The notes under the pieces were generated by a model. That model had not been told where the DNA came from. It made no database searches and saw only the letters and a list, made by a program, of their open reading frames with translations. From NCBI RefSeq assembly GCF_018070075.1, contig NZ_JAGPXE010000002.1, forward strand, positions 558,001 through 622,000: 64,000 nt of DNA, in the 5' to 3' direction. The number at the start of each line of letters is the position of its first letter. Within the stretch, counting starts at the first letter, position 1. The DNA is from Saccharopolyspora endophytica. Its GTDB lineage: Bacteria; Actinomycetota; Actinomycetes; Mycobacteriales; Pseudonocardiaceae. Positions 1 to 64,000 of this stretch are shown here, piece by piece. The translations under genes were made by a program, and so were the position numbers.

Positions 1-809
1 ACCTTCTCCGCGCCGTCGGCCAGCTTCGCGGTCTGGTCCGGCAGCTGCGCGGTCGAGGCCTGGAGCTGCTGCAGGCCGGTGTGCAGCCGGCCGGTCCCGT
101 CGGCCAGCCGGTTGGCGCCGGAGGCGAGCTGCTGCTGCCCGCTGAGCAGCTGGTGCGCGCCGTCGGAGAGCTGGGTGCCGCCCTGCTCGGCCTGGCCGAG
201 CCCGTCGCGCAGCTGCCCGGCTCCGTCGGCGAGCTTGCCCGCGCCGTTGGCGGCTTCGACGGTCTTGTCGTGCACCGTGGAGAAGCCCAGCAGGAACTGC
301 TCGGCGGCGGTCGACCCCGCGTTGGACGCGACGCCCTTGCGGACCTCACCGGCGAGCTTGTCGGCGATGGTGCCCACCAGGTAGTTGTTCGCGTCGTTGG
401 TGATCAGCTGCAGCTTGGCCTGCCGCGGCTCGAAGTCGGCGGGAGAGACCAGGGCGTGGGAGAAGTCCCGGGGGACCACCAGCGCGAAGGTGTAGTCGCC
501 GTTGGCCACGCCCGCCTGGGCGTGCTGGAGATCGGTGCGGGTCCAGGAGAACGTGCCGGAGTCGAGGAGCTCCTCGTAGACGTCCTGGCCGGCGTTGAGC
601 GGCTGGCCGTCCTCCTTCTGGGCACCGGAGTCGTCGATGACGACCGCAGCGGGAACCGAGTCGAGCTTCCCGTAGGGGTCCCAGTTGGCGTAGATGTACA
701 TCGCGCCGTAGAGCAGCGGCACCAAGGTGACCGCCAGCAGCGCTAGCTTGGGCAGCTTGCCCGAGGTGAGTCGTCGCAATTCCGTTGCGGCGAGCCGGAA
801 AGTAGTCAT
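1..809 (-). CDS. YhgE/Pip-family membrane protein, N-terminal part (runs off the left edge)
   Basis: The first 269 codons of a minus-strand gene are present; the 3' end lies outside the window. A short basic N-terminus is followed by one hydrophobic segment (about residues 20-40), then an extracytoplasmic region. From about residue 185 on there is a regular pattern of 'L.DG..QL..G' units (for example QLRDG, QLSDG, QLASG), the repeat typical of the YhgE/Pip family (phage-infection protein/ABC-2-like membrane proteins). The start is the ATG at 807-809, only 16 bp after the ABC ATPase stop, so the two are almost certainly co-transcribed and probably work together as an export or cell-envelope system. 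The substrate is unknown. Confidence 0.8.
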   Translation of the reverse strand, partial: MTTFRLAATELRRLTSGKLPKLALLAVTLVPLLYGAMYIYANWDPYGKLDSVPAAVVIDDSGAQKEDGQPLNAGQDVYEELLDSGTFSWTRTDLQHAQAGVANGDYTFALVVPRDFSHALVSPADFEPRQAKLQLITNDANNYLVGTIADKLAGEVRKGVASNAGSTAAEQFLLGFSTVHDKTVEAANGAGKLADGAGQLRDGLGQAEQGGTQLSDGAHQLLSGQQQLASGANRLADGTGRLHTGLQQLQASTAQLPDQTAKLADGAEK

Positions 810-825
810 CACGGACCTTCAGGTG

Positions 826-1455
826 TCAACCGGCCGAAGTGGACTTGTCGTCCGCGCCGATGCGGACGGCGGGCGCTCCGAGCTTGTCGGCGGAGTGCGT
901 GGAGCAGAGCACGACCACCGCCATGCCTCCTTCGGCGCGGGCGGTGGCCAGGGAGTGCCAGAGCTGAGGGTCGTCGCCGTGGCGGTCGGGGCAGTCGAGC
1001 ACCAGCGCGCGCGTGGTGCGGGACTCGCAGGCCAGGTCGACCAGCAGCCGGGTGCGCTGGTGCGCGGTGAGGTTCTCGAACCGGACGTCGCCGGGCAGTT
1101 CGCGTTCGGCCAGCCAGTCGCGCACCTTGCGGCGGGTCGAACCGCGCCGGGCCAGCGCCAGACCTTCGGCGGTCACGTCGCGAACCTGAAGGGAGTCATC
1201 CGGTTCGGTGATCTGCGGGGCATCGACGACGGCGACGGCGCGGCGCAGCCGGTCCGCGTCGGCCGAGCCGTCCAGCCGGATGCTGCCGCTGCTGGGCTTG
1301 AGCCGTCCGGACAGGGCCAGCGCGAGCGCGGTCTTGCCGGTCCCGGCTTCGCCGGTGACCAGCAGGGTCTGGCGGTCGGCGACCCGGAGTGAAGTGGGGG
1401 CCAGCAATGGCCCGTGCGCGCCGATGACCTCGACGCCGGTGGCGACGATCTCCAC
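826..1455 (-). CDS. Degenerate ABC-type ATPase paired with the YhgE-like gene
   Basis: A 209-residue ABC nucleotide-binding protein. The Walker A motif is clear (GEAGTGKT, residues 35-42). The position expected for the LSGGQ signature reads ENLTAHQRTR (127-136), keeping only the Q and R. The Walker B equivalent is ALVLDCPD (150-157): the Asp is present but the catalytic Glu that normally follows it is Cys. It may therefore bind ATP with weak or no hydrolysis. GTG start, preceded by GGAGAAGG. It lies directly upstream of the YhgE/Pip gene on the same strand, and this small ATPase/YhgE pairing is the main clue to function. Confidence 0.8.
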   Translation of the reverse strand: MEIVATGVEVIGAHGPLLAPTSLRVADRQTLLVTGEAGTGKTALALALSGRLKPSSGSIRLDGSADADRLRRAVAVVDAPQITEPDDSLQVRDVTAEGLALARRGSTRRKVRDWLAERELPGDVRFENLTAHQRTRLLVDLACESRTTRALVLDCPDRHGDDPQLWHSLATARAEGGMAVVVLCSTHSADKLGAPAVRIGADDKSTSAG

Positions 1456-1504
1456 GCCTTCTCCTCGATCCTCCTAGGACCTGCGCGCAGGCCCCGGATC
1501 GGGG

Positions 1505-2437
1505 TCAGCGCAGTGCGGTGGCCGGGCGCACCTCCCACATCGTCCACAGTGGCCGGTATCCCTGACGGGGCCAGAACACCGAGGACAGCGGGTTGGGCGG
1601 GTTGTAGTACAGGAAGCTGCCGATGGCGCCCCGGCGCACGAACTCGTTGTGCACCACCGACATCAGCTGCCTGCCGATGCCGGTGCCGCGCGCCTTCTCG
1701 TGCACCGACACGCAGTTGACGTATCCCCACGAGCCGGGGCGCAGCCGGTAAGCCCGCGGGGACTTGCCGGTGTCGATCCAGCCGCATTCCGCGACCGCGA
1801 CGGGCGTGCCGTCCTGCTCCGCGAGCCAGACGGGATCGTCGGAGTGCAGGCGCACTCGGGCGGCGGTCCGCTTCAGCTGCGCGGCATCGGAGCGGTACGT
1901 GGCGGTTCCGACGAGGGCGGCGTACTCGAGCTCGGTGAGGGTGAGCTCGACGACGGCGTCCAGGTCGGCCGGTCCGGCGCGACGCACCTTTACGGTACCA
2001 GACAGTTCCGTATCTGCGACCGGGGTGGGTGATCGAATCGCGAGCACCGACAGCGGCAGGAAACCGTGATCCAGCAACGCCCGCGTGGCCTGCACGTCAC
2101 GGCTCGGCCAGACCACCATCGCCGAGGAGTTCGGCCCAGGATCGTCCTGCTCGCCGAGCCATTCCCGCCACGCGCCCAGCAGCGAATCCATCCCCGCGCG
2201 CGGGTGCTCGCCGATGATCGGGAACAGCTCGAACGCCTCGCCGGCCTGCCACAGGCCGCGCGCCGAGCCCTCCGGGTTCGAGGTGTGCGTGACCAGCCCG
2301 GCCACCGCGTGCCCGTCAGCGGTCCGCGCCGCCACCGGCTCGGCGTCGGTCGGCACGAACTGGTCCTGCGGTAACTGCGGGTCCAGGGCGGCGAACCGCG
2401 CGAACTGGGCCTGCATCAAATCCTGCGCGGTCGCCAC
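1505..2437 (-). CDS. GNAT-family N-acetyltransferase (310 aa)
   Basis: The C-terminal half carries a GNAT acetyl-CoA binding segment: RGTGIGRQLM in motif A (about residues 245-255), followed by a region ending near FYWRQGY-like residues. The N-terminal half (1-140) is of similar size and may be a second, degenerate GNAT-like fold, as in tandem GNAT proteins. Substrate unknown. GTG start at 2435-2437. The gene stops 50 bp before the ABC ATPase, so it could be the first gene of that operon. A hairpin separates it from the methyltransferase upstream. Confidence 0.75.
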   Translation of the reverse strand: MATAQDLMQAQFARFAALDPQLPQDQFVPTDAEPVAARTADGHAVAGLVTHTSNPEGSARGLWQAGEAFELFPIIGEHPRAGMDSLLGAWREWLGEQDDPGPNSSAMVVWPSRDVQATRALLDHGFLPLSVLAIRSPTPVADTELSGTVKVRRAGPADLDAVVELTLTELEYAALVGTATYRSDAAQLKRTAARVRLHSDDPVWLAEQDGTPVAVAECGWIDTGKSPRAYRLRPGSWGYVNCVSVHEKARGTGIGRQLMSVVHNEFVRRGAIGSFLYYNPPNPLSSVFWPRQGYRPLWTMWEVRPATALR

Positions 2438-2457
2438 CGGGGCTCCTCACACCTGGG

Positions 2458-2480
2458 GCCCGCGCCTCCCGGGCGCGGGC
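2458..2480 (-). terminator. Hairpin between the methyltransferase and GNAT genes
   Basis: Perfect 9-bp stem (GCCCGCGCC 2458-2466 with GGCGCGGGC 2472-2480) and a 5-nt loop. It lies after the methyltransferase stop and just upstream of the GNAT start. There is no U-tract, as is usual in GC-rich actinobacteria, so an attenuating or mRNA-processing role is equally possible. Confidence 0.4.
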
Positions 2481-2565
2481 GTGGACGTCGGCCGAGCGGT
2501 GAAGTCGCCTCCTCCACCACCTGAGGTTCCGCTACCCGCCGCGAGCGAGCCGACCGGTCGACGCC

Positions 2566-3423
2566 TCAGTCGAGCGTGCACACGAAGATCGCGGTTCCGG
2601 GGAACAGCCTGCCGCGAAGCGGGCTCCACTGCCCCCAGATCTGAGTGTGCCCCTCGGGCCACTCCGGTTCGATCAGATCGGTCAAGCGCATCCCCGCGCC
2701 GGACAGCGCCCGCACGAAGTCGCCCAGCGTGCGGTGGTGCTCGACGTAGGTGGCGCGGCCGTCGCCGTCGATCTCCAGGTAGGGGGTGCGGTCGAAGTAG
2801 GAATTCGTCGCCGTCAGGCCCGTCGGTCCCGGGTCGTCCGGGAAGATCCACCGCATCGGGTGAGTGACGGCGAACACCCACGTGCCGCCCGGCCGCAGCA
2901 CCCGGGCCACCTCGCGGAACACCGCGCCCACGTCGGCGACGAACGGCACTCCGCCGAACGCCGAGCAGGCCAGGTCGAAGCTGTCGGTGGCGAAGGGCAG
3001 CAGATCGGCGCTGGCCTGGACCAGCGGCACGTGCGTCCCGCTGCGCTTCGCGGCGTCGACCCCGTGCCGCAGCATGCCGGCGGAGATGTCCAGGCCGACG
3101 GCCTCAGCGCCCTGCCCGGCCAGCCAGCGCGCGCACGACGCCGCACCGCAGCCGACCTCCAGGACCCGCTTGCCGCGGACGTCGCCGAGCAGGCCGGCGT
3201 CCTCCTCGCGCAGGCCCTCCGGGCACCAGACGAAATCGTCGTCGCCGAGGAAGTCGCCGTGCTCGGCGTGGTAGTCGTCGGCGTCGGCGTCCCACCACAG
3301 CCGGTTCGCCGAACGCGACTCCGCGGCGTCCACGCTGCGCTTGCGGACACCGACCGTCCCCAGCAACTGCTCAGCCGAGCTATTCTGGGAGCTGGCGTTT
3401 TCCGGCTCGTCGGGATGTGTCAA
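2566..3423 (-). CDS. Class I SAM-dependent methyltransferase (285 aa)
   Basis: Rossmann-type methyltransferase. Motif I is VLEVGCGAA (about residues 87-95), followed by the acidic SAM-ribose residue in GLDIS, then a motif-IV region (DSFDLACSAFGG) and the post-motif VLRPGG typical of Methyltransf_11/25 proteins. The small-molecule substrate cannot be told from sequence. The TTG start at 3421-3423 is supported by GGGGGAA just upstream. It is divergent from rpsA across a 307-bp region that carries both promoters. Confidence 0.8.
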   Translation of the reverse strand: MTHPDEPENASSQNSSAEQLLGTVGVRKRSVDAAESRSANRLWWDADADDYHAEHGDFLGDDDFVWCPEGLREEDAGLLGDVRGKRVLEVGCGAASCARWLAGQGAEAVGLDISAGMLRHGVDAAKRSGTHVPLVQASADLLPFATDSFDLACSAFGGVPFVADVGAVFREVARVLRPGGTWVFAVTHPMRWIFPDDPGPTGLTATNSYFDRTPYLEIDGDGRATYVEHHRTLGDFVRALSGAGMRLTDLIEPEWPEGHTQIWGQWSPLRGRLFPGTAIFVCTLD

Positions 3424-3730
3424 GGATTCCCCCGGGTGAAGGTGGTTCAGGGCGTGGACGTGAAGAGATTGTGTCGCGCGTCCGAAGCCCGTCTGCCATC
3501 CAGGGGTACCGCAGTTTGCCCGGCGATCGAGAAAGCGCGTACGATACCGCCCGCGCCGTGGGTCTTTTTCTCGGCGGCTTCCGCGAGCCGGTTCAGACCG
3601 GGTTGTGAAGGCCGTTCGGCAAAACGGAATCCGCAGGTCCGGCTATCCGCTGGACCGGACGAAACCGGCCGTGGCGCGGCACAAGCGTAGAACCAGCGAC
3701 CAACCTATCCGTACCGGAGCAACCCACCTG
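3424..3730. other. Divergent intergenic region upstream of rpsA
   Basis: 307 bp separate the methyltransferase and rpsA start codons. I find no convincing ORF or structured RNA. It contains a plausible rpsA promoter (3516-3545) and then about 185 nt of likely rpsA 5' leader. A long leader suits a gene that in other bacteria is autoregulated by S1 binding its own mRNA, but no specific element is recognised here. Confidence 0.5.
3516..3545 (+). promoter_or_regulatory. Candidate sigma-A-type promoter of rpsA
   Basis: TTGCCC (3516-3521) and TACGAT (3540-3545) are separated by 18 bp, close to the TTGACA/TANNNT actinobacterial housekeeping pattern. It lies about 185 bp before the rpsA start. Called by eye only. 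Confidence 0.4.
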
Positions 3731-5245
3731 ATGTCCACCGACACCACCACCGTCCCGACTGCAGCCGCCACCAAGCCGCAGGTCGCAGTGAACGACGTCG
3801 GGACGGAGGAGGACTTCCTCGCCGCCGTCGACCAGACCATCAAGTACTTCAACGATGGGGACATTGTTGAGGGCACCATCGTCAAGGTCGACCGTGACGA
3901 GGTGCTGCTTGACATCGGCTACAAGACCGAGGGCGTCATCCCGTCCCGGGAACTGTCGATCAAGCACGACGTCGACCCCGCCGAGGTCGTCACCGTTGGT
4001 GACTTCGTCGAGGCGCTTGTTCTCCAGAAGGAGGACAAGGAAGGCCGACTGATCCTCTCCAAGAAGCGCGCCCAGTACGAGCGTGCCTGGGGCACCATCG
4101 AGGAGCTCAAGGAGAAGGACGAGCCCGTCAAGGGCACCGTCATCGAGGTCGTCAAGGGCGGCCTCATCCTCGACATCGGACTGCGCGGCTTCCTGCCGGC
4201 GTCCCTGGTCGAGATGCGTCGTGTCCGCGACCTGCAGCCCTACGTCGGCCGCGAGCTCGAAGCCAAGATCATCGAGCTGGACAAGAACCGCAACAACGTG
4301 GTCCTGTCCCGTCGCGCCTGGCTGGAGCAGACCCAGTCCGAGGTCCGCAGCGAGTTCCTCAACCAGCTGCAGAAGGGCCAGGTCCGCAAGGGCGTCGTGT
4401 CCTCCATCGTCAACTTCGGTGCGTTCGTCGACCTCGGTGGGGTCGACGGTCTGGTGCACGTCTCCGAGCTGTCCTGGAAGCACATCGACCACCCGTCCGA
4501 GGTTGTCGAGGTCGGCCAGGAAGTCACCGTCGAGGTCCTCGACGTCGACATGGACCGCGAGCGCGTCTCGCTGTCGCTGAAGGCCACCCAGGAAGACCCG
4601 TGGCGTCAGTTCGCCCGCACCCACGCGATCGGCCAGATCGTGCCGGGCAAGGTCACCAAGCTGGTGCCGTTCGGTGCGTTCGTCCGCGTCGACGAGGGCA
4701 TCGAGGGCCTGGTCCACATCTCCGAGCTGGCCGAGCGCCACGTGGAGATCCCGGAGCAGGTCGTCCAGGTCGGCGACGAGGTGATGATCAAGGTCATCGA
4801 CATCGACCTCGAGCGTCGCCGGATCTCCCTGTCGCTGAAGCAGGCCAACGAGGGCTTCAGCCCCGACTCGGAGTTCGACCCGACCCAGTACGGCATGGCT
4901 GCCGAGTACGACAACGAAGGCAACTACATCTACCCCGAGGGCTTCGATCCGGAGACCCAGGAGTGGCAGGAAGGCTTCGAGTCGGCTCGCGAGGAGTGGG
5001 AGCGCCAGTACGCCGAGGCGCACACCCGCTACGAGAAGCACATCGCGCAGATCACGAAGGCCCGTCAGGCCGACGCCGAGGCCGCGGCTGCCGCGGCCGC
5101 CGGTGGTGGCGAGGACGAGCAGCCGGCTCCGACCGGTGGCGGCAACTACTCGTCGGCTTCGGACGACGAGCAGCAGGACAGCGGCTCGCTCGCGAGCGAC
5201 GCCCAGCTGGCCGCCCTCCGCGAGAAGCTCTCCGGTGGTGCGTGA
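3731..5245 (+). CDS. rpsA: 30S ribosomal protein S1
   Basis: 504 residues with four consecutive S1 RNA-binding domains (about 36-106, 124-190, 209-280, 294-365), the usual actinobacterial number (E. coli S1 has six). The third and fourth show the strong S1 core (NFGAFVDL, PFGAFVRV, VHVSEL, VHISEL, VSLSLKA). S1 tethers mRNA to the 30S subunit. The C-terminal 140 residues are a low-complexity acidic tail with an Ala run and Ser/Gly/Glu-rich end. The ATG at 3731 is chosen because the conserved actinobacterial N-terminus begins there; in-frame codons upstream give no S1-like sequence. A strong terminator follows. Confidence 0.97.
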   Translation: MSTDTTTVPTAAATKPQVAVNDVGTEEDFLAAVDQTIKYFNDGDIVEGTIVKVDRDEVLLDIGYKTEGVIPSRELSIKHDVDPAEVVTVGDFVEALVLQKEDKEGRLILSKKRAQYERAWGTIEELKEKDEPVKGTVIEVVKGGLILDIGLRGFLPASLVEMRRVRDLQPYVGRELEAKIIELDKNRNNVVLSRRAWLEQTQSEVRSEFLNQLQKGQVRKGVVSSIVNFGAFVDLGGVDGLVHVSELSWKHIDHPSEVVEVGQEVTVEVLDVDMDRERVSLSLKATQEDPWRQFARTHAIGQIVPGKVTKLVPFGAFVRVDEGIEGLVHISELAERHVEIPEQVVQVGDEVMIKVIDIDLERRRISLSLKQANEGFSPDSEFDPTQYGMAAEYDNEGNYIYPEGFDPETQEWQEGFESAREEWERQYAEAHTRYEKHIAQITKARQADAEAAAAAAAGGGEDEQPAPTGGGNYSSASDDEQQDSGSLASDAQLAALREKLSGGA

Positions 5246-5275
5246 GCACTGACGCCTGAAGGCTGAAGTCCGAAA

Positions 5276-5306
5276 CGGCCCCGCATCCTCCGTGGATGCG
5301 GGGCCG
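5276..5306 (+). terminator. rpsA intrinsic-type terminator
   Basis: Perfect 13-bp stem (CGGCCCCGCATCC 5276-5288 with GGATGCGGGGCCG 5294-5306) and a TCCGT loop, 30 bp after the rpsA stop. The downstream sequence is mildly T-rich (CTTCGCGTCT). Confidence 0.9.
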
Positions 5307-5398
5307 CTTCGCGTCTGGGGTTGCTTTGTCGTCCAAGATCAATGTCCGGTTCGAACTGCCCCCTCACAGACGGGTGATCAGCTGGCAGGATGTAGCGC

Positions 5399-6586
5399 AT
5401 GTTGCGCGTGGGTTTGACCGGAGGCATCGGATCGGGCAAGTCGACGGTGGCTCGGCGGCTGGCCGAGCTCGGCGCGGTGGTGATCGACGCCGACGCCCTG
5501 TCGCGCGAGGTCGTCGAACCCGGCAGCGCGGGCTTGTCCGAGCTGGTCGAGCGGTTCGGCGACGCGATCCTGGACGAGTCCGGTGCCCTGAACCGGCCGG
5601 CGTTGGCGGCCACGGCGTTCGCCGACGAGCAGTCCCGGCTCGACCTCAACGCGATCGTGCATCCCAAGGTCGCCGAGCTGACCGCGCAGCGGATGGCCGA
5701 AGCGCCCGCCGACTCGGTGCTGGTGCACGACATCCCGCTGCTCGTGGAGGCGGGTTACTCCCCGCATTATCACCTGGTGATCGTCGTCGATGCCGATGAG
5801 GACGTCCGGGTGCGGCGGCTGATCGAGCGCGGGCTCGCCGCGCACGACGCACGCGCGCGCATCGCCGCGCAGGCCACCGACGAGCAGCGGCGCGAGGCCG
5901 CCGACGTGTGGCTGGACAACGCGGGCTCGGTCGAGGACCTGCTGACGAGCGTCGACGAGCTGTGGCGGGACCGCCTGGTGCCCTTCGAGCAGAACCTGCG
6001 GCACCGCCGACGCGCCCAACCCATGCCACCGAAGCTCGTCGACCGGGATCCGGAATGGGCCGCCCAGGCCCGGCGGCTGATCGCACGCGTGGAGCGAGCG
6101 GCGGGGCAGCGCGCGGTGCGCGTCGACCACGTCGGCTCCACCTCGGTGCCGATCACCGCCAAGGACGTCATCGACCTCCAGCTCACCGTCCGCACCCTCG
6201 CCGACGCCGACGCCCTGGCAGAGCCGCTGGGCGACGCGGGCTTCTCGGTCGTGCCCGGCATCGACCACGACAACCCCCACGACTTCGCGCCTGAGCCGGA
6301 GCAGTGGTCCAAGCGCTTCCACGCCGCAGCGGACCCCGGCCGCCACGTCAACCTGCACGTCCGGGTCGAGGGCACCGCGGCCTGGCGGGTGGCCCTGGTG
6401 TTCCCCGACTGGCTCCGGGCGGACCCCCAGGCCCGCGAGGACTACCTCGCGACGAAGCGGCAGGCCGCCGAGGCCCACGCCGACGACCAGGACCACGAGG
6501 GCTACGCAGAAGCCAAAGAACCCTGGTTCGCCGCAAACCTCCCCAGGGCCATGACCTGGGCGGACACCACCGGCTGGACCCCCTGA
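5399..6586 (+). CDS. coaE: Dephospho-CoA kinase fused to a GrpB-like (UPF0157) domain
   Basis: Residues 1-200 are CoaE, which phosphorylates the 3'-OH of dephospho-CoA in the last step of CoA synthesis: P-loop GGIGSGKST near the N-terminus, the conserved DAD (residue ~31), and the HDIPLLVEAGY substrate/lid region. Residues ~210-390 form a GrpB/UPF0157 domain (VDHVGSTSVP, KDVIDLQL), a nucleotidyltransferase-like fold. The same fusion is known in mycobacterial CoaE, where the second domain has been linked to folding or regulation. ATG start with an AGGATG-type site just upstream. It is likely transcribed alone after the rpsA terminator. Confidence 0.95.
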   Translation: MLRVGLTGGIGSGKSTVARRLAELGAVVIDADALSREVVEPGSAGLSELVERFGDAILDESGALNRPALAATAFADEQSRLDLNAIVHPKVAELTAQRMAEAPADSVLVHDIPLLVEAGYSPHYHLVIVVDADEDVRVRRLIERGLAAHDARARIAAQATDEQRREAADVWLDNAGSVEDLLTSVDELWRDRLVPFEQNLRHRRRAQPMPPKLVDRDPEWAAQARRLIARVERAAGQRAVRVDHVGSTSVPITAKDVIDLQLTVRTLADADALAEPLGDAGFSVVPGIDHDNPHDFAPEPEQWSKRFHAAADPGRHVNLHVRVEGTAAWRVALVFPDWLRADPQAREDYLATKRQAAEAHADDQDHEGYAEAKEPWFAANLPRAMTWADTTGWTP

Positions 6587-6610
6587 CCCCTAGTTCCCAC
6601 CTCCGCGTCC

Positions 6611-6730
6611 CCGATCTCAGTGGAAATCGGAACCCTGATTTCCGCTGAGATCGGGGCCCGGACTTCCGTGGGAATCGGAGTCCCGAGTTCCACTGAAATC
6701 GGGGACCTGAGTTCCGTGGAAATCGGGGAC
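6611..6730. repeat. Tandem array of five 24-bp palindromic units (family A)
   Basis: Five units start at 6611, 6635, 6659, 6683 and 6707, an exact 24-bp period. Each is a 20-bp imperfect palindrome of the form CCGATTTC-CACT-GAAATCGG plus a 4-nt variable linker. Substitutions between units are frequent, yet the two-fold symmetry is mostly kept. The array lies between the convergent ends of coaE and a DUF402 gene. The same unit recurs at 38.9 kb with the same period. Function unknown. Confidence 0.85.
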
Positions 6731-6774
6731 CGCGCGTGGGGATCGCCGCCTGTGGGGCGGGGAGCGGGGAGGGG

Positions 6775-7281
6775 TTACCAGGGGTCGAAGATGCCTCGGT
6801 AGGCGAGCCACTGGTTGATCGAGCGGTGGAGGCTGACCTCGTCGAGCGTGCGGTGGACCGTCTGGAACGCGTAGTCGGCCTCGCTCTGGCGGATGGCGCC
6901 GGTGGCCACGGCGGTGGCGAACTCCGCGGCCCTGGTGATGCGGGGCCGGCCCCGGTCCGAGATCTCCAGGCCCAGCAGGAGGTCCGTGGTGGCCCAGGAG
7001 CGGGTGTCGCGGTGGATGGTGACCGCGGTGAGCGTGCTCGGGCTCGGACGGGAGTGCCGGTTGCGCGGGCGGAACTTCGTCAGGCGCAGGCCCAGGTCGG
7101 CCAGTATCCAGGTGATCTCGACGTCGTGCTCCGGGGCCTGCGGAGTCGGGCACTCCACGGCAAGCCCCCACCGCTCGACGTGGCAGACCTCCAGCTGGTG
7201 CACGTACCCGGAAGGATGTCTGCGCTGCGAGCTGAAGAGATCGATGACTTCCATCATTTTGGGGGAAATCGCAGCGCTCAC
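6775..7281 (-). CDS. DUF402-like protein, diverged paralogue of the upstream gene
   Basis: 168 residues. The central and C-terminal half aligns with the neighbour at 7398-7994: DTRSWATTDLLLGLEI here against DTQWRTTDHYLDLEV there, followed by a matching AEFATAVATGAI / DEFVLAVHSGLL stretch and a helical tail. DUF402 proteins are a hydrolase-like family that includes FomD and nucleoside di/triphosphatases. The metal-binding Asp/Glu pattern is only partly kept here, so activity is uncertain. GTG start assumed; ATG codons at 7257 and 7254 are alternatives. The coding sequence looks less GC-rich than its neighbours. Confidence 0.6.
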   Translation of the reverse strand: MSAAISPKMMEVIDLFSSQRRHPSGYVHQLEVCHVERWGLAVECPTPQAPEHDVEITWILADLGLRLTKFRPRNRHSRPSPSTLTAVTIHRDTRSWATTDLLLGLEISDRGRPRITRAAEFATAVATGAIRQSEADYAFQTVHRTLDEVSLHRSINQWLAYRGIFDPW

Positions 7282-7397
7282 AGTTTCAGAGAGTAGCTGC
7301 GAAAACCGGCAACGTGATCATCAGTACCGGCTTTTAACATAACTTTTCCGTAATGGTCGGCCGGCGCCGGGAATGGCGCGGGGGCCAGCGGTGGTGA

Positions 7398-7994
7398 TCA
7401 CTCCGTTGGCGGTAGCGAACGCGGCCCGGGTACGGGATCTTGGGTGGGTTGTCCACTCCACGACAGCTCGATGTCGTTGGTGTGCAACCACTTCGGCAGG
7501 TCGTAGCCGCAGCGGGTGATCCCCTCCAGCGCCGCGGTGGCCCGCCGCATCGCGCGCTCGGCCGTTTCCGGTTCGAGAAGTCCGGAGTGGACCGCGAGCA
7601 CGAATTCATCCACGTCGAGCAGTTCCACGTCCCGGCCCTGGCGCACTTCCAGATCCAGGTAGTGGTCGGTGGTCCGCCATTGGGTGTCACTCGATTCGAC
7701 GTCGACCAGATCGAGGTAGTAGTCGAGGTCTCGTTCGAATCCGGGCCGCCAGTACCAGCGGGTCACCCGCAGCCCGAGCGAGGGCAGCAGCCACGACTCC
7801 AGCGCGGCGATCTTCGGCTGCCCCGGCAGCGGCCGGGTGAGGTAGAGCCCGAAGGGCTCGCGGCGGAAGCGGCTCACGGTGCGCACGTGGCCCTTGGGGT
7901 CGGTGTTGGTGCCCGCCGAGAGGTCGAAGACCTCGGTCTTCGGCGGATGCACGGGCAGTCCCAGACGCTCGGCGATCTCCCGCTGAGTGGTCAC
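7398..7994 (-). CDS. DUF402 domain protein (198 aa)
   Basis: Carries the full DUF402 pattern: WYWRPGFERDLDYYLDLVDVE, then a TTDHYLDLEV core and the acidic LDVDEFV segment (about residues 95-150). Members of this family hydrolyse nucleotide-linked substrates using metal ions held by Asp/Glu residues in this region, and FomD acts on a cytidylylated phosphonate. The physiological substrate here is unknown. GTG start at 7992-7994. It is divergent from uvrB and followed after 116 bp by a second, more diverged copy. Confidence 0.75.
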   Translation of the reverse strand: MTTQREIAERLGLPVHPPKTEVFDLSAGTNTDPKGHVRTVSRFRREPFGLYLTRPLPGQPKIAALESWLLPSLGLRVTRWYWRPGFERDLDYYLDLVDVESSDTQWRTTDHYLDLEVRQGRDVELLDVDEFVLAVHSGLLEPETAERAMRRATAALEGITRCGYDLPKWLHTNDIELSWSGQPTQDPVPGPRSLPPTE

Positions 7995-8187
7995 AACGAC
8001 ACTCTAAGCGACCGCATGAGGCGGGCGCGACGTCCGAAGCACGCCGCGCCCGCTATCTCTCTTCCACTGTTCGCAGGTCACCTCCCATCGGTCGGGGCCG
8101 GTGACGCATCCCATTGTCCGCCCTCATCGGCCGGATGGCACCCCGTGACGCAACATGATGTCGGTGGTGGCTCGTACGCTGGGCGAC

Positions 8188-10353
8188 GTGGCTTTTGCGA
8201 CTGAGCGCCCCGACGACTCCGTGCTGGCGCACTCCGAGTTCCGCCCGGTTGGCGACATCCCCCGGACCGATGCCCGGTTCCGCATGGTCAGCGACTACGA
8301 CCCGGCTGGTGACCAGCCGCAGGCCATCGAGGATCTGGAACGGCGGATCAACTCCGGAGAGAAGGACGTGGTGCTGCTCGGCGCCACCGGCACCGGCAAG
8401 TCGGCCACCACCGCGTGGCTGGTCGAGCGGGTGCAGCGCCCCACGCTGGTGCTGGAGCCGAACAAGACGCTGGCCGCCCAGATGGCGAACGAGCTGCGCG
8501 GGTTCTTCCCGGACAACGCCGTGGAGTACTTCGTCAGCTACTACGACTACTACCAGCCCGAGGCCTACGTCCCGCAGACCGACACCTACATCGAGAAGGA
8601 CTCCTCGATCAACGAGGACGTCGAGCGGCTGCGCCACTCCGCCACCTCGAACCTGCTCTCCCGCCGGGACTGCGTGGTGGTCTCCTCGGTGTCCTGCATC
8701 TACGGCCTGGGCACGCCGCAGTCGTACCTCGACCGCGCGATCCCGCTGGCCGTCGGCGGCGAGATCGATCGCGACGTGTTCCTGCGCGCGCTGGTGGACG
8801 TGCAGTACAGCCGCAACGACATCGCCTTCGCCCGCGGCACCTTCCGGGTGCGCGGCGACACGGTCGAGATCATCCCCGCCTACGAGGAGCTGGCGGTGCG
8901 GGTGGAGTTCTTCGGCGACGAGATCGACCGGCTCTACTACCTGCACCCGCTGACCGGTGAGATCGTCCGCGAGGTGCAGGAGCTGCGGATCTTCCCGGCG
9001 ACCCACTACGTCGCCGGTCCGGAGCGGATGGACAAGGCGATCCGCGCCATCGAGGGAGAGCTCGAGGACCAGCTGGGCCGGTTGGAGAAGCAGAACAAGC
9101 TGCTGGAGGCCCAGCGGCTGCGGATGCGCACCCAGTACGACATCGAGATGATGCGCCAGGTCGGCTTCTGCTCGGGCATCGAGAACTACTCGCGCCACAT
9201 CGACGGCCGCGAGGCGGGCTCGGCGCCGGCGACGCTGATCGACTACTTCCCGGACGACTTCCTGCTGATCGTCGACGAGTCGCACGTGACGGTCCCGCAG
9301 ATCGGCGGCATGTACGAAGGCGACGCGTCCCGGAAGCGGACGCTGGTCGAGCACGGCTTCCGGTTGCCCAGCGCGCTGGACAACCGGCCGCTGACCTTCG
9401 AGGAGTTCTCCGACCGCATCGGCCAGACCGTCTACCTGTCGGCCACGCCCGGCCCGTACGAGATGGCGCAGGCCGGCGGCGAGTTCGTCGAGCAGGTCAT
9501 CCGCCCGACCGGTCTGATCGACCCCGAGGTCGTCGTCAAGCCGACGGAGGGCCAGATCGACGACCTGGTGCACGAGATCCGCGAGCGCGCCGACCGCGAC
9601 GAGCGGGTGCTGGTGACGACGCTGACCAAGAAGATGGCCGAGGACCTCACCGACTACCTGCTGGAGCTGGGCATCCGGGTGCGCTACCTGCACTCGGAGG
9701 TCGACACCCTGCGACGGGTGGAGCTGCTGCGGCAGCTGCGGCTCGGCGAGTACGACGTGCTGATCGGCATCAACCTGCTGCGCGAGGGCCTGGACCTGCC
9801 GGAGGTCTCGCTGGTGTCGATCCTGGACGCCGACAAGGAGGGCTTCCTGCGCTCCGGGACGTCGCTGGTGCAGACCATCGGGCGTGCCGCGCGCAACGTC
9901 TCCGGCCAGGTACACATGTACGCCGACCGGATCACCGATTCGATGCAGCACGCCATCGACGAGACCAACCGGCGCCGCGCCAAGCAGATCGCCTACAACG
10001 AAGAGCGCGGCATCGATCCGCAGCCGCTGCGCAAGAAGATCGCCGACATCCTCGACCGCGTCTACAGCGAGGCCGAGGACACCGAGGAGTCGGTGTCGGT
10101 GGGCGGTTCGGGCCGCAACACCTCGCGCGGGAAGAAGCCTTCGGGCGAGGCGGTGGCCAGCGCCGGCCTGCTGGAGGACCGCGACATCTCCGGGATGCCG
10201 CGCGCCGAGATGGCGGACCTGGTGCAGCAGCTCAACGACCAGATGATGAACGCCGCGCGGGAGTTGCAGTTCGAGCTGGCGGCCAGGCTGCGCGACGAGA
10301 TCGCCGACCTGAAGAAGGAGATCCGCGGGATGGACGCCGCAGGCATCGAATGA
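8188..10353 (+). CDS. uvrB: UvrABC excinuclease subunit B
   Basis: Damage-recognition helicase of nucleotide excision repair; it takes over the lesion from UvrA and recruits UvrC. Seen in order: Walker A GATGTGKS, the beta-hairpin with [10 protein letters not shown] and EKDSSIN, the Walker B VDESH, motif [11 protein letters not shown], and a C-terminal UVR coiled-coil that contacts UvrC. The length (about 721 aa) is normal. The GTG at 8188 gives an N-terminus beginning VAFATERP; an ATG at 8158 is an in-frame alternative. A perfect hairpin follows the gene. Confidence 0.96.
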
Positions 10354-10357
10354 GCCG

Positions 10358-10397
10358 CGATCGCGGAAGGTGATCAAGATCTCGCCTTCCGCGATCG
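10358..10397 (+). terminator. uvrB terminator hairpin
   Basis: Perfect 13-bp arms (CGATCGCGGAAGG 10358-10370 and CCTTCCGCGATCG 10385-10397) around a 14-nt loop, beginning 5 bp after the uvrB stop. Confidence 0.8.
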
Positions 10398-11077
10398 GGC
10401 GTGTCCGCCGGGTTTCAGCCCGCGACGGGCGTTTCGAGCCTACTGCCGAGTTCTGCTCGTGACCTCGGACAATTCCCGTTCCCGTCCACAAAGGACTTGG
10501 ATTTCGAGAATCCGCACTCCGGTTAAGGCGATTTCCTCACGGAGTTCTCAGGTTCTCGCCACCAGCGGTGATTACGGTCCGTTGTTCGACTCACCGCAAA
10601 GGGGGTACCCCGAATTGGTGAGCTACGGTATTTTCCCACTCCGGCTGTGCTCACGTGGACAGTGCCGGCTTGCGAGGAAACGGAGTTTTCGCCATGGATC
10701 TCGACCGATCGCCAAGACCTCGTACCCTCCGGGGTCCGACGGCGATCCGATCCGAGATCGAGCCTGCGTCACGTGAACGCGGCAGGACTGGGCTACCCCG
10801 ACATCCCCAATGCTGAAGACGTGCCACCTCCTTCTCTCCGGTAGATCAACACCGTGGTTGCGCCCCGGGCATCCTCACTGCTCGGGCCGGTGTCAGCGCG
10901 CGTCTGAAGATGGGGTCGCCCTTTTCGCCTCAGCGGAACGAATGAGACGACGAACGCGGTAATCCACCCGCGCCGAATTCCGGTGCGGTGCCCGTTCGTC
11001 CTATCAAACGTGCCCGAATCCGCCCCCATTCGCGACCACCCCCTCGCGAGAGCCTTTCCCAGGAAGGACCAAACGGA
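10398..11077. other. 680-bp region without a convincing gene
   Basis: The region between the uvrB terminator and the acyl-CoA dehydrogenase is less GC-rich than the coding DNA and its open frames lack typical codon bias. A 40-codon frame beginning ATG at 10694 (after GAGGAAACGG) is the only short ORF with a passable ribosome site, and I do not believe it without expression data. The right end probably holds the promoter and leader of the acyl-CoA dehydrogenase. Confidence 0.4.
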
Positions 11078-12637
11078 ATGGAGTCGACCGAAAGCGGTTC
11101 CCCGAACCTCGGCGCGGCGTCGGAGATGCTCGATTTCCTGCGCAGGTACAGCAGAGAGCAACTCGACTCCCGGCGAATGGACGAGCGTCGCGGCTTCCAG
11201 CTGTCCCTGATCCCCGACCTCGCCGAAGCGGGCCTGTTCGGCGTGCAGATCCCCAAGCGCTACCAGGGTCGGGAACTCTCGCATTCCGACACCATCAAGG
11301 TGTGGCGGCAGGCCGGTGCGATCGACTGCAACCTGCTCATCCTGCTCGCCGTGCACAACACGCTCGGCGTGCCGCCGATCCAGCAGTTCGCTCGTGAGGA
11401 CGTGCGCTCGGCCGTGCTGCCCGAGCTCGCGCAGGGCCGCCGGCTGGTGACCAGCGCGGTCAGCGAGCCCAGCATGGGATCCAACGTCCGGGCGATCACC
11501 AGCAACGCGACCAAGCGGCCCGACGGGTCCTACGTCATCAACGGCGACAAGCAGTGGATCTCGCTGGGTGCCGACGCCCACTACGTCAACCTCTTCGCGC
11601 GCCTGACCGACGAGAACGGCCAGGACGCCGGGATCACCGGGTTCCTCGTCGACACCTCCTCACCCGGTTTCGTGCGCGGCCCCGAGGTCGTCACGCTCGG
11701 GCTCAAGGCGGTGCCGCAGAACAGCCTCAGCCTCGAGAACGTGCACGTCCCGGCCGAGGGCCTGCTCGGCGAGGAGGGCAAGGGCCTCGTCGCGGCCAAG
11801 ACCGCCTTCACCCAGGGAAGGCTCATGCTGGCCAGCGGCGCGCTCGGTGCGGCGATGCGGGCGCTGGAAATGGCCCAGCGCTTCGCCCGTCGTCGCGAGG
11901 TCGCCACCGGCAACCTCGCCGAGAACGGGCGGATCCAGCAGATCATCGCCGAGTCGGTGGCGGCGACCCAGGCCGTGGAGATGCTGGTCGAGCACATGAC
12001 CGACCTGCTCGACTCGGGCCGCGAGGTTCCCGAGCCCTTCTACTTCGCGGCGAAGATCCTGGGCTGCGAGCTGATGTGGCAGGTGGTCGACCGCTGCCTG
12101 CAGCTGCTCGGTGCCCGCGGGTTCGTCGACACCAACGTCGTCGGCCAGTTCTACCGGGACTACCGGCTGTTCCGGATCTTCGAGGGCAGCACCGAGGCCA
12201 TCACGGTCTACCTCGGGTCGACGATCCTCAAGCACCCGCAGCGGTTCTTCTCGATCTTCGACGACTTCGACGTCGACCCGAAGCTCGCCGAGCACGTGTC
12301 CCGGATCGACAAGCTGACCACCACCACGACCACCGGTGGGCAGCAGCGGCACATCCTGGCCAGCCAGGTCGGTGAGCTCGCCTGCTGGGCGATCCTGTCG
12401 GTGCTCACCGCCGAGGGGCGCCACCGCTCCTCGATGTACTCCCACACGGCGTCCTGGAGCGAGCAGCAGCTCCTCGACAAGCTGCGCGTCGCCGAGGACA
12501 GCAAGCCGTTCGTGGAGCTCCCGACGGTGGACGAGCTCGCCCGCCACATCGGCGAGTTCGAGCTGTCCATCGGCAACGTCGAGCAGCGCAGGCCCGGCAT
12601 CCAGCACGACCTGGACCTGCTCCTGCGCCGGGGCTGA
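11078..12637 (+). CDS. Acyl-CoA dehydrogenase-type flavoprotein with a long C-terminal extension
   Basis: 519 residues, of which the first ~390 are a complete acyl-CoA dehydrogenase fold: FAD-binding SEPSMGSNVRA, the INGDKQWIS strand, and RIFEGSTEAITVYLG, where the catalytic Glu usually lies. About 130 further residues follow (KLTTTTTTGGQQRHIL... to the end), longer than ordinary family members; such extensions are seen in some enzymes acting on carrier-protein-bound acyl groups. ATG 11078 is chosen for the AGGAAGG ten bases upstream. It is a single-gene unit ended by a bidirectional hairpin. No carrier protein or synthetase is adjacent, so the substrate is open. Confidence 0.85.
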   Translation: MESTESGSPNLGAASEMLDFLRRYSREQLDSRRMDERRGFQLSLIPDLAEAGLFGVQIPKRYQGRELSHSDTIKVWRQAGAIDCNLLILLAVHNTLGVPPIQQFAREDVRSAVLPELAQGRRLVTSAVSEPSMGSNVRAITSNATKRPDGSYVINGDKQWISLGADAHYVNLFARLTDENGQDAGITGFLVDTSSPGFVRGPEVVTLGLKAVPQNSLSLENVHVPAEGLLGEEGKGLVAAKTAFTQGRLMLASGALGAAMRALEMAQRFARRREVATGNLAENGRIQQIIAESVAATQAVEMLVEHMTDLLDSGREVPEPFYFAAKILGCELMWQVVDRCLQLLGARGFVDTNVVGQFYRDYRLFRIFEGSTEAITVYLGSTILKHPQRFFSIFDDFDVDPKLAEHVSRIDKLTTTTTTGGQQRHILASQVGELACWAILSVLTAEGRHRSSMYSHTASWSEQQLLDKLRVAEDSKPFVELPTVDELARHIGEFELSIGNVEQRRPGIQHDLDLLLRRG

Positions 12638-12654
12638 GGACCGCGGAGAGCATC

Positions 12655-12690
12655 GAGGGGGCGGGACCGCCGTGCCGGTCCCGCCCCCTC
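12655..12690. terminator. Bidirectional terminator between the acyl-CoA dehydrogenase and GAF genes
   Basis: Perfect 14-bp stem (GAGGGGGCGGGACC 12655-12668 with GGTCCCGCCCCCTC 12677-12690) and an 8-nt loop, lying exactly between two convergent genes. Confidence 0.85.
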
Positions 12691-12704
12691 GTCGCAGGTG
12701 GTGT

Positions 12705-13271
12705 TCAGCCCGCCTGGAGGTCCCGCTCGCGGCGGTGGACCAGATCGACGCCTTCGCTGGCCAGCGCCTTGATGGCGTTGAGGCCGTCGCGGCCCCACGG
12801 GCGCACCTCGCTGTCGATGACGCAGACCGTGCCCAGCGCCATGCCGGTGCGGTCGATCAGCGGAGCACCCAGGTAGGAGCGGACGTTCATCTTGTCCACG
12901 ACGTCGTTGCCCGCGAAGCGCGGGTAATCGCAGACGTCTTCGAGGACCAGCGCCATCCGGCGGGCGATGACGTGCGGGCAGTAGCCCGTCTCCATAGGAG
13001 CCGAACGCGGGTCGGCGTCGGCGTCGGCGTTCGGGTCTTCCATCCCCGCCACCTTGGTGAACAGACCACCCAGGTACTGGTGGGTGTCGGTGATGAAGTT
13101 GACCATGGCGTTGGGCACGCCGAGGGTCTGGGCGACGTGCTGCGCGAACGCGTCGAACTCGGGATCTCCGGCATCGCCCAGGCCGAGCTGGCGCAGCCGC
13201 GCCGCACGCTCGTGCGCGTGCGCGTCGACGGGGCTGAAGTGCCGGTGTCCGGCGGCATCGAAGGTCGTCAC
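12705..13271 (-). CDS. GAF-domain protein at the 3' end of conservon 1
   Basis: 188 residues forming one GAF domain, with ETGYCPHVI, SYLGAPLIDRTG and ALGTVCVID, the small-molecule/redox-sensing fold found in cyanobacterial-type GAF sensors. A conserved Cys sits in the YCPH motif; heme, flavin or no cofactor are all possible. It follows the conservon GTPase by 37 bp on the same strand, so it is probably co-transcribed and may sense a signal for that module or be its target. There is no output domain. GTG start. Confidence 0.8.
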   Translation of the reverse strand: MTTFDAAGHRHFSPVDAHAHERAARLRQLGLGDAGDPEFDAFAQHVAQTLGVPNAMVNFITDTHQYLGGLFTKVAGMEDPNADADADPRSAPMETGYCPHVIARRMALVLEDVCDYPRFAGNDVVDKMNVRSYLGAPLIDRTGMALGTVCVIDSEVRPWGRDGLNAIKALASEGVDLVHRRERDLQAG

Positions 13272-13308
13272 GAGAAACTCCGATTTAGTTGGGGGATTCG
13301 GGGCGGGG

Positions 13309-13881
13309 TCATAAGGCGCGGGTCTCCATCACGTGCTCGATCAGCTGCACCAGCACCGAGGCCGCGGAGCGGCGGTCGCGCGCATCGCAGAGCACGACCG
13401 GGATGTGCGGTTTGATGTCCAGCGCTCGCCGCACCTCCTCGGGTTGGTAGCGGAAGCTGTTCTCGAACTGGTTGACCGCCACGAGGAAATCGATTCCGCG
13501 TCGCTCGAAGAACTCCACGGCCGCGAAGCAGTCCTCCAGCCGACGCGTGTCGGCCAGGACGACCGCGCCCAGGGCGCCGTCGACCAGGTCGTCCCACATG
13601 AACCAGAACCGGTCCTGACCCGGCGTGCCGAACAGGAACAGCACGATGTTCTGCGGGTCGAACGTGATTCGACCGAAGTCCATCGCCACGGTGGTCGTGG
13701 TCTTGTCCCCGACGCCGGTCAGGTCGTCGTGCCCGACGCTGGCGACGGTGAGCGTCTCCTCCGTGGTCAGCGGCTCGATCTCGCTGACCGAATGGATGAA
13801 CGTGGTCTTACCGACTCCGAACCCACCCGCTATGAGGAACTTGAACGAGGTCGGGAATGGCTCAGAGCTGTTGGAGCCCAT
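13309..13881 (-). CDS. cvnD: Conservon GTPase, CvnD-type (conservon 1)
   Basis: A 190-residue Ras/MglA-like small GTPase of the conservon class. G1 is GGFGVGKTT (about 19-27), switch region EETLTVASVG with conserved Thr residues, G3 FGTPGQDRF, and a G4-like AVNQF. It overlaps the DUF742 gene by exactly 20 nt, as in conservon 2. In Streptomyces CvnA-D proteins associate at the membrane in a way likened to a GPCR/G-protein complex and influence development and antibiotic production. The ATG start lies inside the upstream gene's 3' end, implying translational coupling. Confidence 0.92.
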   Translation of the reverse strand: MGSNSSEPFPTSFKFLIAGGFGVGKTTFIHSVSEIEPLTTEETLTVASVGHDDLTGVGDKTTTTVAMDFGRITFDPQNIVLFLFGTPGQDRFWFMWDDLVDGALGAVVLADTRRLEDCFAAVEFFERRGIDFLVAVNQFENSFRYQPEEVRRALDIKPHIPVVLCDARDRRSAASVLVQLIEHVMETRAL

Positions 13882-14227
13882 TCAGCAAAGCCTCCAGTTG
13901 ATCGCGCTTCGGCACGTCGGCGGGTGCGTGGGTGGTGAGCGCTCCCCAGTCGATGAGATCGGAGAGCAGGACTTTGGTGACTACGGCGGGTTGCCGCAGG
14001 TGAGCAGCGACCTCGGCGACCGAGGTGGCGTGCCGGCAGAGCGTCAGCATCTTGGCGTGAACCGGTTCGATGCGGTCCGGTGAGAAGCGCCCGGTGGACC
14101 GCACCAGCGATTGCAGGGACAGCGGTTCGCTGGGTTCGGTCCGGCCGTTGGTCAGCGAGTACGGGCGCAGCAGCGGTCCGGCTTCGTTGTCCAGCCACGG
14201 TTTGTCCGATGGTCCGGGCATGCTCAC
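13862..14227 (-). CDS. cvnC: DUF742 protein, CvnC-type (conservon 1)
   Basis: 121 residues. It begins with a flexible segment and the PLLRPYSLTNGRTEP motif, then a winged-helix-like region (HATSVAEVAAHLRQPAVVTKVLLSDLIDWGALTT) typical of DUF742. It is the third member of the kinase/roadblock/DUF742/GTPase cassette and probably an adaptor. The GTG start overlaps the roadblock stop (GTGA), and the 3' end overlaps the GTPase by 20 nt. Confidence 0.92.
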   Translation of the reverse strand: MSMPGPSDKPWLDNEAGPLLRPYSLTNGRTEPSEPLSLQSLVRSTGRFSPDRIEPVHAKMLTLCRHATSVAEVAAHLRQPAVVTKVLLSDLIDWGALTTHAPADVPKRDQLEALLNGLQQL

Positions 14228-14664
14228 CTGCCCATCTCACCGGCGCTCCGCGCGGCGGTGGGCTGCCGCATGGGGGTAGCCAGGTGGTTCGGGACTCGCT
14301 TGACGAGCTGGGCGATCTCGTAGCCGAGCACCGCGGCGTCGGCTTCCGGGGTGGCCAGCACGACGAGCACGGCACCGCTACCGGCGGCGGAGACGAACAC
14401 GACCAGGTCGTTGAACTCGACGACGACCTGGCGGACGCCACCACCGTCCATGCCGAAGCGGCGACCGCCGTTGCGGGCCAGCGAGCACTGCGCGGCGGCC
14501 CAAGCGGCGAGGGCGTCGGCCTCGTCGTTGTCCAGCCCTCTGTAGTACCGCTTGATTCCGTCGGTCGAGGCGAGCAGGGCACAGCGTGTGTGCGGGACTC
14601 GTCGGAGCAGGTCGGCGAGTAGCCAACTCAGGTCGGACGACGAGCCCGCTGCGTCATTGGCCAT
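14224..14664 (-). CDS. cvnB: Roadblock/LC7 protein, CvnB-type (conservon 1)
   Basis: 146 residues with the Roadblock/LC7 fold: DLSWLLADLLRRVPHTRCALLASTDG at the N-terminus and GSGAVLVVLATPEADAAVLGYEI near the end. In MglB-like systems such proteins regulate the partner GTPase. The start is the ATG at 14662-14664, preceded by CAGGAGA, rather than the longer open frame; it lies 73 bp from the kinase stop. Overlaps cvnC by 4 nt. Confidence 0.92.
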   Translation of the reverse strand: MANDAAGSSSDLSWLLADLLRRVPHTRCALLASTDGIKRYYRGLDNDEADALAAWAAAQCSLARNGGRRFGMDGGGVRQVVVEFNDLVVFVSAAGSGAVLVVLATPEADAAVLGYEIAQLVKRVPNHLATPMRQPTAARSAGEMGR

Positions 14665-14737
14665 TGTGGAAAACGTCTCCTGACTCTTCTCACTGCGCGG
14701 GGGCAGATCTTGTGCGGGGGAGGGGTGTGGTGCGGGG

Positions 14738-16429
14738 TCAGCCCTGGCCCGGTTTGTCGTCCGAAACGCCGCCCTCGACACCCGAGCGGAAGGACGCGTA
14801 CAGGCTGGGGCTCGGTCCGCCCTGCGGCTTCTCCTCGGGCGTGGAGGAGCTCTCCGCGAGCTGCGGGACCAGGTAGCTGCGCGTGCGGTCGCGCCGGGGC
14901 AGCGCGGGCCGTTCGGCGTTGTCGGCGTTGACCGGACCGGAGGTCGTCACCGGGGGAGCCTCCGGCACGGCGCCGGAGTGGCGCCCGTAGGGGTTGTGCT
15001 GCTGCTGGGCGGGGCGCTCCTCGCGGACCGCCGGCTGCGGCCCGGTCGCGTAGACGGGCTGCTGGCCGGTGTGGCGACCGCTGTTGAACGTCTGCGCCGG
15101 CGAGGGCATCAGCGATCCGCGCGAGTCATGGCCGTTGACCTGCGGTTCGACGGTGGACAGCACGCTGCTGGAGCTCTGCGCGGCGGACTCGTCCGGCTCG
15201 ACGTCGGTCTCGCCCAGCAGGTTGTTGGGGATGACCACGTGCGCGTCGGTGCCGCCGTACATGTTGTTCTCGAGCTCGACGCCGATGTGGTGCCGGTGCG
15301 CCAGCTGCGCCACCACGTACAGGCCGATGCGGCCGTCGCGCAGCTGCGCGTCGCGGTCGACGTCGTCGGGGTTGGTGAGCAGCCCGTTGAGCGTGACCCG
15401 GCTGCGCTGGTCGATGCCCAGGCCGCGGTCGCGGATGTCGATGGCCAGACCGGCGGTGACGATCTGGCTGTTGATGCTCACCTGCGTGTCGGGCTCGGAG
15501 AACGCGGTGGCGTTCTCCACCAGCTCGGCGATGAGGTGGATGACGTCGGCGACGGCGTGGCCGTGCAGCGTGCCGTCGACCGGCGGGATCACCTTGACGC
15601 GGGCGTAGTGCTCGACCTCGGCCACCGCGGAGCGCAGCACGGTGTACATCGCGACCGGCTTGCTCCACTGCCGCCGCGGCATCGAACCACCGAGCACGGC
15701 GAGGGATTCAGCCTGCCTGCGCACGCCTGTGACCAGGTGGTCCACCGCGAACAGGCCCTTGAGCAGGTCCGGGTCCTCGACCTGCTGCTCCAGCTCGTCG
15801 AGCCGCTGGATGGCGCGGTGGGCCAGGGACTGCACGCGCCGGGCGAGGTTGGCGAAGACCGCGACGCTGGGGTCGATGTTGGTCTGCGAGGGCTCGCTCT
15901 GCATGCGGACCAGCGCGAACTCGACGGCCATCTGGGCCTGCCGCAGCTCGTGGGCGAGCAGCTCGTAGGGGTTGCCGGTGACCGGCTCGCCCGTGGGCCA
16001 CTTCGGCGCGGGCTGCTGACCGGACTGGATCTGCTCGACGAGCTGGGGCAGTTCGCGGGTTCCCTGGGCGACGGTGCCGCGCAGCGACTCGATCCACTGG
16101 TGGGAGTTGCGCAGCGACTCCTGCAGCCTGGCTTGGGCGTCGTGGCCGGATTCGTGGATCCGCCGGTCGACGTCGTCGGCCAGCGTGTTCGCGCGCAGGT
16201 ATCCGATGACCACGACGGCGATGCTGGCGACGATGCCCACCGCGAGGACGGTGTAGCGCAGTTCAGGCGGAGGGACGAAGACCAGCGTGACCGCCGTGGC
16301 GGTCCCGATCAGCGCCGTCGCGGCCAGGGACGCCACGACCAGCCGCTGCAGCTTCGCCCGAAGATCGTTGTGGGGTGGGGCTTCGGGGGCTCGGTCGGTT
16401 TGGATCGCGGGTAAGGGGCTTTCAGACAT
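14738..16429 (-). CDS. cvnA: Nitrate/sensor-type histidine kinase-like protein, CvnA-type (conservon 1)
   Basis: About 563 residues. Two N-terminal membrane segments (about 28-48 and 56-76) are followed by a helical linker, a dimerisation-like region (PYELLAHELRQAQMAVEFALVRMQ) and a HATPase domain (ELVENATAFSEP, DRGLGI, DGRIGLYVVAQLAHRH). A disordered Pro/Gln/Ser-rich tail of about 150 residues ends the protein. There is no clear phospho-acceptor His box and no adjacent response regulator, as in other conservons. ATG 16429 is preferred over an upstream GTG because AAGGACG precedes it. First gene of conservon 1. Confidence 0.92.
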   Translation of the reverse strand: MSESPLPAIQTDRAPEAPPHNDLRAKLQRLVVASLAATALIGTATAVTLVFVPPPELRYTVLAVGIVASIAVVVIGYLRANTLADDVDRRIHESGHDAQARLQESLRNSHQWIESLRGTVAQGTRELPQLVEQIQSGQQPAPKWPTGEPVTGNPYELLAHELRQAQMAVEFALVRMQSEPSQTNIDPSVAVFANLARRVQSLAHRAIQRLDELEQQVEDPDLLKGLFAVDHLVTGVRRQAESLAVLGGSMPRRQWSKPVAMYTVLRSAVAEVEHYARVKVIPPVDGTLHGHAVADVIHLIAELVENATAFSEPDTQVSINSQIVTAGLAIDIRDRGLGIDQRSRVTLNGLLTNPDDVDRDAQLRDGRIGLYVVAQLAHRHHIGVELENNMYGGTDAHVVIPNNLLGETDVEPDESAAQSSSSVLSTVEPQVNGHDSRGSLMPSPAQTFNSGRHTGQQPVYATGPQPAVREERPAQQQHNPYGRHSGAVPEAPPVTTSGPVNADNAERPALPRRDRTRSYLVPQLAESSSTPEEKPQGGPSPSLYASFRSGVEGGVSDDKPGQG

Positions 16430-16815
16430 CAGCGTCCTTGGTACGGGGGTTTCGGTGACGGGCACCGCGGTGCCGAAACGTCGGGGGCGTCACCGGGGAC
16501 TACTGGTGCTCCACTAATGATCAAAAGTATCACTCGGCGTGATGATAGTGCGCTCGGCCGCTGAATTGGACCTTTCCGCCCAACGATGCCTCCATTGGGC
16601 GGATGGACGATCTGAGCGCGAGGCCGTAAGAAGGCCGCCCACCTCGGAAATCGAGGTGAGCGGCCGTCTCTCGGGGGCTGCGCGAATTTTTCGTTGAGAT
16701 CGGGAGGACTGGAGCGCAAGTACCCGAACGGGTCTCATCTGGAGCGGACATCGGTGGGCGCGCTCCACGCGGGTCCGCTGAGGTCCGCCGCGCAGGTCGG
16801 ATCTGGAAGCCGGTC
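16430..16815. other. Intergenic region upstream of conservon 1
   Basis: About 386 bp between the cvnA start and the end of the next minus-strand operon. It holds an inverted repeat ATCAC-N5-GTGAT (16529-16543) in an AT-richer patch that is a candidate operator near the conservon promoter, and a hairpin terminator at 16633-16665 for the acyl-CoA operon. I see no protein gene. Confidence 0.45.
16633..16665 (-). terminator. Terminator of the CoA-transferase/acyl-CoA dehydrogenase operon
   Basis: 14-bp arms with one mismatch (GGCCGCCCACCTCG 16633-16646; CGAGGTGAGCGGCC 16652-16665) around GAAAT, about 150 bp downstream of the last gene of the operon. Confidence 0.65.
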
Positions 16816-18000
16816 TTACGCGAAGGCGCTGTGGCCGGTGATCGACTTGCCGACGATCAGGGTGTTCATCTCCCGGGAGCCCTCGAAGGAGTAGACCGCC
16901 TCGGCGTCGGCGAAGAACTTCGCGATCTCGTGGTCCAGAACGATTCCGTTGCCGCCGAACAGCTCCCGGGCCCAGGACACGACCTCGCGCATCTTGGTGG
17001 TGGTGAACGCCTTGGCCAGCGCGGCCTGCTCGGCGCTTCCGGAACCCTGCGCCACCAGTTCGTTGAGCCGCACCACGACGCCGAACATCGCGGTGATGTT
17101 GCCCAGCATCTTGACCAGCAGGTCCTGGATCATCTGGAAGGCGCCGATCGGCTTGCCGAACTGCACGCGGTTGACGGCGTACTCGCGGGCCAGCTCGTAG
17201 GCGCGCACCGCCACGCCCAGCGCCTGCCACGCGACGCCGCCGCGGGTCATGGCCAGCACCTTCGCGGTGTCGCGGAAGCTGTTGACCTGCTGCAACCGGT
17301 TGGCTTCCGGAACGCGGACGTCGGTGAGGGCGATGTCGGCGTTCTGCACCGTGCGCAGCGCGATCTTGCCCTCGATCTTGGTGGCGGTGAACCCGGGAGT
17401 CCCCTTCTCCACCACGAAGCCCTTGACGTGGCCGTCGGCCTCGTCGCGGGCCCACACCACGATCAGGTCGGCGAAGGTGCCGTTGCCGATCCAGCGCTTG
17501 GCGCCGTTGAGCACCCACTCGTCGCCGTCCTTGCGGGCGGTGGTGCGCATGCCGCCGGCGACGTCGGAGCCGCCCTCGGGCTCGGTCAGCGCGAACGCGC
17601 CGATCCGGTTCATCTCCACCATGTCCGGGATCCAGCGATCGCGTTGCTCCTGGTCACCGCCGTGGTAGATGCTGCCCATCGTGAGTCCGGTGTGGACGCC
17701 GGAGAACACGGCCAGCGACGGGTCGATCCGGTTGAGCTCCAGGCTCAGGAAACCGGTGAACAGCGGGCTGCGGGGCTTGCCGTCGCCGTGCTCGGCGAAC
17801 TGGTAGCCGGCCAGCCGCAGCTCGGCGAACTTCTCGACGACCTCGAAGGGGAACTCCGAGGTGTCCCACGCCTGGTTGGCCAGCGGCTTGACCTCGCGCT
17901 CCAGGTGCTCGCGGATCTCGGCGAGCTCGGTGCGCTCGGACTCGCTGAGCAGGTCGTAGAAGCCGAAGAAGTCGGGGTTGGTGATTGCGGGCTTGGGCAT
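16816..18000 (-). CDS. Acyl-CoA dehydrogenase, glutaryl-CoA dehydrogenase-like
   Basis: 394 residues with the complete fold: FALTEPEGGSDVAG (FAD contact), NGAKRWIGNG, VQFGKPIGAFQ, and YSFEGSREMNTLIVGKSITG at the C-terminus, whose Glu is the expected catalytic base. The pattern is closest to the glutaryl-CoA/isovaleryl-like branch, but the substrate cannot be set by eye. It is the last gene of the five-gene operon that starts at 21672, 12 bp after the hydroxyacyl-CoA dehydrogenase stop. Confidence 0.88.
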   Translation of the reverse strand: MPKPAITNPDFFGFYDLLSESERTELAEIREHLEREVKPLANQAWDTSEFPFEVVEKFAELRLAGYQFAEHGDGKPRSPLFTGFLSLELNRIDPSLAVFSGVHTGLTMGSIYHGGDQEQRDRWIPDMVEMNRIGAFALTEPEGGSDVAGGMRTTARKDGDEWVLNGAKRWIGNGTFADLIVVWARDEADGHVKGFVVEKGTPGFTATKIEGKIALRTVQNADIALTDVRVPEANRLQQVNSFRDTAKVLAMTRGGVAWQALGVAVRAYELAREYAVNRVQFGKPIGAFQMIQDLLVKMLGNITAMFGVVVRLNELVAQGSGSAEQAALAKAFTTTKMREVVSWARELFGGNGIVLDHEIAKFFADAEAVYSFEGSREMNTLIVGKSITGHSAFA

Positions 18001-18012
18001 CGTCGTACCTCG

Positions 18013-18969
18013 TCAGATCGTTGCGTCCGCGCCTGTTTCGATTCCGAACAGGGCGGTGTTGAGTGCGTTGTGCTTGCGGTCGCGCAGGCGCGCGCGTTCG
18101 CGGTAGGACTCCGGGCCCGCGCCGTAGGCGGCCTCGGTCTGCTCGACGATCGAGGTGATGGTGGCGTCGTCGAGCTCCGGCCGTCCCAGCTCGGCCCAGC
18201 GGTCGGCCATGCCCACGCCGAGGTGGGCCATCATGTGGCGGATCCCGCCGGGACCGCCGCCGAGGTGGAAGCTCTCGAACGGGCCGATGGTCGCGTAGCG
18301 GCCGCCCAGCGACGCCTTCATCACGGTGTCGAGCTCCTCGGGGGAGACGACGCCCTGCTGCACCAGCGAGATCGACTCGCGCAGGAGCGCGCTCTGCAGC
18401 CGGTTGGCGACGAACCCGTCGACCTCCTTGTGGATCCGCACCGGCGTCTTGCCCAGGTCGCGGTAGAAGGCGATGGCCTCCTGCACGACCTCCTCGGCCG
18501 TCGCGCCGGGCACGATCTCCACCAGCGGCACCACCTGCGGCGGGTTGAACGGGTGGGCGATGAGCAGCCGCGCGGCGACCTCCTCGTCCAGCTCGGCGGC
18601 GATCGCGGAGGCCACGATCCCGGAGCTGGAGGAGGCCAGCACCGCATCAGCGGGGGCGTGCCGGGCGATCTCGGCGAACAGCTGCTGCTTGAACTCCAGC
18701 CGCTCGGGCCCGTTCTCCTGCACCAGCTGCGCGTTCTCCACGGCCTTGGCCAGGTCGCCGGTGGCCGTGATGCGGCTGCGCAGCGCGGCGACCTCAGCGC
18801 CCGGGATGCTCTCGGCGAGCATCGGCAGGGCGTCGTCGATGGCGGCCTCGAGGTCGTCGCGCGGATCGGTGACCCGGACCTCCAGGCCGGCGTGCGCGAA
18901 CAGCGCCGCCCAGGCCAGACCGATGGTCCCGGCGCCCACCACCGCGACGTTCGTCCACTTCGGATTCAT
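18013..18969 (-). CDS. 3-hydroxyacyl-CoA dehydrogenase family protein (318 aa)
   Basis: NAD-binding Rossmann motif VVGAGTIGLAWAALFAHAG at residues 9-27, then LASSSSGI, the catalytic-site HPFNPP segment, and the FVANRLQSALLRE helix of the C-terminal domain. Single-domain enzymes of this type include 3-hydroxybutyryl-CoA, L-carnitine and L-gulonate dehydrogenases. It oxidises a 3-hydroxyacyl substrate to the 3-keto form. The ATG overlaps the previous gene's stop (ATGA), so translation is coupled. Confidence 0.85.
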   Translation of the reverse strand: MNPKWTNVAVVGAGTIGLAWAALFAHAGLEVRVTDPRDDLEAAIDDALPMLAESIPGAEVAALRSRITATGDLAKAVENAQLVQENGPERLEFKQQLFAEIARHAPADAVLASSSSGIVASAIAAELDEEVAARLLIAHPFNPPQVVPLVEIVPGATAEEVVQEAIAFYRDLGKTPVRIHKEVDGFVANRLQSALLRESISLVQQGVVSPEELDTVMKASLGGRYATIGPFESFHLGGGPGGIRHMMAHLGVGMADRWAELGRPELDDATITSIVEQTEAAYGAGPESYRERARLRDRKHNALNTALFGIETGADATI

Positions 18970-19715
18970 GACTGCTTCCTCCCCGCCAGGTAGTCGTGGA
19001 CGGGCTCGACTCCCGACAGCGTGAGATCGGTGATGATGTGGCTGGCCGAGACGACCTCGCGCACCGGCAGGTCCGCCAGCGGCGCCAGCGCGTGCTCGAA
19101 CAGCTGCAACCGCGCGGGTCCGGTGAAGGCCTGCTTGACGGTGATGTCGGTGATGCGGGTGCGCACGAGATCGGCGATCCGCGGCCGGTGGTCGTAGCCG
19201 GGGACGAGCTTGAGCATGAACGTCGGCACCGTGATCTCGGCCTCGGCGGCGGCGAGGTCCATCGGGAACCACTTGTAACCCATCGTCGCGGTCGCGACCC
19301 GCTCCGAGCCGTAGTCCAGCGTCCCCACCAGCGCGGAGTCCTCCACCTTGAGTGCCGGTTGGCCCATCACCTTCGGATACGCGCTGGCCTCGCGGCCGGC
19401 GGCGGTGGCGGGGAAGTTGTTCAGGTACATCGCGTGCAGGTACTCGCCGCGCTCCTCGCCGAAGCGCACCGGAATCGCCTGCCCCGCCTCGACGTACGGG
19501 CCGAACGAGGTGACCTCGCCCATGTTCATGATCTCGAAGCGCACCAGCGGTTCGTCGAACTCCAGCGGCTCGGGAACCACCGCGCGCAGCGCCTCGGGGT
19601 CGGTGCGGTAGACGACGTTGAGGTACTCGCGGTCGGTGAACCGCGCGACCGCCGGTGCGTAGGCCGGGGCTCCCAGCGGGGTCGCCACGCGGCGCAGGAT
19701 CTCTTCGCTGTTCAC
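18966..19715 (-). CDS. Acetoacetate decarboxylase-like protein
   Basis: About 249 residues of the ADC fold: EYLNVVYRTDPEALRAVVPEPLE near the N-terminus and SAYPKVMGQPAL, where the Lys is at the position expected for the Schiff-base Lys of acetoacetate decarboxylase. This family decarboxylates 3-keto acids or acts as aldolase/dehydratase in some members. The GTG at 19715 overlaps the enoyl-CoA hydratase stop (GTGA), so it is preferred to the in-frame GTG at 19727. Placed after a hydratase and before a 3-hydroxyacyl dehydrogenase, it may remove a CoA-free keto product. Confidence 0.8.
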   Translation of the reverse strand: MNSEEILRRVATPLGAPAYAPAVARFTDREYLNVVYRTDPEALRAVVPEPLEFDEPLVRFEIMNMGEVTSFGPYVEAGQAIPVRFGEERGEYLHAMYLNNFPATAAGREASAYPKVMGQPALKVEDSALVGTLDYGSERVATATMGYKWFPMDLAAAEAEITVPTFMLKLVPGYDHRPRIADLVRTRITDITVKQAFTGPARLQLFEHALAPLADLPVREVVSASHIITDLTLSGVEPVHDYLAGRKQS

Positions 19716-20485
19716 TGTCCCGTCCACTTCGGTGCGCGCTTCTCGGTGAAAGCCCGGACGCCCTCGGCGAAGTCGGCGGACTGGTGGAGCCCGCGGATCT
19801 CGCGGCGCTGGGCGGCGAACGCCTCCGGCTCGGGCAACCGGTCGGAGTGCCGGACGACCTGCTTGACCGCGGTCAGCGCCAGCGGCGCGTTGGCGGTCAG
19901 CTCCTCGGCCAGCTCCAGCGCGGCGTCCAGCGCGGCACCGTCGTCGGCGATCCGGTTGACCAGGCCGAGCTCGGCGGCGCGGCCGGCGTCGATGCTGCGG
20001 CCGGTCAGCAGCAGCTCCACGGCCAGGTGGTACGGGATCCGCTTGGGCAGCCGGATCGCGCCGCCACCACCGGCGATCAGCCCGCGCTTGACCTCCGGCA
20101 GAGCGAACGTCGCGCCTGAGGCCGCGACCACCAGATCGCAGGCCAGCGCCAGCTCGAAGCCACCGCCCATCGCGAAGCCCTCCACGGCGGCGATCAGCGG
20201 TGTGGCGCTGTCGAACTCGGTGATCCCGGCGAAACCGCGGTCACCGACGCTGGGGGATTCCCCGCGCGCGGCGGCCTTGAGGTCCATGCCCGCGCTGAAG
20301 GTGCCCGCCGCGCCGGTCAGCACGCCCACCCGCAGCTGCGGGTTCGCGTCGAGCTCGTCGACGGCGGCGGCGATGCCGTGCGCGACGTCGGCGTTGATCG
20401 CGTTGCGCGCCTCGGGCCGGTTGATCGTGATCACCAGGGCGTTGCCGCGGGTCTCGGTCCGCACGGTCGTGTTCGGAGTGGTCAT
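19712..20485 (-). CDS. Enoyl-CoA hydratase/isomerase (crotonase family)
   Basis: 257 residues. Crotonase landmarks: INRPEARNAIN at the N-terminus, AGMDLKAAARGE, the oxyanion-hole EGFAMGGGFELALACD, and PEVKRGLIAGGGG. The usual catalytic Glu region reads ALPEVKRGL. It hydrates or isomerises an enoyl-CoA, probably the substrate passed on by the CoA-transferase. ATG start overlapping the CoA-transferase stop by 4 nt. Confidence 0.9.
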   Translation of the reverse strand: MTTPNTTVRTETRGNALVITINRPEARNAINADVAHGIAAAVDELDANPQLRVGVLTGAAGTFSAGMDLKAAARGESPSVGDRGFAGITEFDSATPLIAAVEGFAMGGGFELALACDLVVAASGATFALPEVKRGLIAGGGGAIRLPKRIPYHLAVELLLTGRSIDAGRAAELGLVNRIADDGAALDAALELAEELTANAPLALTAVKQVVRHSDRLPEPEAFAAQRREIRGLHQSADFAEGVRAFTEKRAPKWTGQ

Positions 20486-21672
20486 GCCGCGTTCCCCTCG
20501 TTGCGCTCGTCGAGTTCGGTGAAGACCGCGTCGGTGTCCTGGCCGGGGATCGGCGGGTGCAGTCGGATGGAGGCCGGGGTGGCGGAGAACTGGATCGGGA
20601 CCCCGACCTGCCGGTAGCTGCCCTCGGTGGGGTGCTCGGCCAGGTCGAGCAGGTGGCCTTCCTGCACGTAGGGGTCGTCGGCGGCGTCGTCGAGCCGCAG
20701 GACCGGGCCGACCGGGATGCTGTGCTCGGTGCACACCTGGACCCACTCGTCGGTGGTCAGCGTCGGTGTCACCGACTCCATGAGCTCGACCAGCGCCGTT
20801 CCGTGCTCGCGGGCGTCGATGTAGTCGCCTGCCAGGCGCGGATCGGCGGCGAGGTCGTCGCGTCCGGCGGCGGTGAACAGGTCGCGGAAGTTCTTCGGCG
20901 AGTAGGGCATGATCATCGCGTAGCCGTCCTTGGTGGGGCGGGCGCGATGGCCGGTGGTCATCGACAGCGGGAACCCGGTGTCGGTCTTCGGCGGCTCGAA
21001 GATCCGGCCCTGCAGGTGCTCGACCAGGTTGAACGCGAGCATCGTGTCGGCCATCGGCACCTCGACCAGCTGGCCCTGCCCGGTCGCGCGCTGGTGGACC
21101 AGCGCCGCCAGCGCCGAGTAGACGATCGTCAGCGCGGCGACCTTGTCGCCGAAGATGCTCGGCAGCACCACGGGCTTGCCGATGTCGCCGGCGCGCTGGG
21201 CGAGGTCGAGCAGCCCGGAGGCGGCCTGCACGGTCTCGTCGTAGGCGGCGAGCTCGGCGCGGTCGGAGTCCGGGCGGAAGCCCTGCGCGTGGGCGTAGAT
21301 CAGGTGGGGGTTGTCGGCGGCGAGGCTGTCGTAGTCCATGGCCAGGCGCCGCAGCGCGTTGATGCGCATGTTGGTGATCACGATGTCGGCGCTGCTGATG
21401 AGGTCGCGGGCGCGCCGGGCGTCGTCGGCGTCCTTGAGGTTGAGCGCGACGCTGCGCTTGTTGCGGTTGACGTTCATCGCCAGCGGCGTCATGCCGGGGG
21501 TGCGGTGGACGTTGCCGAGCCTCGCGGTGTCCTTCGGCGACTCGATCTTGATCACGTCGGCGCCGAGGTCGCCGAGGATCTGGGCCGCGTACGGGCCCAT
21601 GACCACGGTCGACAGGTCGATGACACGCACGCCGGCCAGAGGGCCGGAGGCGTTGTCGGCGGGGGTTGTCAT
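20482..21672 (-). CDS. CaiB/BaiF-type class III CoA-transferase
   Basis: 396 residues with the family N-terminus (LAGVRVIDLSTVVMGPYAAQILGDLGADVIKIE), the active-site Asp in SIFGDKVAALT, and the conserved GQGQLVEVPMAD strand. It moves CoA from a donor to a carboxylic acid, the activation step of the operon. Three candidate starts (GTG, GTG, ATG) occur in a row; ATG 21672 is chosen for the AGGAG five bases upstream. First gene of the operon, behind the LysR gene on the same strand. Confidence 0.9.
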   Translation of the reverse strand: MTTPADNASGPLAGVRVIDLSTVVMGPYAAQILGDLGADVIKIESPKDTARLGNVHRTPGMTPLAMNVNRNKRSVALNLKDADDARRARDLISSADIVITNMRINALRRLAMDYDSLAADNPHLIYAHAQGFRPDSDRAELAAYDETVQAASGLLDLAQRAGDIGKPVVLPSIFGDKVAALTIVYSALAALVHQRATGQGQLVEVPMADTMLAFNLVEHLQGRIFEPPKTDTGFPLSMTTGHRARPTKDGYAMIMPYSPKNFRDLFTAAGRDDLAADPRLAGDYIDAREHGTALVELMESVTPTLTTDEWVQVCTEHSIPVGPVLRLDDAADDPYVQEGHLLDLAEHPTEGSYRQVGVPIQFSATPASIRLHPPIPGQDTDAVFTELDERNEGNAA

Positions 21673-21723
21673 CACCACTCCTAGTGCGTCGGGAAATCGC
21701 CCCGAATCGACTTGTTTGCTTCG

Positions 21724-21736
21724 CTAACTACGTTAG
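21724..21736. promoter_or_regulatory. Candidate operator upstream of the CoA-transferase operon
   Basis: Inverted repeat CTAAC-TAC-GTTAG between the LysR stop and the CoA-transferase start, in an AT-richer 126-bp gap. Its location suits binding by the adjacent LysR protein, though LysR sites usually follow a longer T-N11-A pattern. Confidence 0.35.
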
Positions 21737-21804
21737 GTCGGCTGTGGAGCGGTGTTCAATTGATCAGTGGAACCGTATCGCGAACAATGGCGTGACCGCA
21801 GCGG

Positions 21805-22713
21805 TCACGCCGCGGGTTCGGTCATCGATTCCTTCGCGGCGGCGATGAGTTCGTGCAGCTCAGGCTGCTCCTCGGTGCGGTCCTGGCGCCAGATCAGACC
21901 GGTTGCGAGGCTGGGTGAGAAATCCTGGATGGGGAGCACGGTGATGTTCTCGTCGCGCATTTTCTGCATTCCGCTCTTCGGGTCGAGCATGGAAATCGCG
22001 AACGCTCCGCCGTTGGCGATGACCTCCGCCGTGCTGCCGTAATCACCGGTGTCCAGCGTCATCCGGCGGTGCACTCCGGCGGCGGTCAGCCGCGCCTCCA
22101 GCTCGTCCCAGTAGTCCGGCAGCATCCGCGCCACCGGGCGCACGTAGGTCAGCCCGACCAGCTCGTGCAGCGACACCGCCTCGCGGCCGGCGAAGTCCGC
22201 GGCGGGCAGCACCGCGCCCAGCGGCTCCCGCATCAGCTCGAACACCTCGATGCCCTCGGCGTGCACCGGCAGGTGCACCAGGGCCATCGCCAGCTCGCCC
22301 CGCTGCACCCCGAGCAGCAGTTCGCGGCTCCCGCCGGGCCAGCGCTTCAGGTCGCACACCTCGGCGCAGCGGCGGGTGAACACCGTCAGCCGCTCCCGCA
22401 ACGTCGAGTGCAGGCCGGGCGGAACGCCGAGGTAGACGACGGGCCGGTGCCGTCCGATCGCCTCCCGCAGCCGCCACGGCACGTCGTCGAACCGGCTCAA
22501 CGCGTCCCGCGCGATCGGCAGCAGCGCGGTCCCGGACTCGGTCAGCTGCACGTGGTGCGAGTCCCGCTCGAACAGCACGGTCCCGAGCTCGCGCTCCAGA
22601 TCCCGGATCCGCTGGCTCAGGGGAGAGGTGGCCATGTGCAACGACCGCGCGGCGCCCGAGAAGCTCAGCTTCTCCGCCACGGCCACGAAGTACCGAAGAT
22701 GAAAGATCTCCAT
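21805..22713 (-). CDS. LysR-family transcriptional regulator
   Basis: 302 residues. Classical N-terminal helix-turn-helix (MEIFHLRYFVAVAEKLSF, SPLSQRIRDLERELG) and a C-terminal periplasmic-binding-like effector domain from about residue 92. It precedes the acyl-CoA operon on the same strand with 132 bp between, rather than the divergent arrangement common for LysR genes, and is the obvious candidate regulator. The inducer may be the acid or CoA ester used by the operon. Confidence 0.9.
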   Translation of the reverse strand: MEIFHLRYFVAVAEKLSFSGAARSLHMATSPLSQRIRDLERELGTVLFERDSHHVQLTESGTALLPIARDALSRFDDVPWRLREAIGRHRPVVYLGVPPGLHSTLRERLTVFTRRCAEVCDLKRWPGGSRELLLGVQRGELAMALVHLPVHAEGIEVFELMREPLGAVLPAADFAGREAVSLHELVGLTYVRPVARMLPDYWDELEARLTAAGVHRRMTLDTGDYGSTAEVIANGGAFAISMLDPKSGMQKMRDENITVLPIQDFSPSLATGLIWRQDRTEEQPELHELIAAAKESMTEPAA

Positions 22714-22807
22714 CGTCCAACAACATTACGCCGCCAGACCCAACCCACTACGCCACACGCCCACCCCGCCCGTCGCACCCCTCCAGGTGCCGTCCCCGAC
22801 CGCGCAC

Positions 22808-22951
22808 CCGGAATACCGCAGTAATCAGGTCCCGGATTACTGCGGTATTCCGGTCCCCGAACGCGGCAGTGCCCCGATCCGCCGAATGCCGCCGTAATCA
22901 GGGACCCGATTACTGCCGTAATCCGGTGCCTGATTACGGCGGTATTCCGGG
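22808..22951. repeat. Tandem array of six 24-bp palindromic units (family B)
   Basis: Six units start at 22808, 22832, 22856, 22880, 22904 and 22928, again exactly 24 bp apart. The unit resembles CCGGATTAC-TGCG-GTATTCCGG or its partner orientation. Units 1 and 2 together form a perfect inverted repeat with 19-bp arms (CCGGAATACCGCAGTAATC and its complement, 22835-22853). Unit 3 is the most diverged. The array lies between the LysR start and the 3' end of the ABC-2 permease. Core sequence unlike family A, period identical. Confidence 0.85.
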
Positions 22952-22995
22952 TTCTGAGGAGGGTCGTGATTCGGGGTGTGGGGTTGGGGGAGGGG

Positions 22996-23922
22996 CTAGC
23001 TGGTGATGTCTTTTCTGTTGAAGCGCCAGATGGCGAGGGTGGTGAAGACCGCGGCGTAGGACAGGGCCGAGAAGCAGCCGGTGATCATCGACGAGGGGTC
23101 GATGTCCTCGCTGAGCAGGTCCGAGTAGGCCGTGGAGAAGTGGGTGGGCAGGTAGTTGCGGAGATCGCCCAGGGCGGAGATCTGGTCGATGATCTCCGAG
23201 AGGATGGAGATCAGGACCGCTCCACCCACCGCGCCCAGCGGAGCGTCGGTGTTGACGCTGAGGAACAGGGCGAGCCCGGCGATCCAGCTGAGGTGGACCG
23301 CGACGTAGAGCGTCGCGGCGGCCAGGCTCAGCACCCCGCGCGGGAAGGTCAGGGCTTCGCCGGTGGTGCTGACGAGGTCGCCGGTGCCGAACCAGAGCAC
23401 GCCCACCGCCAGCGCCATCCCGACCAGCAGGACCACGCCGAGGACCGACAGCAGCGCGGCGACCTTCGCCTTCTGCCGCAGCAGCCGCATCCGCGGCACC
23501 GGCGCGGCGAGCAGGTACTTCAGGCTCGACCAGGACGCCTCGCTGGCCACGGTGTCGCCGAAGAACAGTGCCACCACCACGACCAGCAGGAACCCGGTCG
23601 AGGCGAACAGCGTGAACACCGCGAAGTTCAGCCCGCTGGCGGTGGCCATGTCGGCGAAGCTCCGCCCGCCGCGCGAGTCGTCCTCGCCGAGCTCGAACGC
23701 GGCGAGCAGCAGCAGCGGCAGCAGCACCAGGAACGCCAGCGTCAGCCGGGTGCGCACCCGCCGCAGCTGGCGCGCCAGCTCCACCCGCAGCGGCAGCGTC
23801 CGCTTGGCCGAGTAGCCCTCCGCGGCGCCGTCGGCCTGCGGGACTCCCAGCATCGGCGCGCGCACCAGCGCGGTCTCCGTCTCCGGTACCGCGACCTCGG
23901 TGGGGGTTTCGTCGTCGCTCAC
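22996..23922 (-). CDS. ABC-2 type transporter permease
   Basis: 308 residues: a hydrophilic ~60-residue N-terminus, then about six membrane segments (LTLAFLVLLPLLLLAAFEL; NFAVFTLFASTGFLLVVVVALFF; VAALLSVLGVVLLVGMALAV; and others), with EASWSSLKYLLAAPVPRMRLL after the second segment, the coupling-region signature of ABC-2 permeases. The GTG start overlaps the stop of the hydrolase-ATPase gene (GTGA), so the two are translated together and form one exporter or membrane-remodelling complex. Confidence 0.88.
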   Translation of the reverse strand: MSDDETPTEVAVPETETALVRAPMLGVPQADGAAEGYSAKRTLPLRVELARQLRRVRTRLTLAFLVLLPLLLLAAFELGEDDSRGGRSFADMATASGLNFAVFTLFASTGFLLVVVVALFFGDTVASEASWSSLKYLLAAPVPRMRLLRQKAKVAALLSVLGVVLLVGMALAVGVLWFGTGDLVSTTGEALTFPRGVLSLAAATLYVAVHLSWIAGLALFLSVNTDAPLGAVGGAVLISILSEIIDQISALGDLRNYLPTHFSTAYSDLLSEDIDPSSMITGCFSALSYAAVFTTLAIWRFNRKDITS

Positions 23923-26726
23923 CGCTGTTCCTCTCCGACGAGCTGCAGGAAGGCGTCCTCCAGGCGGCGTCTCGGGCCCACCTGGTGCACCGAGACCCCG
24001 GATGCGACCAGCACGTTCACCGCGACCGCGGCCTTGTGCCCGGCGAGGTCGGCGTGCACCAGGTCGTCCTCGATCTCGACCAGGCCCAGCCCCTCGATGG
24101 TGCGCAGCGCCTCGGCGGCCTCCTCCGGGTCGTCGACCCGGAAGGTCGCCTCCCCGTTGACGGCCGTGATGTCGGCGACGCTGCCCTCGGCCACGAGCGA
24201 GCCGTTCTGCATGACGATCACGTGCGTGCAGGTCTGCTCGACCTCGGCGAGCAGGTGGCTGGAGACCAGCACCGCGCGGCCGGTGGCGGCGTAGCGGCGC
24301 AGGATCTCGCGCATCTGGTGGATCTGCGGCGGGTCGAGCCCGTTGGTCGGTTCGTCGAGCACCAGCAGCTCCGGCAGACCGAGCATCGCCTGGGCGATCG
24401 CCAGCCGCTGCTTCATGCCCTGGCTGTAAGTGCGCACCTTGCGCTTCGCGGAGCTCTCCAGACCGGAGATCTGCAGGACTTCGTCCAGGTGCGCGCGCAG
24501 CATCGGACGGCCGGTCGCCGCCCAGTAGTGCCGCAGGTTGTCCAGGCCGGACAGGTGCGGCAGGAAACCGGGCGACTCCACCAGCGCGCCCACCCGCGAC
24601 AGCACCGGAGCACCGGCCTGCAGCCGGTGACCGAAGATGCGGACCTCGCCGCGACTCGGCCGCAGCAGCCCCAGCAGCATCCGCAGCGTCGTGGTCTTGC
24701 CCGCGCCGTTGGGCCCCAGCAGGCCGACGATCTGACCGCGCTCCACCTGGAAGCTCAGGTCGTCCACCGCGGCCTTCTTGCCCGGGTAGGACTTCGTCAG
24801 CCCGGAGATCACCAGCGGCGTCTCCGCCAGCCGCGGATCCGGGTCGTCGTTGAACTTGCGGCGGATCGCCGAGATCACCCACAGCAGCAGGGCCAGCACG
24901 AACACCAGCCCGAGGCCCACCAGCGGGCCGACCGGGACCGAACCTGCGCTGGAGGACGCCGCGCGCACCGACGGGATCGACACCGCCCGGTCGCCGGCCA
25001 GCGCCACCAGGTGCGCCGAAGGTTCCCTCGGCAGCGCGTAGGCCTGGTCGGTGGTGGCGACCGCGAGCTCGATGCGGTGACCCGTCTCGATCGGGTGCAC
25101 GACGCCGGGCAGCGCGACGTCGAACTCGACCGGGCTGCCGTCCGCGGGCACGTTGCTGATGTGCAGCGGGGACACGGCGTTGCCGAGCAGCTGCCGCTGC
25201 CCGTCGGGGCCGACGTCGTAGAGCTTGGCGAACAGCACCGCGTCGGCGGGCTGCGGCTGGCCCGGCACCGCGGCGATCGCCAGCCGCGTGCGCGGCGTGC
25301 CGGAGATCAGGGTCTGCTCCTCCAGCGGCTGGGTGCGGAACACCGCCACCTGACCGGGCAGGTCCCTGGCCAGGGACTGGCCGAGGCTGCCCGCTGCGTC
25401 GAGCACCTGGCCGGCGCCGGGCAGCGCGCTCGTGGCCGCCGGGGAGCCGCCGGGCGGGTTGATCACCGGCGTGACCGGGCCGTCCAGCGGAAGCGAGTAG
25501 CGCGGCGTCCGGGAGTCCCGCAGCCCCGGGTAGGAGGGGGCGGTCATGGTGCGCACCGGGATGTCGCCGTCGCGCTGCGGCCGCCCGGCGATGTCGAACT
25601 GGAAACCGGTGCCGGGGTCGGGAACCGGTGGCACGCCGCCCAGGTGGAAGGCGAACCAGTCGGCGACGCGCCCGCGCACCTCGGGTCCGGGCGGGTTGCC
25701 GTCGTGGCCGCCGGCGAACCAGATGGTCTTGACCTCGCCGCCGGCGGCGGAGATCTGCCGCGCGTTGGCGTCGGACTGGTCGAGCCCGAACAGGGTGTCG
25801 CGCTCGCCCTGCACCAGCAGCGTCGGCTGGGTGACCCGCGAGTTGTAGGTCTTGGGGGACGACTTCGCCAGCAGGTCCAGCGTCTGCTGGCTCGCGCGTC
25901 CGTACTGGGCGACCTCGGAGTAGGCGGCGCACACGGCGGGGATGAAGTTCCCGCAGGTCAGCGGGGTTCCCGCGGTGGGGCGGGGTGCGCCTCCGGCGGA
26001 GAACAGCAGCCCGGTCCAGGCCTGCTTGAACACGCCCTCGGGGTTGAACGAGCCGCCTGCCGGGGTGGCTCCGCCGATGCGGACCTGGCTGGCGTTGTTG
26101 GGCAGCAGCGCCTGGCCGAGGTCGTTGTAGGTCATCACCGGTGAGACGGCGTCCACCCGCGGATCGGTGCCCGCCAGCATCAGCGCCAGCGCGCCGCCGT
26201 AGGAGGCGCCGGTGACACCGACGCGCGGATCAGCGTCGCCGTCGCGCAGCACCTCCGGCTGGCGGGCCATCCAGTCCAGCAGCTGCCGGGCGTCGGCGAC
26301 CTCGTAGTCCGGGGAGTTCAGCGCGATCTGCCCGGTGCTGCGGCCGAACCCGCGCGCCGAGTACGTCAGCACCGTGAAGCCGCGCCGGACGAGTTCCCGA
26401 GCCTGCTCGGCGGTGTCGGCCTTGCTGCCGCCGAAACCGTGGGCCAGCAGGATCGCCGGCGCCGGGGTGTCGACGGGGGAGTGGAGCGTGACGTCGATCT
26501 GCACTCTCTCGGTGCCGCCCGGGCCGTCGAGCACGTCGACCATGGCCTCTCGGGGAGCCGGGGGCTGCGCCGCCGGTTGCAGCGGTTGCACCTGGCCGGA
26601 CCACAGGAACGCCCCCAGCACCACTAAGAGGACGCAGGGCAGGGCGAGCAGGTACAGGCCGGTTCGGCGACGGGGAGAGGCGGACACGGCATTGACAGTA
26701 GGTGAACGGAGCGGCACCGGTTTCAT
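23919..26726 (-). CDS. Fusion of an extracellular S15/CocE-like serine hydrolase and an ABC-transporter ATPase
   Basis: About 935 residues in one frame. A membrane anchor (about 23-43) is followed by an alpha/beta-hydrolase of the X-Pro dipeptidyl-peptidase/CocE type: [12 protein letters not shown], nucleophile Ser175 in TGASYGG, a late GGHDGN His, and a C-terminal beta-rich domain to about 590. A second membrane segment (about 598-622) leads to a complete ABC ATPase: Walker [10 protein letters not shown] (about 671), signature YSQGMKQR, Walker [13 protein letters not shown] and the switch His in SSHLL. Topology predicts the hydrolase outside and the ATPase inside. ATG 26726 chosen; a TTG at 26747 is possible. 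Confidence 0.9.
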
Positions 26727-27020
26727 CCAGACGCGGAGGGAAGGCAAGACGCTATGAACCAGAGACCAAAGCGCAATCGGACACCTCGTCGTGCCCGTCG
26801 TCGTGTGGTCTTGGCCGCATCCCCGCGTGCGGTGCCCGAGTGATCAGGCCGAGGCGATACTAGCGATCATCGGTGTGAACGCAATGCCCCCGGATCGGGG
26901 AGCGCGCGCCACCCGCATTGCCCCGTTCAGCGGTCCCACCTAGGTTCGATCCGTGACTTGCGTTGCAACTGGTCACCCCACCTGGTGCGGGGACCCCGGC
27001 ATAAGTGACAATCTTGACGA
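26727..27020. other. Divergent region between the hydrolase-ATPase gene and the TerC riboswitch
   Basis: About 290 bp with no convincing ORF. It must hold the promoters of both divergent units. The right end runs into the riboswitch aptamer. Confidence 0.4.
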
Positions 27021-27021
27021 G

Positions 27022-27157
27022 TGGTGGAGGGGAGTATTCCTTCGCGACGGTGTCGTCATCACGGAACTTGCCTGGTCAAGCCCGGTGCCGTCGACCGATA
27101 AAGCAGATCGGTGGAAGAGACCTCCGGTCCCGGACGTGTACGCCCTGAACCGGAGGT
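27022..27157 (+). promoter_or_regulatory. yybP-ykoY manganese riboswitch with ribosome-site-masking platform
   Basis: The conserved aptamer elements occur in order: GGAGG-GGAGTA (P1 5' strand plus loop L1, 27026-27036), GTCGTCA (27052-27058), and GAGACCTCC (27117-27125, closing P1). These match the Mn2+-binding loops of the yybP-ykoY family. The 3' strand ACCTCCGGT (27120-27128) is also perfectly complementary to ACCGGAGGT (27149-27157), which contains the ribosome-binding site of the TerC gene. P1 (27026-27030 with 27121-27125) and the masking helix cannot form together. Mn2+ binding should therefore free the ribosome site and turn translation on. Confidence 0.9.
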
Positions 27158-27162
27158 GATTG

Positions 27163-28188
27163 ATGGGTGCCGACCTGATGTTGCGCGCGGCCCCTGCGCA
27201 GCAGCCCGCAGTCGACACGATGCACGTGCACTGGTGGGTGTGGGCAGCGACCCTCGGCGGGCTCGCCCTGCTGTTGCTGCTCGACCTGGTGATCGTCGAC
27301 CGCAAGCCCCACGAGGTGACCACCGCCGAAGCGGCGAAGTGGGTCACCTTCTACATCGGCTGCGCGATCCTGTTCGGCATCGGTGTGTGGATCTTCGGTG
27401 ATCAGCACTTCGCCATCGAGTTCTTCACCGGATACATCACCGAGTACTCGCTGAGCGTGGACAACCTGTTCATCTTCATGGTGATCATGTCCAGCTTCGC
27501 GGTGCCGTCGATCCACCAGCACAAGGTGCTGCTGATCGGCATCCTGCTCGCGCTGCTCATGCGCGGCATCTTCATCGCCGTCGGCGCTGCGCTGATCGCG
27601 CAGTTCGTCTGGGTGTTCTTCATCTTCGGCGCCTTCCTCATCTGGACCGCCTTCAGCATGGTCCGCAAGAAGGACGAGGAAGAGGAGTACAAGGAGAACG
27701 CGCTCGTCCGCTGGGTTCGCAAGATGTTCCCGGTGACCGACGACTACCACGAGGCCAAGTCGACGGTGAAGATCGACGGCAAGCGGTACCTGACGCCGAT
27801 GTTCGTGGTCATCGTGGCCATCGGCAGTGCCGACCTGCTGTTCGCCGTGGACTCGATCCCGGCGATCTTCGGCATCACCCAGGATCCGTTCCTGGTGTTC
27901 ACCGCCAACGCCTTCGCGCTGATGGGCCTGCGGCAGCTGTACTTCCTGCTCGGCGGCCTGGTCGACAAGCTGGTCTACCTGTCGGTCGGTCTGGCGGTCA
28001 TCCTCGGCTTCATCGGCCTGAAGCTGATCCTGCACGCCTTCCACGAGTACCACCTGGTGCCGGAGTGGGCGGAGATCAACAACTGGATGTCCCTGGGCTT
28101 CATCGTGCTGACGCTCGCGATCACCACGTGGGCGAGCCTCGCCAAGTCCAAGCGGGACGCGGAGGCGGCCGAGGCCAACCAGGGCTGA
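27163..28188 (+). CDS. TerC-family membrane protein (probable Mn2+ exporter)
   Basis: 341 residues, integral membrane protein with about nine hydrophobic segments and the TerC hallmark acidic motifs within membrane helices (LSVDNLFIFMVIM and SADLLFAVDSIPAIFG), whose Asp residues are thought to bind the cation. TerC relatives under yybP-ykoY control (Alx, YceF/YkoY) export or handle Mn2+. A charged cytoplasmic loop (KKDEEEEYKE) lies mid-protein. ATG 27163 sits five bases after GGAGGT. Expression is predicted to rise with Mn2+ through the upstream riboswitch. Confidence 0.92.
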   Translation: MGADLMLRAAPAQQPAVDTMHVHWWVWAATLGGLALLLLLDLVIVDRKPHEVTTAEAAKWVTFYIGCAILFGIGVWIFGDQHFAIEFFTGYITEYSLSVDNLFIFMVIMSSFAVPSIHQHKVLLIGILLALLMRGIFIAVGAALIAQFVWVFFIFGAFLIWTAFSMVRKKDEEEEYKENALVRWVRKMFPVTDDYHEAKSTVKIDGKRYLTPMFVVIVAIGSADLLFAVDSIPAIFGITQDPFLVFTANAFALMGLRQLYFLLGGLVDKLVYLSVGLAVILGFIGLKLILHAFHEYHLVPEWAEINNWMSLGFIVLTLAITTWASLAKSKRDAEAAEANQG

Positions 28189-28205
28189 CGCTCCGCTGCA
28201 AGACC

Positions 28206-28244
28206 AGAAGATCCCCTTCGGACACCGTCCGGAGGGGATCTTCT
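28206..28244. terminator. Bidirectional terminator after the TerC gene
   Basis: 18-bp stem with one G-T pair (AGAAGATCCCCTTCGGAC 28206-28223; GTCCGGAGGGGATCTTCT 28227-28244) and a 3-nt loop, between the convergent TerC and RES genes. Confidence 0.9.
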
Positions 28245-28255
28245 CGTGCGCGCCC

Positions 28256-28912
28256 TCAGTCGAGCAGGGTGTAGCTGAGCTCCTGGCAGACGCGTCCCAG
28301 CGGGACGTCGAGTCCGGGGTGGCTCAGCGGGAGCAGGACGTCCGGGCTGTCCGGGAGCGCGGTGTCCGCGGGCGGGTCCCAGAGGCAGACCGAGGGCTTG
28401 CCGGAGTCCATCGCGGACCGGTACCAGAGGCCGTCGAGCTCCGGGTAGGACGCGCGGATCGCGCGCGCCCACGCCTGGGTGCGCGATTTCGGCCCGCTGC
28501 TGATGGCCTGCGAAGCGCCCGCCCTGGTGGGCCAGAGCCCGGTGAGGTCGAGCAGCCGCAGCGTCCGGCGTGGACGGAACAGCACCAGGTGCGGGCTGCG
28601 GGTGCGCCGGTCCACGGTGGACGTCGCCTGGTACACCTCCGCGATGCAGGTCTGCACCGACAGCGAGAAGTACAGGACGCCGTGCTCGCGCGTGATCGTC
28701 GGCCCGCCTTGGGAGTTCGGCAGGTGCGGGTCGAACCGCGCGTGCGGCAGCGGTCCGGCGTAGCGGAAGCTGTTCCACTGCTGCGGGTGGTTGCCGCCGG
28801 AGGTGAACACGCGCGCGAGCCTGGTGCCCGAGGGCACCGCGATCACGTCCTCTGTTCGGCGGAGGATCGCCTGCAGCGCTGCAGGAGCAGGCGGCTGGGG
28901 TAGCCGTGCCAA
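28256..28912 (-). CDS. RES-domain toxin (NAD+-degrading family)
   Basis: About 218 residues with the RES-domain residues in order: Arg in TRLARVF (31/34), Tyr in GVLYFSLS (81), Glu in CIAEVYQ (92) and Ser in YRSAMDSGKPS (166/170). Characterised RES toxins (MbcT, PP_2434-type) break down NAD+ by phosphorolysis and stop growth until neutralised. There is no ATG or conveniently placed GTG: TTG 28912 gives a family-like N-terminus, a GTG exists only deep inside the antitoxin gene, and a CTG overlaps the antitoxin stop. Low toxin translation through a poor start would fit the biology. Confidence 0.85.
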   Translation of the reverse strand: MARLPQPPAPAALQAILRRTEDVIAVPSGTRLARVFTSGGNHPQQWNSFRYAGPLPHARFDPHLPNSQGGPTITREHGVLYFSLSVQTCIAEVYQATSTVDRRTRSPHLVLFRPRRTLRLLDLTGLWPTRAGASQAISSGPKSRTQAWARAIRASYPELDGLWYRSAMDSGKPSVCLWDPPADTALPDSPDVLLPLSHPGLDVPLGRVCQELSYTLLD

Positions 28913-28947
28913 TGTGTGGTCCCAGGTGGTGGTCGCGGTGGGGCTGG

Positions 28948-29532
28948 TCAGGCGGGGGTGCCGATGGCGGCGGCGAGCTCGGCGACCCGATGCGGATCGC
29001 CGCCGGCCAGCAGCCACTCTCGCGGACTCACCGGTCTGTCGTGGATCTCCAGATCCTCCTGGGGTGTGGTCATGAAGTTCGCCAGCACGAGCGCGGGTTG
29101 GTCCGCGGGCATCCACGCGAGCACGACGTCCAGGCCGGGCAGCGCGTCGGAATCGGTGAACTGCCACGCCGGCAGGCGCCAGCCGCCGCGGTCCTTCCAG
29201 CCGATCAGGCGGCGCTCGCCGATGCGGTGGCGGACCCGGCTGGTGTCGACCCCGATCCGCGCGGCGGCCTGACCGACCGACAGCGCGGTGTCGCGCAGCA
29301 CCGTCTGCTCGGCGACGGTGCGGGCCCGCGGGTCGACCTCGGTGTCGCCCAGCGGCGAGAGGTCCAGCCCGGTGGCCGCGAGCGCGGCGCGCTCCGAGTC
29401 GGTGAAGTGCGCGGCTGGGTCGACCTGCGGCGAGGTGAGCTTCCTGGCTGCGTCCTCGACGAGGGTGAGGAATTCGTTGGCGGTGACCTTCAAACCGGCC
29501 CTGGCCAACACGGTCTCCAGCGCGGCTGACAT
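28948..29532 (-). CDS. MbcA/Xre-type antitoxin partner of the RES protein
   Basis: 194 residues. Middle: a helix-turn-helix (LSVGQAAARIGVDTSRVRHRIGERRLIG, about 93-120). C-terminus: REWLLAGGDPHRVAELAAAI, the MbcA/ParS-like (DUF2384) toxin-binding end. Such antitoxins plug the RES active site and repress their own operon. ATG start at 29530-29532; a TATCCT box (29539-29544, minus strand) lies 7 bp upstream, suggesting a leaderless transcript. A cluster of GTGCGC half-sites upstream is the likely autoregulatory operator. Confidence 0.8.
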   Translation of the reverse strand: MSAALETVLARAGLKVTANEFLTLVEDAARKLTSPQVDPAAHFTDSERAALAATGLDLSPLGDTEVDPRARTVAEQTVLRDTALSVGQAAARIGVDTSRVRHRIGERRLIGWKDRGGWRLPAWQFTDSDALPGLDVVLAWMPADQPALVLANFMTTPQEDLEIHDRPVSPREWLLAGGDPHRVAELAAAIGTPA

Positions 29533-29551
29533 ATGCCGAGGATACCGCAGA

Positions 29552-29580
29552 GCGCACGAAATGCGTGCGCGAACGTGCGC
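29552..29580. promoter_or_regulatory. Candidate autoregulatory operator of the RES toxin-antitoxin operon
   Basis: GCGCACG (29552-29558), CGTGCGC (29564-29570) and a third ACGTGCGC (ending about 29580) form a palindrome plus an extra half-site. They lie just upstream of the TATCCT box of the antitoxin gene, where a bound antitoxin would block RNA polymerase. Confidence 0.45.
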
Positions 29581-29765
29581 GGCCCCACCTGAATGTCACC
29601 GCCGGTGTCGCGGATGTTGCGGATGGTGACGGTGTGGCTGCTCTGACCGGATCTCCCGGGTTGCGGCGTCCGTGTGCTGGATCGCCCGGCAGGAGGGGAT
29701 CGGCAACTGCGAACTGTCGGCGGATCGCCTCTTGACGGGAGCGCCGAAGGATCGTTGACTGGCCG

Positions 29766-29781
29766 TACCGACTGGTCGGTC
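29766..29781. promoter_or_regulatory. TetR-type operator upstream of the acyl-CoA synthetase operon
   Basis: TACCGACTGGTCGGT (palindrome ACCGAC-TG-GTCGGT, 29767-29780) ends 9 bp before the ribosome site of the synthetase gene. A 13-of-15 match, TACCGACTAGACGGT, lies just upstream of the HAD gene at 42.0 kb. ACCG-spacer-CGGT palindromes are typical of several actinobacterial TetR regulators of acyl-CoA pathways. The TetR encoded at 33056 is the natural candidate. Confidence 0.6.
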
Positions 29782-29800
29782 TCACAGTGGAGGTGGCGCG

Positions 29801-31492
29801 TTGGGCAGCGTGTACGACGAACGACCGTGGTTGGAGCTCTTCGACGACGATCTCCCCTCGGAGATCGAACCCGAGCACGCCACGATGCTCGACCTGCTCG
29901 CCGACACGGTCCGGGACCACCCCGACGACGTCGCGCTCACCTACTTCGACGGGCGGCTGACCTTCGCCGAGCTCGACGAGCTCAGCGACGGGCTCGCCTG
30001 CCACCTCGTCGAACGCGGTGTCGCCCGGGGCGACCGGGTCGCCGTCTACCTGCAGAACGTGCCGCAGTTCGCCATCGCCGTGCTCGCCGGGTGGAAGGCC
30101 GGGGCCATCGTCGTCCCGCTCAACCCGATGTACCGGATGCACGAGCTCACCAAGATCCTCGGCGACTCCCGGCCGACCGCCGTGATCTCCTCCGAGCAGG
30201 GCTGGCACGACGTCGTCGGCGGAGTCGCGACCGCGCTGGAGATCGGCATCGCGGTCACCACCAGCGAGCTGGACCTGCAGACCCGCCACGACCAGCGGCT
30301 GTTCGCCAAGTCCCAGCGCCAACCCGCCGAGGGCTGCGCCGACCTGCTGGCCGTCGCCCGCTCCTACGCCGGCACCCGCCCGCCCGCGGTCTCGCCGTCC
30401 GCATCGGACATCGCGCTGCTGGTCTACACCTCGGGCACCAGCGGAGTCCCCAAGGGAGCCACCAACACCCACGGCAACGTCGTGTTCAACGCCGAGGGCA
30501 CGGCGCTGCGGCTGAACGAGGACACCCCCGGCGGGATCTTCGCGCTCGCCCCGCTGTTCCACATCACCGGACTGGTCGTGCAGTTCGCCGCCGCCCTGGC
30601 AGCCGGGCGGCAGCTCGACCTTGCCTACCGGTTCGAACCCGGTGTCGTGCTCGACGCGCTCGCCGAGCACGCACCCGCGTTCATGGTCGGTCCGTCCACG
30701 GCCTACATGGCGCTGATGAACCACCCCGAGGTCTCGCCCGAGCACTTCGCCTCGCTGAAGATGGTCCACTCCGGCGGAGCTCCGCTGCCCTCGGCGGTCG
30801 TCGAGGCGTTCCGCGAGCGCTTCGGGCTCTACATCCGCAACGGCTACGGCCTCACCGAGACCACGGCCACCGCGACCTCCGTCCCGCTGGGCAAGGAGGC
30901 GCCGGTCGACGCCGCGTCCGGGACGCTCGCGGTCGGCGTGCCCACCTACAACACCGTGCTGCGGGTGGTCGACGAGGACGGATCCGACCTGCCCGTCGGC
31001 GAGGTCGGTGAGATCGTCATCGAGGGCCCGATGGTGGTCCCGGCCTACTGGAACAAGCCCGAGGAGACCGCCGCGAGCATCCGGGACGGCCGGCTGCACA
31101 CCGGCGACGTCGGGTTCATGGACGAGCAGGGCTGGTTCTACGTCGTGGACCGGAAGAAGGACATGATCAACGCCTCCGGCTTCAAGGTGTGGCCGCGCGA
31201 GGTCGAGGACGTCCTCTACGGACACCCGGCCGTGCGGGAAGCCGCCGTCGTCGGCGTTCCCGACGCCTACCGCGGCGAGACCGTCAAGGCGTTCATCAGC
31301 CTCTCCCACGGCAGCACCGCCACCGGCGAGGAGCTCGTCGAGCACTGCAAGCGGCAGCTGGCCGCCTACAAGTACCCCCGGAGCGTCGAGATCCTCGACG
31401 AACTCCCGAAAACCGCAACCGGGAAGATCCTGCGCCGACAACTGCGCGACACGGCGCGCGCGGGCGAGCAACACGGAAGGAACGAACAGTGA
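29801..31492 (+). CDS. AMP-forming acyl-CoA synthetase
   Basis: 563 residues of the ANL superfamily. The P-loop YTSGTSGVPKGA lies at about 206-217, the GYGLTETTAT motif mid-protein, the YVVDRKKDMINASGFKVWP hinge, and the catalytic Lys in PKTATGKILRR near the end. It activates a carboxylic acid to its CoA thioester with ATP. The TTG start at 29801 is supported by GGAGGT six bases upstream. First gene of an operon with two SDR genes and a TetR gene; chain length is unknown. Confidence 0.92.
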   Translation: MGSVYDERPWLELFDDDLPSEIEPEHATMLDLLADTVRDHPDDVALTYFDGRLTFAELDELSDGLACHLVERGVARGDRVAVYLQNVPQFAIAVLAGWKAGAIVVPLNPMYRMHELTKILGDSRPTAVISSEQGWHDVVGGVATALEIGIAVTTSELDLQTRHDQRLFAKSQRQPAEGCADLLAVARSYAGTRPPAVSPSASDIALLVYTSGTSGVPKGATNTHGNVVFNAEGTALRLNEDTPGGIFALAPLFHITGLVVQFAAALAAGRQLDLAYRFEPGVVLDALAEHAPAFMVGPSTAYMALMNHPEVSPEHFASLKMVHSGGAPLPSAVVEAFRERFGLYIRNGYGLTETTATATSVPLGKEAPVDAASGTLAVGVPTYNTVLRVVDEDGSDLPVGEVGEIVIEGPMVVPAYWNKPEETAASIRDGRLHTGDVGFMDEQGWFYVVDRKKDMINASGFKVWPREVEDVLYGHPAVREAAVVGVPDAYRGETVKAFISLSHGSTATGEELVEHCKRQLAAYKYPRSVEILDELPKTATGKILRRQLRDTARAGEQHGRNEQ

Positions 31493-32241
31493 GCAAGCGT
31501 TTCGACGGTCGAGTGGCGATCGTGACCGGAGCCAGCCGCGGAATCGGGCTGGCCATCGCCGAACGCCTGGTCGCCGAAGGTGCCAAGGTCACCATCACCG
31601 CGCGCAAGCCCGAACCGCTGGCCGAAGCCGTCGAGAGCCTCGGCAAGGACAACGCGCTGGGCATCGCGGGCAAGGCCGACGACCTGGAGCACCAGGCCGA
31701 GGCCGTGGCCAAGACCGTGGAGGCCTTCGGCCGGGTGGACCTGCTGGTCAACAACACCGGCATCAACCCCGCCTACGGCCCGATGATCGACCTCGACCAC
31801 GGCGTCGCGCAGAAGACCTTCCAGGTCAACGTTCTGGCCGCGCTGTCGTGGACCCAGCAGGTCTTCCGCGCCGGGATGGGCGAGCACGGCGGATCGGTGC
31901 TCAACGTGTCCTCGGTGGCCGGTCTCAACCCGGCGCCCGGGATCGGCTTCTACGGCGCCACCAAGGCGATGCTGGCGCACATGACCCAGGAGCTGGCCGT
32001 GGAGCTCGCGCCGAAGGTGCGGGTCAACGCGATCGCGCCGGCCGTGGTCAAGACCAAGTTCGCCACCGCGCTCTACGCCGACAACGAGGCCGAGGTCGCC
32101 GCCGGATACCCGTTGGGGCGCTTGGGAATCCCGTCGGACATCTCCGGTGCGGCGGCGTTCCTGCTCTCCGAGGAGGCCTCCTGGATCACCGGTCAGATCC
32201 TCGTGCTCGACGGCGGTTCGACCCTGAAGGGCGGTATGTGA
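31489..32241 (+). CDS. SDR-family oxidoreductase
   Basis: 250 residues of a classical short-chain dehydrogenase: NAD(P) motif TGASRGIG, NNTG (NNAG variant), catalytic Ser in NVSSVAG, and YGATK with Tyr/Lys. Probably a 3-hydroxyacyl-CoA dehydrogenase in fatty-acid breakdown, judging from the neighbours. The GTG start overlaps the synthetase stop (GTGA), so they are translationally coupled. Confidence 0.9.
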   Translation: MSKRFDGRVAIVTGASRGIGLAIAERLVAEGAKVTITARKPEPLAEAVESLGKDNALGIAGKADDLEHQAEAVAKTVEAFGRVDLLVNNTGINPAYGPMIDLDHGVAQKTFQVNVLAALSWTQQVFRAGMGEHGGSVLNVSSVAGLNPAPGIGFYGATKAMLAHMTQELAVELAPKVRVNAIAPAVVKTKFATALYADNEAEVAAGYPLGRLGIPSDISGAAAFLLSEEASWITGQILVLDGGSTLKGGM

Positions 32242-32242
32242 C

Positions 32243-33007
32243 GTGCAGTTCGCCGATTCGGTCGTGATCATCACCGGTGCCGGCAACGGCATCGGTGCCG
32301 CGATGGCCCGCAAGTTCGCCGCGCTCGGCGCGAGAACGGTTCTCGGTGACCTCGATTCGGACGCCGTCCGCGTGGTCGCGGACGAGGTCGGCGGCATCGC
32401 CGTGCCCGGTGACGCCGCCGGCGAGCAGGGCGTGGCCGAGCTCGTCGACGCCGCGATGGGAGAGCACGGCCGGATCGACGTGTTCTGCGCCAACGCCGGC
32501 ATCGGCCGCAACGGCGGGCCGGAGGCCGACGAGGAGGCCTGGGCCGCGTCGTGGGAGGTCAACGTGATGTCCCACGTGCGCGCGGCCCGCGCGGTGCTGC
32601 CGCACTGGCTGGAGCGCGGCGAGGGCCACTTCCTGGGCACCGCCTCGGCGGCCGGGCTGCTCACGATGCTCGGGTCCGCGCCGTACTCGGTGACCAAGCA
32701 CGCCGCGGTCGCCTTCGCCGAGTACCTCAACATCACCTACGCGGACAAGGGCATCACGGCGCAGGCGCTGTGCCCGCAGGGCGTGCGCACCCAGCTGCTG
32801 GAGGCCACCGGCGAGACCGGGCGGATCCTGATGGGTGCCACCGCCATCGAGGCCACCGATGTCGCTGAGATGGTGGCCGAGAAGCTGGGCGGCGAGGAGT
32901 TCCTGATCCTGCCGCACCCGGAGGTGGCCGACTACTACGCGTTGCGGGCGGGCCAGCCGGAGCGCTGGCAGGCGGGCATGCGCAAGCTGCAGCGAAAGGT
33001 CGAGTAG
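32243..33007 (+). CDS. SDR-family oxidoreductase
   Basis: 254 residues; TGAGNGIG cofactor motif, CANAG (NNAG variant), SAAG and YSVTKHA with the catalytic Tyr/Lys. It follows the previous SDR by one base, with a GTG start. Two SDRs in tandem suggest two alcohol-oxidation steps or substrates of different chain length. The C-terminal tail (residues ~215-254) is longer than the minimal SDR core. Confidence 0.88.
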   Translation: MQFADSVVIITGAGNGIGAAMARKFAALGARTVLGDLDSDAVRVVADEVGGIAVPGDAAGEQGVAELVDAAMGEHGRIDVFCANAGIGRNGGPEADEEAWAASWEVNVMSHVRAARAVLPHWLERGEGHFLGTASAAGLLTMLGSAPYSVTKHAAVAFAEYLNITYADKGITAQALCPQGVRTQLLEATGETGRILMGATAIEATDVAEMVAEKLGGEEFLILPHPEVADYYALRAGQPERWQAGMRKLQRKVE

Positions 33008-33055
33008 CGACCCGACTAGGCTTGCCCGAGGGCATCGACAAGGGGAGGAACAGAG

Positions 33056-33667
33056 ATGGCGCGGTCGGCCAACGCACGCACGGGCACGGAGGCGGGCACC
33101 GAGCCGGTTCCGCAACGATTGCTGGCCGTAGCCACCCGGCTGTTCGCCGAGCAGGGCTTCGAAGCCACCTCGGTGCAGCAGATCGTCGATGCCGCGGGCG
33201 TCACCAAGGGCGCGATGTACCACTACTTCGGCTCCAAGGACGACCTGCTCTACGAGATCTACGCCCGGGTGCTGCGCGATCAGCAGGCGCGGCTGGAGAG
33301 CGCTGCCGACAGCGACTCGCCGGTCAAGGAGCGGCTGCACGCCGCGGCGTCGGACGTCGTGGCCACCACGACGGCCAACCTGGAAGACACGATCATCTTC
33401 TTCCGGTCGATGCACCTGCTGCACGCCGACAAGCAGGCCGAGGTGCGCGCCGAGCGCCGCCGCTACCACGAGCGCGTGCGCGGCCTGATCGAGGAGGGCC
33501 AGAAGACCGGGGTGTTCCGCACCGACAAGTCGGCGGACCTGGTGGTGGACTTCTTCTTCGGCGCCGTGCACCACCTCGGGACCTGGTTCCGCGAGGACGG
33601 CAAGCTCACCGGTCAGGAGGTCGGCGAGCACTTCGCCGACCTCCTGCTGGACTCGCTGAGACCGTAG
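33056..33667 (+). CDS. TetR-family regulator of the acyl-CoA catabolic operon
   Basis: 203 residues. N-terminal HTH of the TetR type: LFAEQGFEATSVQQIVDAAGVTKGAMYHYFGSKDDLL at about 25-60; the remainder is an all-helical ligand-binding domain. ATG start with GGGGAGGA upstream, 48 bp after the second SDR, so probably in the same transcript. Related actinobacterial regulators respond to acyl-CoA esters. Two matching palindromes (29.77 and 42.01 kb) are its best candidate targets, which would make the operon autoregulated. Confidence 0.9.
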   Translation: MARSANARTGTEAGTEPVPQRLLAVATRLFAEQGFEATSVQQIVDAAGVTKGAMYHYFGSKDDLLYEIYARVLRDQQARLESAADSDSPVKERLHAAASDVVATTTANLEDTIIFFRSMHLLHADKQAEVRAERRRYHERVRGLIEEGQKTGVFRTDKSADLVVDFFFGAVHHLGTWFREDGKLTGQEVGEHFADLLLDSLRP

Positions 33668-33764
33668 TTCTCGGTCGTGTTTCGTTCCGCCCGCGGGGCT
33701 TGTGGCCCGGCGGGCGGAGAGGTTGGCTGACGCCGGCATGTCCCGAGGCCGACGGGAGTCACCC

Positions 33765-35318
33765 TTGACCGAGATCGAATCGGCGCGCTCACCGCGCCTG
33801 GACCGCGTGCTCAACCTGATCGAGCGGATCGGCAACAAGCTCCCCGACCCGTTCATCCTCTTCGGACTGCTGTTCCTGCTGGTCGCGGTGGTGTCCACGG
33901 CGATATCGGCGTTCGGCGTCTCGGTCACCATCCCCGGTTCCGACGAGGCGACGCCGATCCGCGGCGCCTTCACCGGCGACGGCCTGGAGTTCCTGTTCAC
34001 GACGATGGCGGAGAACTTCATCGGGTTCCCGCCGCTGGAAACGGTCGTCACGATCATGCTCGCGGTCGGCCTGGCCGAGCGCACCGGCATGCTGACCGCG
34101 CTGATCAGGTCGTCCTTCGGCAACGCCCGGCGTTCGGTCCTGCCGTACGCGGTGGGCCTGGTCGGCGTCAGCGCGAGCGTGATGGCCGACACCTCGATGA
34201 TCATCGTCCCGCCGCTGGCGGCGCTGGTGTTCAAGGCCGCGGGCCGCCACCCGGTGGCCGGCCTGCTGGGCGGGTTCGCCGCCACCGGCGCCGGGTACTC
34301 GACGTCGATCGTGGTCACGAGCCTGGACGCGCTGTTCTCCGGGATCAGCAACAAGGTCGCCGAGACGCTGCCGAACCCGGGAACGCTGGTCACCCCGGTG
34401 TCGAACTACTACTTCAACGCCGTCTCGGCCGTGCTGCTCGGGCTGCTGGCCGGGTTCCTCATCGACCGGCTCATCGAACCGAGGTTGATCCGCAACGGCG
34501 TTCCCGCCGAGGTCGCCGACGGTGAGGAGTCCGATCTCAAGGTCGCGCTGGAACCCGCCGAGCGCCGCGGCCTGCTGTGGGCCGGCACGTCGTTCCTGGT
34601 GGCGACCGCGCTGGTGCTGCTGCTGGTGTTCTGGCCGGGCTCGCCGCTGGCCAACGAAGACGGCGGGTTCCTGCCGGACTCGCCACTGATGGACTCGGTG
34701 ACGACGCTGATCTTCCTCGGCTTCGCCGTCCCGGCGATCGCCTACGGCGCCAAGGCCGGTTCCATCACCCGGGCCGCCGACGTGCCGCGGCTGATGGCGC
34801 TCGCGCTGCGCGACCTGACCGGGTTCCTGGTGCTGGCGTTCATGCTCGGGCAGTTCATCGCGCTGTTCAACTGGACGAACCTCGGTTCGCTGGTGGCGGT
34901 CTCGGGTGCGGACCTGCTGCAGTCGATGCACCTGGACGGGTATCCGGCGTTCCTCGGGTTCATGCTGCTGGCCTCGCTGCTGAACCTGTTCATCATCTCC
35001 GGGTCGAGCCTGTGGACGCTGATGGCGGCGGTGTTCGTGCCGATGTTCGCGCTGCTGGGCTTCGAACCCGGCTTCGCCCAGGCGGCGTTCCGCGTCGGTG
35101 ACTCGGCGACGCAGATCATGACGCCGCTGAACCCGTACATGATCATCATCCTGGGCTACCTGCGCCGCTACGAACCGAGCGCGGGCATCGGCACCCTGGT
35201 CGCCCGCATGGTGCCCTTCGTGGTCCCGTTCTGGCTGCTGTGGGCGCTGGTCATGACGGTCTTCTACTTCGCCGACCTCCCCCTGGGACCGGGCATGGAC
35301 ATCCACATCCAGCCGTGA
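33765..35318 (+). CDS. AbgT-family transporter
   Basis: About 517 residues, close to the length of E. coli AbgT (508). The start region RVLNLIERIGNKLPDPFILFGLLF is typical, followed by 11-13 membrane segments and two reentrant-like stretches (GYSTSIVVTSLD; DSATQIMTPLNPYMIIILGYL). Family members import p-aminobenzoyl-glutamate or export sulphonamides and related acids; the substrate here may be an amidated or aryl acid. TTG 33765 is chosen because GGGAG precedes it; ATG 33738 is an in-frame alternative. Confidence 0.88.
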   Translation: MTEIESARSPRLDRVLNLIERIGNKLPDPFILFGLLFLLVAVVSTAISAFGVSVTIPGSDEATPIRGAFTGDGLEFLFTTMAENFIGFPPLETVVTIMLAVGLAERTGMLTALIRSSFGNARRSVLPYAVGLVGVSASVMADTSMIIVPPLAALVFKAAGRHPVAGLLGGFAATGAGYSTSIVVTSLDALFSGISNKVAETLPNPGTLVTPVSNYYFNAVSAVLLGLLAGFLIDRLIEPRLIRNGVPAEVADGEESDLKVALEPAERRGLLWAGTSFLVATALVLLLVFWPGSPLANEDGGFLPDSPLMDSVTTLIFLGFAVPAIAYGAKAGSITRAADVPRLMALALRDLTGFLVLAFMLGQFIALFNWTNLGSLVAVSGADLLQSMHLDGYPAFLGFMLLASLLNLFIISGSSLWTLMAAVFVPMFALLGFEPGFAQAAFRVGDSATQIMTPLNPYMIIILGYLRRYEPSAGIGTLVARMVPFVVPFWLLWALVMTVFYFADLPLGPGMDIHIQP

Positions 35319-35380
35319 GGCCGAAACGAGAAGTGGGGGGGTTTACGCGGGGACCACCCCACAACTCGCCAGAACCGCCT

Positions 35381-35833
35381 CTAGAGCAGGACGCGGGAGA
35401 GGAACTCCGCGACGCAGGCGGGCTTGTCGGCGCCCTCGATCTCCACCGTCGCCTTGACCGCCAGCTGGAGGCCGCCCTCGATCTCGGTGGCGCTGATCAG
35501 CTCCGTCGTCGCGCGCACCCGCGCGCCGACCGGGACGGGGGAGGGGAACCGGACCTTGTTCAGGCCGTAGTTGATGCCCATCTTGACGTTGTCGACCCGG
35601 AAGGTCTCCGAGTTCAGCTTCGGCAGCAGGCTCAGCGTCAGGAAGCCGTGCGCGATCGGCGTGCCGAACGGCCCCTGCTTCGCCTTCTCGACGTCGACGT
35701 GGATCCACTGGTGGTCGTGGGTCGCGTCGGCGAAGGTGTTGACCTGCTCCTGCGTGATGGTCAGCCACTCGCTGGTGCCCAGCTGCTCGCCCTGGGCGGC
35801 GAGGATCTCTTCCTTGCTGGTGAAAACCTTCAT
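35381..35833 (-). CDS. MaoC-like (R)-enoyl-CoA hydratase
   Basis: 150 residues with the hot-dog hydratase signature: FADATHDHQWIHVDVEKA carries the catalytic Asp/His pair, then GPFGTPIAHGFLTLSLL. It hydrates an enoyl-CoA. It is the last gene of a minus-strand run; its ATG overlaps the acyl-CoA dehydrogenase stop by 4 nt, which suggests it acts on the product of the dehydrogenase pair. Confidence 0.9.
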   Translation of the reverse strand: MKVFTSKEEILAAQGEQLGTSEWLTITQEQVNTFADATHDHQWIHVDVEKAKQGPFGTPIAHGFLTLSLLPKLNSETFRVDNVKMGINYGLNKVRFPSPVPVGARVRATTELISATEIEGGLQLAVKATVEIEGADKPACVAEFLSRVLL

Positions 35834-36927
35834 GCGCTTCCTCCGGGAAGGTCGACGAGTTCGGCGATGCGGGCCCGGTGGGCCTCGGCGATGCCGAAGG
35901 TGAGCTGGGAGCTCTTCGCGCGCCCCAGGTACAGGTGCGCGGGGTGCTCCCAGGTCATGCCGATGCCGCCGTGCAGCTGGAGGTGCTCCTCCGCCGCGTG
36001 GACCACCAGGTCGGAGACGTAGGCCTGCGCCATCGCCACCGCCAGCTCCTCGTCGGTGCCCGAGGCCAGCGCGTCGGAGGCGTTGCGGGACACCGCACGC
36101 GCCGTGCTGATCTTGGTCCACAGGTCGGCCAGCCGGTGCTTGATCGCCTGGAAGGAACCGATCTGCCTGCCGAACTGGTAGCGGGTCTTGCCGTACTCCA
36201 CGGTGGTGTCCAGGCAGTGCTGGGCGAGCCCGACCTGCTCGGCCGCCAGCATCCCCGCCGCCGTGAGCAGCGCGTGGCGCAGGACCCGCTCCGCCTCCGC
36301 GCCGGAGGCGATGCGCTCGCCCGCGGTGCCGTCGAGGACGAGCGTGCCGAAGCGGCGGGTCAGGTCCAGCGGCGTCGCCTGCGTGCGGGTGGCCTCCGAG
36401 GTCTCCACCAGGTACAGCGCCGAACCGTCGGTGTCGACGGCCGGAACCACCGCGTAGTCGGCCACTTCCAGGTCCACCACGGCCGACACCGTGCCGGTCA
36501 GCGCCGAGTCCTCGGCCTTCACCGACTGCGGGAACGACGCGTGCGGAACGGTCGTCAGGCCGACCGCGAGGGTGCCCACCTTCGAACCGTCCACCAGCTG
36601 CGGCAGCGCGGTCTCCTCGGCGCAGCCGGCCAGCGCCGCGGTCGCCAGCACGGTGCTCAGGAAGGGCACCGGAGCGATCGCGCGGCCGACCTCCTCGGCC
36701 ACCACCGACAGCTCCCGAGCCGTGGCGCCGGAACCGCCGAGCTCCTCGGGCACCAGCAGTCCCGCCAGGCCCATCTCACCGGCCAGCGACCGCCACAGGT
36801 CCAGGTCGTAGGGCTCGTCGGTCTCGACGCGGGCCAGGACTGCCGTCCAGTCGCAGCGGTCCCGCAGCACCCGGCGCACGCCGGAGCGCAGGTCCTCCTC
36901 GACCTCGGTGTAGAGCAGGTCCGTCAT
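35830..36927 (-). CDS. Acyl-CoA dehydrogenase subunit, probable partner of the next gene
   Basis: 365 residues, shorter than the usual ~385. YQFGRQIGSFQAIKHRLADLW and HGGIGMTWEHPAHLYLGRAK resemble the ChsE/FadE28-type subunits of mycobacterial heterotetrameric dehydrogenases, in which two different half-active subunits build each FAD site. It overlaps both neighbours by 4 nt (ATGA), supporting fixed stoichiometry with the 395-residue dehydrogenase upstream. Start ATG at 36925-36927. Confidence 0.85.
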   Translation of the reverse strand: MTDLLYTEVEEDLRSGVRRVLRDRCDWTAVLARVETDEPYDLDLWRSLAGEMGLAGLLVPEELGGSGATARELSVVAEEVGRAIAPVPFLSTVLATAALAGCAEETALPQLVDGSKVGTLAVGLTTVPHASFPQSVKAEDSALTGTVSAVVDLEVADYAVVPAVDTDGSALYLVETSEATRTQATPLDLTRRFGTLVLDGTAGERIASGAEAERVLRHALLTAAGMLAAEQVGLAQHCLDTTVEYGKTRYQFGRQIGSFQAIKHRLADLWTKISTARAVSRNASDALASGTDEELAVAMAQAYVSDLVVHAAEEHLQLHGGIGMTWEHPAHLYLGRAKSSQLTFGIAEAHRARIAELVDLPGGSA

Positions 36928-38111
36928 CGCGGCAGCTCCTTCCACGGCTTGTCCTTGTCGGTGCGGACCTCCGGCGGCAGCCCGAGGATCCGCTCGGCGA
37001 TGACGTTGCGCAGGATCTCGGTCGTGCCGCCCTCGATCGTGTTGCCCTTGGCCCGCAGGTAGCGGAAACCGGGCCCGCGCTTGGTGAAGTCGGTGAACTC
37101 CGGCTGGCGGAACGTCCGGTCGTCGTAGGCCAGGCCCTCCTCGCCCAGCAGCTCCAGCTGGTAGCCGGTGAGGCGCTGGTTGAGCTCGGCGAAGGCCGAC
37201 TTGATCGCCGAACCCTCCGGTCCCGGCTCGCCGACGGCCATCTGCTGCCGCAGGCGGATGCTGGCCAGCCGCAGCGCCTCGGCCTCCACCCACAGCTCCA
37301 GCAGCCGGTCGTGCAGGCCCGGCGTGCGCTTCTCCGGGTGGCTCCGCCACTGCTCGGCGGCGGCACCGATCAGGCCGCTCTCGCGCGGGGGCGTGCGGCC
37401 GCCGATGGCGACGCGCTCGTTCATCAGCGTGCCCAGCGCCACCGACCAGCCCTGCCCGACCTCGCCGAGCCGCTGCGAGTCGGGGATGCGCACACCGGTC
37501 AGGAAGACCTCGTTGAACTCGGCCTCGCCGGTGATCTGCCGCAGCGGGCGGACTTCCACGCCCGGCGCGGTCATGTCGCAGATGAAGTAGGTCAGGCCCT
37601 TGTGCTTGGGCTGGTCCGGATCGGAGCGGGTCACCAGGATCGCCCACCGGGCCTGGTGCGCCAGCGACGTCCACACCTTCTGCCCGTCGACGACCCACTC
37701 GTCACCGTCGCGCACGGCCCTGGTCGACAGCGCCGCGAGGTCCGAGCCCGCGCCCGGTTCGCTGAAGAGCTGGCACCAGATCTCCTCACCTGTCCACAGC
37801 GGACGGAGGAAGCGCGTGCGCTGCTCGTCGTCGCCGAAGCGCAGGATCGTCGGGGCCGCCATGCCCAGGCCGATGACGTTCATGTGCGGTTCGTTGTCCG
37901 GTGCGCCCGCCTCGGCGAACGCGGCGTCGACGTCGGCCTGCAGCTCGCGGGCCGCGCCCAGACCGCCCAGTCCCTCCGGGAAGTGCACCCACGCCAGCCC
38001 GGCGTCGAACCGGGCGCGCAGGAACTCCAGCCGGTCGGTGCTCTTCGGGTCGTGCGCGGCCAGGAACTCCTGGACCCGGCCGCGCAGCTCGGTGGCGTCC
38101 ACGGTGCTCAC
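36924..38111 (-). CDS. Acyl-CoA dehydrogenase subunit (395 aa)
   Basis: Full-length fold: CQLFSEPGAGSDLA (FAD contact), VDGQKVWTSLAHQA, and GNTIEGGTTEILRNVIAERILGLP at the C-terminus with a Glu where the catalytic base lies in this branch. This is the FadE26/FadE29-like type that pairs with a shorter subunit. GTG start overlapping the SDR stop (GTGA). Together with the 365-aa gene it likely forms an alpha2beta2 enzyme for a bulky or branched acyl-CoA. Confidence 0.87.
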   Translation of the reverse strand: MSTVDATELRGRVQEFLAAHDPKSTDRLEFLRARFDAGLAWVHFPEGLGGLGAARELQADVDAAFAEAGAPDNEPHMNVIGLGMAAPTILRFGDDEQRTRFLRPLWTGEEIWCQLFSEPGAGSDLAALSTRAVRDGDEWVVDGQKVWTSLAHQARWAILVTRSDPDQPKHKGLTYFICDMTAPGVEVRPLRQITGEAEFNEVFLTGVRIPDSQRLGEVGQGWSVALGTLMNERVAIGGRTPPRESGLIGAAAEQWRSHPEKRTPGLHDRLLELWVEAEALRLASIRLRQQMAVGEPGPEGSAIKSAFAELNQRLTGYQLELLGEEGLAYDDRTFRQPEFTDFTKRGPGFRYLRAKGNTIEGGTTEILRNVIAERILGLPPEVRTDKDKPWKELPR

Positions 38112-38863
38112 GCCTTCGGCCCGCCGGCCACGTAGATGACCTGGCCGGAGACGAAACCGGAACGCTCGTCGGCGAAGAACGAGACGGTGTTGGCGATGTC
38201 ATCGGGCTTGCCCGCCCGCGCGACCGGGATCTGCGAGATCGCGGCGGTGGTGAAGTCCTCGAAGGACATGCCGACGCGCTCGGCCGTCGCCTTGGTCATG
38301 TCGGTGGCGATGAAGCCCGGGGCGATCGCGTTCGCGGTGATGCCGAACTTGCCCAGCTCGATCGCCAGCGTCTTGGTCAGGCCCTGCAGACCGGCCTTGG
38401 CCGTGGAGTAGTTGGCCTGGCCGCGGTTGCCCAGCGCCGAGGTCGACGACAGGTTCACGATCCGGCCCCACTTGGCCTCGACCATGTGCTTCTGCACCGC
38501 CCGGGCCATCAGGAACGAGCCGCGCAGGTGCACGTTCATCACGGTGTCCCAGTCGTCCTCGGACATCTTGAACAGCATGTTGTCGCGCAGCACGCCGGCG
38601 TTGTTGACCAGCACGGTCGGTGCGCCCAGCTCGGCGGCGACCCGGTCGACGGCGGCCTGCACCTGCTCGGCGTCGGCGACGTTGGCCCCGATCGCCAGCG
38701 CCTTGCCGCCACCCGCCTCGATCGCCGAAACGGTGTCACCGCAGGCCTTCTCGTCGAGGTCGATGACGCCTACGGAGAACCCGTCTTCGGCCAGCCTCTT
38801 CGCGGTGGCGGCGCCGATCCCGCGAGCGGCACCGGTGACGATCGCGACACGACTCTCAACCAT
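38108..38863 (-). CDS. FabG-like SDR (3-oxoacyl reductase/3-hydroxyacyl-CoA dehydrogenase)
   Basis: 251 residues: TGAARGIG, NNAGVLRD, the catalytic Ser in NLSSTSALGNRGQ, and YSTAKAGLQG with Tyr/Lys. The PGFIATDMT motif is typical of FabG-like enzymes. In a degradation operon it would oxidise the hydroxyacyl-CoA made by the MaoC hydratase. ATG 38863 with GAGGAG seven bases upstream is preferred over TTG 38869. First gene of the four-gene unit, downstream of the 24-bp repeat array. Confidence 0.9.
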   Translation of the reverse strand: MVESRVAIVTGAARGIGAATAKRLAEDGFSVGVIDLDEKACGDTVSAIEAGGGKALAIGANVADAEQVQAAVDRVAAELGAPTVLVNNAGVLRDNMLFKMSEDDWDTVMNVHLRGSFLMARAVQKHMVEAKWGRIVNLSSTSALGNRGQANYSTAKAGLQGLTKTLAIELGKFGITANAIAPGFIATDMTKATAERVGMSFEDFTTAAISQIPVARAGKPDDIANTVSFFADERSGFVSGQVIYVAGGPKA

Positions 38864-38913
38864 GGACAACTCCTCGCTGCTCTGTGCGTTTCCAACCCCG
38901 CCCCACCGAACCC

Positions 38914-39009
38914 CGGATTTCCACTGAAGTCCGGTTCCCGGTTTCCACTGAAGTCCGGTTCCGGATTTCCACTGAAGTCGGGTGGCCGATTTCCACTGAA
39001 ATCCGGTCG
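38914..39009. repeat. Tandem array of four 24-bp palindromic units (family A)
   Basis: Units begin at about 38914, 38938, 38962 and 38986, with the TTT of each core at 38918, 38942, 38966 and 38990: an exact 24-bp period. The core TTTCCACTGAAGTCCGG is nearly invariant in three units, and the fourth is the symmetric form CGATTTCCACTGAAATCCGG. This is the same family as the array at 6.6 kb. It lies between the 3' end of an acyl-CoA dehydrogenase gene and the 5' end of the SDR gene on the same strand. Confidence 0.87.
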
Positions 39010-39058
39010 GGTCGTGGGGCGGGGGTTCGTTGGGGTAACGGGGGAGAGGGGTGGTGGG

Positions 39059-40276
39059 TTACTTCTTCTTGTACTTGCCGAGCTCGCGGCGGGCCAGGGA
39101 GCGGCGGTGGACCTCGTCGGGACCGTCGACCAGGTGGAGGGTCCGGGCGTGGGCGTAGAGCGCCGCCAGGGGGAACTCCTGGGAGACGCCGCCTCCGCCG
39201 TGGGCCTGGATGGCGCGGTCGACGACCCAGGTGGCGACCTCGGGAACGGCGACCTTGATGGACTGGATCTCGGTGTGCGCGCCCTGGTTGCCGACGGTGT
39301 CCATCAGCCACGCGGTCTTGAGCACCAGCAGCCGGGCCTGCTCGATCTTCACCCGGGACTCGGCGATCCAGTGCTGCACCACGCCCTGCTCGGCCAGCGG
39401 CTTGCCGAACGCGACCCGCTCGGAGGTGCGCCGGCACATCAGCTCCAGCGCCCGCTCGGCCATGCCGAGGGCGCGCATGCAGTGGTGGATGCGGCCGGGA
39501 CCGAGCCGGGCCTGGGCGATCGCGAAGCCCTCGCCCTCACCGGAGATGACGTTGTCCACCGGCACGCGGACGTCGTTGAACACGATCTCGGCGTGACCGC
39601 CGTGGTCGGCGTCGTCGTAGCCGAAGACGTGCATGCCGCGCTTGACCTCGACACCCGGGGTGTCCTTGGGCACCAGCACCTGGCTCTGCTGGCGGTGCCG
39701 CTCGGCGTCCGGGTCGGTCTTGCCCATGACGATCAGGACCTTGCAGCGCGGGCTCATCGCGCCGGAGGAGAACCACTTGCGCCCGTTGATGACGTAGTGG
39801 TCGCCGTCGCGGGTGATGCGCGTGCCGATGTTGGTCGCGTCGGAGGAGGCGACGTCGGGCTCGGTCATGCAGAACGCGGAGCGGATCTCGCCGTCGAGCA
39901 GCGGCTGGAGCCACTGCTTGCGCTGCGCGTCGGTGCCGAACTGCGCCAGCACCTCCATGTTCCCGGTGTCGGGCGCCGCGCAGTTGGTGGCCTCCGGCGC
40001 CAGCTGACCGGAGCGGCCCATGATCTCCGCGAGCGGCGCGTACTGCAGGTTGGTCAGCCCCGCGCCGTGCTCACCGGGCAGGAAGAGGTTCCACAGGCCG
40101 CGCTTGCGCGCTTCGGCCTTGAGCTCCTCCATGATCGGCGGGTGCGCCGACCAGCGGTCCGGTCCTTCGTTCATCTGCTCGGCGAACACCGGCTCGGCCG
40201 GGTAGATGTGCGAGTCCATGAACTCCAGCAGCTGACCGCGCAGCTCCTCGGTTCGTGCGTCGAACGCGAAATCCAT
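39059..40276 (-). CDS. Acyl-CoA dehydrogenase, ACAD10/ACAD11-like
   Basis: 405 residues. [17 protein letters not shown] (FAD contact), [33 protein letters not shown] and the C-terminal [22 protein letters not shown]; the GPDEVH motif replaces EGT-type ends and is typical of the ACAD10/11-FadE36 branch. In the human proteins this domain works with a linked kinase domain on 4-hydroxyacyl-CoAs. Here the kinase gene lies immediately upstream with only 3 bp between. Start ATG at 40274-40276. Confidence 0.9.
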
Positions 40277-40279
40277 CTC

Positions 40280-41317
40280 TCATGCCTCCTTGAGGGTCGC
40301 CAGGCCCTGCGCGACGAGCGGAGCGACCAGGCCACCGACGTGCTCGAAGCCCTCGCCGACGGTCTGGTCGTGGATGAAGCGGTAGTGGATGCCTTCCAGG
40401 ATCACCGCGATCTTGAAGTAGCCGAACGCCAGGTACCAGTCCACATCGGACAGATCCAGTTCGCTGCGCTCGGCGTAGCGGGCGAAGAGCTGCTTGGCGC
40501 TGGGGAATCCGTGCTCCGGCCCGACGCCCTTGGCGATCGGGTTGTTCTCCAGGCCGCTGAAGCCCTCCCAGTACACCGCCAGCAGGCCGAGGTCGGTGAG
40601 CGGATCGCCGATGGTGGCCATCTCCCAGTCCAGCACGGCCTTGATCCGCTGGTCGTCGCCGACGATGACGTTGTCCAGCCGGTAGTCGCCGTGCACGATG
40701 CCCACGCGCCCGCTGGTCGGCACCGAGGCCGCCAGCCGCTGGGACAGCTCGTCGATGCCCTCGACCTCGCGGCTGTGGGAAGCCTTGAGCTGCTTGGTCC
40801 ACCGGCGCACCTGGCGCTCCAGGAAGCCCTCCGGGCGGCCGAACTCGGCCAGCCCCACCGAGGCCGGGTCGATGGAGTGCAGGTCGGCGAGCACGTCCAT
40901 CAGCTGGAAGGACAAGTCCTGGCGCTGCTGCTCGTCGAGCGTCTCGGTCTGCTCGGCGGTGCGGAAGACGGTGCCGCGCACGTACTCCATGACGTAGAAC
41001 GGGGCGCCCAGCACCTCCTCGTCCTGGCACAGCAGCTCGGTGCGCGGCACCGGCACGCTGGTATCGGCCAGGGCGGTGAGCATCCGGTGCTCGCGGCTCA
41101 TGTCGTGCGCGGTGGCCAGCACGTGACCCAGCGGTGGGCGGCGCACGACCCACTCGCGGGTGCCGTCGCCGACGATGTAGGTCAGGTTCGAGCGGCCGCC
41201 CTGCACCAGCTCGCCGGTGAGTTCGCCGGTGACCATGCCGGGCATCTCGACGTCGAGGTACGCCCGCAGCCTGTGCAGGTCGAGGCCGGGCAGCTCGTCG
41301 GGCTCGGGTGCGTTCAC
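40280..41317 (-). CDS. APH-fold kinase, ACAD10/11-kinase-like
   Basis: 345 residues of the aminoglycoside-phosphotransferase fold: GGRSNLTY nucleotide loop, VVRRPP Lys/Arg strand, Brenner motif HGDYRLDNV with the catalytic Asp, and DWEMATIGDPLTDLG for metal binding. Not a resistance gene by context: it sits between HAD hydrolase and acyl-CoA dehydrogenase genes. By analogy with human ACAD11 it may phosphorylate the 4-hydroxy group of an acyl-CoA before elimination. The GTG start overlaps the HAD stop (GTGA). Confidence 0.9.
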   Translation of the reverse strand: MNAPEPDELPGLDLHRLRAYLDVEMPGMVTGELTGELVQGGRSNLTYIVGDGTREWVVRRPPLGHVLATAHDMSREHRMLTALADTSVPVPRTELLCQDEEVLGAPFYVMEYVRGTVFRTAEQTETLDEQQRQDLSFQLMDVLADLHSIDPASVGLAEFGRPEGFLERQVRRWTKQLKASHSREVEGIDELSQRLAASVPTSGRVGIVHGDYRLDNVIVGDDQRIKAVLDWEMATIGDPLTDLGLLAVYWEGFSGLENNPIAKGVGPEHGFPSAKQLFARYAERSELDLSDVDWYLAFGYFKIAVILEGIHYRFIHDQTVGEGFEHVGGLVAPLVAQGLATLKEA

Positions 41318-41997
41318 CTGATCTCCTCGTCTTGCGGTACGGATCCGGTCGGCAGCAGTTCGGCCAGCCGGGTTCGGGTCTCCGCCGGGCCGGTGTGCAG
41401 CACGGCGTGCATGCCCAGGGCGCGGGCGGCGTCGACGTTGGGCGCGCCGTCGTCGACGAAGGCGGTCTGCTCGGCGGGCAGGCCGAGCTGGTCCAGGCTC
41501 ATCCGGTAGATGCTCGGGTCGGGCTTGCGCAGCCCTACCTGGCCGGAGAGGACGGTGGACTCGAACAGGCCCGCCAGCTGCTCCCACGGGTAGGCGTCGA
41601 TGTTCCCCCAGCTGTTGGACAGCAGTGCGGTGCGGATTCCGCGCTCGCGCAGTCCTCGCACCAGATCCAGCATGGCCGGTTCGGGGCGCATCCGCGCGAA
41701 GAGTCGTCCGAGCAGGTCATCGGGTGCGACGGGCTGATCGTCGAGGGTGCGCAGCCGGGCGGCCATGGCCTTGTTGAAGCCGTCGGCGTCGAGCTCCCCG
41801 GTTTCCAGCAGGTGCACGGGCGTGCCCGCGGGCGCGTTGCGGGAGAGCCACTCCTTGAGCGCGGCGGAGAACAGCTCCGGGCGGATCCGCTCCTCGGACA
41901 ACCAGGCGTTGATCGAGTCGCGGGTGGGTGTGGTCAGCACACCTCCGTAGTCGAAGACGACCGCGCGGACGGTCGGGCCGGCAGCACTGGAACCCAT
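41314..41997 (-). CDS. HAD-superfamily hydrolase, ACAD10 N-domain-like
   Basis: 227 residues. Motif I reads VVFDYGGVLT: the nucleophile Asp16 is present, but the second Asp of DxD is Gly18. Motif II LLSNSWG, motif III KPDPSIY and motif IV FVDDGAPNVDAA follow. DxG-type HADs resemble the N-terminal domains of soluble epoxide hydrolase and ACAD10 and may have reduced or altered phosphatase activity. First gene of the HAD-kinase-dehydrogenase operon, with an operator-like palindrome 12 bp upstream of the ATG. Confidence 0.88.
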   Translation of the reverse strand: MGSSAAGPTVRAVVFDYGGVLTTPTRDSINAWLSEERIRPELFSAALKEWLSRNAPAGTPVHLLETGELDADGFNKAMAARLRTLDDQPVAPDDLLGRLFARMRPEPAMLDLVRGLRERGIRTALLSNSWGNIDAYPWEQLAGLFESTVLSGQVGLRKPDPSIYRMSLDQLGLPAEQTAFVDDGAPNVDAARALGMHAVLHTGPAETRTRLAELLPTGSVPQDEEIR

Positions 41998-42008
41998 GGA
42001 CAGGACCG

Positions 42009-42024
42009 TACCGACTAGACGGTA
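42009..42024. promoter_or_regulatory. TetR-type operator upstream of the HAD-APH-ACAD operon
   Basis: TACCG-N6-CGGTA (TACCGACTAGACGGTA) lies 12 bp upstream of the HAD start codon and shares 13 of 15 positions with the site before the acyl-CoA synthetase (29.77 kb). The placement is right for repression. Confidence 0.6.
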
Positions 42025-42345
42025 TGTCGCGCTAGCCCCAGTTCGGAGGGGCCGGTCGGGCCGGTGCGCGGGGGTGATGTCGGGGTCGCCCGGATGGAGG
42101 CCACGCGATCACGGCGGGTCAGCAGACGTCCGATTCATCCCGATCGAACGGGGCTGGTCAGGCCAGTCGCGCTCGTCGAGGTGGCGGTTGCGAACGCTCG
42201 TTTCGCCCAATTCGGTGACGCTGGGTCAAAGGTGGTAAGTCCGGCAAAAACGTCGTCGTTGACCTGGTATTTACTCGTGGGTAGGTTACGAATTCGCCGC
42301 GCGGACAGCACTTTTCGACTCCCACCGATCGTGCAGGAGAGGCCA
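42025..42345. other. Divergent intergenic region with the promoter of the secreted protein
   Basis: About 320 bp without a convincing gene. The right half contains the consensus-like promoter at 42259-42287 and a ~50-nt leader. The left end carries the HAD-operon operator. Confidence 0.45.
42259..42287 (+). promoter_or_regulatory. Consensus-like promoter of the secreted protein
   Basis: TTGACC (42259-42264) and TAGGTT (42282-42287) with a 17-bp spacer, one of the best housekeeping-type promoters in the window. Predicted transcript start near 42294, 50 nt before the ATG. Confidence 0.65.
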
Positions 42346-42981
42346 ATGAAGTCCGTCCTCAGTGGAAAGCGCGCCGCCATCGCGGCCGCCTTCGCCGCAA
42401 CCGCAGCCCTCGCCGTCGCCCCGCAGGCGGTGGCGGCCCCCTTCGACATCAACTTCGACTGCAACGGTGATGCGCCGACGGGCGCCCAGCAGTTCACCCT
42501 GCAGCAGAGCACCGATGTCTCGGCTCCCGAGACCGTCGCTCCCGGAGCGGCTTTCGACGTCGTCGTCGACCCGGCCGTGAACACCATCCCGGGCGAGGTC
42601 AACGGCAACACCGTCAAGGAGGTCGGCGGTTTCGACCTGAGGCTCCCGATCCCGGCGAACTCCACCTTCGTCTCGGCCGAACTGGCCGGTGGCTCGAACC
42701 TGGGCCCGAACCCGCCGACCATCAACGTCGAGAACGGCGTCGCCACGGTGCACCTCGACGGCCCGATCGCCGGAGGCAGCGAGTTCGAGCTCCCCACCAT
42801 CACCGTGCACCTCACCGCGGGTGAGTCCGGCACGATCGAGACCAAGCTGGCGGGGACCAGCTACGAAGACCCGGGCCTGACCTTCACGGCGGTCGTGTCC
42901 TCGATCATCGGCGACGTCGACGTCCCGTCGGCGTGCTTCCCGAACCCCAACCCGACGCTGACCACGACGACCATCGGCTGA
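42346..42981 (+). CDS. Secreted protein of unknown function (211 aa)
   Basis: A clear signal peptide: MKSVLSGKR, a hydrophobic stretch (about 10-27) and an AVAAP cleavage site near residue 30. The mature part is rich in Thr, Val, Pro and Asn with a beta-strand pattern and only two Cys (near the mature N-terminus, and in SACFPNP near the end), suggesting one disulphide linking the termini. I do not recognise a named family; it resembles exported immunoglobulin-like proteins of actinomycetes. ATG start with CAGGAGAGG upstream. The last 121 bp are overlapped antisense by the BenE gene. Confidence 0.75.
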   Translation: MKSVLSGKRAAIAAAFAATAALAVAPQAVAAPFDINFDCNGDAPTGAQQFTLQQSTDVSAPETVAPGAAFDVVVDPAVNTIPGEVNGNTVKEVGGFDLRLPIPANSTFVSAELAGGSNLGPNPPTINVENGVATVHLDGPIAGGSEFELPTITVHLTAGESGTIETKLAGTSYEDPGLTFTAVVSSIIGDVDVPSACFPNPNPTLTTTTIG

Positions 42982-44183
42982 TGCCGGCAGTGGCGGGGCG
43001 CGACGGCGTCCCGCCACAACTTCCGGGCGATCAGGTGCGCGCCGATCCCGGCGATCAGGCCCCAGAAGACCGATGCGATGCCGAACGCCGTGACGCCCGA
43101 AGCGGTCACCAGGAAGGCGATCAGCGCTGCGGTGCGGCTCCCGGTGTCGGCGGTGGCCTTGGCCATCGAACCGCCGATCGTGTCCAGCAGGCCGATGCCG
43201 GCCAGCGCGGCGATCAACGCGCCGGGGAACGCCGCGATCAGGCTCGCCAACGTTGCACCGAACGCCGCGATGACCAGGTACAACGCGCCCGAGGTGATCG
43301 CGGCCTTGTAGCGCTGGCCGGGATCGGAGTGGACCTCCTCGCCCATGGCCAGCGCGGCGGTGATCGCCGCCAGGTTGATGCCGAAGCACCCCAGCGGTGC
43401 CAGCAGCACGTTCACCGCTCCGGTCCACGACAGCACCGGCGAGATCGGTGTGGTGTAGCCGTGGGTCCGCAGAGTCACGACGCCGGGCAGGTTCTGCGAG
43501 GTCATGGTGATCACGAACAGCGGGATCGCGATGCCGACCACCGAGTGCACCGAGAAGTCCGGCCACGTCCACACCGGAGTCGCCAGCGCCAGGTCGACGT
43601 CCCCGGCCCGCAAGCCGCCCCCGAGCGCGGTCCCGGCCACGCCGATGACCAGCGCGATCAGCACCGCGTAGGGCGGTAGGAAGCGCTTGCCCAGCAGGTA
43701 GCCCACGAGCATCGCCGCGACCAGCGCGAACTGCTCCCGCATCGTGGTGAACAGGTCGATCCCGAACCGCAGCAGCACACCGCCCAGCAGCGCGGCGGCG
43801 ATCGCCGGCGGGATCAGGTTCACCGCCCGCTCGAACAGCCCGGTCACTCCCACCAGCAGCGACAGCGCCGCGGCCAGCAGGAACGCGCCGACGGCCTCCG
43901 GCATCGACAGCCCGTGCCCGCTCGCCGCCAGCAGCGCGGCTCCCGGCGTGGACCAGGCGAGCACGATCGGCGCGCGGGTGCGCAGCGACAGCGCGATCGA
44001 GGTGACGCCGATGCCGATGCCCAGCGCCAGGATCCACGAGGAGGTCTCGGCCGGTGTGGCTCCCAGCGTGCGCGCCGCCTCGAAGACGATGGCGGCCGAG
44101 CTCACCACCCCGACCAAGGTGGTGATGGCCCCGGCGACCAAGGTGGAGACCGGTGCGGCGGAGATCCGCTGACGCAACTGCAC
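42861..44183 (-). CDS. BenE-family benzoate/H+ symporter-like permease
   Basis: About 440 residues with 11-12 membrane segments and the BenE pattern: PIVLAWSTPGAALLAA, SQNLPGVVTLRTHGY, GCFGINLAAITAALAMGEEVH. Such carriers import benzoate or related aromatic acids. There is no aromatic degradation gene nearby. The GTG at 44183 is chosen, as no ATG exists near the conserved start. The final ~45 residues after ARKLWR are hydrophilic, look unlike the family, and are encoded antisense to the secreted-protein gene. Confidence 0.85.
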   Translation of the reverse strand: MQLRQRISAAPVSTLVAGAITTLVGVVSSAAIVFEAARTLGATPAETSSWILALGIGIGVTSIALSLRTRAPIVLAWSTPGAALLAASGHGLSMPEAVGAFLLAAALSLLVGVTGLFERAVNLIPPAIAAALLGGVLLRFGIDLFTTMREQFALVAAMLVGYLLGKRFLPPYAVLIALVIGVAGTALGGGLRAGDVDLALATPVWTWPDFSVHSVVGIAIPLFVITMTSQNLPGVVTLRTHGYTTPISPVLSWTGAVNVLLAPLGCFGINLAAITAALAMGEEVHSDPGQRYKAAITSGALYLVIAAFGATLASLIAAFPGALIAALAGIGLLDTIGGSMAKATADTGSRTAALIAFLVTASGVTAFGIASVFWGLIAGIGAHLIARKLWRDAVAPRHCRHQPMVVVVSVGLGFGKHADGTSTSPMIEDTTAVKVRPGSS

Positions 44184-44193
44184 GAGACCCGTC

Positions 44194-44211
44194 CGTTCTG
44201 TATATGGAACG
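44194..44211. promoter_or_regulatory. Operator-like palindrome between the permease and XRE genes
   Basis: CGTTC-N8-GAACG in the 51-bp divergent gap. Its centre (TGTATATG) overlaps possible -10 boxes of both genes. The XRE-cupin regulator encoded alongside is the natural binder. Confidence 0.5.
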
Positions 44212-44234
44212 ATCGGGGATGGTAGGAGGTGCCC

Positions 44235-44792
44235 GTGGAACCGGTCAAGCTCGTCGGGGAGAACCTGCGCGCGGCCCGCACCCGCCGCGGCCTGTCGCTG
44301 TCGGAGGTGGCCAGGCAGGCGGGCATCGGCAAGGGCACGCTCTCCGAGCTCGAAGCGGGCAACCGGAACCCGACCCTGGAAACCCTCTACGCCCTCGCCA
44401 CGGTCCTCGGCCTGCCCCTGGGCCGGCTGCTGGCCGCCGAACCCGAGCCGCGAGACGGGGGAGCGCTCCACGTCCACCGCTCGGCCGGGCCCGAGATCTC
44501 CGGCCACGCCGCCGACGTCGAGCTGCTGGACAGCGTCGACGACGGCCGGACTCGCCTGGAGATCTACCGGCTGCACGTCCGCGCGGGCACCCGGTACACC
44601 TCCCCGGCGCACCACCCCAGGGTCATCGAGCAGCTGCACGTCCACACCGGAACCCTCGTCGCCGGACCGGAATCGGACCCGCAGACCCTCGGCCCCGGCG
44701 ACTACATCCGCTTCGACGCCACGGTCCCCCACGTCTACGAAGCCCCCGACGACGCCACCACGGCCACCCTCGTCATGCGCTACCCGGCCTGA
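44235..44792 (+). CDS. XRE-family regulator with a cupin domain
   Basis: 185 residues. HTH_3 domain at the N-terminus (NLRAARTRRGLSLSEVARQAGIGKGTLSELEAG, about 8-40), cupin sensor from about 105 (HPRVIEQLHVHTGTL, GPGDYIRFDATVPHVYEA). This class usually controls an adjacent transporter or catabolic gene and senses a small molecule in the cupin. GTG 44235, six bases after AGGAGG. Divergent from the BenE permease with a shared palindrome. Confidence 0.9.
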   Translation: MEPVKLVGENLRAARTRRGLSLSEVARQAGIGKGTLSELEAGNRNPTLETLYALATVLGLPLGRLLAAEPEPRDGGALHVHRSAGPEISGHAADVELLDSVDDGRTRLEIYRLHVRAGTRYTSPAHHPRVIEQLHVHTGTLVAGPESDPQTLGPGDYIRFDATVPHVYEAPDDATTATLVMRYPA

Positions 44793-44796
44793 GCCA

Positions 44797-44857
44797 TTCG
44801 AATTTCGCGCGAAATTCGAAGCCGAAAGTTCGGCCTCGAATTTCGCGCGAAATTCGA
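44797..44857. repeat. Cluster of three palindromes spaced 19 bp apart
   Basis: Two copies of the perfect palindrome GAATTTCGCGCGAAATTC (extended to 24 bp at 44797-44820 and 22 bp at 44836-44857) flank a smaller hairpin GCCGA-AAGT-TCGGC (44821-44834). Centres are near 44808, 44827 and 44846. Starting 4 bp after the XRE stop, it could act as a terminator, but the symmetric AT-rich core without a T-tract and the duplication are unusual. No family resemblance to the 24-bp arrays. Confidence 0.8.
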
Positions 44858-44910
44858 ACGGCCCCACGCGGTCGGGTGTGTTGTGCCCCGGTTGTGGGGC
44901 AGGAAAGCGA

Positions 44911-44943
44911 AAGTCCCTCCGGGACGGGGGACCGGAGGGACTT
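44911..44943. terminator. Bidirectional hairpin between the XRE and GMC oxidoreductase genes
   Basis: Perfect 12-bp arms (AAGTCCCTCCGG 44911-44922; CCGGAGGGACTT 44932-44943) with a 9-nt loop in the convergent gap. Confidence 0.7.
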
Positions 44944-45033
44944 CCAGGGGGTGAGCACCTGGCCGTGTCGGGGCGGTTCAGGGGCTCGGGTGCGGGTGCC
45001 CTCCCGGGAGGAGGACACCCGCCTCGTGCGTGC

Positions 45034-46587
45034 TCAGGCGTTGTCCTGCTTGAGCATGTCGGAGCACTTCTCGCCGATGGCCATGGTGGTGATGTTGGGG
45101 TTCACCGCCACCAGGAACGGCATCACCGAGGCGTCGGCGACGCGCAGGCCCTGCACGCCCTTGACGCGCAGGCGCGGGTCCAGCGGCTTCGAGTTGTCGT
45201 CCACCGCGCCCATCTTCACCGAACCGGCGGGGTGGTAGACGGTGTTGTGGGTGCGCTTGATGTAGTCGGCGATCTCGTCGTCGGTCTGCACGTCCTCGCC
45301 CGGGAACAGCTCCTGACCGGCCCACTCCTGCATCGCCGACTGCGCGACGATCTTGCGGGCCAGCTTGATGCCCTCGGTCATGACGCGGATGTCGTGACCG
45401 TCCGGGTCGGTGAAGTACTTCGGGTCCACCTTGGCCTTGTCCCGGAAGTCCTTGCTGCGCAACCGGACCGTGCCGGTGGAGCGCGCGCGGGTGACGTTCG
45501 GCGTCAGGCAGAACGAGTTCTCCGACGTCGGGTAGCCCTGCCGCACGGTGTGCATGTCGAACGGCACCGAACCGTAGTGGAACATCAGGTCCGGCCGGTC
45601 CAGGCCGTCCTCGGTCCGGGTGAAGATGCCGATCTCCCACCACTGGGTGGAGTCCTCCACCATCGGCTTCTTGGCCTCCCAGCTGATCACGCCCTCGGGG
45701 TGGTCCTCCAGGGTGGAGCCGACGCCGGGGGAGTCGACCAGCACGTCGATGCCGAACTCGCGCAGGTGCTCGGCCGGTCCGATGCCCGAGAGCATCAGCA
45801 GCTTCGGCGTGTCGATCGCGCCGGTGGACAGCACGACCTCCTTGCGGGCGGTGATCGTCCGCGAGTGGATGAGGTCGTCGCTGAGGTACTCCACACCGGT
45901 GGCGCGGGTGCCGTCGAAGGTGACCTTCTTGGCCCAGGCGTTGGTGCGGATCTCCAGGTTCGGCCGGTCCATGATCGGGTGCAGGTAGGACACCGACGAG
46001 GAGGAACGGGTGCCGTCCTGCTTGGCGTTGATCTGGAACCAGTTGGCGCCGTGGGTGACGGTCTTGCCGGAGTTGAACTCGGTGGTCGGAATGCCCTGCT
46101 GCTCGCAGGCTTCCAGCAGCGCGGCACCGGTCGGGTCCTTCGGCGGGACCGAGCGGATGGTCACCGGACCGCTGCGGCCGTGGTGATCGCCCGGTCCGTC
46201 GTTGGTCTCCAGCCGCTTGTACAGCGGGAACATGTCCTTCGAGCCCCAGCCCGGCAGGCCCGTCGACTCCCACTCGTCGAGGTCCTCGGCCGGCGCCCAG
46301 AACGCGATGCAGGAGTTGTGCGAGGAGCAGCCGCCCAGCACGCGGGCACGGGCGTGCCGCATGAAGGAGTTGCCGTTCTCCTGCGGCTCGATCAGGTAGT
46401 CCCAGTCGTAGCCGGACTCCAGCAGCGCCATCCACTTCTTGAGCTCGAGGATGTTGCTGTCGCCGACGTCGGACGGGCCGGCTTCGAGCAGGCACACGGT
46501 GGTGCCGGGGTCCTCCGACAGCCGCGCCGCGACCGCCGCACCCGCGCTACCGCCGCCCACCACGACGTAGTCGAACTGATCGGTCAT
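45034..46587 (-). CDS. GMC-family FAD-dependent alcohol (choline-type) dehydrogenase
   Basis: 517 residues: N-terminal FAD motif VVVGGGSAGAAVAARL, the GMC signatures (RVLGGCSSHNSCIAF and SGIGPAEHL), and the C-terminal catalytic region YHPAGSVKMG...VNPNITTMAIGEKCS with the conserved His and Asn. It oxidises a primary alcohol to the aldehyde. Next to a BetB-like aldehyde dehydrogenase, choline or another amino alcohol is the likely substrate. ATG 46587 is preferred because AAAGGA lies six bases upstream; an ATG two codons earlier overlaps that site. Third gene of the operon. Confidence 0.88.
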   Translation of the reverse strand: MTDQFDYVVVGGGSAGAAVAARLSEDPGTTVCLLEAGPSDVGDSNILELKKWMALLESGYDWDYLIEPQENGNSFMRHARARVLGGCSSHNSCIAFWAPAEDLDEWESTGLPGWGSKDMFPLYKRLETNDGPGDHHGRSGPVTIRSVPPKDPTGAALLEACEQQGIPTTEFNSGKTVTHGANWFQINAKQDGTRSSSSVSYLHPIMDRPNLEIRTNAWAKKVTFDGTRATGVEYLSDDLIHSRTITARKEVVLSTGAIDTPKLLMLSGIGPAEHLREFGIDVLVDSPGVGSTLEDHPEGVISWEAKKPMVEDSTQWWEIGIFTRTEDGLDRPDLMFHYGSVPFDMHTVRQGYPTSENSFCLTPNVTRARSTGTVRLRSKDFRDKAKVDPKYFTDPDGHDIRVMTEGIKLARKIVAQSAMQEWAGQELFPGEDVQTDDEIADYIKRTHNTVYHPAGSVKMGAVDDNSKPLDPRLRVKGVQGLRVADASVMPFLVAVNPNITTMAIGEKCSDMLKQDNA

Positions 46588-46605
46588 GGTCATTCCTTTC
46601 AGAAC

Positions 46606-48150
46606 TCAGACGAGGGAGGTCTTCTCATCGCCCGCGGTGTCCTTCTCGGACGCCGCGTGGTCGGCGAGCACACCCACCTTGTGCCGCTGGATGAACCAGT
46701 AGTAGGCGAATCCGCCCACGGCCGCGATCCCGACGAACAGCACCGAGCTGTACTGCAGGTACCAGTGGTACGGCGGTTCGGCGTTGTAGACGTCCTTGCG
46801 CGGCCACGCGAGGTTGATCGACATCCCGAGGCCCCACAGCACGGCCAGGACGTTGATCGGCAGCCCGAGCTTGCCGAGGCTGAAGCGGCCCTCCTCCTTG
46901 GTCGACTTCCACGTGCCGCGCAGGCGCGCGACCAGCATCGGGATCGTCACCAGCAGGTAGGAGATGTAGATCAGGATGATCGCCAGCGAGGTGATGGCGG
47001 TGAAGATCTGCGGCTGACCGATGTTGACCAGCAGCAGCACGACCGCGACGACACCGATGAACACCGCGGGGGCGACCGGCGTCTGGAACCGCGGGCTCAC
47101 CCGGGCCAGCAGCTTGCCGGCGGGCAGCGCGTTGTCGCGGGCCATGGCGAACATGATGCGGATCGCGGCGGTGTGCACGGCCAGCACGCACACGGTGATC
47201 GCCACGAAGATCGCCAGCAGGAACAGTCGGCCGACGAACGGGCCGAGCGCGTCGCTGAGGACGAACTGCAGGCCGGATTCGGCCAGCTCCGGGGCGCTGA
47301 AGTCGCGCGTGGCCATCATGCCGAACAGCAGGATCAGGCCGCCGAGGACGAACGAGGCGATCAGCGCCCGCAGGATGGCGCGCGGCGCGTTCTTGTGCGG
47401 GTCGATCGACTCCTCGCCGAGCGAGGCGGCGGTGTCGAAGCCGTACATGACGTAGGACGAGGCGATGCCGGCGACCAGGAAGGCGCTCAGGTAGCTGCCT
47501 CCGTAGGCGGCCTCGGTGCCGTTGGTGTCGAGGATGACCGTCGGCGGGTTCACCACGACCAGGGCCAGCGCGATGATCAGCAGCACCGCCGCGGCCAGCT
47601 CGATGAACACACCGGTGGAGTTGATCTGCGCCATCAGCTTCACGCCGTAGGCGTTGACCAGCGTGGTGAACAGGATCAGCACCAGGGCCAGCAGCACTGC
47701 GTTGACCGCGGAGTCCGTGGCGTCGGAGCCGTCACCGATCAGCTGGAAACCGGCCCAGATCTGCGGCAGCGTGTTCTGGTAGGCCAGCGCGGTGGCCGAG
47801 ATCGACACGATCGACGCCAGCAGCATCATCCAGCCGGCCAGCCAGCCAACGTGGGGACCACCGAGCTTCTTGGCCCAGTTGTAGATGGAACCGGCGATCG
47901 GGTAACGCGATGCCAGCTCGGCGAAACTCAACGCCACCAGCAACTGCCCCAGGAACACGATCGGCCAGGACCACACGTAGGCGGGTCCGCCGAAACCGAT
48001 GCCGAAGTAGGACAGTTGGAAGGCGCCGGTGAGCACCGAGATGTAGCTGATGCCTGCGGCGAAGGTGTGGAAACTGCCCAGGCTTCTCTTCAACTTGTTG
48101 GTGTAGCCGAACTCGTTGAGCCCGGCGTCGTGATGGGTGGGCGCGCTCAT
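46606..48150 (-). CDS. APC-superfamily permease (amino acid/amine)
   Basis: 514 residues, about 12 membrane segments. The conserved first helix GISYISVLTGAFQLSYFGIGFGGP and the FAELASRYPIAGSIYNWAKKLGGP loop are typical of APC (ACT/GABA-type) carriers. It probably imports the amine oxidised by the flanking enzymes (choline, ethanolamine or a similar amino alcohol). The gap to the GMC gene is 18 bp and to the aldehyde dehydrogenase 156 bp. ATG start with AAGGAG upstream. Confidence 0.88.
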   Translation of the reverse strand: MSAPTHHDAGLNEFGYTNKLKRSLGSFHTFAAGISYISVLTGAFQLSYFGIGFGGPAYVWSWPIVFLGQLLVALSFAELASRYPIAGSIYNWAKKLGGPHVGWLAGWMMLLASIVSISATALAYQNTLPQIWAGFQLIGDGSDATDSAVNAVLLALVLILFTTLVNAYGVKLMAQINSTGVFIELAAAVLLIIALALVVVNPPTVILDTNGTEAAYGGSYLSAFLVAGIASSYVMYGFDTAASLGEESIDPHKNAPRAILRALIASFVLGGLILLFGMMATRDFSAPELAESGLQFVLSDALGPFVGRLFLLAIFVAITVCVLAVHTAAIRIMFAMARDNALPAGKLLARVSPRFQTPVAPAVFIGVVAVVLLLVNIGQPQIFTAITSLAIILIYISYLLVTIPMLVARLRGTWKSTKEEGRFSLGKLGLPINVLAVLWGLGMSINLAWPRKDVYNAEPPYHWYLQYSSVLFVGIAAVGGFAYYWFIQRHKVGVLADHAASEKDTAGDEKTSLV

Positions 48151-48306
48151 GCCCCGAACTCCTTCCCCGGCCGACCTCCCCCGCCGGATGGCAGGAGCGG
48201 CGACGCGGGTTGGTTGTTTGCGTAGCGCGAAATCCCGCTTCCCGCAGTCGGTCTGCGGGCGGTGCGGCGGCGCGTCCGGCCGCCGCACCGGCACAAGATT
48301 CCTTCC

Positions 48307-49800
48307 TTACTTCGCGGAGAACCAGTTCTGCGGACCGGGCCGCAGGTTCTGGTAGACGTGCTTGGCCTCCTGGTACTCGCCGAGCCCTGCCCGGCCGAGT
48401 TCGCGTCCGATGCCGGACTGCTTGAACCCACCCCACTCGGCCTGCGGGAGGTAGGGGTGGAAGTCGTTGATCCACACGGTTCCGTGCCGGAGCCGGTTGG
48501 CCACGCGCTGCGCCTTGGCCGGGTCGCCGGTGAACACCGCGCCCGCCAGGCCGTAGTGGGTGTCGTTGGCGATGCGGATCGCGTCGTCCTCGTCGGTGAA
48601 CCGCTCGACGGTCAGCACCGGGCCGAACGATTCCTCGTTGACCGCGTGGGTTCGCTGCTTCACCTCGTCGAGGACCGTGGGCAGGTAGTAGTGCCCGTTG
48701 GCGTAGCGCTCGCCCTCGGGGCGCTTGCCGCCGGTGCGCAGCACCGCGCCCTCGGCGACCGACTTGGAGACGTAGTCGTCGACCTTCTGCAGGTGCGCGG
48801 CGGAGATCAGCGGGCCGGTCTCGGCGTCGTCGTCGAACGGCCCGCCGATGCGGATCTGCTCGGCGCGGCGCACGATCTCGTCGACCAGCGCGTCGTGCAG
48901 CTCGTCCTGCACGATCAGCCGGGCGCCCGCGGAGCAGACCTGGCCGGAGTGCAGGAAGATCGCGGTCAGCGCGAAGTCCACGGCGGTGTCGAAGTCGGCG
49001 TCGGCGAAGACCACGTTGGGGTTCTTGCCGCCGAGCTCCAGGGCGACCTTCTTGACCGTCGGCGCGGCCATCGCGGAGATCTTGCGGCCGGTGTGCAGAC
49101 CACCGGTGAACGAGATCAGGTCGACGTCGGGGTGCTCGGCCAGCACCGAACCGACCTCGGCACCGGCGCCCAGCACCAGGTTCCCGACGCCGGCGGGCAG
49201 CCCGGCTTCCTCCAGGGCGCGCATCAGCAGGATCGCGGTGGCCGGGGTCAGCTCGCTGGGCTTGAGGATGAAGGTGTCGCCCGCGGCGATGGCCGGCGCG
49301 ACCTTCCAGGCGACCTGCAGCAGCGGGAAGTTCCAGGGGGTGATCATGCCGCAGACGCCGACGGGCTCGTACTGCACGCGGCTGATGGCGTCCGGGGTGC
49401 CGGTGTCGACGAGGCTGCCCGCGTCGGTGCCCGCGATCTTGCCGAAGTAGCGGAAGCACGCGGCGATGTCGTCCATGTCGTACTCGCTCTCGACCAGGCG
49501 CTTGCCGGTGTCGAGCGATTCGGCGCGGGCGAACTCGTCCTTGTCGCGGACGAGGATGTCGGCGACGCGCAGCAGCAGATCACCCCGGTCCCAGGCCGAG
49601 CTGGTCGACCAGGCCCCCTCGTCGAAGACCCGGCGCGCGGCGGCGATGGCCTGCTCGGCCTCGGCGCGGCCGCCCTCGGAGACGGTGGCGACCAGCGTGC
49701 CGTCGGCGGGGCAGTGGATCTGCCGGGTGCGGCCGTCGGCGGCCGGGACCCACTTGCCGTCGATGAACAGCGTGGCTGCCGAATTGTCTGCTTGCGGCAT
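48307..49800 (-). CDS. Betaine-aldehyde-dehydrogenase-like aldehyde dehydrogenase
   Basis: 497 residues of the ALDH superfamily: ITPWNFPLLQVAWKVAPAIAAG, VALELGGKNPNVVF with the general-base Glu, SGQVCSAGARL with the catalytic Cys, and ESFGPVLTV. The close BetB-like pattern supports conversion of an amino aldehyde to the acid (for example betaine). First gene of the ALDH, permease, GMC-oxidoreductase operon, facing a TetR gene. ATG 49798-49800. Confidence 0.9.
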   Translation of the reverse strand: MPQADNSAATLFIDGKWVPAADGRTRQIHCPADGTLVATVSEGGRAEAEQAIAAARRVFDEGAWSTSSAWDRGDLLLRVADILVRDKDEFARAESLDTGKRLVESEYDMDDIAACFRYFGKIAGTDAGSLVDTGTPDAISRVQYEPVGVCGMITPWNFPLLQVAWKVAPAIAAGDTFILKPSELTPATAILLMRALEEAGLPAGVGNLVLGAGAEVGSVLAEHPDVDLISFTGGLHTGRKISAMAAPTVKKVALELGGKNPNVVFADADFDTAVDFALTAIFLHSGQVCSAGARLIVQDELHDALVDEIVRRAEQIRIGGPFDDDAETGPLISAAHLQKVDDYVSKSVAEGAVLRTGGKRPEGERYANGHYYLPTVLDEVKQRTHAVNEESFGPVLTVERFTDEDDAIRIANDTHYGLAGAVFTGDPAKAQRVANRLRHGTVWINDFHPYLPQAEWGGFKQSGIGRELGRAGLGEYQEAKHVYQNLRPGPQNWFSAK

Positions 49801-50326
49801 GGCTTTTCCCCGTTTGTCGCTCGTTTGTCCGCGTTCGCGGCCATCGTGAACACGCCTCGCGAGAGGCGACCGGTTCACAATGCGGCGGACGCCGATTCAT
49901 CGCCACACGAATCCGCACCGGATGATGCGGAGCAATTCGCCGAATTGTGCCTCTCATCGGCACGATTCGGTCTCCGAATTCACCTCCTGGCGGTCCATTC
50001 GGTGGCTATCTGGCGCGTTCTCTTCCAATTCGCACGACGCATTTTCCCGTCGCGCACGTCCATTGGCTGCGGTGCCGGGGGAAGACACTAACACCAGGCA
50101 TGTACATCTGTACATCATCTCGTGTTCAGCACCGGTGGAACTCGTGGAAAAATGCGCGTTGAACTGGTCAAACGCATGGTCGGTGACGTGGACCGCATCG
50201 CGATCCGGGCGGACGTGGCAAGCTGGATCTCCGGATGCCGGGCCGATCACCCCGCCCCCGAATCGGTTCGCCACCCGGATGCCCGAGAACGTTCACGCGC
50301 TGTGACAGGGGAGGAACACCGAGCGC
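49801..50326. other. 526-bp divergent regulatory region
   Basis: Separates the aldehyde dehydrogenase operon from the TetR gene. It is AT-richer than its surroundings, with no credible ORF. The strongest element is the perfect palindrome at 50100-50115. The length allows separate promoters and long leaders. Confidence 0.5.
50100..50115. promoter_or_regulatory. Perfect TetR-type operator, ATGTACA-TC-TGTACAT
   Basis: 7-2-7 perfect palindrome about 300 bp from the aldehyde dehydrogenase start and 212 bp from the TetR start. AT-rich symmetric sites of this size in a 70 % GC genome are typical of TetR operators. Confidence 0.65.
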
Positions 50327-50902
50327 ATGTCGAGCACCCAGCCCGCGCCGCCGGCTCGCCGCAAGGACCCCGACCGCCGCGAGCGCATCGCGCGCGCCGC
50401 GATCGAGGTGGTCGCCGAACGCGGCGTCGAGAAGCTCACGCACCGCAGCGTGGCGGCTGCCGCGGGTGTCCCGCTCGGATCCACCACCTACTACTTCGCG
50501 ACCCTCGATGACCTGCTCGCCAGCGCCCTGCGACAGGCCGCCGAGGACGACGTCGAGCACATGCGGCAGTGGGCCGCGGGGCTGGAGTCGGGCCACGACC
50601 TCGCCCAGGCGCTGACCGACCTGGTGCTGCACTACCTCGGGCCCGCCCGCGCGCAGACGGCCGTGGAGCACCAGCTCTACATCGCCGCGCTGCACAAGCC
50701 GGCCTTGCGCCAGGTGAGCCAGGAGTGGGATACCTGGTTGGCCGAGCTGTTCGCCTCCTACACCGACGAGGCGACCGGCCGCGCGCTGTCGGTGCTGTTC
50801 TGCGGTTGGCAGCTGCAGGGGATCGTCCGGGAATCGGTGCCGAGCCGAGACGAAATCGAGATGACTTTTCGGCGGATGCTGCAACCGGGCGCGAAAACCT
50901 GA
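50327..50902 (+). CDS. TetR-family regulator, BetI-like position
   Basis: 191 residues with the N-terminal HTH (RIARAAIEVVAERGVEKLTHRSVAAAAGVPLGSTTYYFATLDDLL, about 20-63) and a helical effector domain. Divergent from the ALDH-permease-GMC operon, as BetI is from choline operons. It may sense the amino alcohol or aldehyde. ATG start, with GGGGAGGA upstream at wide spacing. Confidence 0.9.
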   Translation: MSSTQPAPPARRKDPDRRERIARAAIEVVAERGVEKLTHRSVAAAAGVPLGSTTYYFATLDDLLASALRQAAEDDVEHMRQWAAGLESGHDLAQALTDLVLHYLGPARAQTAVEHQLYIAALHKPALRQVSQEWDTWLAELFASYTDEATGRALSVLFCGWQLQGIVRESVPSRDEIEMTFRRMLQPGAKT

Positions 50903-51174
50903 TTTCAACAGGCATTTCAGGGCGGGTGTCCGGGTGGTCAACATCGGATGTCCGTTGGATTGCACTGGAATCAGGGCAGTTGATCTCAATGCTGTCTGCG
51001 GGGAAGATGTAGGCATAGCGATCCGTGGCATCGGTGTCGGTGATGTCGTCGAAGTCGTCGGTTTTTGGCCTGGCGGGCGCATCAACGGATGAATCACCGG
51101 TGCGGGCACGGACTTGCCGCGTCGGGGCGTGGCTCGCTCCCAGCAAATTTGATCAACTCAGGTGGGGTGAGACC

Positions 51175-52110
51175 GTGGGGCACATCGAAGACCGCGAACT
51201 GGTACCGCTGAAGGCAGATTTCGACACCGTCTGGTACGGATACCGTCGCTCGCAGGTGAAGTTCTACATCCAGCAGACCGAGGCCGAACTGCGCCTCGTC
51301 ACCGAGGACCGGGATTCGGCGTTAAGCCAGGTCAACGAACTGTCCGCGCAGCTCGACCAGGCTCGCGCCCAGGTCGAGGAGCTCAAGCAGGAGCTCGACG
51401 CGCAGGCGCAGGAGCCGATTTCGCTGGACGCGCTGTCCGACCGGATGCGCCGCATGGTCCGGCTGGCCGAGGACGAGGCCAAGGAGATCGTGGCCAGCGC
51501 TCAGGCTGCCTCCGAGCACGAGTGGGCCCGCTCCGAGCAGGCCGCGGCCGAGCTGCGCAACCGCTACGAGAAGCTGGTCTCCGAGGCCGATGAGTGGCGC
51601 CGCCAGTCCGAGCAGCAGCGCAACGAGCTGATCGCGCGCACCCGTTCCGAGGTGCAGGCCATGGCCAAGGAGGCCGAGCAGCAGCGCAGGCAGCTCGACG
51701 CGGAGGCCGAGGAGCGCCGCGTCCAGGTCGAGCACGACTTCGAGACCTCCATGTCCGCCCGCCGCGACGAGGCCATGCGGATCCTCGCCGAGCGCGAGCA
51801 GGCCAGCCGCGAGGAAGCTCAGCGCCGCGTCCGCGAGGCCACGGCCGAGGGCGAGCGCAGGATCCTGCGCGCCGACGAGTACTCGGCGACGATGCACAAG
51901 ACGCGCCAGCAGCTTGCTGAGCAGGTGCGCAACGCGCAGCGGATCCTGGGCAACGCCGAGCCGTTCCTGGTGGCCACCGAGAGCGGTTCCGACACCGAGG
52001 CTTCGGACGCGTACGTGGCCGAGACCGTCCACAGTGGAGATGCGGACGTCGAGGTTCCCAAGCAGCGCGACGAGGAGACGGTGCCGCAGGAGGCGGAAGC
52101 CACCGTCTGA
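51175..52110 (+). CDS. DivIVA-like coiled-coil protein
   Basis: 311 residues. The N-terminal segment KADFDTVWYGYRRSQVKFYIQQTEAELRLVTEDRDSAL fits a DivIVA-type start, followed by long coiled coil (about 35-270) with many Glu, Arg and Gln residues and a disordered acidic tail. Such proteins in actinobacteria scaffold polar growth, septation or cytoskeletal filaments. The GTG at 51175 is chosen because the conserved part begins there and GGTGGGGTGAG lies just upstream. Monocistronic by appearance. Confidence 0.75.
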   Translation: MGHIEDRELVPLKADFDTVWYGYRRSQVKFYIQQTEAELRLVTEDRDSALSQVNELSAQLDQARAQVEELKQELDAQAQEPISLDALSDRMRRMVRLAEDEAKEIVASAQAASEHEWARSEQAAAELRNRYEKLVSEADEWRRQSEQQRNELIARTRSEVQAMAKEAEQQRRQLDAEAEERRVQVEHDFETSMSARRDEAMRILAEREQASREEAQRRVREATAEGERRILRADEYSATMHKTRQQLAEQVRNAQRILGNAEPFLVATESGSDTEASDAYVAETVHSGDADVEVPKQRDEETVPQEAEATV

Positions 52111-52262
52111 CCGGTCGCATCAGCACGTGGGCCGCCCGCCCGGTGTTCGGCGGGTGGCCCGCTGCTGCGTCCGGGGGACGTGTCGAGAACTCGCCTCGCG
52201 CTTCCCGGTGATCCGCTCGGCTGGCTAGATTGCTCCGATCGTCGTGCTCACCGGGAGGTCGG

Positions 52263-53624
52263 ATGAACTGGCGCGGATGGGGAACCATCGCCGCGGCTTG
52301 CGCGTTGGTGCTGGTCGGGATGCCTGCGGGAGCCGCACCGCCGGACGACCTCGCGCAGCGGCTGGAGGATCTGCCGGGCATGACGGTGGTCGGGGAGCGG
52401 CCCACCGAGCCGGGTTTCCGGTTGTTCGACCTGACCTTCACCCAGCCGGCCGATCACCGGCACCCGGACGCCGGTTCCTTCGAGCAGCGCCTCACCCTGC
52501 TGCACCGCGACCTCAGTCGGCCCACGGTCCTCTACACCACCGGCTACGGCCTCCCGGCCAGCGCCAACCGCACCGAGCCGACGCAGCTCGTCGACGGCAA
52601 CCAGGTGAACCTGGAGCACCGCTTCTTCACCCCGTCGCGCCCGGAACCCGCCGACTGGAACGATCTCGACATCTGGCAGGCCGCCACCGATGAGCACGAG
52701 GTCATCTCGGCGCTGCGCGGGATCTACGACCGGCAGTGGATCACCACCGGTGCGAGCAAGGGCGGCATGACCGCGGTCTACCACCGCCACTTCTACCCGG
52801 ACGACGTGGACGGAACCGTTGCGTACGTCGCACCGAACGATGCGGACAACGATCGCGACGCCTACGACCGGTTCCTCTCTTCGGTCGGTACCGATCCAGC
52901 CTGCCGGGAGGCGCTGACCGCCGTTCAGCGCGAGGCCCTGATCCGCAGGCCCGAGATGATCGCCAGGTTCCAGTCCTTCGCCGACTCGCAGGGGATGACC
53001 TTCGACCGGATCATCGGTGACATCGATCGCGGCCTGGAGCTGGTCGTGCTCGACGCGCCGTGGAGCTTCTGGCAGTACCGCGGTCAGCAGGACTGCGGGC
53101 AGGTCCCGGCGCCCACCGCGAGCACCGACGAGATCTACCGGTTCCTGGACGAGACCGTCGAGTTCGCCTTCTACACCGATCAGGGCATGGAGCCCTACAC
53201 GCCGTACTACTACCAGGCGGGAACCCAGCTGGGCTGGCCCGGCGTCTCCGACGAGCCGCTGGCCGACCTGCTGCACCACCGCGAGCTCAGCCGGCCGCGC
53301 AACCTGGTGCCCCGGGACATCCCGATGGAGTTCGAGCCGGGCGTGATGCGCGAGGTCGACACCTGGGTCCGCGGCCGGGGCTCGGAGCTGATGTTCGTCA
53401 ACGGCCAGAACGACCCGTGGAGCGCCGAGCCCTTCGAGCCGGGCCGCCACGACTCGCACTCCTACCTGGTGCCGGGCGCCAACCACGGCGCCAAGATCGC
53501 CGGACTGCCCGCCGACCAGCGCGCCGAGGCCGAGGCCACCGTCCGCCGCTGGGCGGGGGTCGACGTCCCGGCGCTGCGCAGCACCCGCATCGACCACCAG
53601 CAGCTGGAGCGTCACCCGCTCTGA
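52263..53624 (+). CDS. Secreted S37-family serine peptidase (PS-10/tripeptidyl aminopeptidase type)
   Basis: 453 residues: signal peptide (about 1-25, cleavage after AGA), then the S37 fold. Ser nucleophile in ITTGASKGGM (about residue 165), Asp in NGQNDPWSAEPF, His in VPGANHGAKI. The S37 family acts outside the cell on peptides, often with proline specificity. ATG 52263, five bases after GGAGGT. Its stop overlaps the convergent acyltransferase by 13 nt. Confidence 0.9.
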   Translation: MNWRGWGTIAAACALVLVGMPAGAAPPDDLAQRLEDLPGMTVVGERPTEPGFRLFDLTFTQPADHRHPDAGSFEQRLTLLHRDLSRPTVLYTTGYGLPASANRTEPTQLVDGNQVNLEHRFFTPSRPEPADWNDLDIWQAATDEHEVISALRGIYDRQWITTGASKGGMTAVYHRHFYPDDVDGTVAYVAPNDADNDRDAYDRFLSSVGTDPACREALTAVQREALIRRPEMIARFQSFADSQGMTFDRIIGDIDRGLELVVLDAPWSFWQYRGQQDCGQVPAPTASTDEIYRFLDETVEFAFYTDQGMEPYTPYYYQAGTQLGWPGVSDEPLADLLHHRELSRPRNLVPRDIPMEFEPGVMREVDTWVRGRGSELMFVNGQNDPWSAEPFEPGRHDSHSYLVPGANHGAKIAGLPADQRAEAEATVRRWAGVDVPALRSTRIDHQQLERHPL

Positions 53625-54718
53625 CGCGCGGCCGTCCGGTCGTAGACGCGCATCAGGAAGTCGTGGGCCGGGCGTTCGACCGCTCTGGTCAGCGCCCAGC
53701 CCACGGCCGTGCCGGTGACCAGCATCGCCAGCGTCTGCAGCAGCGGCGGAACGCCGTTGGTGTCCAGGTAGTGCAGCAGGACGTAGCCGATGGTCTGGTG
53801 GCTGAGGAACACGCCGTAGGAGATCCCGGCGAACCAGGTCACACCGCGCGCGAGCGTCGGCGGCAGCTTCCAGTCCGGGCCGCACGCCACCAGGGTCAGC
53901 ACCAGCAGTCCGGCCCACACGCCGAGGGTGGAGCCCCAGTCGCAGTCGAGCTGCCCGTCGGGCAGGCGGATGTAGTTGTGCATGGCCTGGGCGAACATGC
54001 AGCTCGCCAGCAGCAGCGCGAAGTGCCGGCGCGAGAGGCGCCCGGTGGAGACCATCCAGATCGCCACCCCGGCCACGAACAGGTGCCAGCGGTGCGCGCC
54101 GAAACCGTCCACGAGCATCCGGTAGGTCTCCGGTGCTCCGGAGATGCGGATGTGCCACTGCGCGAGCGGCAGCAGCACCGCCGTCCACAGCACCCAGCGG
54201 ATCTTGTTGCCGTGGCCCAGTTTGGTGGCGTAGAGCACCGCGGCGAAGCTGAATCCCAGCAGCTGCAGCGGGACCGTCCAATGTGAACCGTCCAGGAAGG
54301 CGTAGACGGCAGGCTTCCAGTTCCACAGCATCAGCAGGTGCCCGACCAGGTCCCGCCCGTTCGGTTCCACCCAGCTGGGCGGGCGCAGGAAGCGCAGGAC
54401 CAGCCAGATCAGCAGCACCGAGCCGACGAAGGGCGGCAGGAGGCGCGCCATCCGCTTCCACCAGTACCGCCGCAGGCTGCCGCGCCCGATGGTGGCCGCC
54501 GCGAAGTAGGCCGAGATCACCAGTAGCAGGCTCGCGCCGACCTGGTACGGGAAGAACAGCGTGCGCGGGGAGAGCTCGGGATGGGTCACGCGGCTCATGT
54601 GGGTCGCGTGGTAGATCATCACCAGCACCACGCACCCGGTGCGCACGGCGTCCCAGCTGACTTTCCGGGTGCTCCGCTGCGGGGCGGCGCCCGCGCGCGG
54701 AGCGGTCAGTTCGTGCAC
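53612..54718 (-). CDS. Membrane acyltransferase (OafA/acyltransferase-3 family)
   Basis: 368 residues with about ten membrane segments. The start VSWDAVRTGCVVLVMIYHATHM carries the active-site His region (usually R..hD-hRG...V...H), here shortened to a YHATH motif, and ISYGVFLSHQTIGYVLLHYL is typical late in the family. It O-acylates a carbohydrate or lipid at the membrane. GTG start. Overlaps the peptidase by 13 nt at convergent 3' ends. Confidence 0.85.
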   Translation of the reverse strand: MHELTAPRAGAAPQRSTRKVSWDAVRTGCVVLVMIYHATHMSRVTHPELSPRTLFFPYQVGASLLLVISAYFAAATIGRGSLRRYWWKRMARLLPPFVGSVLLIWLVLRFLRPPSWVEPNGRDLVGHLLMLWNWKPAVYAFLDGSHWTVPLQLLGFSFAAVLYATKLGHGNKIRWVLWTAVLLPLAQWHIRISGAPETYRMLVDGFGAHRWHLFVAGVAIWMVSTGRLSRRHFALLLASCMFAQAMHNYIRLPDGQLDCDWGSTLGVWAGLLVLTLVACGPDWKLPPTLARGVTWFAGISYGVFLSHQTIGYVLLHYLDTNGVPPLLQTLAMLVTGTAVGWALTRAVERPAHDFLMRVYDRTAARQSG

Positions 54719-54785
54719 GCTCGCTACCTCAAGGTCGGTCCGTCCGGAATCTCAGCTGGTAGAAGTGTGATTCTGGGCGAACAGT

Positions 54786-55607
54786 CTAGATGGCTGAGCT
54801 GTTCGGGTGAGGTGGGGGCGTGGGTGCGGTGCGGGCCAGCAGCGCGAAGCTCAGCGGCTCGGGCGTGCGCAGGTCGGCGTCGCCCGGTTCGGGCCGCCAG
54901 TCGGCGACCGGCACTGCTCCCGGATCCAACAGCTCTGCGTCCCCGAGGAAGGACAGCACGGTGGCGCGGTCGCGCATGGCCGGGGGCGGGCAGTCGGGCA
55001 GGACGGTGAGGATGTCGTGCGCCGGTGCGGGCGCGAACTCGTCGGTGAAGTGCGACAGCGCCAGCAGCGAGCCGGGGGCCAGCGCGTCGGTGTAGTGGCG
55101 GATGACCTCGGCCGGCTGGTGGTGCTCGCCGAACTGGTGCAGCACGCCGAGCATGAGCACGGCCGCCGGTTGGTCGAAGTCCAGCAGCCGCCGCGTCTCC
55201 TCGGCGGCCAGGACGGATTCCGGATCGCGGACGTCGGCGTGCACCATCGCCGCGGTCTCGCTCCCGGTGAGCAGCAGCTTGCCCTGGGTGGCGGCGATCT
55301 GCTCGTTGTCGACGTAGACCACCCGCGCGGTGGGGTCGGCCTCGGCGGCGATCTCGTGCGGGCTGCCGGCGATGGGGATGCCCGAGCCGAGGTCCAGGAA
55401 CTGCCGGATGCCCTGGTCGAGGCAGGCGCGCATCATGCGCCGCAGGCAGTTGCGCGCGGCCAGGGCCTCCAGCCTGGCGTAGGGCGCCTTGGCGAGGATG
55501 CGCCGAGCCAGCGCGCGGTCGGCGGCGAAGTTGCTGCCGCCGCCGAGCATGTAGTCGTGCACACGAGCGTCGCTCGGACGGTCCAGGTCGAGGGTCCTGG
55601 TGATCAT
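54786..55607 (-). CDS. DUF574/SAV2177-type SAM-dependent methyltransferase
   Basis: About 273 residues. The family start DRPSDARVHDYMLGGGSNFAADR and FLDLGSGIPIAG as the SAM motif are diagnostic of the actinobacterial SAV2177/DUF574 group; VVYVDNEQIA and LMLGVLHQF follow. Members are abundant in Streptomyces-like genomes with no known substrate. ATG 55607 is preferred over a TTG five codons upstream. Divergent from conservon 2, and possibly controlled through the palindrome at 55701. Confidence 0.88.
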   Translation of the reverse strand: MITRTLDLDRPSDARVHDYMLGGGSNFAADRALARRILAKAPYARLEALAARNCLRRMMRACLDQGIRQFLDLGSGIPIAGSPHEIAAEADPTARVVYVDNEQIAATQGKLLLTGSETAAMVHADVRDPESVLAAEETRRLLDFDQPAAVLMLGVLHQFGEHHQPAEVIRHYTDALAPGSLLALSHFTDEFAPAPAHDILTVLPDCPPPAMRDRATVLSFLGDAELLDPGAVPVADWRPEPGDADLRTPEPLSFALLARTAPTPPPHPNSSAI

Positions 55608-55986
55608 CGGTCGGTCCGCCAATGTGTCTGCGAGTGACTTTGCTGCTGCGTAGCGTAGTGATCAGAGCCCGCCCTGATCAGGTGAAAAATCCGCAGCGTA
55701 GTGACGCAGCGTCACCTCTATGGAGTAGTGCGAAAGATCTGCGAATGGCGGCGTTCGAGTTCCGGGGCCGAGTGAAAAAGCATCTCCACTTTTGTGAAAA
55801 AACCGAAAAAACTACGCGCGTAACCGGCGGGGTCGGCTCCGGATGAAGATCGAATGAGGAGCTGGTTGCCACAGTGAGGCAAGAATCACCCAAAAGAGAG
55901 TCATCGGCTGTATGCTCTCCGTTACTATCTGCGTCGCGTACCAACGTGCCCAAAGCGAGCCCGCATCCGGCGATGAGGAACCGTTG
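55608..55986. other. Divergent region upstream of conservon 2
   Basis: About 379 bp, locally AT-rich (runs of A near 55795-55815). It holds the inverted repeat GTGACG-CAG-CGTCAC (55701-55715) and a small hairpin TTGCC-N7-GGCAA near 55865. No credible gene. Likely houses the promoters of the methyltransferase and conservon 2. Confidence 0.45.
55701..55715. promoter_or_regulatory. Inverted repeat upstream of the DUF574 gene and conservon 2
   Basis: GTGACG-CAG-CGTCAC, perfect 6-3-6. Location and symmetry suit a regulator binding site. The cognate protein is unknown. Confidence 0.35.
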
Positions 55987-57324
55987 ATGTCGACCGACAC
56001 CCAGCTGCAACCGCGCGGAGAGTTCCCCTACCGGATTCCGGCTGTCGTCGCGTTCGTGCTCACCCTCATCATCTCCGGCGCGATCTTCCTCTGGGCCGTC
56101 CTCCAAGTCCCCGCGGGCGCGGGATCGGTCACCGTGATCGGCGCGCTGCTCGTCCTCGCGCTGTCGGTCGCCGTCGCCGGAACCGTTCGCGGCGTGCAGA
56201 TGACCCGGCACTACCGCCTCGCCGCGGCGAGCATGAACAGCGACATGGTGCGGCTGGCCGGCGAGGCCCTGCCCGGCGTGGCCCGGCAGCTGCGCGCCGG
56301 AGCCACCGCCGAGGAGGCGGTCAAGGAGCACAAGCAGGACTTCAGCGTCCCCCACCGGCGCGTCATCAAGGCCATGACCAAAGAACTGGCCACCAGCGAG
56401 AAGATGCGCGCCGCCGCGCTGTCGACGTGCGCCAACGCCGCGGGCCGCGTGCAAGCGCTGGCCACCGGGATGCTCGCCGACCTCCGCGAGATGGAGGGCA
56501 AGCACGATTCCGAGGACGTCCTCGCCGACCTGCTCAAGCTCGACCACAGCACCGCGCAGGCCGGCCGGCTCGCCGACAGCATCGCGGTGCTCACCGGAGC
56601 GCGCAGCGGCAGGCGCTGGACCAAGCCGATCGTGATGGAGAGCGTCCTGCGCGGCGCGATGGGCCGGATCAGCTCCTACCAGCGAATCCGGTTGCACTCC
56701 ACCAGCACCGTCGCCGTCGTCGGCTACGCGGCCGAGGGCGTGATGCACGCGCTGGCCGAGATCATGGACAACGCCACCAAGTTCTCGCCGCCCACCGAGG
56801 AGGTGCACGTCTACGTCGAAGAAGTGCACAGCGGTGTGGTCGTCACCGTCGAGGACAGCGGACTGGCGATGAGTGACACCGCGCTGGCCCGCGCGGAGCA
56901 GGCGGTGTCCGAGACCCCGCTGGACCTCGCCGAGATCTCCGGCAGCCGACTCGGCCTGGCCGTGGTCGGCTGCCTGGCCCGCAAGCACGAGCTGTCGGTG
57001 TCCTTCCGCGCTTCGGCGCGCGGCGGGACCGGCGTGGTCCTGATGATCCCGCAGAAGCTGATCACCCAGCCGCGCCAGGATGCCGAGCCCCCCGCGGAGG
57101 AGCCGGCCAAGCCGACCCTCGACGCCTACGCCGACACCGAGACCGAATCGACCGAACCCGGCGAGCTCCCCAAGCGACGCCGGGGACGAACCCTCGCCTC
57201 AGTGCGCTCGGCCCCCGCCCCCAGGCAGGCCGAGGGCAAGCGGTCGGACGCGGGCGCGCGCTTCGGCGCGTTCTCCAAGTCCCGCCGCGACGACCCGTCC
57301 ACTTCGGACGAACAACCCCGATGA
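55987..57324 (+). CDS. cvnA: CvnA-type histidine-kinase-like protein (conservon 2)
   Basis: 445 residues. Two membrane segments near the N-terminus (about 18-42 and 48-70), helical linker with dimer region, HATPase domain (EIMDNATKFSPP, EDSGLAMSD, GSRLGLAVVGCLARKHEL), then a short basic, Pro-rich tail. Shorter than conservon 1 CvnA and lacking its long Gln/Pro tail. ATG 55987 gives MSTDTQLQP. First of five tightly linked genes ending in a P450. Confidence 0.92.
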   Translation: MSTDTQLQPRGEFPYRIPAVVAFVLTLIISGAIFLWAVLQVPAGAGSVTVIGALLVLALSVAVAGTVRGVQMTRHYRLAAASMNSDMVRLAGEALPGVARQLRAGATAEEAVKEHKQDFSVPHRRVIKAMTKELATSEKMRAAALSTCANAAGRVQALATGMLADLREMEGKHDSEDVLADLLKLDHSTAQAGRLADSIAVLTGARSGRRWTKPIVMESVLRGAMGRISSYQRIRLHSTSTVAVVGYAAEGVMHALAEIMDNATKFSPPTEEVHVYVEEVHSGVVVTVEDSGLAMSDTALARAEQAVSETPLDLAEISGSRLGLAVVGCLARKHELSVSFRASARGGTGVVLMIPQKLITQPRQDAEPPAEEPAKPTLDAYADTETESTEPGELPKRRRGRTLASVRSAPAPRQAEGKRSDAGARFGAFSKSRRDDPSTSDEQPR

Positions 57325-57391
57325 TGCCCCCGAAGACCGCGATTGGAGGTGTGGGACAGCGGGTCACCCCGCCCGTCGTCCCGCAACCGCG

Positions 57392-57796
57392 ATGACCATC
57401 GACACCCGCGAGCTCGACTGGATGCTGGAGAACCTGCTGCAGAACACTCCCGGCAGCAGACACGCGCTGGTGCTGTCCAAGGACGGCCTCAAGCTCTGCC
57501 ACACCGCCGGGTTGAGCGCCGACCAGGCCGACCAGCTCTCGGCCATCGCCTCGGGGATCCAGAGCCTGTCCTACGGCGCGTCGGTGGAGTTCGGCGACGG
57601 CAGCGGGGGAGTGCGCCAGTCCATGACCGAGTTCTACGGCGGCGTCCTGTGCATCGTCGAGGCCGGGTTCGGCGCGCACCTGGCGGTGCTGGCCTCCGAC
57701 GAGACCGACGTGGGCATCGTCGGCCACAACATGAACGAGCTCGTCGAGCAGATCGGCGAGCACCTGCGGAGTCCGAACCGGGTCGAGGTCTCATGA
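57392..57796 (+). CDS. cvnB: Roadblock/LC7 protein, CvnB-type (conservon 2)
   Basis: 134 residues: ELDWMLENLLQNTPGSRHALVLSKDGLKLCH and the LCIVEAGFGAHLAVLASDETDVG strand of the roadblock fold. Probable regulator or partner of CvnD. ATG 57392; it follows the CvnA stop by 67 bp and overlaps cvnC by 4 nt (ATGA). Confidence 0.92.
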   Translation: MTIDTRELDWMLENLLQNTPGSRHALVLSKDGLKLCHTAGLSADQADQLSAIASGIQSLSYGASVEFGDGSGGVRQSMTEFYGGVLCIVEAGFGAHLAVLASDETDVGIVGHNMNELVEQIGEHLRSPNRVEVS

Positions 57797-58152
57797 CCAG
57801 GCGGCTGCTCGACGACGAGAACCCGGACCGGCTCTACATCGTCACCGGCGGCCGCACCCGTCCCGCCGACGACGCCTTCGACTCGGTGACCCTCGTGGTC
57901 GCCGAGGGCGAGGCGACCCCGGGCATGCAGTCGGAGCACGCCGCCATCCTGCGTCTCAGCCGCGAACCGATCGCGGTGGTCGAGCTCTCCGCCGAGCTCC
58001 GGCTCCCGGTGAGCGTCGTGCGCATCCTGCTCGGTGATCTCCACGCGATGGGCAAGATCACCGCACGGCACCCCTCCGCCCGGCGCGACCCGTCGGAGAT
58101 CCCGACTCCCGATTTCCTCAAGCAGGTGCTCGTTGGACTTCGCAACATCTGA
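57793..58152 (+). CDS. cvnC: DUF742 protein, CvnC-type (conservon 2)
   Basis: 119 residues with LYIVTGGRTRP and the winged-helix-like EHAAILRLSREPIAVVELSAELRLPVSVVRILLGDL. Overlaps CvnB by 4 nt and the GTPase start by 20 nt, the same geometry as conservon 1. Confidence 0.92.
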   Translation: MTRRLLDDENPDRLYIVTGGRTRPADDAFDSVTLVVAEGEATPGMQSEHAAILRLSREPIAVVELSAELRLPVSVVRILLGDLHAMGKITARHPSARRDPSEIPTPDFLKQVLVGLRNI

Positions 58153-58726
58153 CCGAATCCCGTTGCGGCGCACCGCGTCCGACGGTCTGAAGATCGTCAT
58201 CATCGGCGGCTTCGCGGTCGGCAAGACCACCATGGTCCGCTCGGTCAGCGAGATCCGGCCGCTGAACACCGAGGAGACCATGACCACCGCCAGCGTCGGC
58301 GTGGACTCCACCGCCGGTGTGGGCGCCAAGACCACCACGACGGTGGCCTTCGACTTCGGCCGCATCACGCTCAACGAGCGGATGGTGCTGTACCTGTTCG
58401 GCGCTCCCGGGCAGGAGCGGTTCTGGTTCATCTGGGACCAGCTGTTCAGCGGCTGCCTCGGCGCGGTCGTGCTGGTGGACTCCCGCCGCATCGCCGACTG
58501 CTGGTACGCCATCGACCGGCTGGAGGAGCAGCGGACCCCGTTCGTGGTGGCGCGCAACAACTTCGGAGTTCCCAAGCACGGGCTGGAGCAGGTCCGCGAC
58601 GCGCTGGACCTGCCCGACGAGGTGCCGATGCTCGACTGCGACGCCCGGGACCGGGAGTCCAGCAAGGAGGTGCTGGTGCGACTGGTGGAGCACCTGCACG
58701 AGATGTCGCTGGCCCGGGGCCTGTGA
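58133..58726 (+). CDS. cvnD: Conservon GTPase, CvnD-type (conservon 2)
   Basis: 197 residues: G1 GGFAVGKTT, switch EETMTTASVG, G3 FGAPGQERF, G4-like VARNNF. TTG 58133 is chosen because the 20-nt overlap with cvnC then equals that in conservon 1, and AGGTG lies upstream. It probably cycles between GDP/GTP under control of the roadblock protein. The P450 gene starts at its stop codon. Confidence 0.9.
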   Translation: MDFATSDRIPLRRTASDGLKIVIIGGFAVGKTTMVRSVSEIRPLNTEETMTTASVGVDSTAGVGAKTTTTVAFDFGRITLNERMVLYLFGAPGQERFWFIWDQLFSGCLGAVVLVDSRRIADCWYAIDRLEEQRTPFVVARNNFGVPKHGLEQVRDALDLPDEVPMLDCDARDRESSKEVLVRLVEHLHEMSLARGL

Positions 58727-59928
58727 TGGACCCGCACGTGAGCACGACCCCCTTCTACGGCGCGCGTTTCCACCGCGACCCGGGCGTGGTGTACCGGCAG
58801 CTGCGGCGCGACCACGGCCCGGTGGCGCCCGTGCAGCTGGAGGGCGGCGTCCCGGCCTGGTGCGTGCTCGGCTACCGCGAACTGCACTACGTGGTGGGCA
58901 ATCCCGAGCTGTTCGGCCGTGACCCGCGGCGCTGGAACCGCTGGCACATCGTCCCGGAGAACTGGTCGCTGCGCGCCTACGTCGAACCCCGGCCGTCGGC
59001 GCTGCTGGCCGACGTCGAGGAGCACCGCACCCGCGGCGCCGTCGTGCGCGACGCACTGGACACAGTGGACTCGTTCGAGCTCTCCGCTGCGGTGGAGCGG
59101 ATCTGCGACACGCTGATCGACCGGTTCGCCGGTCGCGGCTTCGCCGACCTCGTCGTGGAGTACACCCACCAGATCCCGCTGCTGGCGATGGCCAAGATCT
59201 ACGGGCTCGCCGACGACGAGGCACCGATGCTCACCCACGACGTCGCGCTGTCCGGGCAGGAGGGCGAGGAAGCGGTGCGCGCGCACGAGCGCACGGTCGC
59301 CCGCATGCTGCGGCTGGTCCGCGAGCGCCGCGCGAGGCCGACCGGCGACCTGGTGTCGCACCTGGTGAAGCACCCGATCGGCCTCACCGAGGACGAGATC
59401 GCCGCGGACCTGTTCATCACCCTCGGCAAGGCGCACCTGACCACATCGGACTGGATGGGCAACGCGCTGCGCCTGATGCTCACCGAACCCCGCTTCGCGG
59501 TCGACCTCGCGGGCGGGCGCAGCAGCGTCGGGCACGCGCTCAACGAGGTCCTGTGGGAGGACACCCCGATCCAGAACCACGTGGGCCGCTGGGCGACCCA
59601 GGACATCCAGCTCGGCGGGAAACCCATCCGGGAGGGAGATCTGCTAGTCCTGGGCCTGGCGGCGGCCAACGCCGATCCGCAGGTCCGGCCGCACGGGCAC
59701 GAGGGCGCCACCGGCAACCACGCGCACCTGTCGTTCAGCCACGGCGAGTACGGCTGCCCCTACCCGGCCCAGGAGATCGCCCGGACCATCACCACCACGG
59801 GCATCGAGGTCCTCCTCGACCGCCTCCCGGACACGAACCTGGGCGTCCACCCGGAAGACCTCACCTGGCGCCCCTCAGTCCTGATGCGAGGCCTCACCTC
59901 CCTCCCCGTGACCTTCTCACCGCACTAG
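58726..59928 (+). CDS. Conservon-linked cytochrome P450 without ExxR (CYP157-like)
   Basis: 400 residues. Heme ligand Cys344 in FSHGEYGCPYPAQEIA, with CPY in place of CxG. The I-helix lacks the AGxDT motif (it reads GKAHLTTSDW), and the K-helix ExxR is EVLW (Glu274-Trp277): the Arg is lost. Loss of ExxR is the recorded peculiarity of CYP157, a family found in Streptomyces conservons. The start shares one base with the GTPase stop (TGATG; GTG 58723 is an alternative). It may be a heme sensor or a specialised oxidase of the module. Confidence 0.9.
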   Translation: MDPHVSTTPFYGARFHRDPGVVYRQLRRDHGPVAPVQLEGGVPAWCVLGYRELHYVVGNPELFGRDPRRWNRWHIVPENWSLRAYVEPRPSALLADVEEHRTRGAVVRDALDTVDSFELSAAVERICDTLIDRFAGRGFADLVVEYTHQIPLLAMAKIYGLADDEAPMLTHDVALSGQEGEEAVRAHERTVARMLRLVRERRARPTGDLVSHLVKHPIGLTEDEIAADLFITLGKAHLTTSDWMGNALRLMLTEPRFAVDLAGGRSSVGHALNEVLWEDTPIQNHVGRWATQDIQLGGKPIREGDLLVLGLAAANADPQVRPHGHEGATGNHAHLSFSHGEYGCPYPAQEIARTITTTGIEVLLDRLPDTNLGVHPEDLTWRPSVLMRGLTSLPVTFSPH

Positions 59929-59939
59929 GGCTTTTCACC

Positions 59940-59956
59940 ATGCGGCGGAGCCGCAT
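59940..59956. terminator. Small hairpin between the P450 and response-regulator genes
   Basis: Perfect 7-bp stem ATGCGGC-GGA-GCCGCAT, flanked by direct repeats of CTTTTCACCA (about 59932 and 59971). It sits in the convergent gap. It may be a terminator or a dispersed-repeat remnant. Confidence 0.4.
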
Positions 59957-60039
59957 TCTCCTTTTCACCACTCCGGCAGCTGGCACCGCTCAGGTTCCGC
60001 TACCCGCACCGCCAAGCAATGTGGTCATCCACCATTCTT

Positions 60040-60723
60040 CTAAAGCCAGCGGTAGCGGCGTTCCGGGCGGCCTGTCCCCCCGTAGCGGAGGCGGACTTCG
60101 GCGCGGCCGGACTCGACGAAGTGCTCGAGGTACTTGCGGGCGCTGACCCGGGAGATCTCGGTGGCGTCGGCGCACTCGGTGGCGGAGAGGTCGCCGCCGG
60201 CGGCGGAGCGCTCGCGGAGGATGTTCTCGACCACGCGCGAGGTTTCGGAGGAGAGCCCCTTCGGCGGCGTGGCGCTCCGGGTGCGGGTGCCGAAGAGGCG
60301 GTCGACGTCCTGCTGGGCGGTGGGCGCGTCGCCGGGGAGGTCGGCGAGGGTGCGGTGCAGCGAGCGGAAGCTCTCCAGGCGTTCCCGCAGGGCCTCGTAG
60401 CTGAACGGTTTGATCAGGTAGTGCAGCGCGCCGCCGTGGATCGCGCCCCGGACGGTGTCCAGGTCGCGCGCAGCGGTGATCACGATGACGTCCGGGTCGG
60501 CGGACGGACGCCCGCGCAGCTGGCGCAGCACCGACATGCCGTCGATGTCGGGCAGGTAGATGTCCAGCAGCACCAGGTCCGGGCGCAGCTCGTCGGCGGC
60601 GACGACCGCGTCGGCCCCGGTGTGCGCGACGCCGACGACCTCGAAGCCCTCCACCCGCGAGACGTACCCGCTGTGGACCTTGGCGACCATGAAGTCGTCG
60701 TCGACCACCAGAACTCTGATCAT
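60040..60723 (-). CDS. CitB/DcuR-type response regulator
   Basis: 227 residues. Receiver domain with VLVVDDDFMV, phospho-acceptor Asp in LVLLDIYLPD, Thr in IVITAARD, Lys in HYLIKPFSYEALRE; then a C-terminal helix-turn-helix domain. Controls genes for C4-dicarboxylate or citrate uptake in relatives. ATG 60723 overlaps the kinase stop (ATGA), with GGGAGGG just upstream. The transport genes it may regulate lie divergently at 62.6 kb. Confidence 0.92.
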   Translation of the reverse strand: MIRVLVVDDDFMVAKVHSGYVSRVEGFEVVGVAHTGADAVVAADELRPDLVLLDIYLPDIDGMSVLRQLRGRPSADPDVIVITAARDLDTVRGAIHGGALHYLIKPFSYEALRERLESFRSLHRTLADLPGDAPTAQQDVDRLFGTRTRSATPPKGLSSETSRVVENILRERSAAGGDLSATECADATEISRVSARKYLEHFVESGRAEVRLRYGGTGRPERRYRWL

Positions 60724-62282
60724 GCTCCCTCCCACGGCAGCCGCGCGGTGAACACCGCGCCGTCGGCGTTGTGCACCTCCACCGATCCGCCGCGCCTGCG
60801 GCAGATCTGCCTGGTCAGCGCCAGGCCCAGCCCGCGCTCACCACCGCGTGCGGCCTTGGTGGTGAAGCCGTGCCGGAACACCTCCTCGACGATCTCCGGA
60901 GCCACGCCCGGACCGGAATCGCGCACCACGACGGTGATCTCGTCGCTCTGCCGCAGCTCCACCTCGATCCACGCGTCGCGCGTGGACTCCAGCGCGTCGA
61001 GGGCGTTGTCGATGAAGTTGCCGAGCACGGTCACCACGTCGGCGGACAGCTCCTCGTCGATCTCGCCGAGGAACCCGCCCTCGTTGAGCCGCAGCCCCAC
61101 GCCGCGCTCGGCGGCCAGGCTCGACTTGGCGATCAGCAGCGCGGCGGTGGCCGGATCCTGCACGCGGGCGGTGACCTCGGCGTGCCACTGCTCGCTGTGG
61201 TGGCTGATGCGCTGCACGTAGCGCTGCAGCTCGTCGTACTCTCCGAGCTCCACCAGCCCGGAGATGGTGTGCAGGCGGTTGGAGAACTCGTGGGCCTGGG
61301 CGCGCAGCGTGTCGGTGGTGTCGCGGTGGACGGCGAGCTCGCGCTGCAGGTCGACCAGTTCGGTGCGGTCGCGCATGGTCACCACCGCGCCGACGGTGGA
61401 GATCGGCATCCGGTTGAGCACCACGACCCGGCCCTTGCGCAGCACGATCTGGTCCACGCCGTCGGACCGCCCGGTGAGCACGTCGCGGGCGCGGTCGCCG
61501 AGCGCGAGGGAGTCGATGTCGTGGCCGAGGCAGTCCTGCGGCAGCGACAGCAGGCGCAGCGCCTGGTCGTTGACCAGCGTGATCCGGTTCTGCTCGTCGA
61601 CGCCGACCACGCCTTCGCGGATCCCGTGCAGCAGCGCTTCGCGGTGCTCGACGAGCCGGGTGATCTCCTGCGGCTCCAGCCCCAACGTCTGGCGCTTGAC
61701 CCGCCGGGCCAGCAGCACCGACCCTGCGATGCCCAGGAACGCGGCGAAGGCCAGCAGGGCGAGGGGGTTCTCCGGGGCTTCGCGCAGCCCCTGCAGCAGA
61801 TCGGGGGTGTTGCGGCCGGCGGCGACGACGCCGACGAGCCGCGCGTCGTTGGAGATGACCGGAACGTGCGCCACGAGCGTGTCGGTGCCGTCCGCGGAGA
61901 CCTCGCCGACCCACGCCGAACCGCGCAGCACGCTCGACTCGCCCAGCGGCAGCGGCTGCCCGCGCTGCCCCGGATCGGGCGAGGTCAGCACCTTGCCGCG
62001 GGCGTCGGCGATGATCACCTGGTCGGCCCCGGACAGGCTGCGCGCGCTCTCGGCGAGGATCGGGAGCGCGTCCCTCCGGTAGGGGTCGGCCAGGCTCGCC
62101 CGGACGGTCTCGGTGGCCGCCAGGTCCTCGGCGACCGAGAGCATCTTGCGCCCCTCGCTGGCCCGGAACGCGACGTCGCTCTGGGCGACGGAGTACACGG
62201 CGACGGTGCCGAGCAGCACGAGGATGATCAGCAACTGCCAGCTCAGCAGCTGCCGGGACAAGCTCCCCTGCACACGCAACAC
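60720..62282 (-). CDS. CitA/DcuS-type sensor histidine kinase
   Basis: About 520 residues: membrane segment (9-30), periplasmic sensor (about 31-170, sCACHE/PDC-like with VIIADARGKVLTSPD), second membrane segment (about 178-196), cytoplasmic PAS (NRITLVNDQALRLL), HisKA_7-type helix with His in AQAHEFSNRLHTISGLVELG, and HATPase (NFIDNALDAL, DSGPGV, GERGLGLAL). Senses an extracellular carboxylate and phosphorylates the adjacent regulator. GTG 62282, five bases after GGAGGT. Divergent from the TctC-like gene. Confidence 0.92.
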   Translation of the reverse strand: MLRVQGSLSRQLLSWQLLIILVLLGTVAVYSVAQSDVAFRASEGRKMLSVAEDLAATETVRASLADPYRRDALPILAESARSLSGADQVIIADARGKVLTSPDPGQRGQPLPLGESSVLRGSAWVGEVSADGTDTLVAHVPVISNDARLVGVVAAGRNTPDLLQGLREAPENPLALLAFAAFLGIAGSVLLARRVKRQTLGLEPQEITRLVEHREALLHGIREGVVGVDEQNRITLVNDQALRLLSLPQDCLGHDIDSLALGDRARDVLTGRSDGVDQIVLRKGRVVVLNRMPISTVGAVVTMRDRTELVDLQRELAVHRDTTDTLRAQAHEFSNRLHTISGLVELGEYDELQRYVQRISHHSEQWHAEVTARVQDPATAALLIAKSSLAAERGVGLRLNEGGFLGEIDEELSADVVTVLGNFIDNALDALESTRDAWIEVELRQSDEITVVVRDSGPGVAPEIVEEVFRHGFTTKAARGGERGLGLALTRQICRRRGGSVEVHNADGAVFTARLPWEGA

Positions 62283-62567
62283 CGCGCACCTCCTCGCCGG
62301 GAACGTTAACCGCTCGCAACCCCACCCCCGCACAGAACCTGCCCGAAACGCCCGTTCCTCCGGGCGCGGTGGGGAAGTGGATCAAGGTTCGGGAGGGCCG
62401 GGCTGGTGGCGGGGGGATTTCAGCGCGTTCTGCTCGATGTTCGTGTTCTTCACCCGGCCGGGTTACAGAAGTTCCGGAAGTGTCGTTACGTGCCTAAGCG
62501 AGACACGGCGACGTGCGGGCGTGCAGCATGAGCCAGCTCACGTTCCGACCACAATGGAGAGGCGGGA
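62283..62567. other. Divergent region between the CitA-like kinase and the tricarboxylate transporter
   Basis: 285 bp with no gene. Presumed to hold both promoters and binding sites for the CitB-like regulator, but I recognise no clear direct-repeat box. Confidence 0.4.
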
Positions 62568-63560
62568 TTGCCCGTGCGGCTACGCAGCGCGCTGGCTGCC
62601 ATCGCAGCCGTGCTGCTGGTGCTCCTGGTGCCGCCACTGATCAGCACCAGCGGTGACAGCAGCGCCGAAGCACAGATCCGGGGCCTGCGAGTGCTGGTGC
62701 CCAACTCGCCCGGCGGCGGGTACGACATCACAGCCCGGACCGCGGTCAAGGCGATGGAAGACGCCGGCCTGCAGAGCAACACCGAGGTGTTCAACCTCCC
62801 CGGCGCCGGCGGCACCGTCGGCCTCGGACGCGTCGTCAACGAGCGCGGCAACGGCAAGCTCGCCATGTCGATGGGGTTGGGCGTGGTCGGCAGCGTCTAC
62901 ACCAACCACTCACCGGTGTCGTTGCAGGACACCACCCCGATCGCCAAGCTCGTCGAGGAATCCGACGTGATCGTGGTCGGCAAGGACTCGAAGTACCAGA
63001 ACCTCGACCAGCTCATCGACGACTGGAAGGCCCGCCCCGGCGAGGTCCCGGTCGGCGGCGGTTCGTCCCCGGGCGGGCCGGACCACCTGGCGCCGATGCT
63101 CATGGCCAAGGCCATCGGCCTGGCCCCCAAGCAGGTCAACTACGTGCCCTTCGACGGCGGTGGCGAGCTGCTCGCCTCGGTGCTCGGCGGCAAGGTGGCC
63201 TTCGGCGTCTCCGGCATCGGCGAGTACCGCGACCAGATCGAAGCCGGTGAACTGCGCGTGCTGGCGGTGACCGGTCCGGAGCGCCTGCCCGGCGTCGACG
63301 CGCCGACGCTGCTGGAGTCCGGTGTGGACGTCAACTTCACCAACTGGCGCGGCGTCGTCGCCCCTCCGGGGATGAACGAGCGCGACCGCGCCAAGCTCGT
63401 GTCCCTGTTCGAGCGCCTCAACGCGACCCCCGAGTGGAAGGAAGCGTTGCAGCGCAACGGCTGGACCGAGGCGTACCAGCCGGGGCCGCAGTTCGGTGAG
63501 TTCCTGGCGCAGGAGAACGACCGGGTGGCCACGGTGCTCAAGGAGTTGGGGCTGGCATGA
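62568..63560 (+). CDS. TctC-like solute-binding protein of a tripartite tricarboxylate transporter
   Basis: 330 residues: signal/lipid-anchor region with hydrophobic stretch (about 8-25), then the TctC fold: RVLVPNSPGGGYDITAR at the start of the mature protein, GAGGTVGLGRVV, YVPFDGGGELLASVLGG. Binds citrate or another carboxylate and hands it to TctAB. The TTG start is supported by GGAGAGG five bases upstream. The gene overlaps tctB-like (ATGA). A CitAB-type two-component system is divergent and probably controls it. Confidence 0.88.
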   Translation: MPVRLRSALAAIAAVLLVLLVPPLISTSGDSSAEAQIRGLRVLVPNSPGGGYDITARTAVKAMEDAGLQSNTEVFNLPGAGGTVGLGRVVNERGNGKLAMSMGLGVVGSVYTNHSPVSLQDTTPIAKLVEESDVIVVGKDSKYQNLDQLIDDWKARPGEVPVGGGSSPGGPDHLAPMLMAKAIGLAPKQVNYVPFDGGGELLASVLGGKVAFGVSGIGEYRDQIEAGELRVLAVTGPERLPGVDAPTLLESGVDVNFTNWRGVVAPPGMNERDRAKLVSLFERLNATPEWKEALQRNGWTEAYQPGPQFGEFLAQENDRVATVLKELGLA

Positions 63561-64000
63561 CCGAAACCGCGACCAAGACCCCCGAAACCGAAGGCACCAA
63601 GCGGAACTGGCTGCGCGAGCACTCCGAGCTGGGCATCTGCGTGCTGCTGGCGCTGCTGGGCGTGCTGGTGCTCTCCGACGCCGCGTCGATCTCGACCGAC
63701 TTCACCCAGCGCGGACCCGTCGGGCCCAAGACCGTGCCGTTCCTCATCGGCGGCCTGCTGCTGCTCGTCTCGGTGCTGCTGGCCCGCGACGTGCTGCGCG
63801 GCGGGCACGGCGAGTCCGAAACCGGTGAGGACGTGGACCTCTCGGCGCCCAGCGACTGGCGGACCGTCCTGCTGCTGTCGGCGTCGTTCCTGGCCAACGC
63901 GGTGCTGATCAACGTCATCGGCTTCCCGCTGTCCGGGATGATCCTGTTCTGGGGCTGCGCGTACGCGCTGGGCAGCCGCAACGCGGTGCGGGATCCGCTG
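63557..64000 (+). CDS. TctB-like small membrane subunit (3' end outside the window)
   Basis: 148 codons are visible. A polar N-terminus is followed by membrane segments (LGICVLLALLGVLVLSD; VPFLIGGLLLLVSVLLARD; VLLLSASFLANAVLINVIGFPLSGMILFWGC), the arrangement of TctB. ATG start overlaps the TctC-like stop (ATGA). TctA, the large permease, should follow just beyond the window. Confidence 0.88.
   Translation, partial: MTETATKTPETEGTKRNWLREHSELGICVLLALLGVLVLSDAASISTDFTQRGPVGPKTVPFLIGGLLLLVSVLLARDVLRGGHGESETGEDVDLSAPSDWRTVLLLSASFLANAVLINVIGFPLSGMILFWGCAYALGSRNAVRDPL

Follow-up and report, generated by a model that had tools for sequence, protein, structure and literature searches.

A HAD-led gene set with an LvaA/ACAD11-like kinase and an ACAD10/11-branch dehydrogenase in Saccharopolyspora endophytica, and possible roles of its HAD protein

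Gene layout and the known systems

The window, i.e. the whole stretch of DNA that was analysed, comprises 64,000 nt of Saccharopolyspora endophytica (Pseudonocardiaceae; GCF_018070075.1, NZ_JAGPXE010000002.1, positions 558,001 to 622,000 of the forward strand). The genes and features considered here are listed in the order in which the minus strand is read.

42009..42024, read on the minus strand: near-perfect palindrome TACCGTCTAGTCGGTA, 11 nt upstream of the HAD ATG
41997-41314, minus strand: HAD-like hydrolase, 227 aa; Pfam Hydrolase/HAD_2
41317-40280, minus strand: APH-family kinase, LvaA/ACAD11-like, 345 aa; Pfam APH, E = 1.1e-56
40276-39059, minus strand: acyl-CoA dehydrogenase of the ACAD10/11/LvaC branch by score and motif (ACAD*), 405 aa; Pfam Acyl-CoA_dh_1/M/N
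38913..39007, between ACAD* and the FabG-like gene: 24-nt repeat in four head-to-tail copies
38108..38869, minus strand: FabG-like SDR, start TTG at 38869 or ATG at 38863
36924..38111, minus strand: acyl-CoA dehydrogenase a (ACADa), GTG start, 4-nt overlap with the FabG-like gene
35830..36927, minus strand: acyl-CoA dehydrogenase b (ACADb), 4-nt overlap, without a middle-domain match
35381..35833, minus strand: MaoC-like hydratase, 4-nt overlap

The sequence-only reading described overlapping or abutting HAD, APH and ACAD genes on the minus strand, and the coordinates and Pfam matches confirm this, with 39059-41997 as the exact limits of the trio. The kinase has a GTG start that overlaps the HAD stop by 4 nt (GTGA), and ACAD* begins 3 nt past the kinase stop. 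The gene set probably extends beyond ACAD* to 35381, including the FabG-like gene, the two further dehydrogenases and the MaoC-like hydratase, and would be co-transcribed. The palindrome is a candidate operator; the pattern searched has a single occurrence genome-wide.

Human and mouse ACAD10 have HAD, kinase and dehydrogenase in the same order, with a HAD that has one Asp of the DxD motif (PMC11342911, PMC2223070), but as one polypeptide instead of three genes, and ACAD10 itself is cut between kinase and dehydrogenase (PMC11342911). ACAD11 consists of a fused kinase and dehydrogenase without a HAD. Among the 509 ORFs with a match no fusion of two of the three domains was found. The proposal that the trio is an unfused counterpart of ACAD10 agrees with the dehydrogenase, the kinase and the gene order, but it is less new than it seemed, since the unfused bacterial kinase and dehydrogenase LvaA and LvaC and their B. 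pseudomallei orthologues have been published and assayed (PMC11342911, PMC12440821), and bacterial proteins similar to ACAD10 received a passing mention in 2008 (PMC2223070). The 4-hydroxy fatty acid chemistry of ACAD10 and of the unfused pair is already known; the HAD is less known. The lva operon of Pseudomonas putida resembles the window set in having separate genes for the kinase LvaA and the ACAD10/11-branch dehydrogenase LvaC, acting in a 4-phosphoacyl-CoA route (PMC11342911, PMC12440821). It differs in that the ACAD10 HAD is described as having no homology to any lva protein (PMC12440821), while the window set is led by a HAD gene and has FabG, ACADa/b and MaoC genes behind ACAD*.

Kinase and dehydrogenase

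Compared with solved chains, the kinase scores 211 bits to 9o56 and 184 bits to ACAD11, against 49 bits for the next unrelated kind. The catalytic D211 and N216 and the CoA-contacting R75 are kept as in ACAD11, the residue roles used for both proteins being those given in PMC12440821. The score to ACAD11 and the kept residues bear out the assignment of the kinase as LvaA/ACAD11-like.

The dehydrogenase is closest to the ACAD11 chains 8v3u (470 bits), 8v3v (468) and 2wbi (464) and to 4hr3 (459), with the next ACAD kind at 170 bits. It shares with ACAD11 the HCMR motif (residues 265-268, with R257 and R262 upstream) and a catalytic Asp in place of Glu, D384, the aligned position of which is Asn in 8v3v. 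The residues of ACAD11 that contact the 4-phospho group are kept in the window pair. HCMR occurs in 166 of 175 ACAD* ORFs and is absent from the 11 other ACAD loci of the same genome that were compared, as well as from ACADa and ACADb. Only one of the 52 ACAD matches in the genome is of the ACAD10/11 kind (932 vs 173 bits). Grouping of the dehydrogenase away from ACAD10/11 had been named beforehand as grounds for dropping the proposal; the scores (464-470 vs 170 bits) and the HCMR motif instead place it within the ACAD10/11/LvaC branch.

Conservation of the linkage and phosphatase genes at related loci

In a survey of 150 Pseudonocardiaceae genomes, tabulated for the HAD-bearing genomes plus the congener G747 only, all 58 HAD-bearing genomes have the order HAD>APH>ACAD on one strand. 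Measured between aligned ends, the HAD-APH distance is -4 to 136 nt in 57 genomes and 1447 nt in one, and the APH-ACAD distance is 3 to 352 nt. Because it is kept in 58 of 58 genomes, this order is no chance arrangement, and its likeness to the ACAD10 domain order holds well beyond the window. The idea that a HAD-first order is unusual was rejected on the same survey. G747 retains the kinase and ACAD*, yet none of its proteins passes the HAD threshold used. ACADb lies 3' of ACAD* in 50 of 65 Pseudonocardiaceae genomes examined, counting matches with E up to 3e-103 and including three genomes without an ACAD* match in the list used. A FabG-like gene adjoins the HAD in three loci (L192, L193, L283).

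The HAD-APH-ACAD order is not general. In the wider sample of 296 Actinomycetota genomes, where adjacency was assessed for 36 genomes with a best HAD E up to 2.1e-29, the HAD adjoins the kinase in 22 of the 35 other than the window's, and outside Pseudonocardiaceae the order is mostly APH>HAD (21 of 22 adjacent pairs, the window's excluded, with one on opposite strands). The HAD lies away from the kinase in 13 of the 36, in some cases at contig ends. The kinase is present in 118 genomes of the sample, the dehydrogenase in 107 and both in 102; 76 of the 118 have no HAD at E 1e-20. The HAD occurs in 45 genomes, together with the kinase in 42 and with ACAD* in 34, counts not corrected for kinship. 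Of 113 actinobacterial ACAD* loci, read for about 9 kb on each side but in places shortened by contig ends, 82 have neither kinase nor HAD, 24 the kinase only, five both and two the HAD only.

The notion that the HAD tracks the kinase and not the dehydrogenase was weakened by the ACADs of four loci (L188, L189, L255 and L266), in which HCMR is present although their scores are only 193-263 bits. The 320-bit and 1e-100 thresholds miss such ACADs, so that the 16 genomes with a kinase and no ACAD* are not all real.

Outside the Actinomycetota the HAD profile has no match in 82 kinase loci, the 80 named ones being the best 80 for one query. At 19 of the 82, among them loci of Burkholderiales, Alcanivorax and Deinococcus, a histidine phosphatase unrelated to HAD (PF00300 in the two representatives taken to Pfam) lies on the same strand as the kinase and at most 2 kb away; 16 of the 19 have ACAD* within 4.5 kb. 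These sets resemble the window set in having a phosphatase gene beside the kinase and differ in its unrelated fold. Since they come from the best 80 for one query and many are Burkholderiales, the 19 loci are not independent. One further, weak histidine phosphatase match lies 5.4 kb from the kinase on the other strand. All-against-all clustering of neighbouring ORFs was blurred by shadow ORFs, and the Pfam comparison covered ten proteins, of which nine represented clusters. By profile, neither phosphatase occurs within 4.5 kb at 63 of 82 non-actinobacterial and 24 of 37 actinobacterial kinase loci; therefore no nearby phosphatase is obligatory. Conversely, at 20 HAD loci of other phyla (19 in a Pseudomonadota sample, one in Vicinamibacteraceae) neither kinase nor ACAD* was found within about 9 kb.

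The HAD protein and its possible role

Motif I of the HAD reads FDYGG (D16-Y-G18), so the Asp16/Gly18 variant noted earlier is correct and the second Asp of DxD is absent. Motifs II, III and IV are present (S127, K158, D182/D183) and are invariant or nearly so across 18 aligned proteins. When matches shorter than 150 residues are left out, DxGGV is found in 37 of the 39 remaining HAD matches; the other two are distant HADs (28-29 bits). The top NCBIfam model is TIGR02247 (HAD-1A3, epoxide hydrolase N-terminal-like phosphatase), at 88.2 bits and thus under its curated cut-off of 125.4. ACAD10 was not among the solved chains and loci that the comparisons returned, and the window HAD is a candidate orthologue of the ACAD10 HAD. 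The solved chains nearest to the HAD profile are the N-terminal domain of soluble epoxide hydrolase (sEH, 86 bits), a lipid-phosphate phosphatase (PMC11676941), and E. coli YihX (81 bits). Both have other partners and substrates, and sEH has DxD in the alignment. YihX carries DLG in the corresponding position although its annotation is that of a phosphatase, and DxG alone does not, therefore, mean an inactive protein. An AlphaFold model of the window HAD from its single sequence alone reached a pLDDT of 39. A scan of viral contigs found no relatives of the HAD. Three Streptomyces plasmid loci carry related DxG HADs in other gene contexts. One related DxG HAD is encoded directly 3' of a gamma-butyrolactone synthase gene; the gamma-butyrolactone synthase pathway runs via phosphate esters. 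One related plasmid operon also has a PTE-family gene and a CoA ligase.

The genes, the clade of the dehydrogenase by score and motif, the kept residues and the conserved linkage form the observed basis for a model of the gene set. In this model the kinase would phosphorylate the 4-hydroxyl of a 4-hydroxyacyl-CoA. The dehydrogenase would then remove the phosphate via an oxidation-elimination-reduction cycle, giving a 2-enoyl-CoA, and the MaoC, FabG and ACADa/b proteins would process the chain further. It is very probable, judged from sequence, that the kinase and dehydrogenase take this route. The HAD would act as a check on the phospho-intermediate, most likely as a phosphatase of the 4-phosphoacyl-CoA, its wrong stereoisomer or the free phospho-acid, and so prevent trapping of CoA and phosphate; for this part the chances appear about even. 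The explanation as a whole, in which the set feeds 4-hydroxyacyl-CoAs into beta-oxidation, seems to us equally balanced. Counted against it are the kinase loci without a HAD (76 of 118), the 20 HAD loci of other phyla without a kinase nearby, and G747.

Four points suggest a phosphatase. The catalytic motifs are kept except for the second Asp, where YihX has the same change; the nearest solved relatives are the sEH lipid-phosphate phosphatase domain and YihX; an unrelated histidine phosphatase adjoins the kinase at 19 of 82 non-actinobacterial loci; and a related DxG HAD adjoins the gamma-butyrolactone synthase gene. Against it stand the missing Asp, which is the usual acid/base, and the negligible activity of the ACAD10 HAD on 4-phospho-C6-CoA (PMC11342911).

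The best-placed alternative is that the HAD has little or no catalytic activity and acts as an allosteric brake on the kinase, to which it would bind as a subunit. Such regulation was argued for ACAD10, whose HAD had negligible phosphatase activity, and the D48A substitution raised product formation (PMC11342911). DxG is constant among group members with motif I in view, and the tight linkage and the GTGA overlap would fit a protein complex. However, a purely structural subunit would have no need of the nucleophile Asp, the Ser, the Lys and the DD pair, all of which are kept; DxG also occurs in the annotated phosphatase YihX, and the unrelated phosphatase adjoins the kinase in other phyla. This alternative is considered rather unlikely, and a HAD phosphatase that limits the 4-phosphoacyl intermediate is favoured over an ACAD10-type brake.

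A second alternative concerns the substrate of the pair, which might be another hydroxylated acyl-CoA, e.g. of a branched, cyclic or sterol-like acid, instead of straight-chain 4-hydroxy acids. The gene set includes the ACADa/ACADb pair, which resembles heteromeric ACADs, and no CoA ligase or lactonase was seen among those neighbouring ORFs that were annotated. Yet the 4-phospho contacts of ACAD11 are kept, and the PTE-family gene and CoA ligase of the related plasmid operon fit a lactone-to-4-hydroxyacyl-CoA route, and we regard another substrate as a little less likely still. That the HAD acts on some other phosphate ester of the pathway or cell, independently of the pair, would suit the homologues away from the kinase (13 of 36 genomes, some at contig ends, and 20 of 20 loci of other phyla), the Streptomyces plasmid loci and the homologue beside the gamma-butyrolactone synthase gene, but is improbable in view of the 58 of 58 linkage in Pseudonocardiaceae and the kinase in 42 of 45 HAD-bearing Actinomycetota genomes (kinship not corrected).

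Within the phosphatase reading, the HAD and the proteobacterial histidine phosphatase could be non-homologous replacements for one damage-control activity, the conversion of 4-phosphoacyl-CoA (hydrolysed or wrong-handed forms included) back into the hydroxy compound. This is put forward tentatively, at somewhat below even chance. If true, the ACAD10 HAD would be more than an allosteric brake, namely a phosphatase that has degenerated or is very selective. For that domain, a brake was suggested in one study (PMC11342911), and the HAD was left out of the work in the accessible part of another (PMC12440821). A conserved free-standing bacterial HAD may help to explain the first part of ACAD10, since a separate gene can be deleted, mutated or swapped with the kinase polypeptide untouched. 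A direct test by complementation is offered by the histidine phosphatase found next to the kinase at other loci. In a tree of 66 HADs, from which matches below 150 bits or 170 matched residues were left out, many forks are weak and the YihX branch is long, but the proteins of other phyla stand apart from most actinobacterial ones.

Gene arrangement and intergenic repeats

Three minus-strand genes encoding a HAD-type protein, an APH kinase and the acyl-CoA dehydrogenase ACAD* lead a putative operon, followed by a FabG-like SDR, two further dehydrogenases and a MaoC protein. Pfam matches agree with the assignment of every gene from HAD through MaoC. As the sequence-only reading had it, the first three genes overlap or abut and the HAD is a DxG variant, with Asp16 and Gly18 both readable in the sequence.

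Genes of the putative operon and its surroundings
42064-42981: divergent ORF ahead of HAD
also ahead of HAD: BenE-family transporter gene
41997-41314, minus strand: HAD, first of three head-to-tail genes
41317-40280, minus strand: APH kinase, GTG start inside the HAD stop, 4-nt overlap
40276-39059, minus strand: ACAD*, start 3 nt past the kinase stop
38869-38108, minus strand: FabG-like SDR
38111-36924, minus strand: ACADa, acyl-CoA dehydrogenase, 4-nt overlap with the FabG-like SDR
36927-35830, minus strand: ACADb, acyl-CoA dehydrogenase, 4-nt overlap with ACADa
35833-35381, minus strand: MaoC, 4-nt overlap with ACADb
past MaoC, opposite strand: AbgT-family transporter gene

The gap of about 190 nt between ACAD* and the FabG-like gene holds four copies of a 24-nt repeat (38918-39003, core TTTCCACTGAARTC, no mismatch); two additional, diverged copies lie at 6613 and 6687. 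A palindrome, TACCGTCTAGTCGGTA, is located immediately ahead of the HAD start (42009-42024); a search of the 7.17-Mb genome with its pattern gave a single match, and the site is a candidate operator for a putative regulator. A 23-nt palindrome, TCGAATTTCGCGCGAAATTCGAA, is present twice at 44798-44858 with a spacing of 38 nt, and a search within the window gave no further copies.

The kinase and dehydrogenase pair

PMC11342911 and PMC12440821 show ACAD10 and ACAD11 to phosphorylate 4-hydroxyacyl-CoA and then to remove the phosphate, the route cited in the sequence-only reading; both papers describe LvaA and LvaC of P. putida as doing the same job as separate proteins. Either half of ACAD10 can be replaced by B. 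pseudomallei orthologues (PMC11342911). The assignment of the dehydrogenase to the ACAD10/11 branch was borne out by score and motif: ACAD* scores 470, 468, 464 and 459 bits against ACAD11 (8v3u, 8v3v, 2wbi) and 4hr3, as compared to 170 bits for the next kind of dehydrogenase among solved chains, and carries HCMR (265-268) and D384. The chain 4hr3 is labelled 'putative acyl-CoA dehydrogenase' and is presumably mycobacterial; 8v3v is an Asp-to-Asn mutant of ACAD11. ACAD* is the sole protein of its kind in its own genome (932 bits to itself, 173 for the best of 51 other matches).

Together with R257 and R262, HCMR and D384 of ACAD* occupy the positions named R626, R631, H634, R637 and D753 in mouse ACAD11 by PMC12440821, which calls HCMR specific to ACAD10/11 and essential and also describes the Asp-to-Asn mutant seen in 8v3v. 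HCMR was found in 166 of 175 ACAD* ORFs of the examined loci, the other nine being variant, cut or missed. A DGP-type catalytic stretch matched the search pattern in 161; the remaining 14 comprise 11 with a near form that has the Asp and three without any in view. Divergent dehydrogenases at four loci (L188, L189, L255, L266; 193-263 bits) still carry HCMR and possibly form a further sub-branch of the ACAD10/11 kind.

Among solved chains the highest scores of the kinase are 211 bits for 9o56, labelled aminoglycoside phosphotransferase, 184 and 180 for ACAD11 and 181 for 3dxp; the next chain reaches 49 bits. By our reading of the alignment, its D211, N216 and R75 pair with D220, N225 and R86, the mouse ACAD11 kinase residues described in PMC12440821. 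From clade and residues we infer that kinase and dehydrogenase would follow the ACAD10/11 pathway.

Distribution and the role of the HAD protein

Of 150 genomes of the window's family, 143 have the kinase at E up to 1e-50, 133 have ACAD* at E up to 1e-150 and 58 have the HAD at E up to 1e-45, and all 58 HAD-bearing genomes have HAD, kinase and ACAD* in this order on one strand with gaps below 2 kb. Of the family's 65 strong ACADb rows, 50 place this gene up to 6 kb downstream of ACAD* in the same orientation. The congener G747 has kinase and ACAD*, the HAD being absent at threshold. Across 296 genomes of the phylum, 107 have ACAD* and 118 the kinase, with 102 having both. The HAD was found at E up to 1e-20 in 45 genomes, 42 of them with the kinase and 34 with ACAD*; these counts depend on thresholds and treat related genomes as independent. 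Neither kinase nor HAD is near 82 of the 113 ACAD* loci of the phylum. The HAD lies within 131 nt of the kinase in 23 of the 36 phylum genomes with the strongest HADs: 21 have the kinase before the HAD on the same strand, the window has the reverse order and one has opposite strands. The other 13 do not show such proximity, several lying at contig ends.

The HAD retains D16, S127, K158, D182 and D183, with G18 replacing the second Asp of DxD. Its best NCBIfam model, TIGR02247, stays below cut-off (88 of 125 bits), and among solved chains its profile comes closest to the soluble epoxide hydrolase N-terminal phosphatase domain, at 86 bits, followed by YihX at 81 bits. Of 39 HAD rows, 37 have DxGGV as motif I, and the remaining two are distant HADs (28-29 bits). 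Judged from sequence, DxG by itself is no proof of inactivity, because E. coli YihX, an annotated alpha-D-glucose-1-phosphate phosphatase, has DLGN at this position.

Two roles can be considered. In the first, which we prefer, the HAD would be a phosphatase that relieves the phospho-intermediate. This is suggested by the retained catalytic residues, by the closest solved relatives, which are phosphatases, one of them acting on lipid phosphates (PMC11676941), and by an unrelated phosphatase that adjoins the kinase in other loci. The latter is a histidine phosphatase on the same strand within 2 kb of the kinase in 19 of 82 loci. The 82 comprise 80 named loci, largely from Pseudomonadota and the best of at least 562 confirmed, together with two kinase-bearing plasmid loci; one further weak match is on the opposite strand at a distance of 5.4 kb. 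Two representatives match PF00300, and Arg-His is kept in all 20 members of the profile seed set, one of them actinobacterial. The HAD profile found no match in these 82 loci, although a very distant HAD could escape a profile built from actinobacterial sequences. Of 37 actinobacterial kinase loci, 12 have a HAD within 4.5 kb, one has a histidine phosphatase and none has both; eight loci were chosen for carrying a HAD, so that 12 is no survey figure, and four of the other 29 have one. Related-group HADs occur in 32 of 299 genomes of a Pseudomonadota sample (E up to 1e-20), and in 20 such loci outside the phylum (19 from this sample, one from a Vicinamibacteraceae genome) neither kinase nor ACAD* was found within about 9 kb.

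In the second, the HAD may act as a brake, as proposed for ACAD10; the sole direct experiment, done on the animal protein, speaks for this reading. According to PMC11342911, the D48A substitution in the ACAD10 HAD increased product formation, the domain had negligible phosphatase activity ('data not shown') and a regulatory role was proposed; PMC12440821 leaves this domain unevaluated. Both sets of observations would be explained by a mixed case, in which the HAD is a slow phosphatase and in addition a binding partner of the kinase.

ACAD10 was described in 2008 as hydrolase-kinase-dehydrogenase in several animals, with similar proteins in bacteria (PMC2223070), and the gene order shared with the operon may have a convergent origin. 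Among titles and abstract openings, mostly without subscription papers, no paper was found that treats HAD, kinase and ACAD genes as a bacterial operon or reports a histidine phosphatase next to the kinase.

Related loci on plasmids and elsewhere

A plasmid of Tsukamurella tyrosinosolvens carries, as consecutive genes, nearly the same set as the window: HAD, FabG, MaoC, kinase, ACAD*, two more dehydrogenases, a PTE-family gene and a CoA ligase. PTE-family enzymes include lactonases, and the gene would fit a gamma-lactone route at this single locus. For the Tsukamurella HAD (L192, 7064) the annotation places the start past motif I, and FDYGGVLT is present in the open frame upstream. An R. koreensis plasmid has SDR-HAD-FabG-kinase-ACAD*, and one of R. 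opacus has SDR-HAD-FabG-MaoC-kinase, with ACAD* not found within the 12.6 kb examined. In genome G062 (L073, 7682-10411) the order is SDR-HAD-MaoC-ACAD* without a kinase in between, the nearest listed kinase being about 29 kb off. On a plasmid of Streptomyces sp. NBC_00388 (L196, 4853-13203) a DxG HAD adjoins an AfsA-like gene about 6 kb from kinase and ACAD*, and on pFiD188 (L282, 3003-4678) a DxG HAD immediately follows the gene for a ScbA/BarX gamma-butyrolactone synthase.
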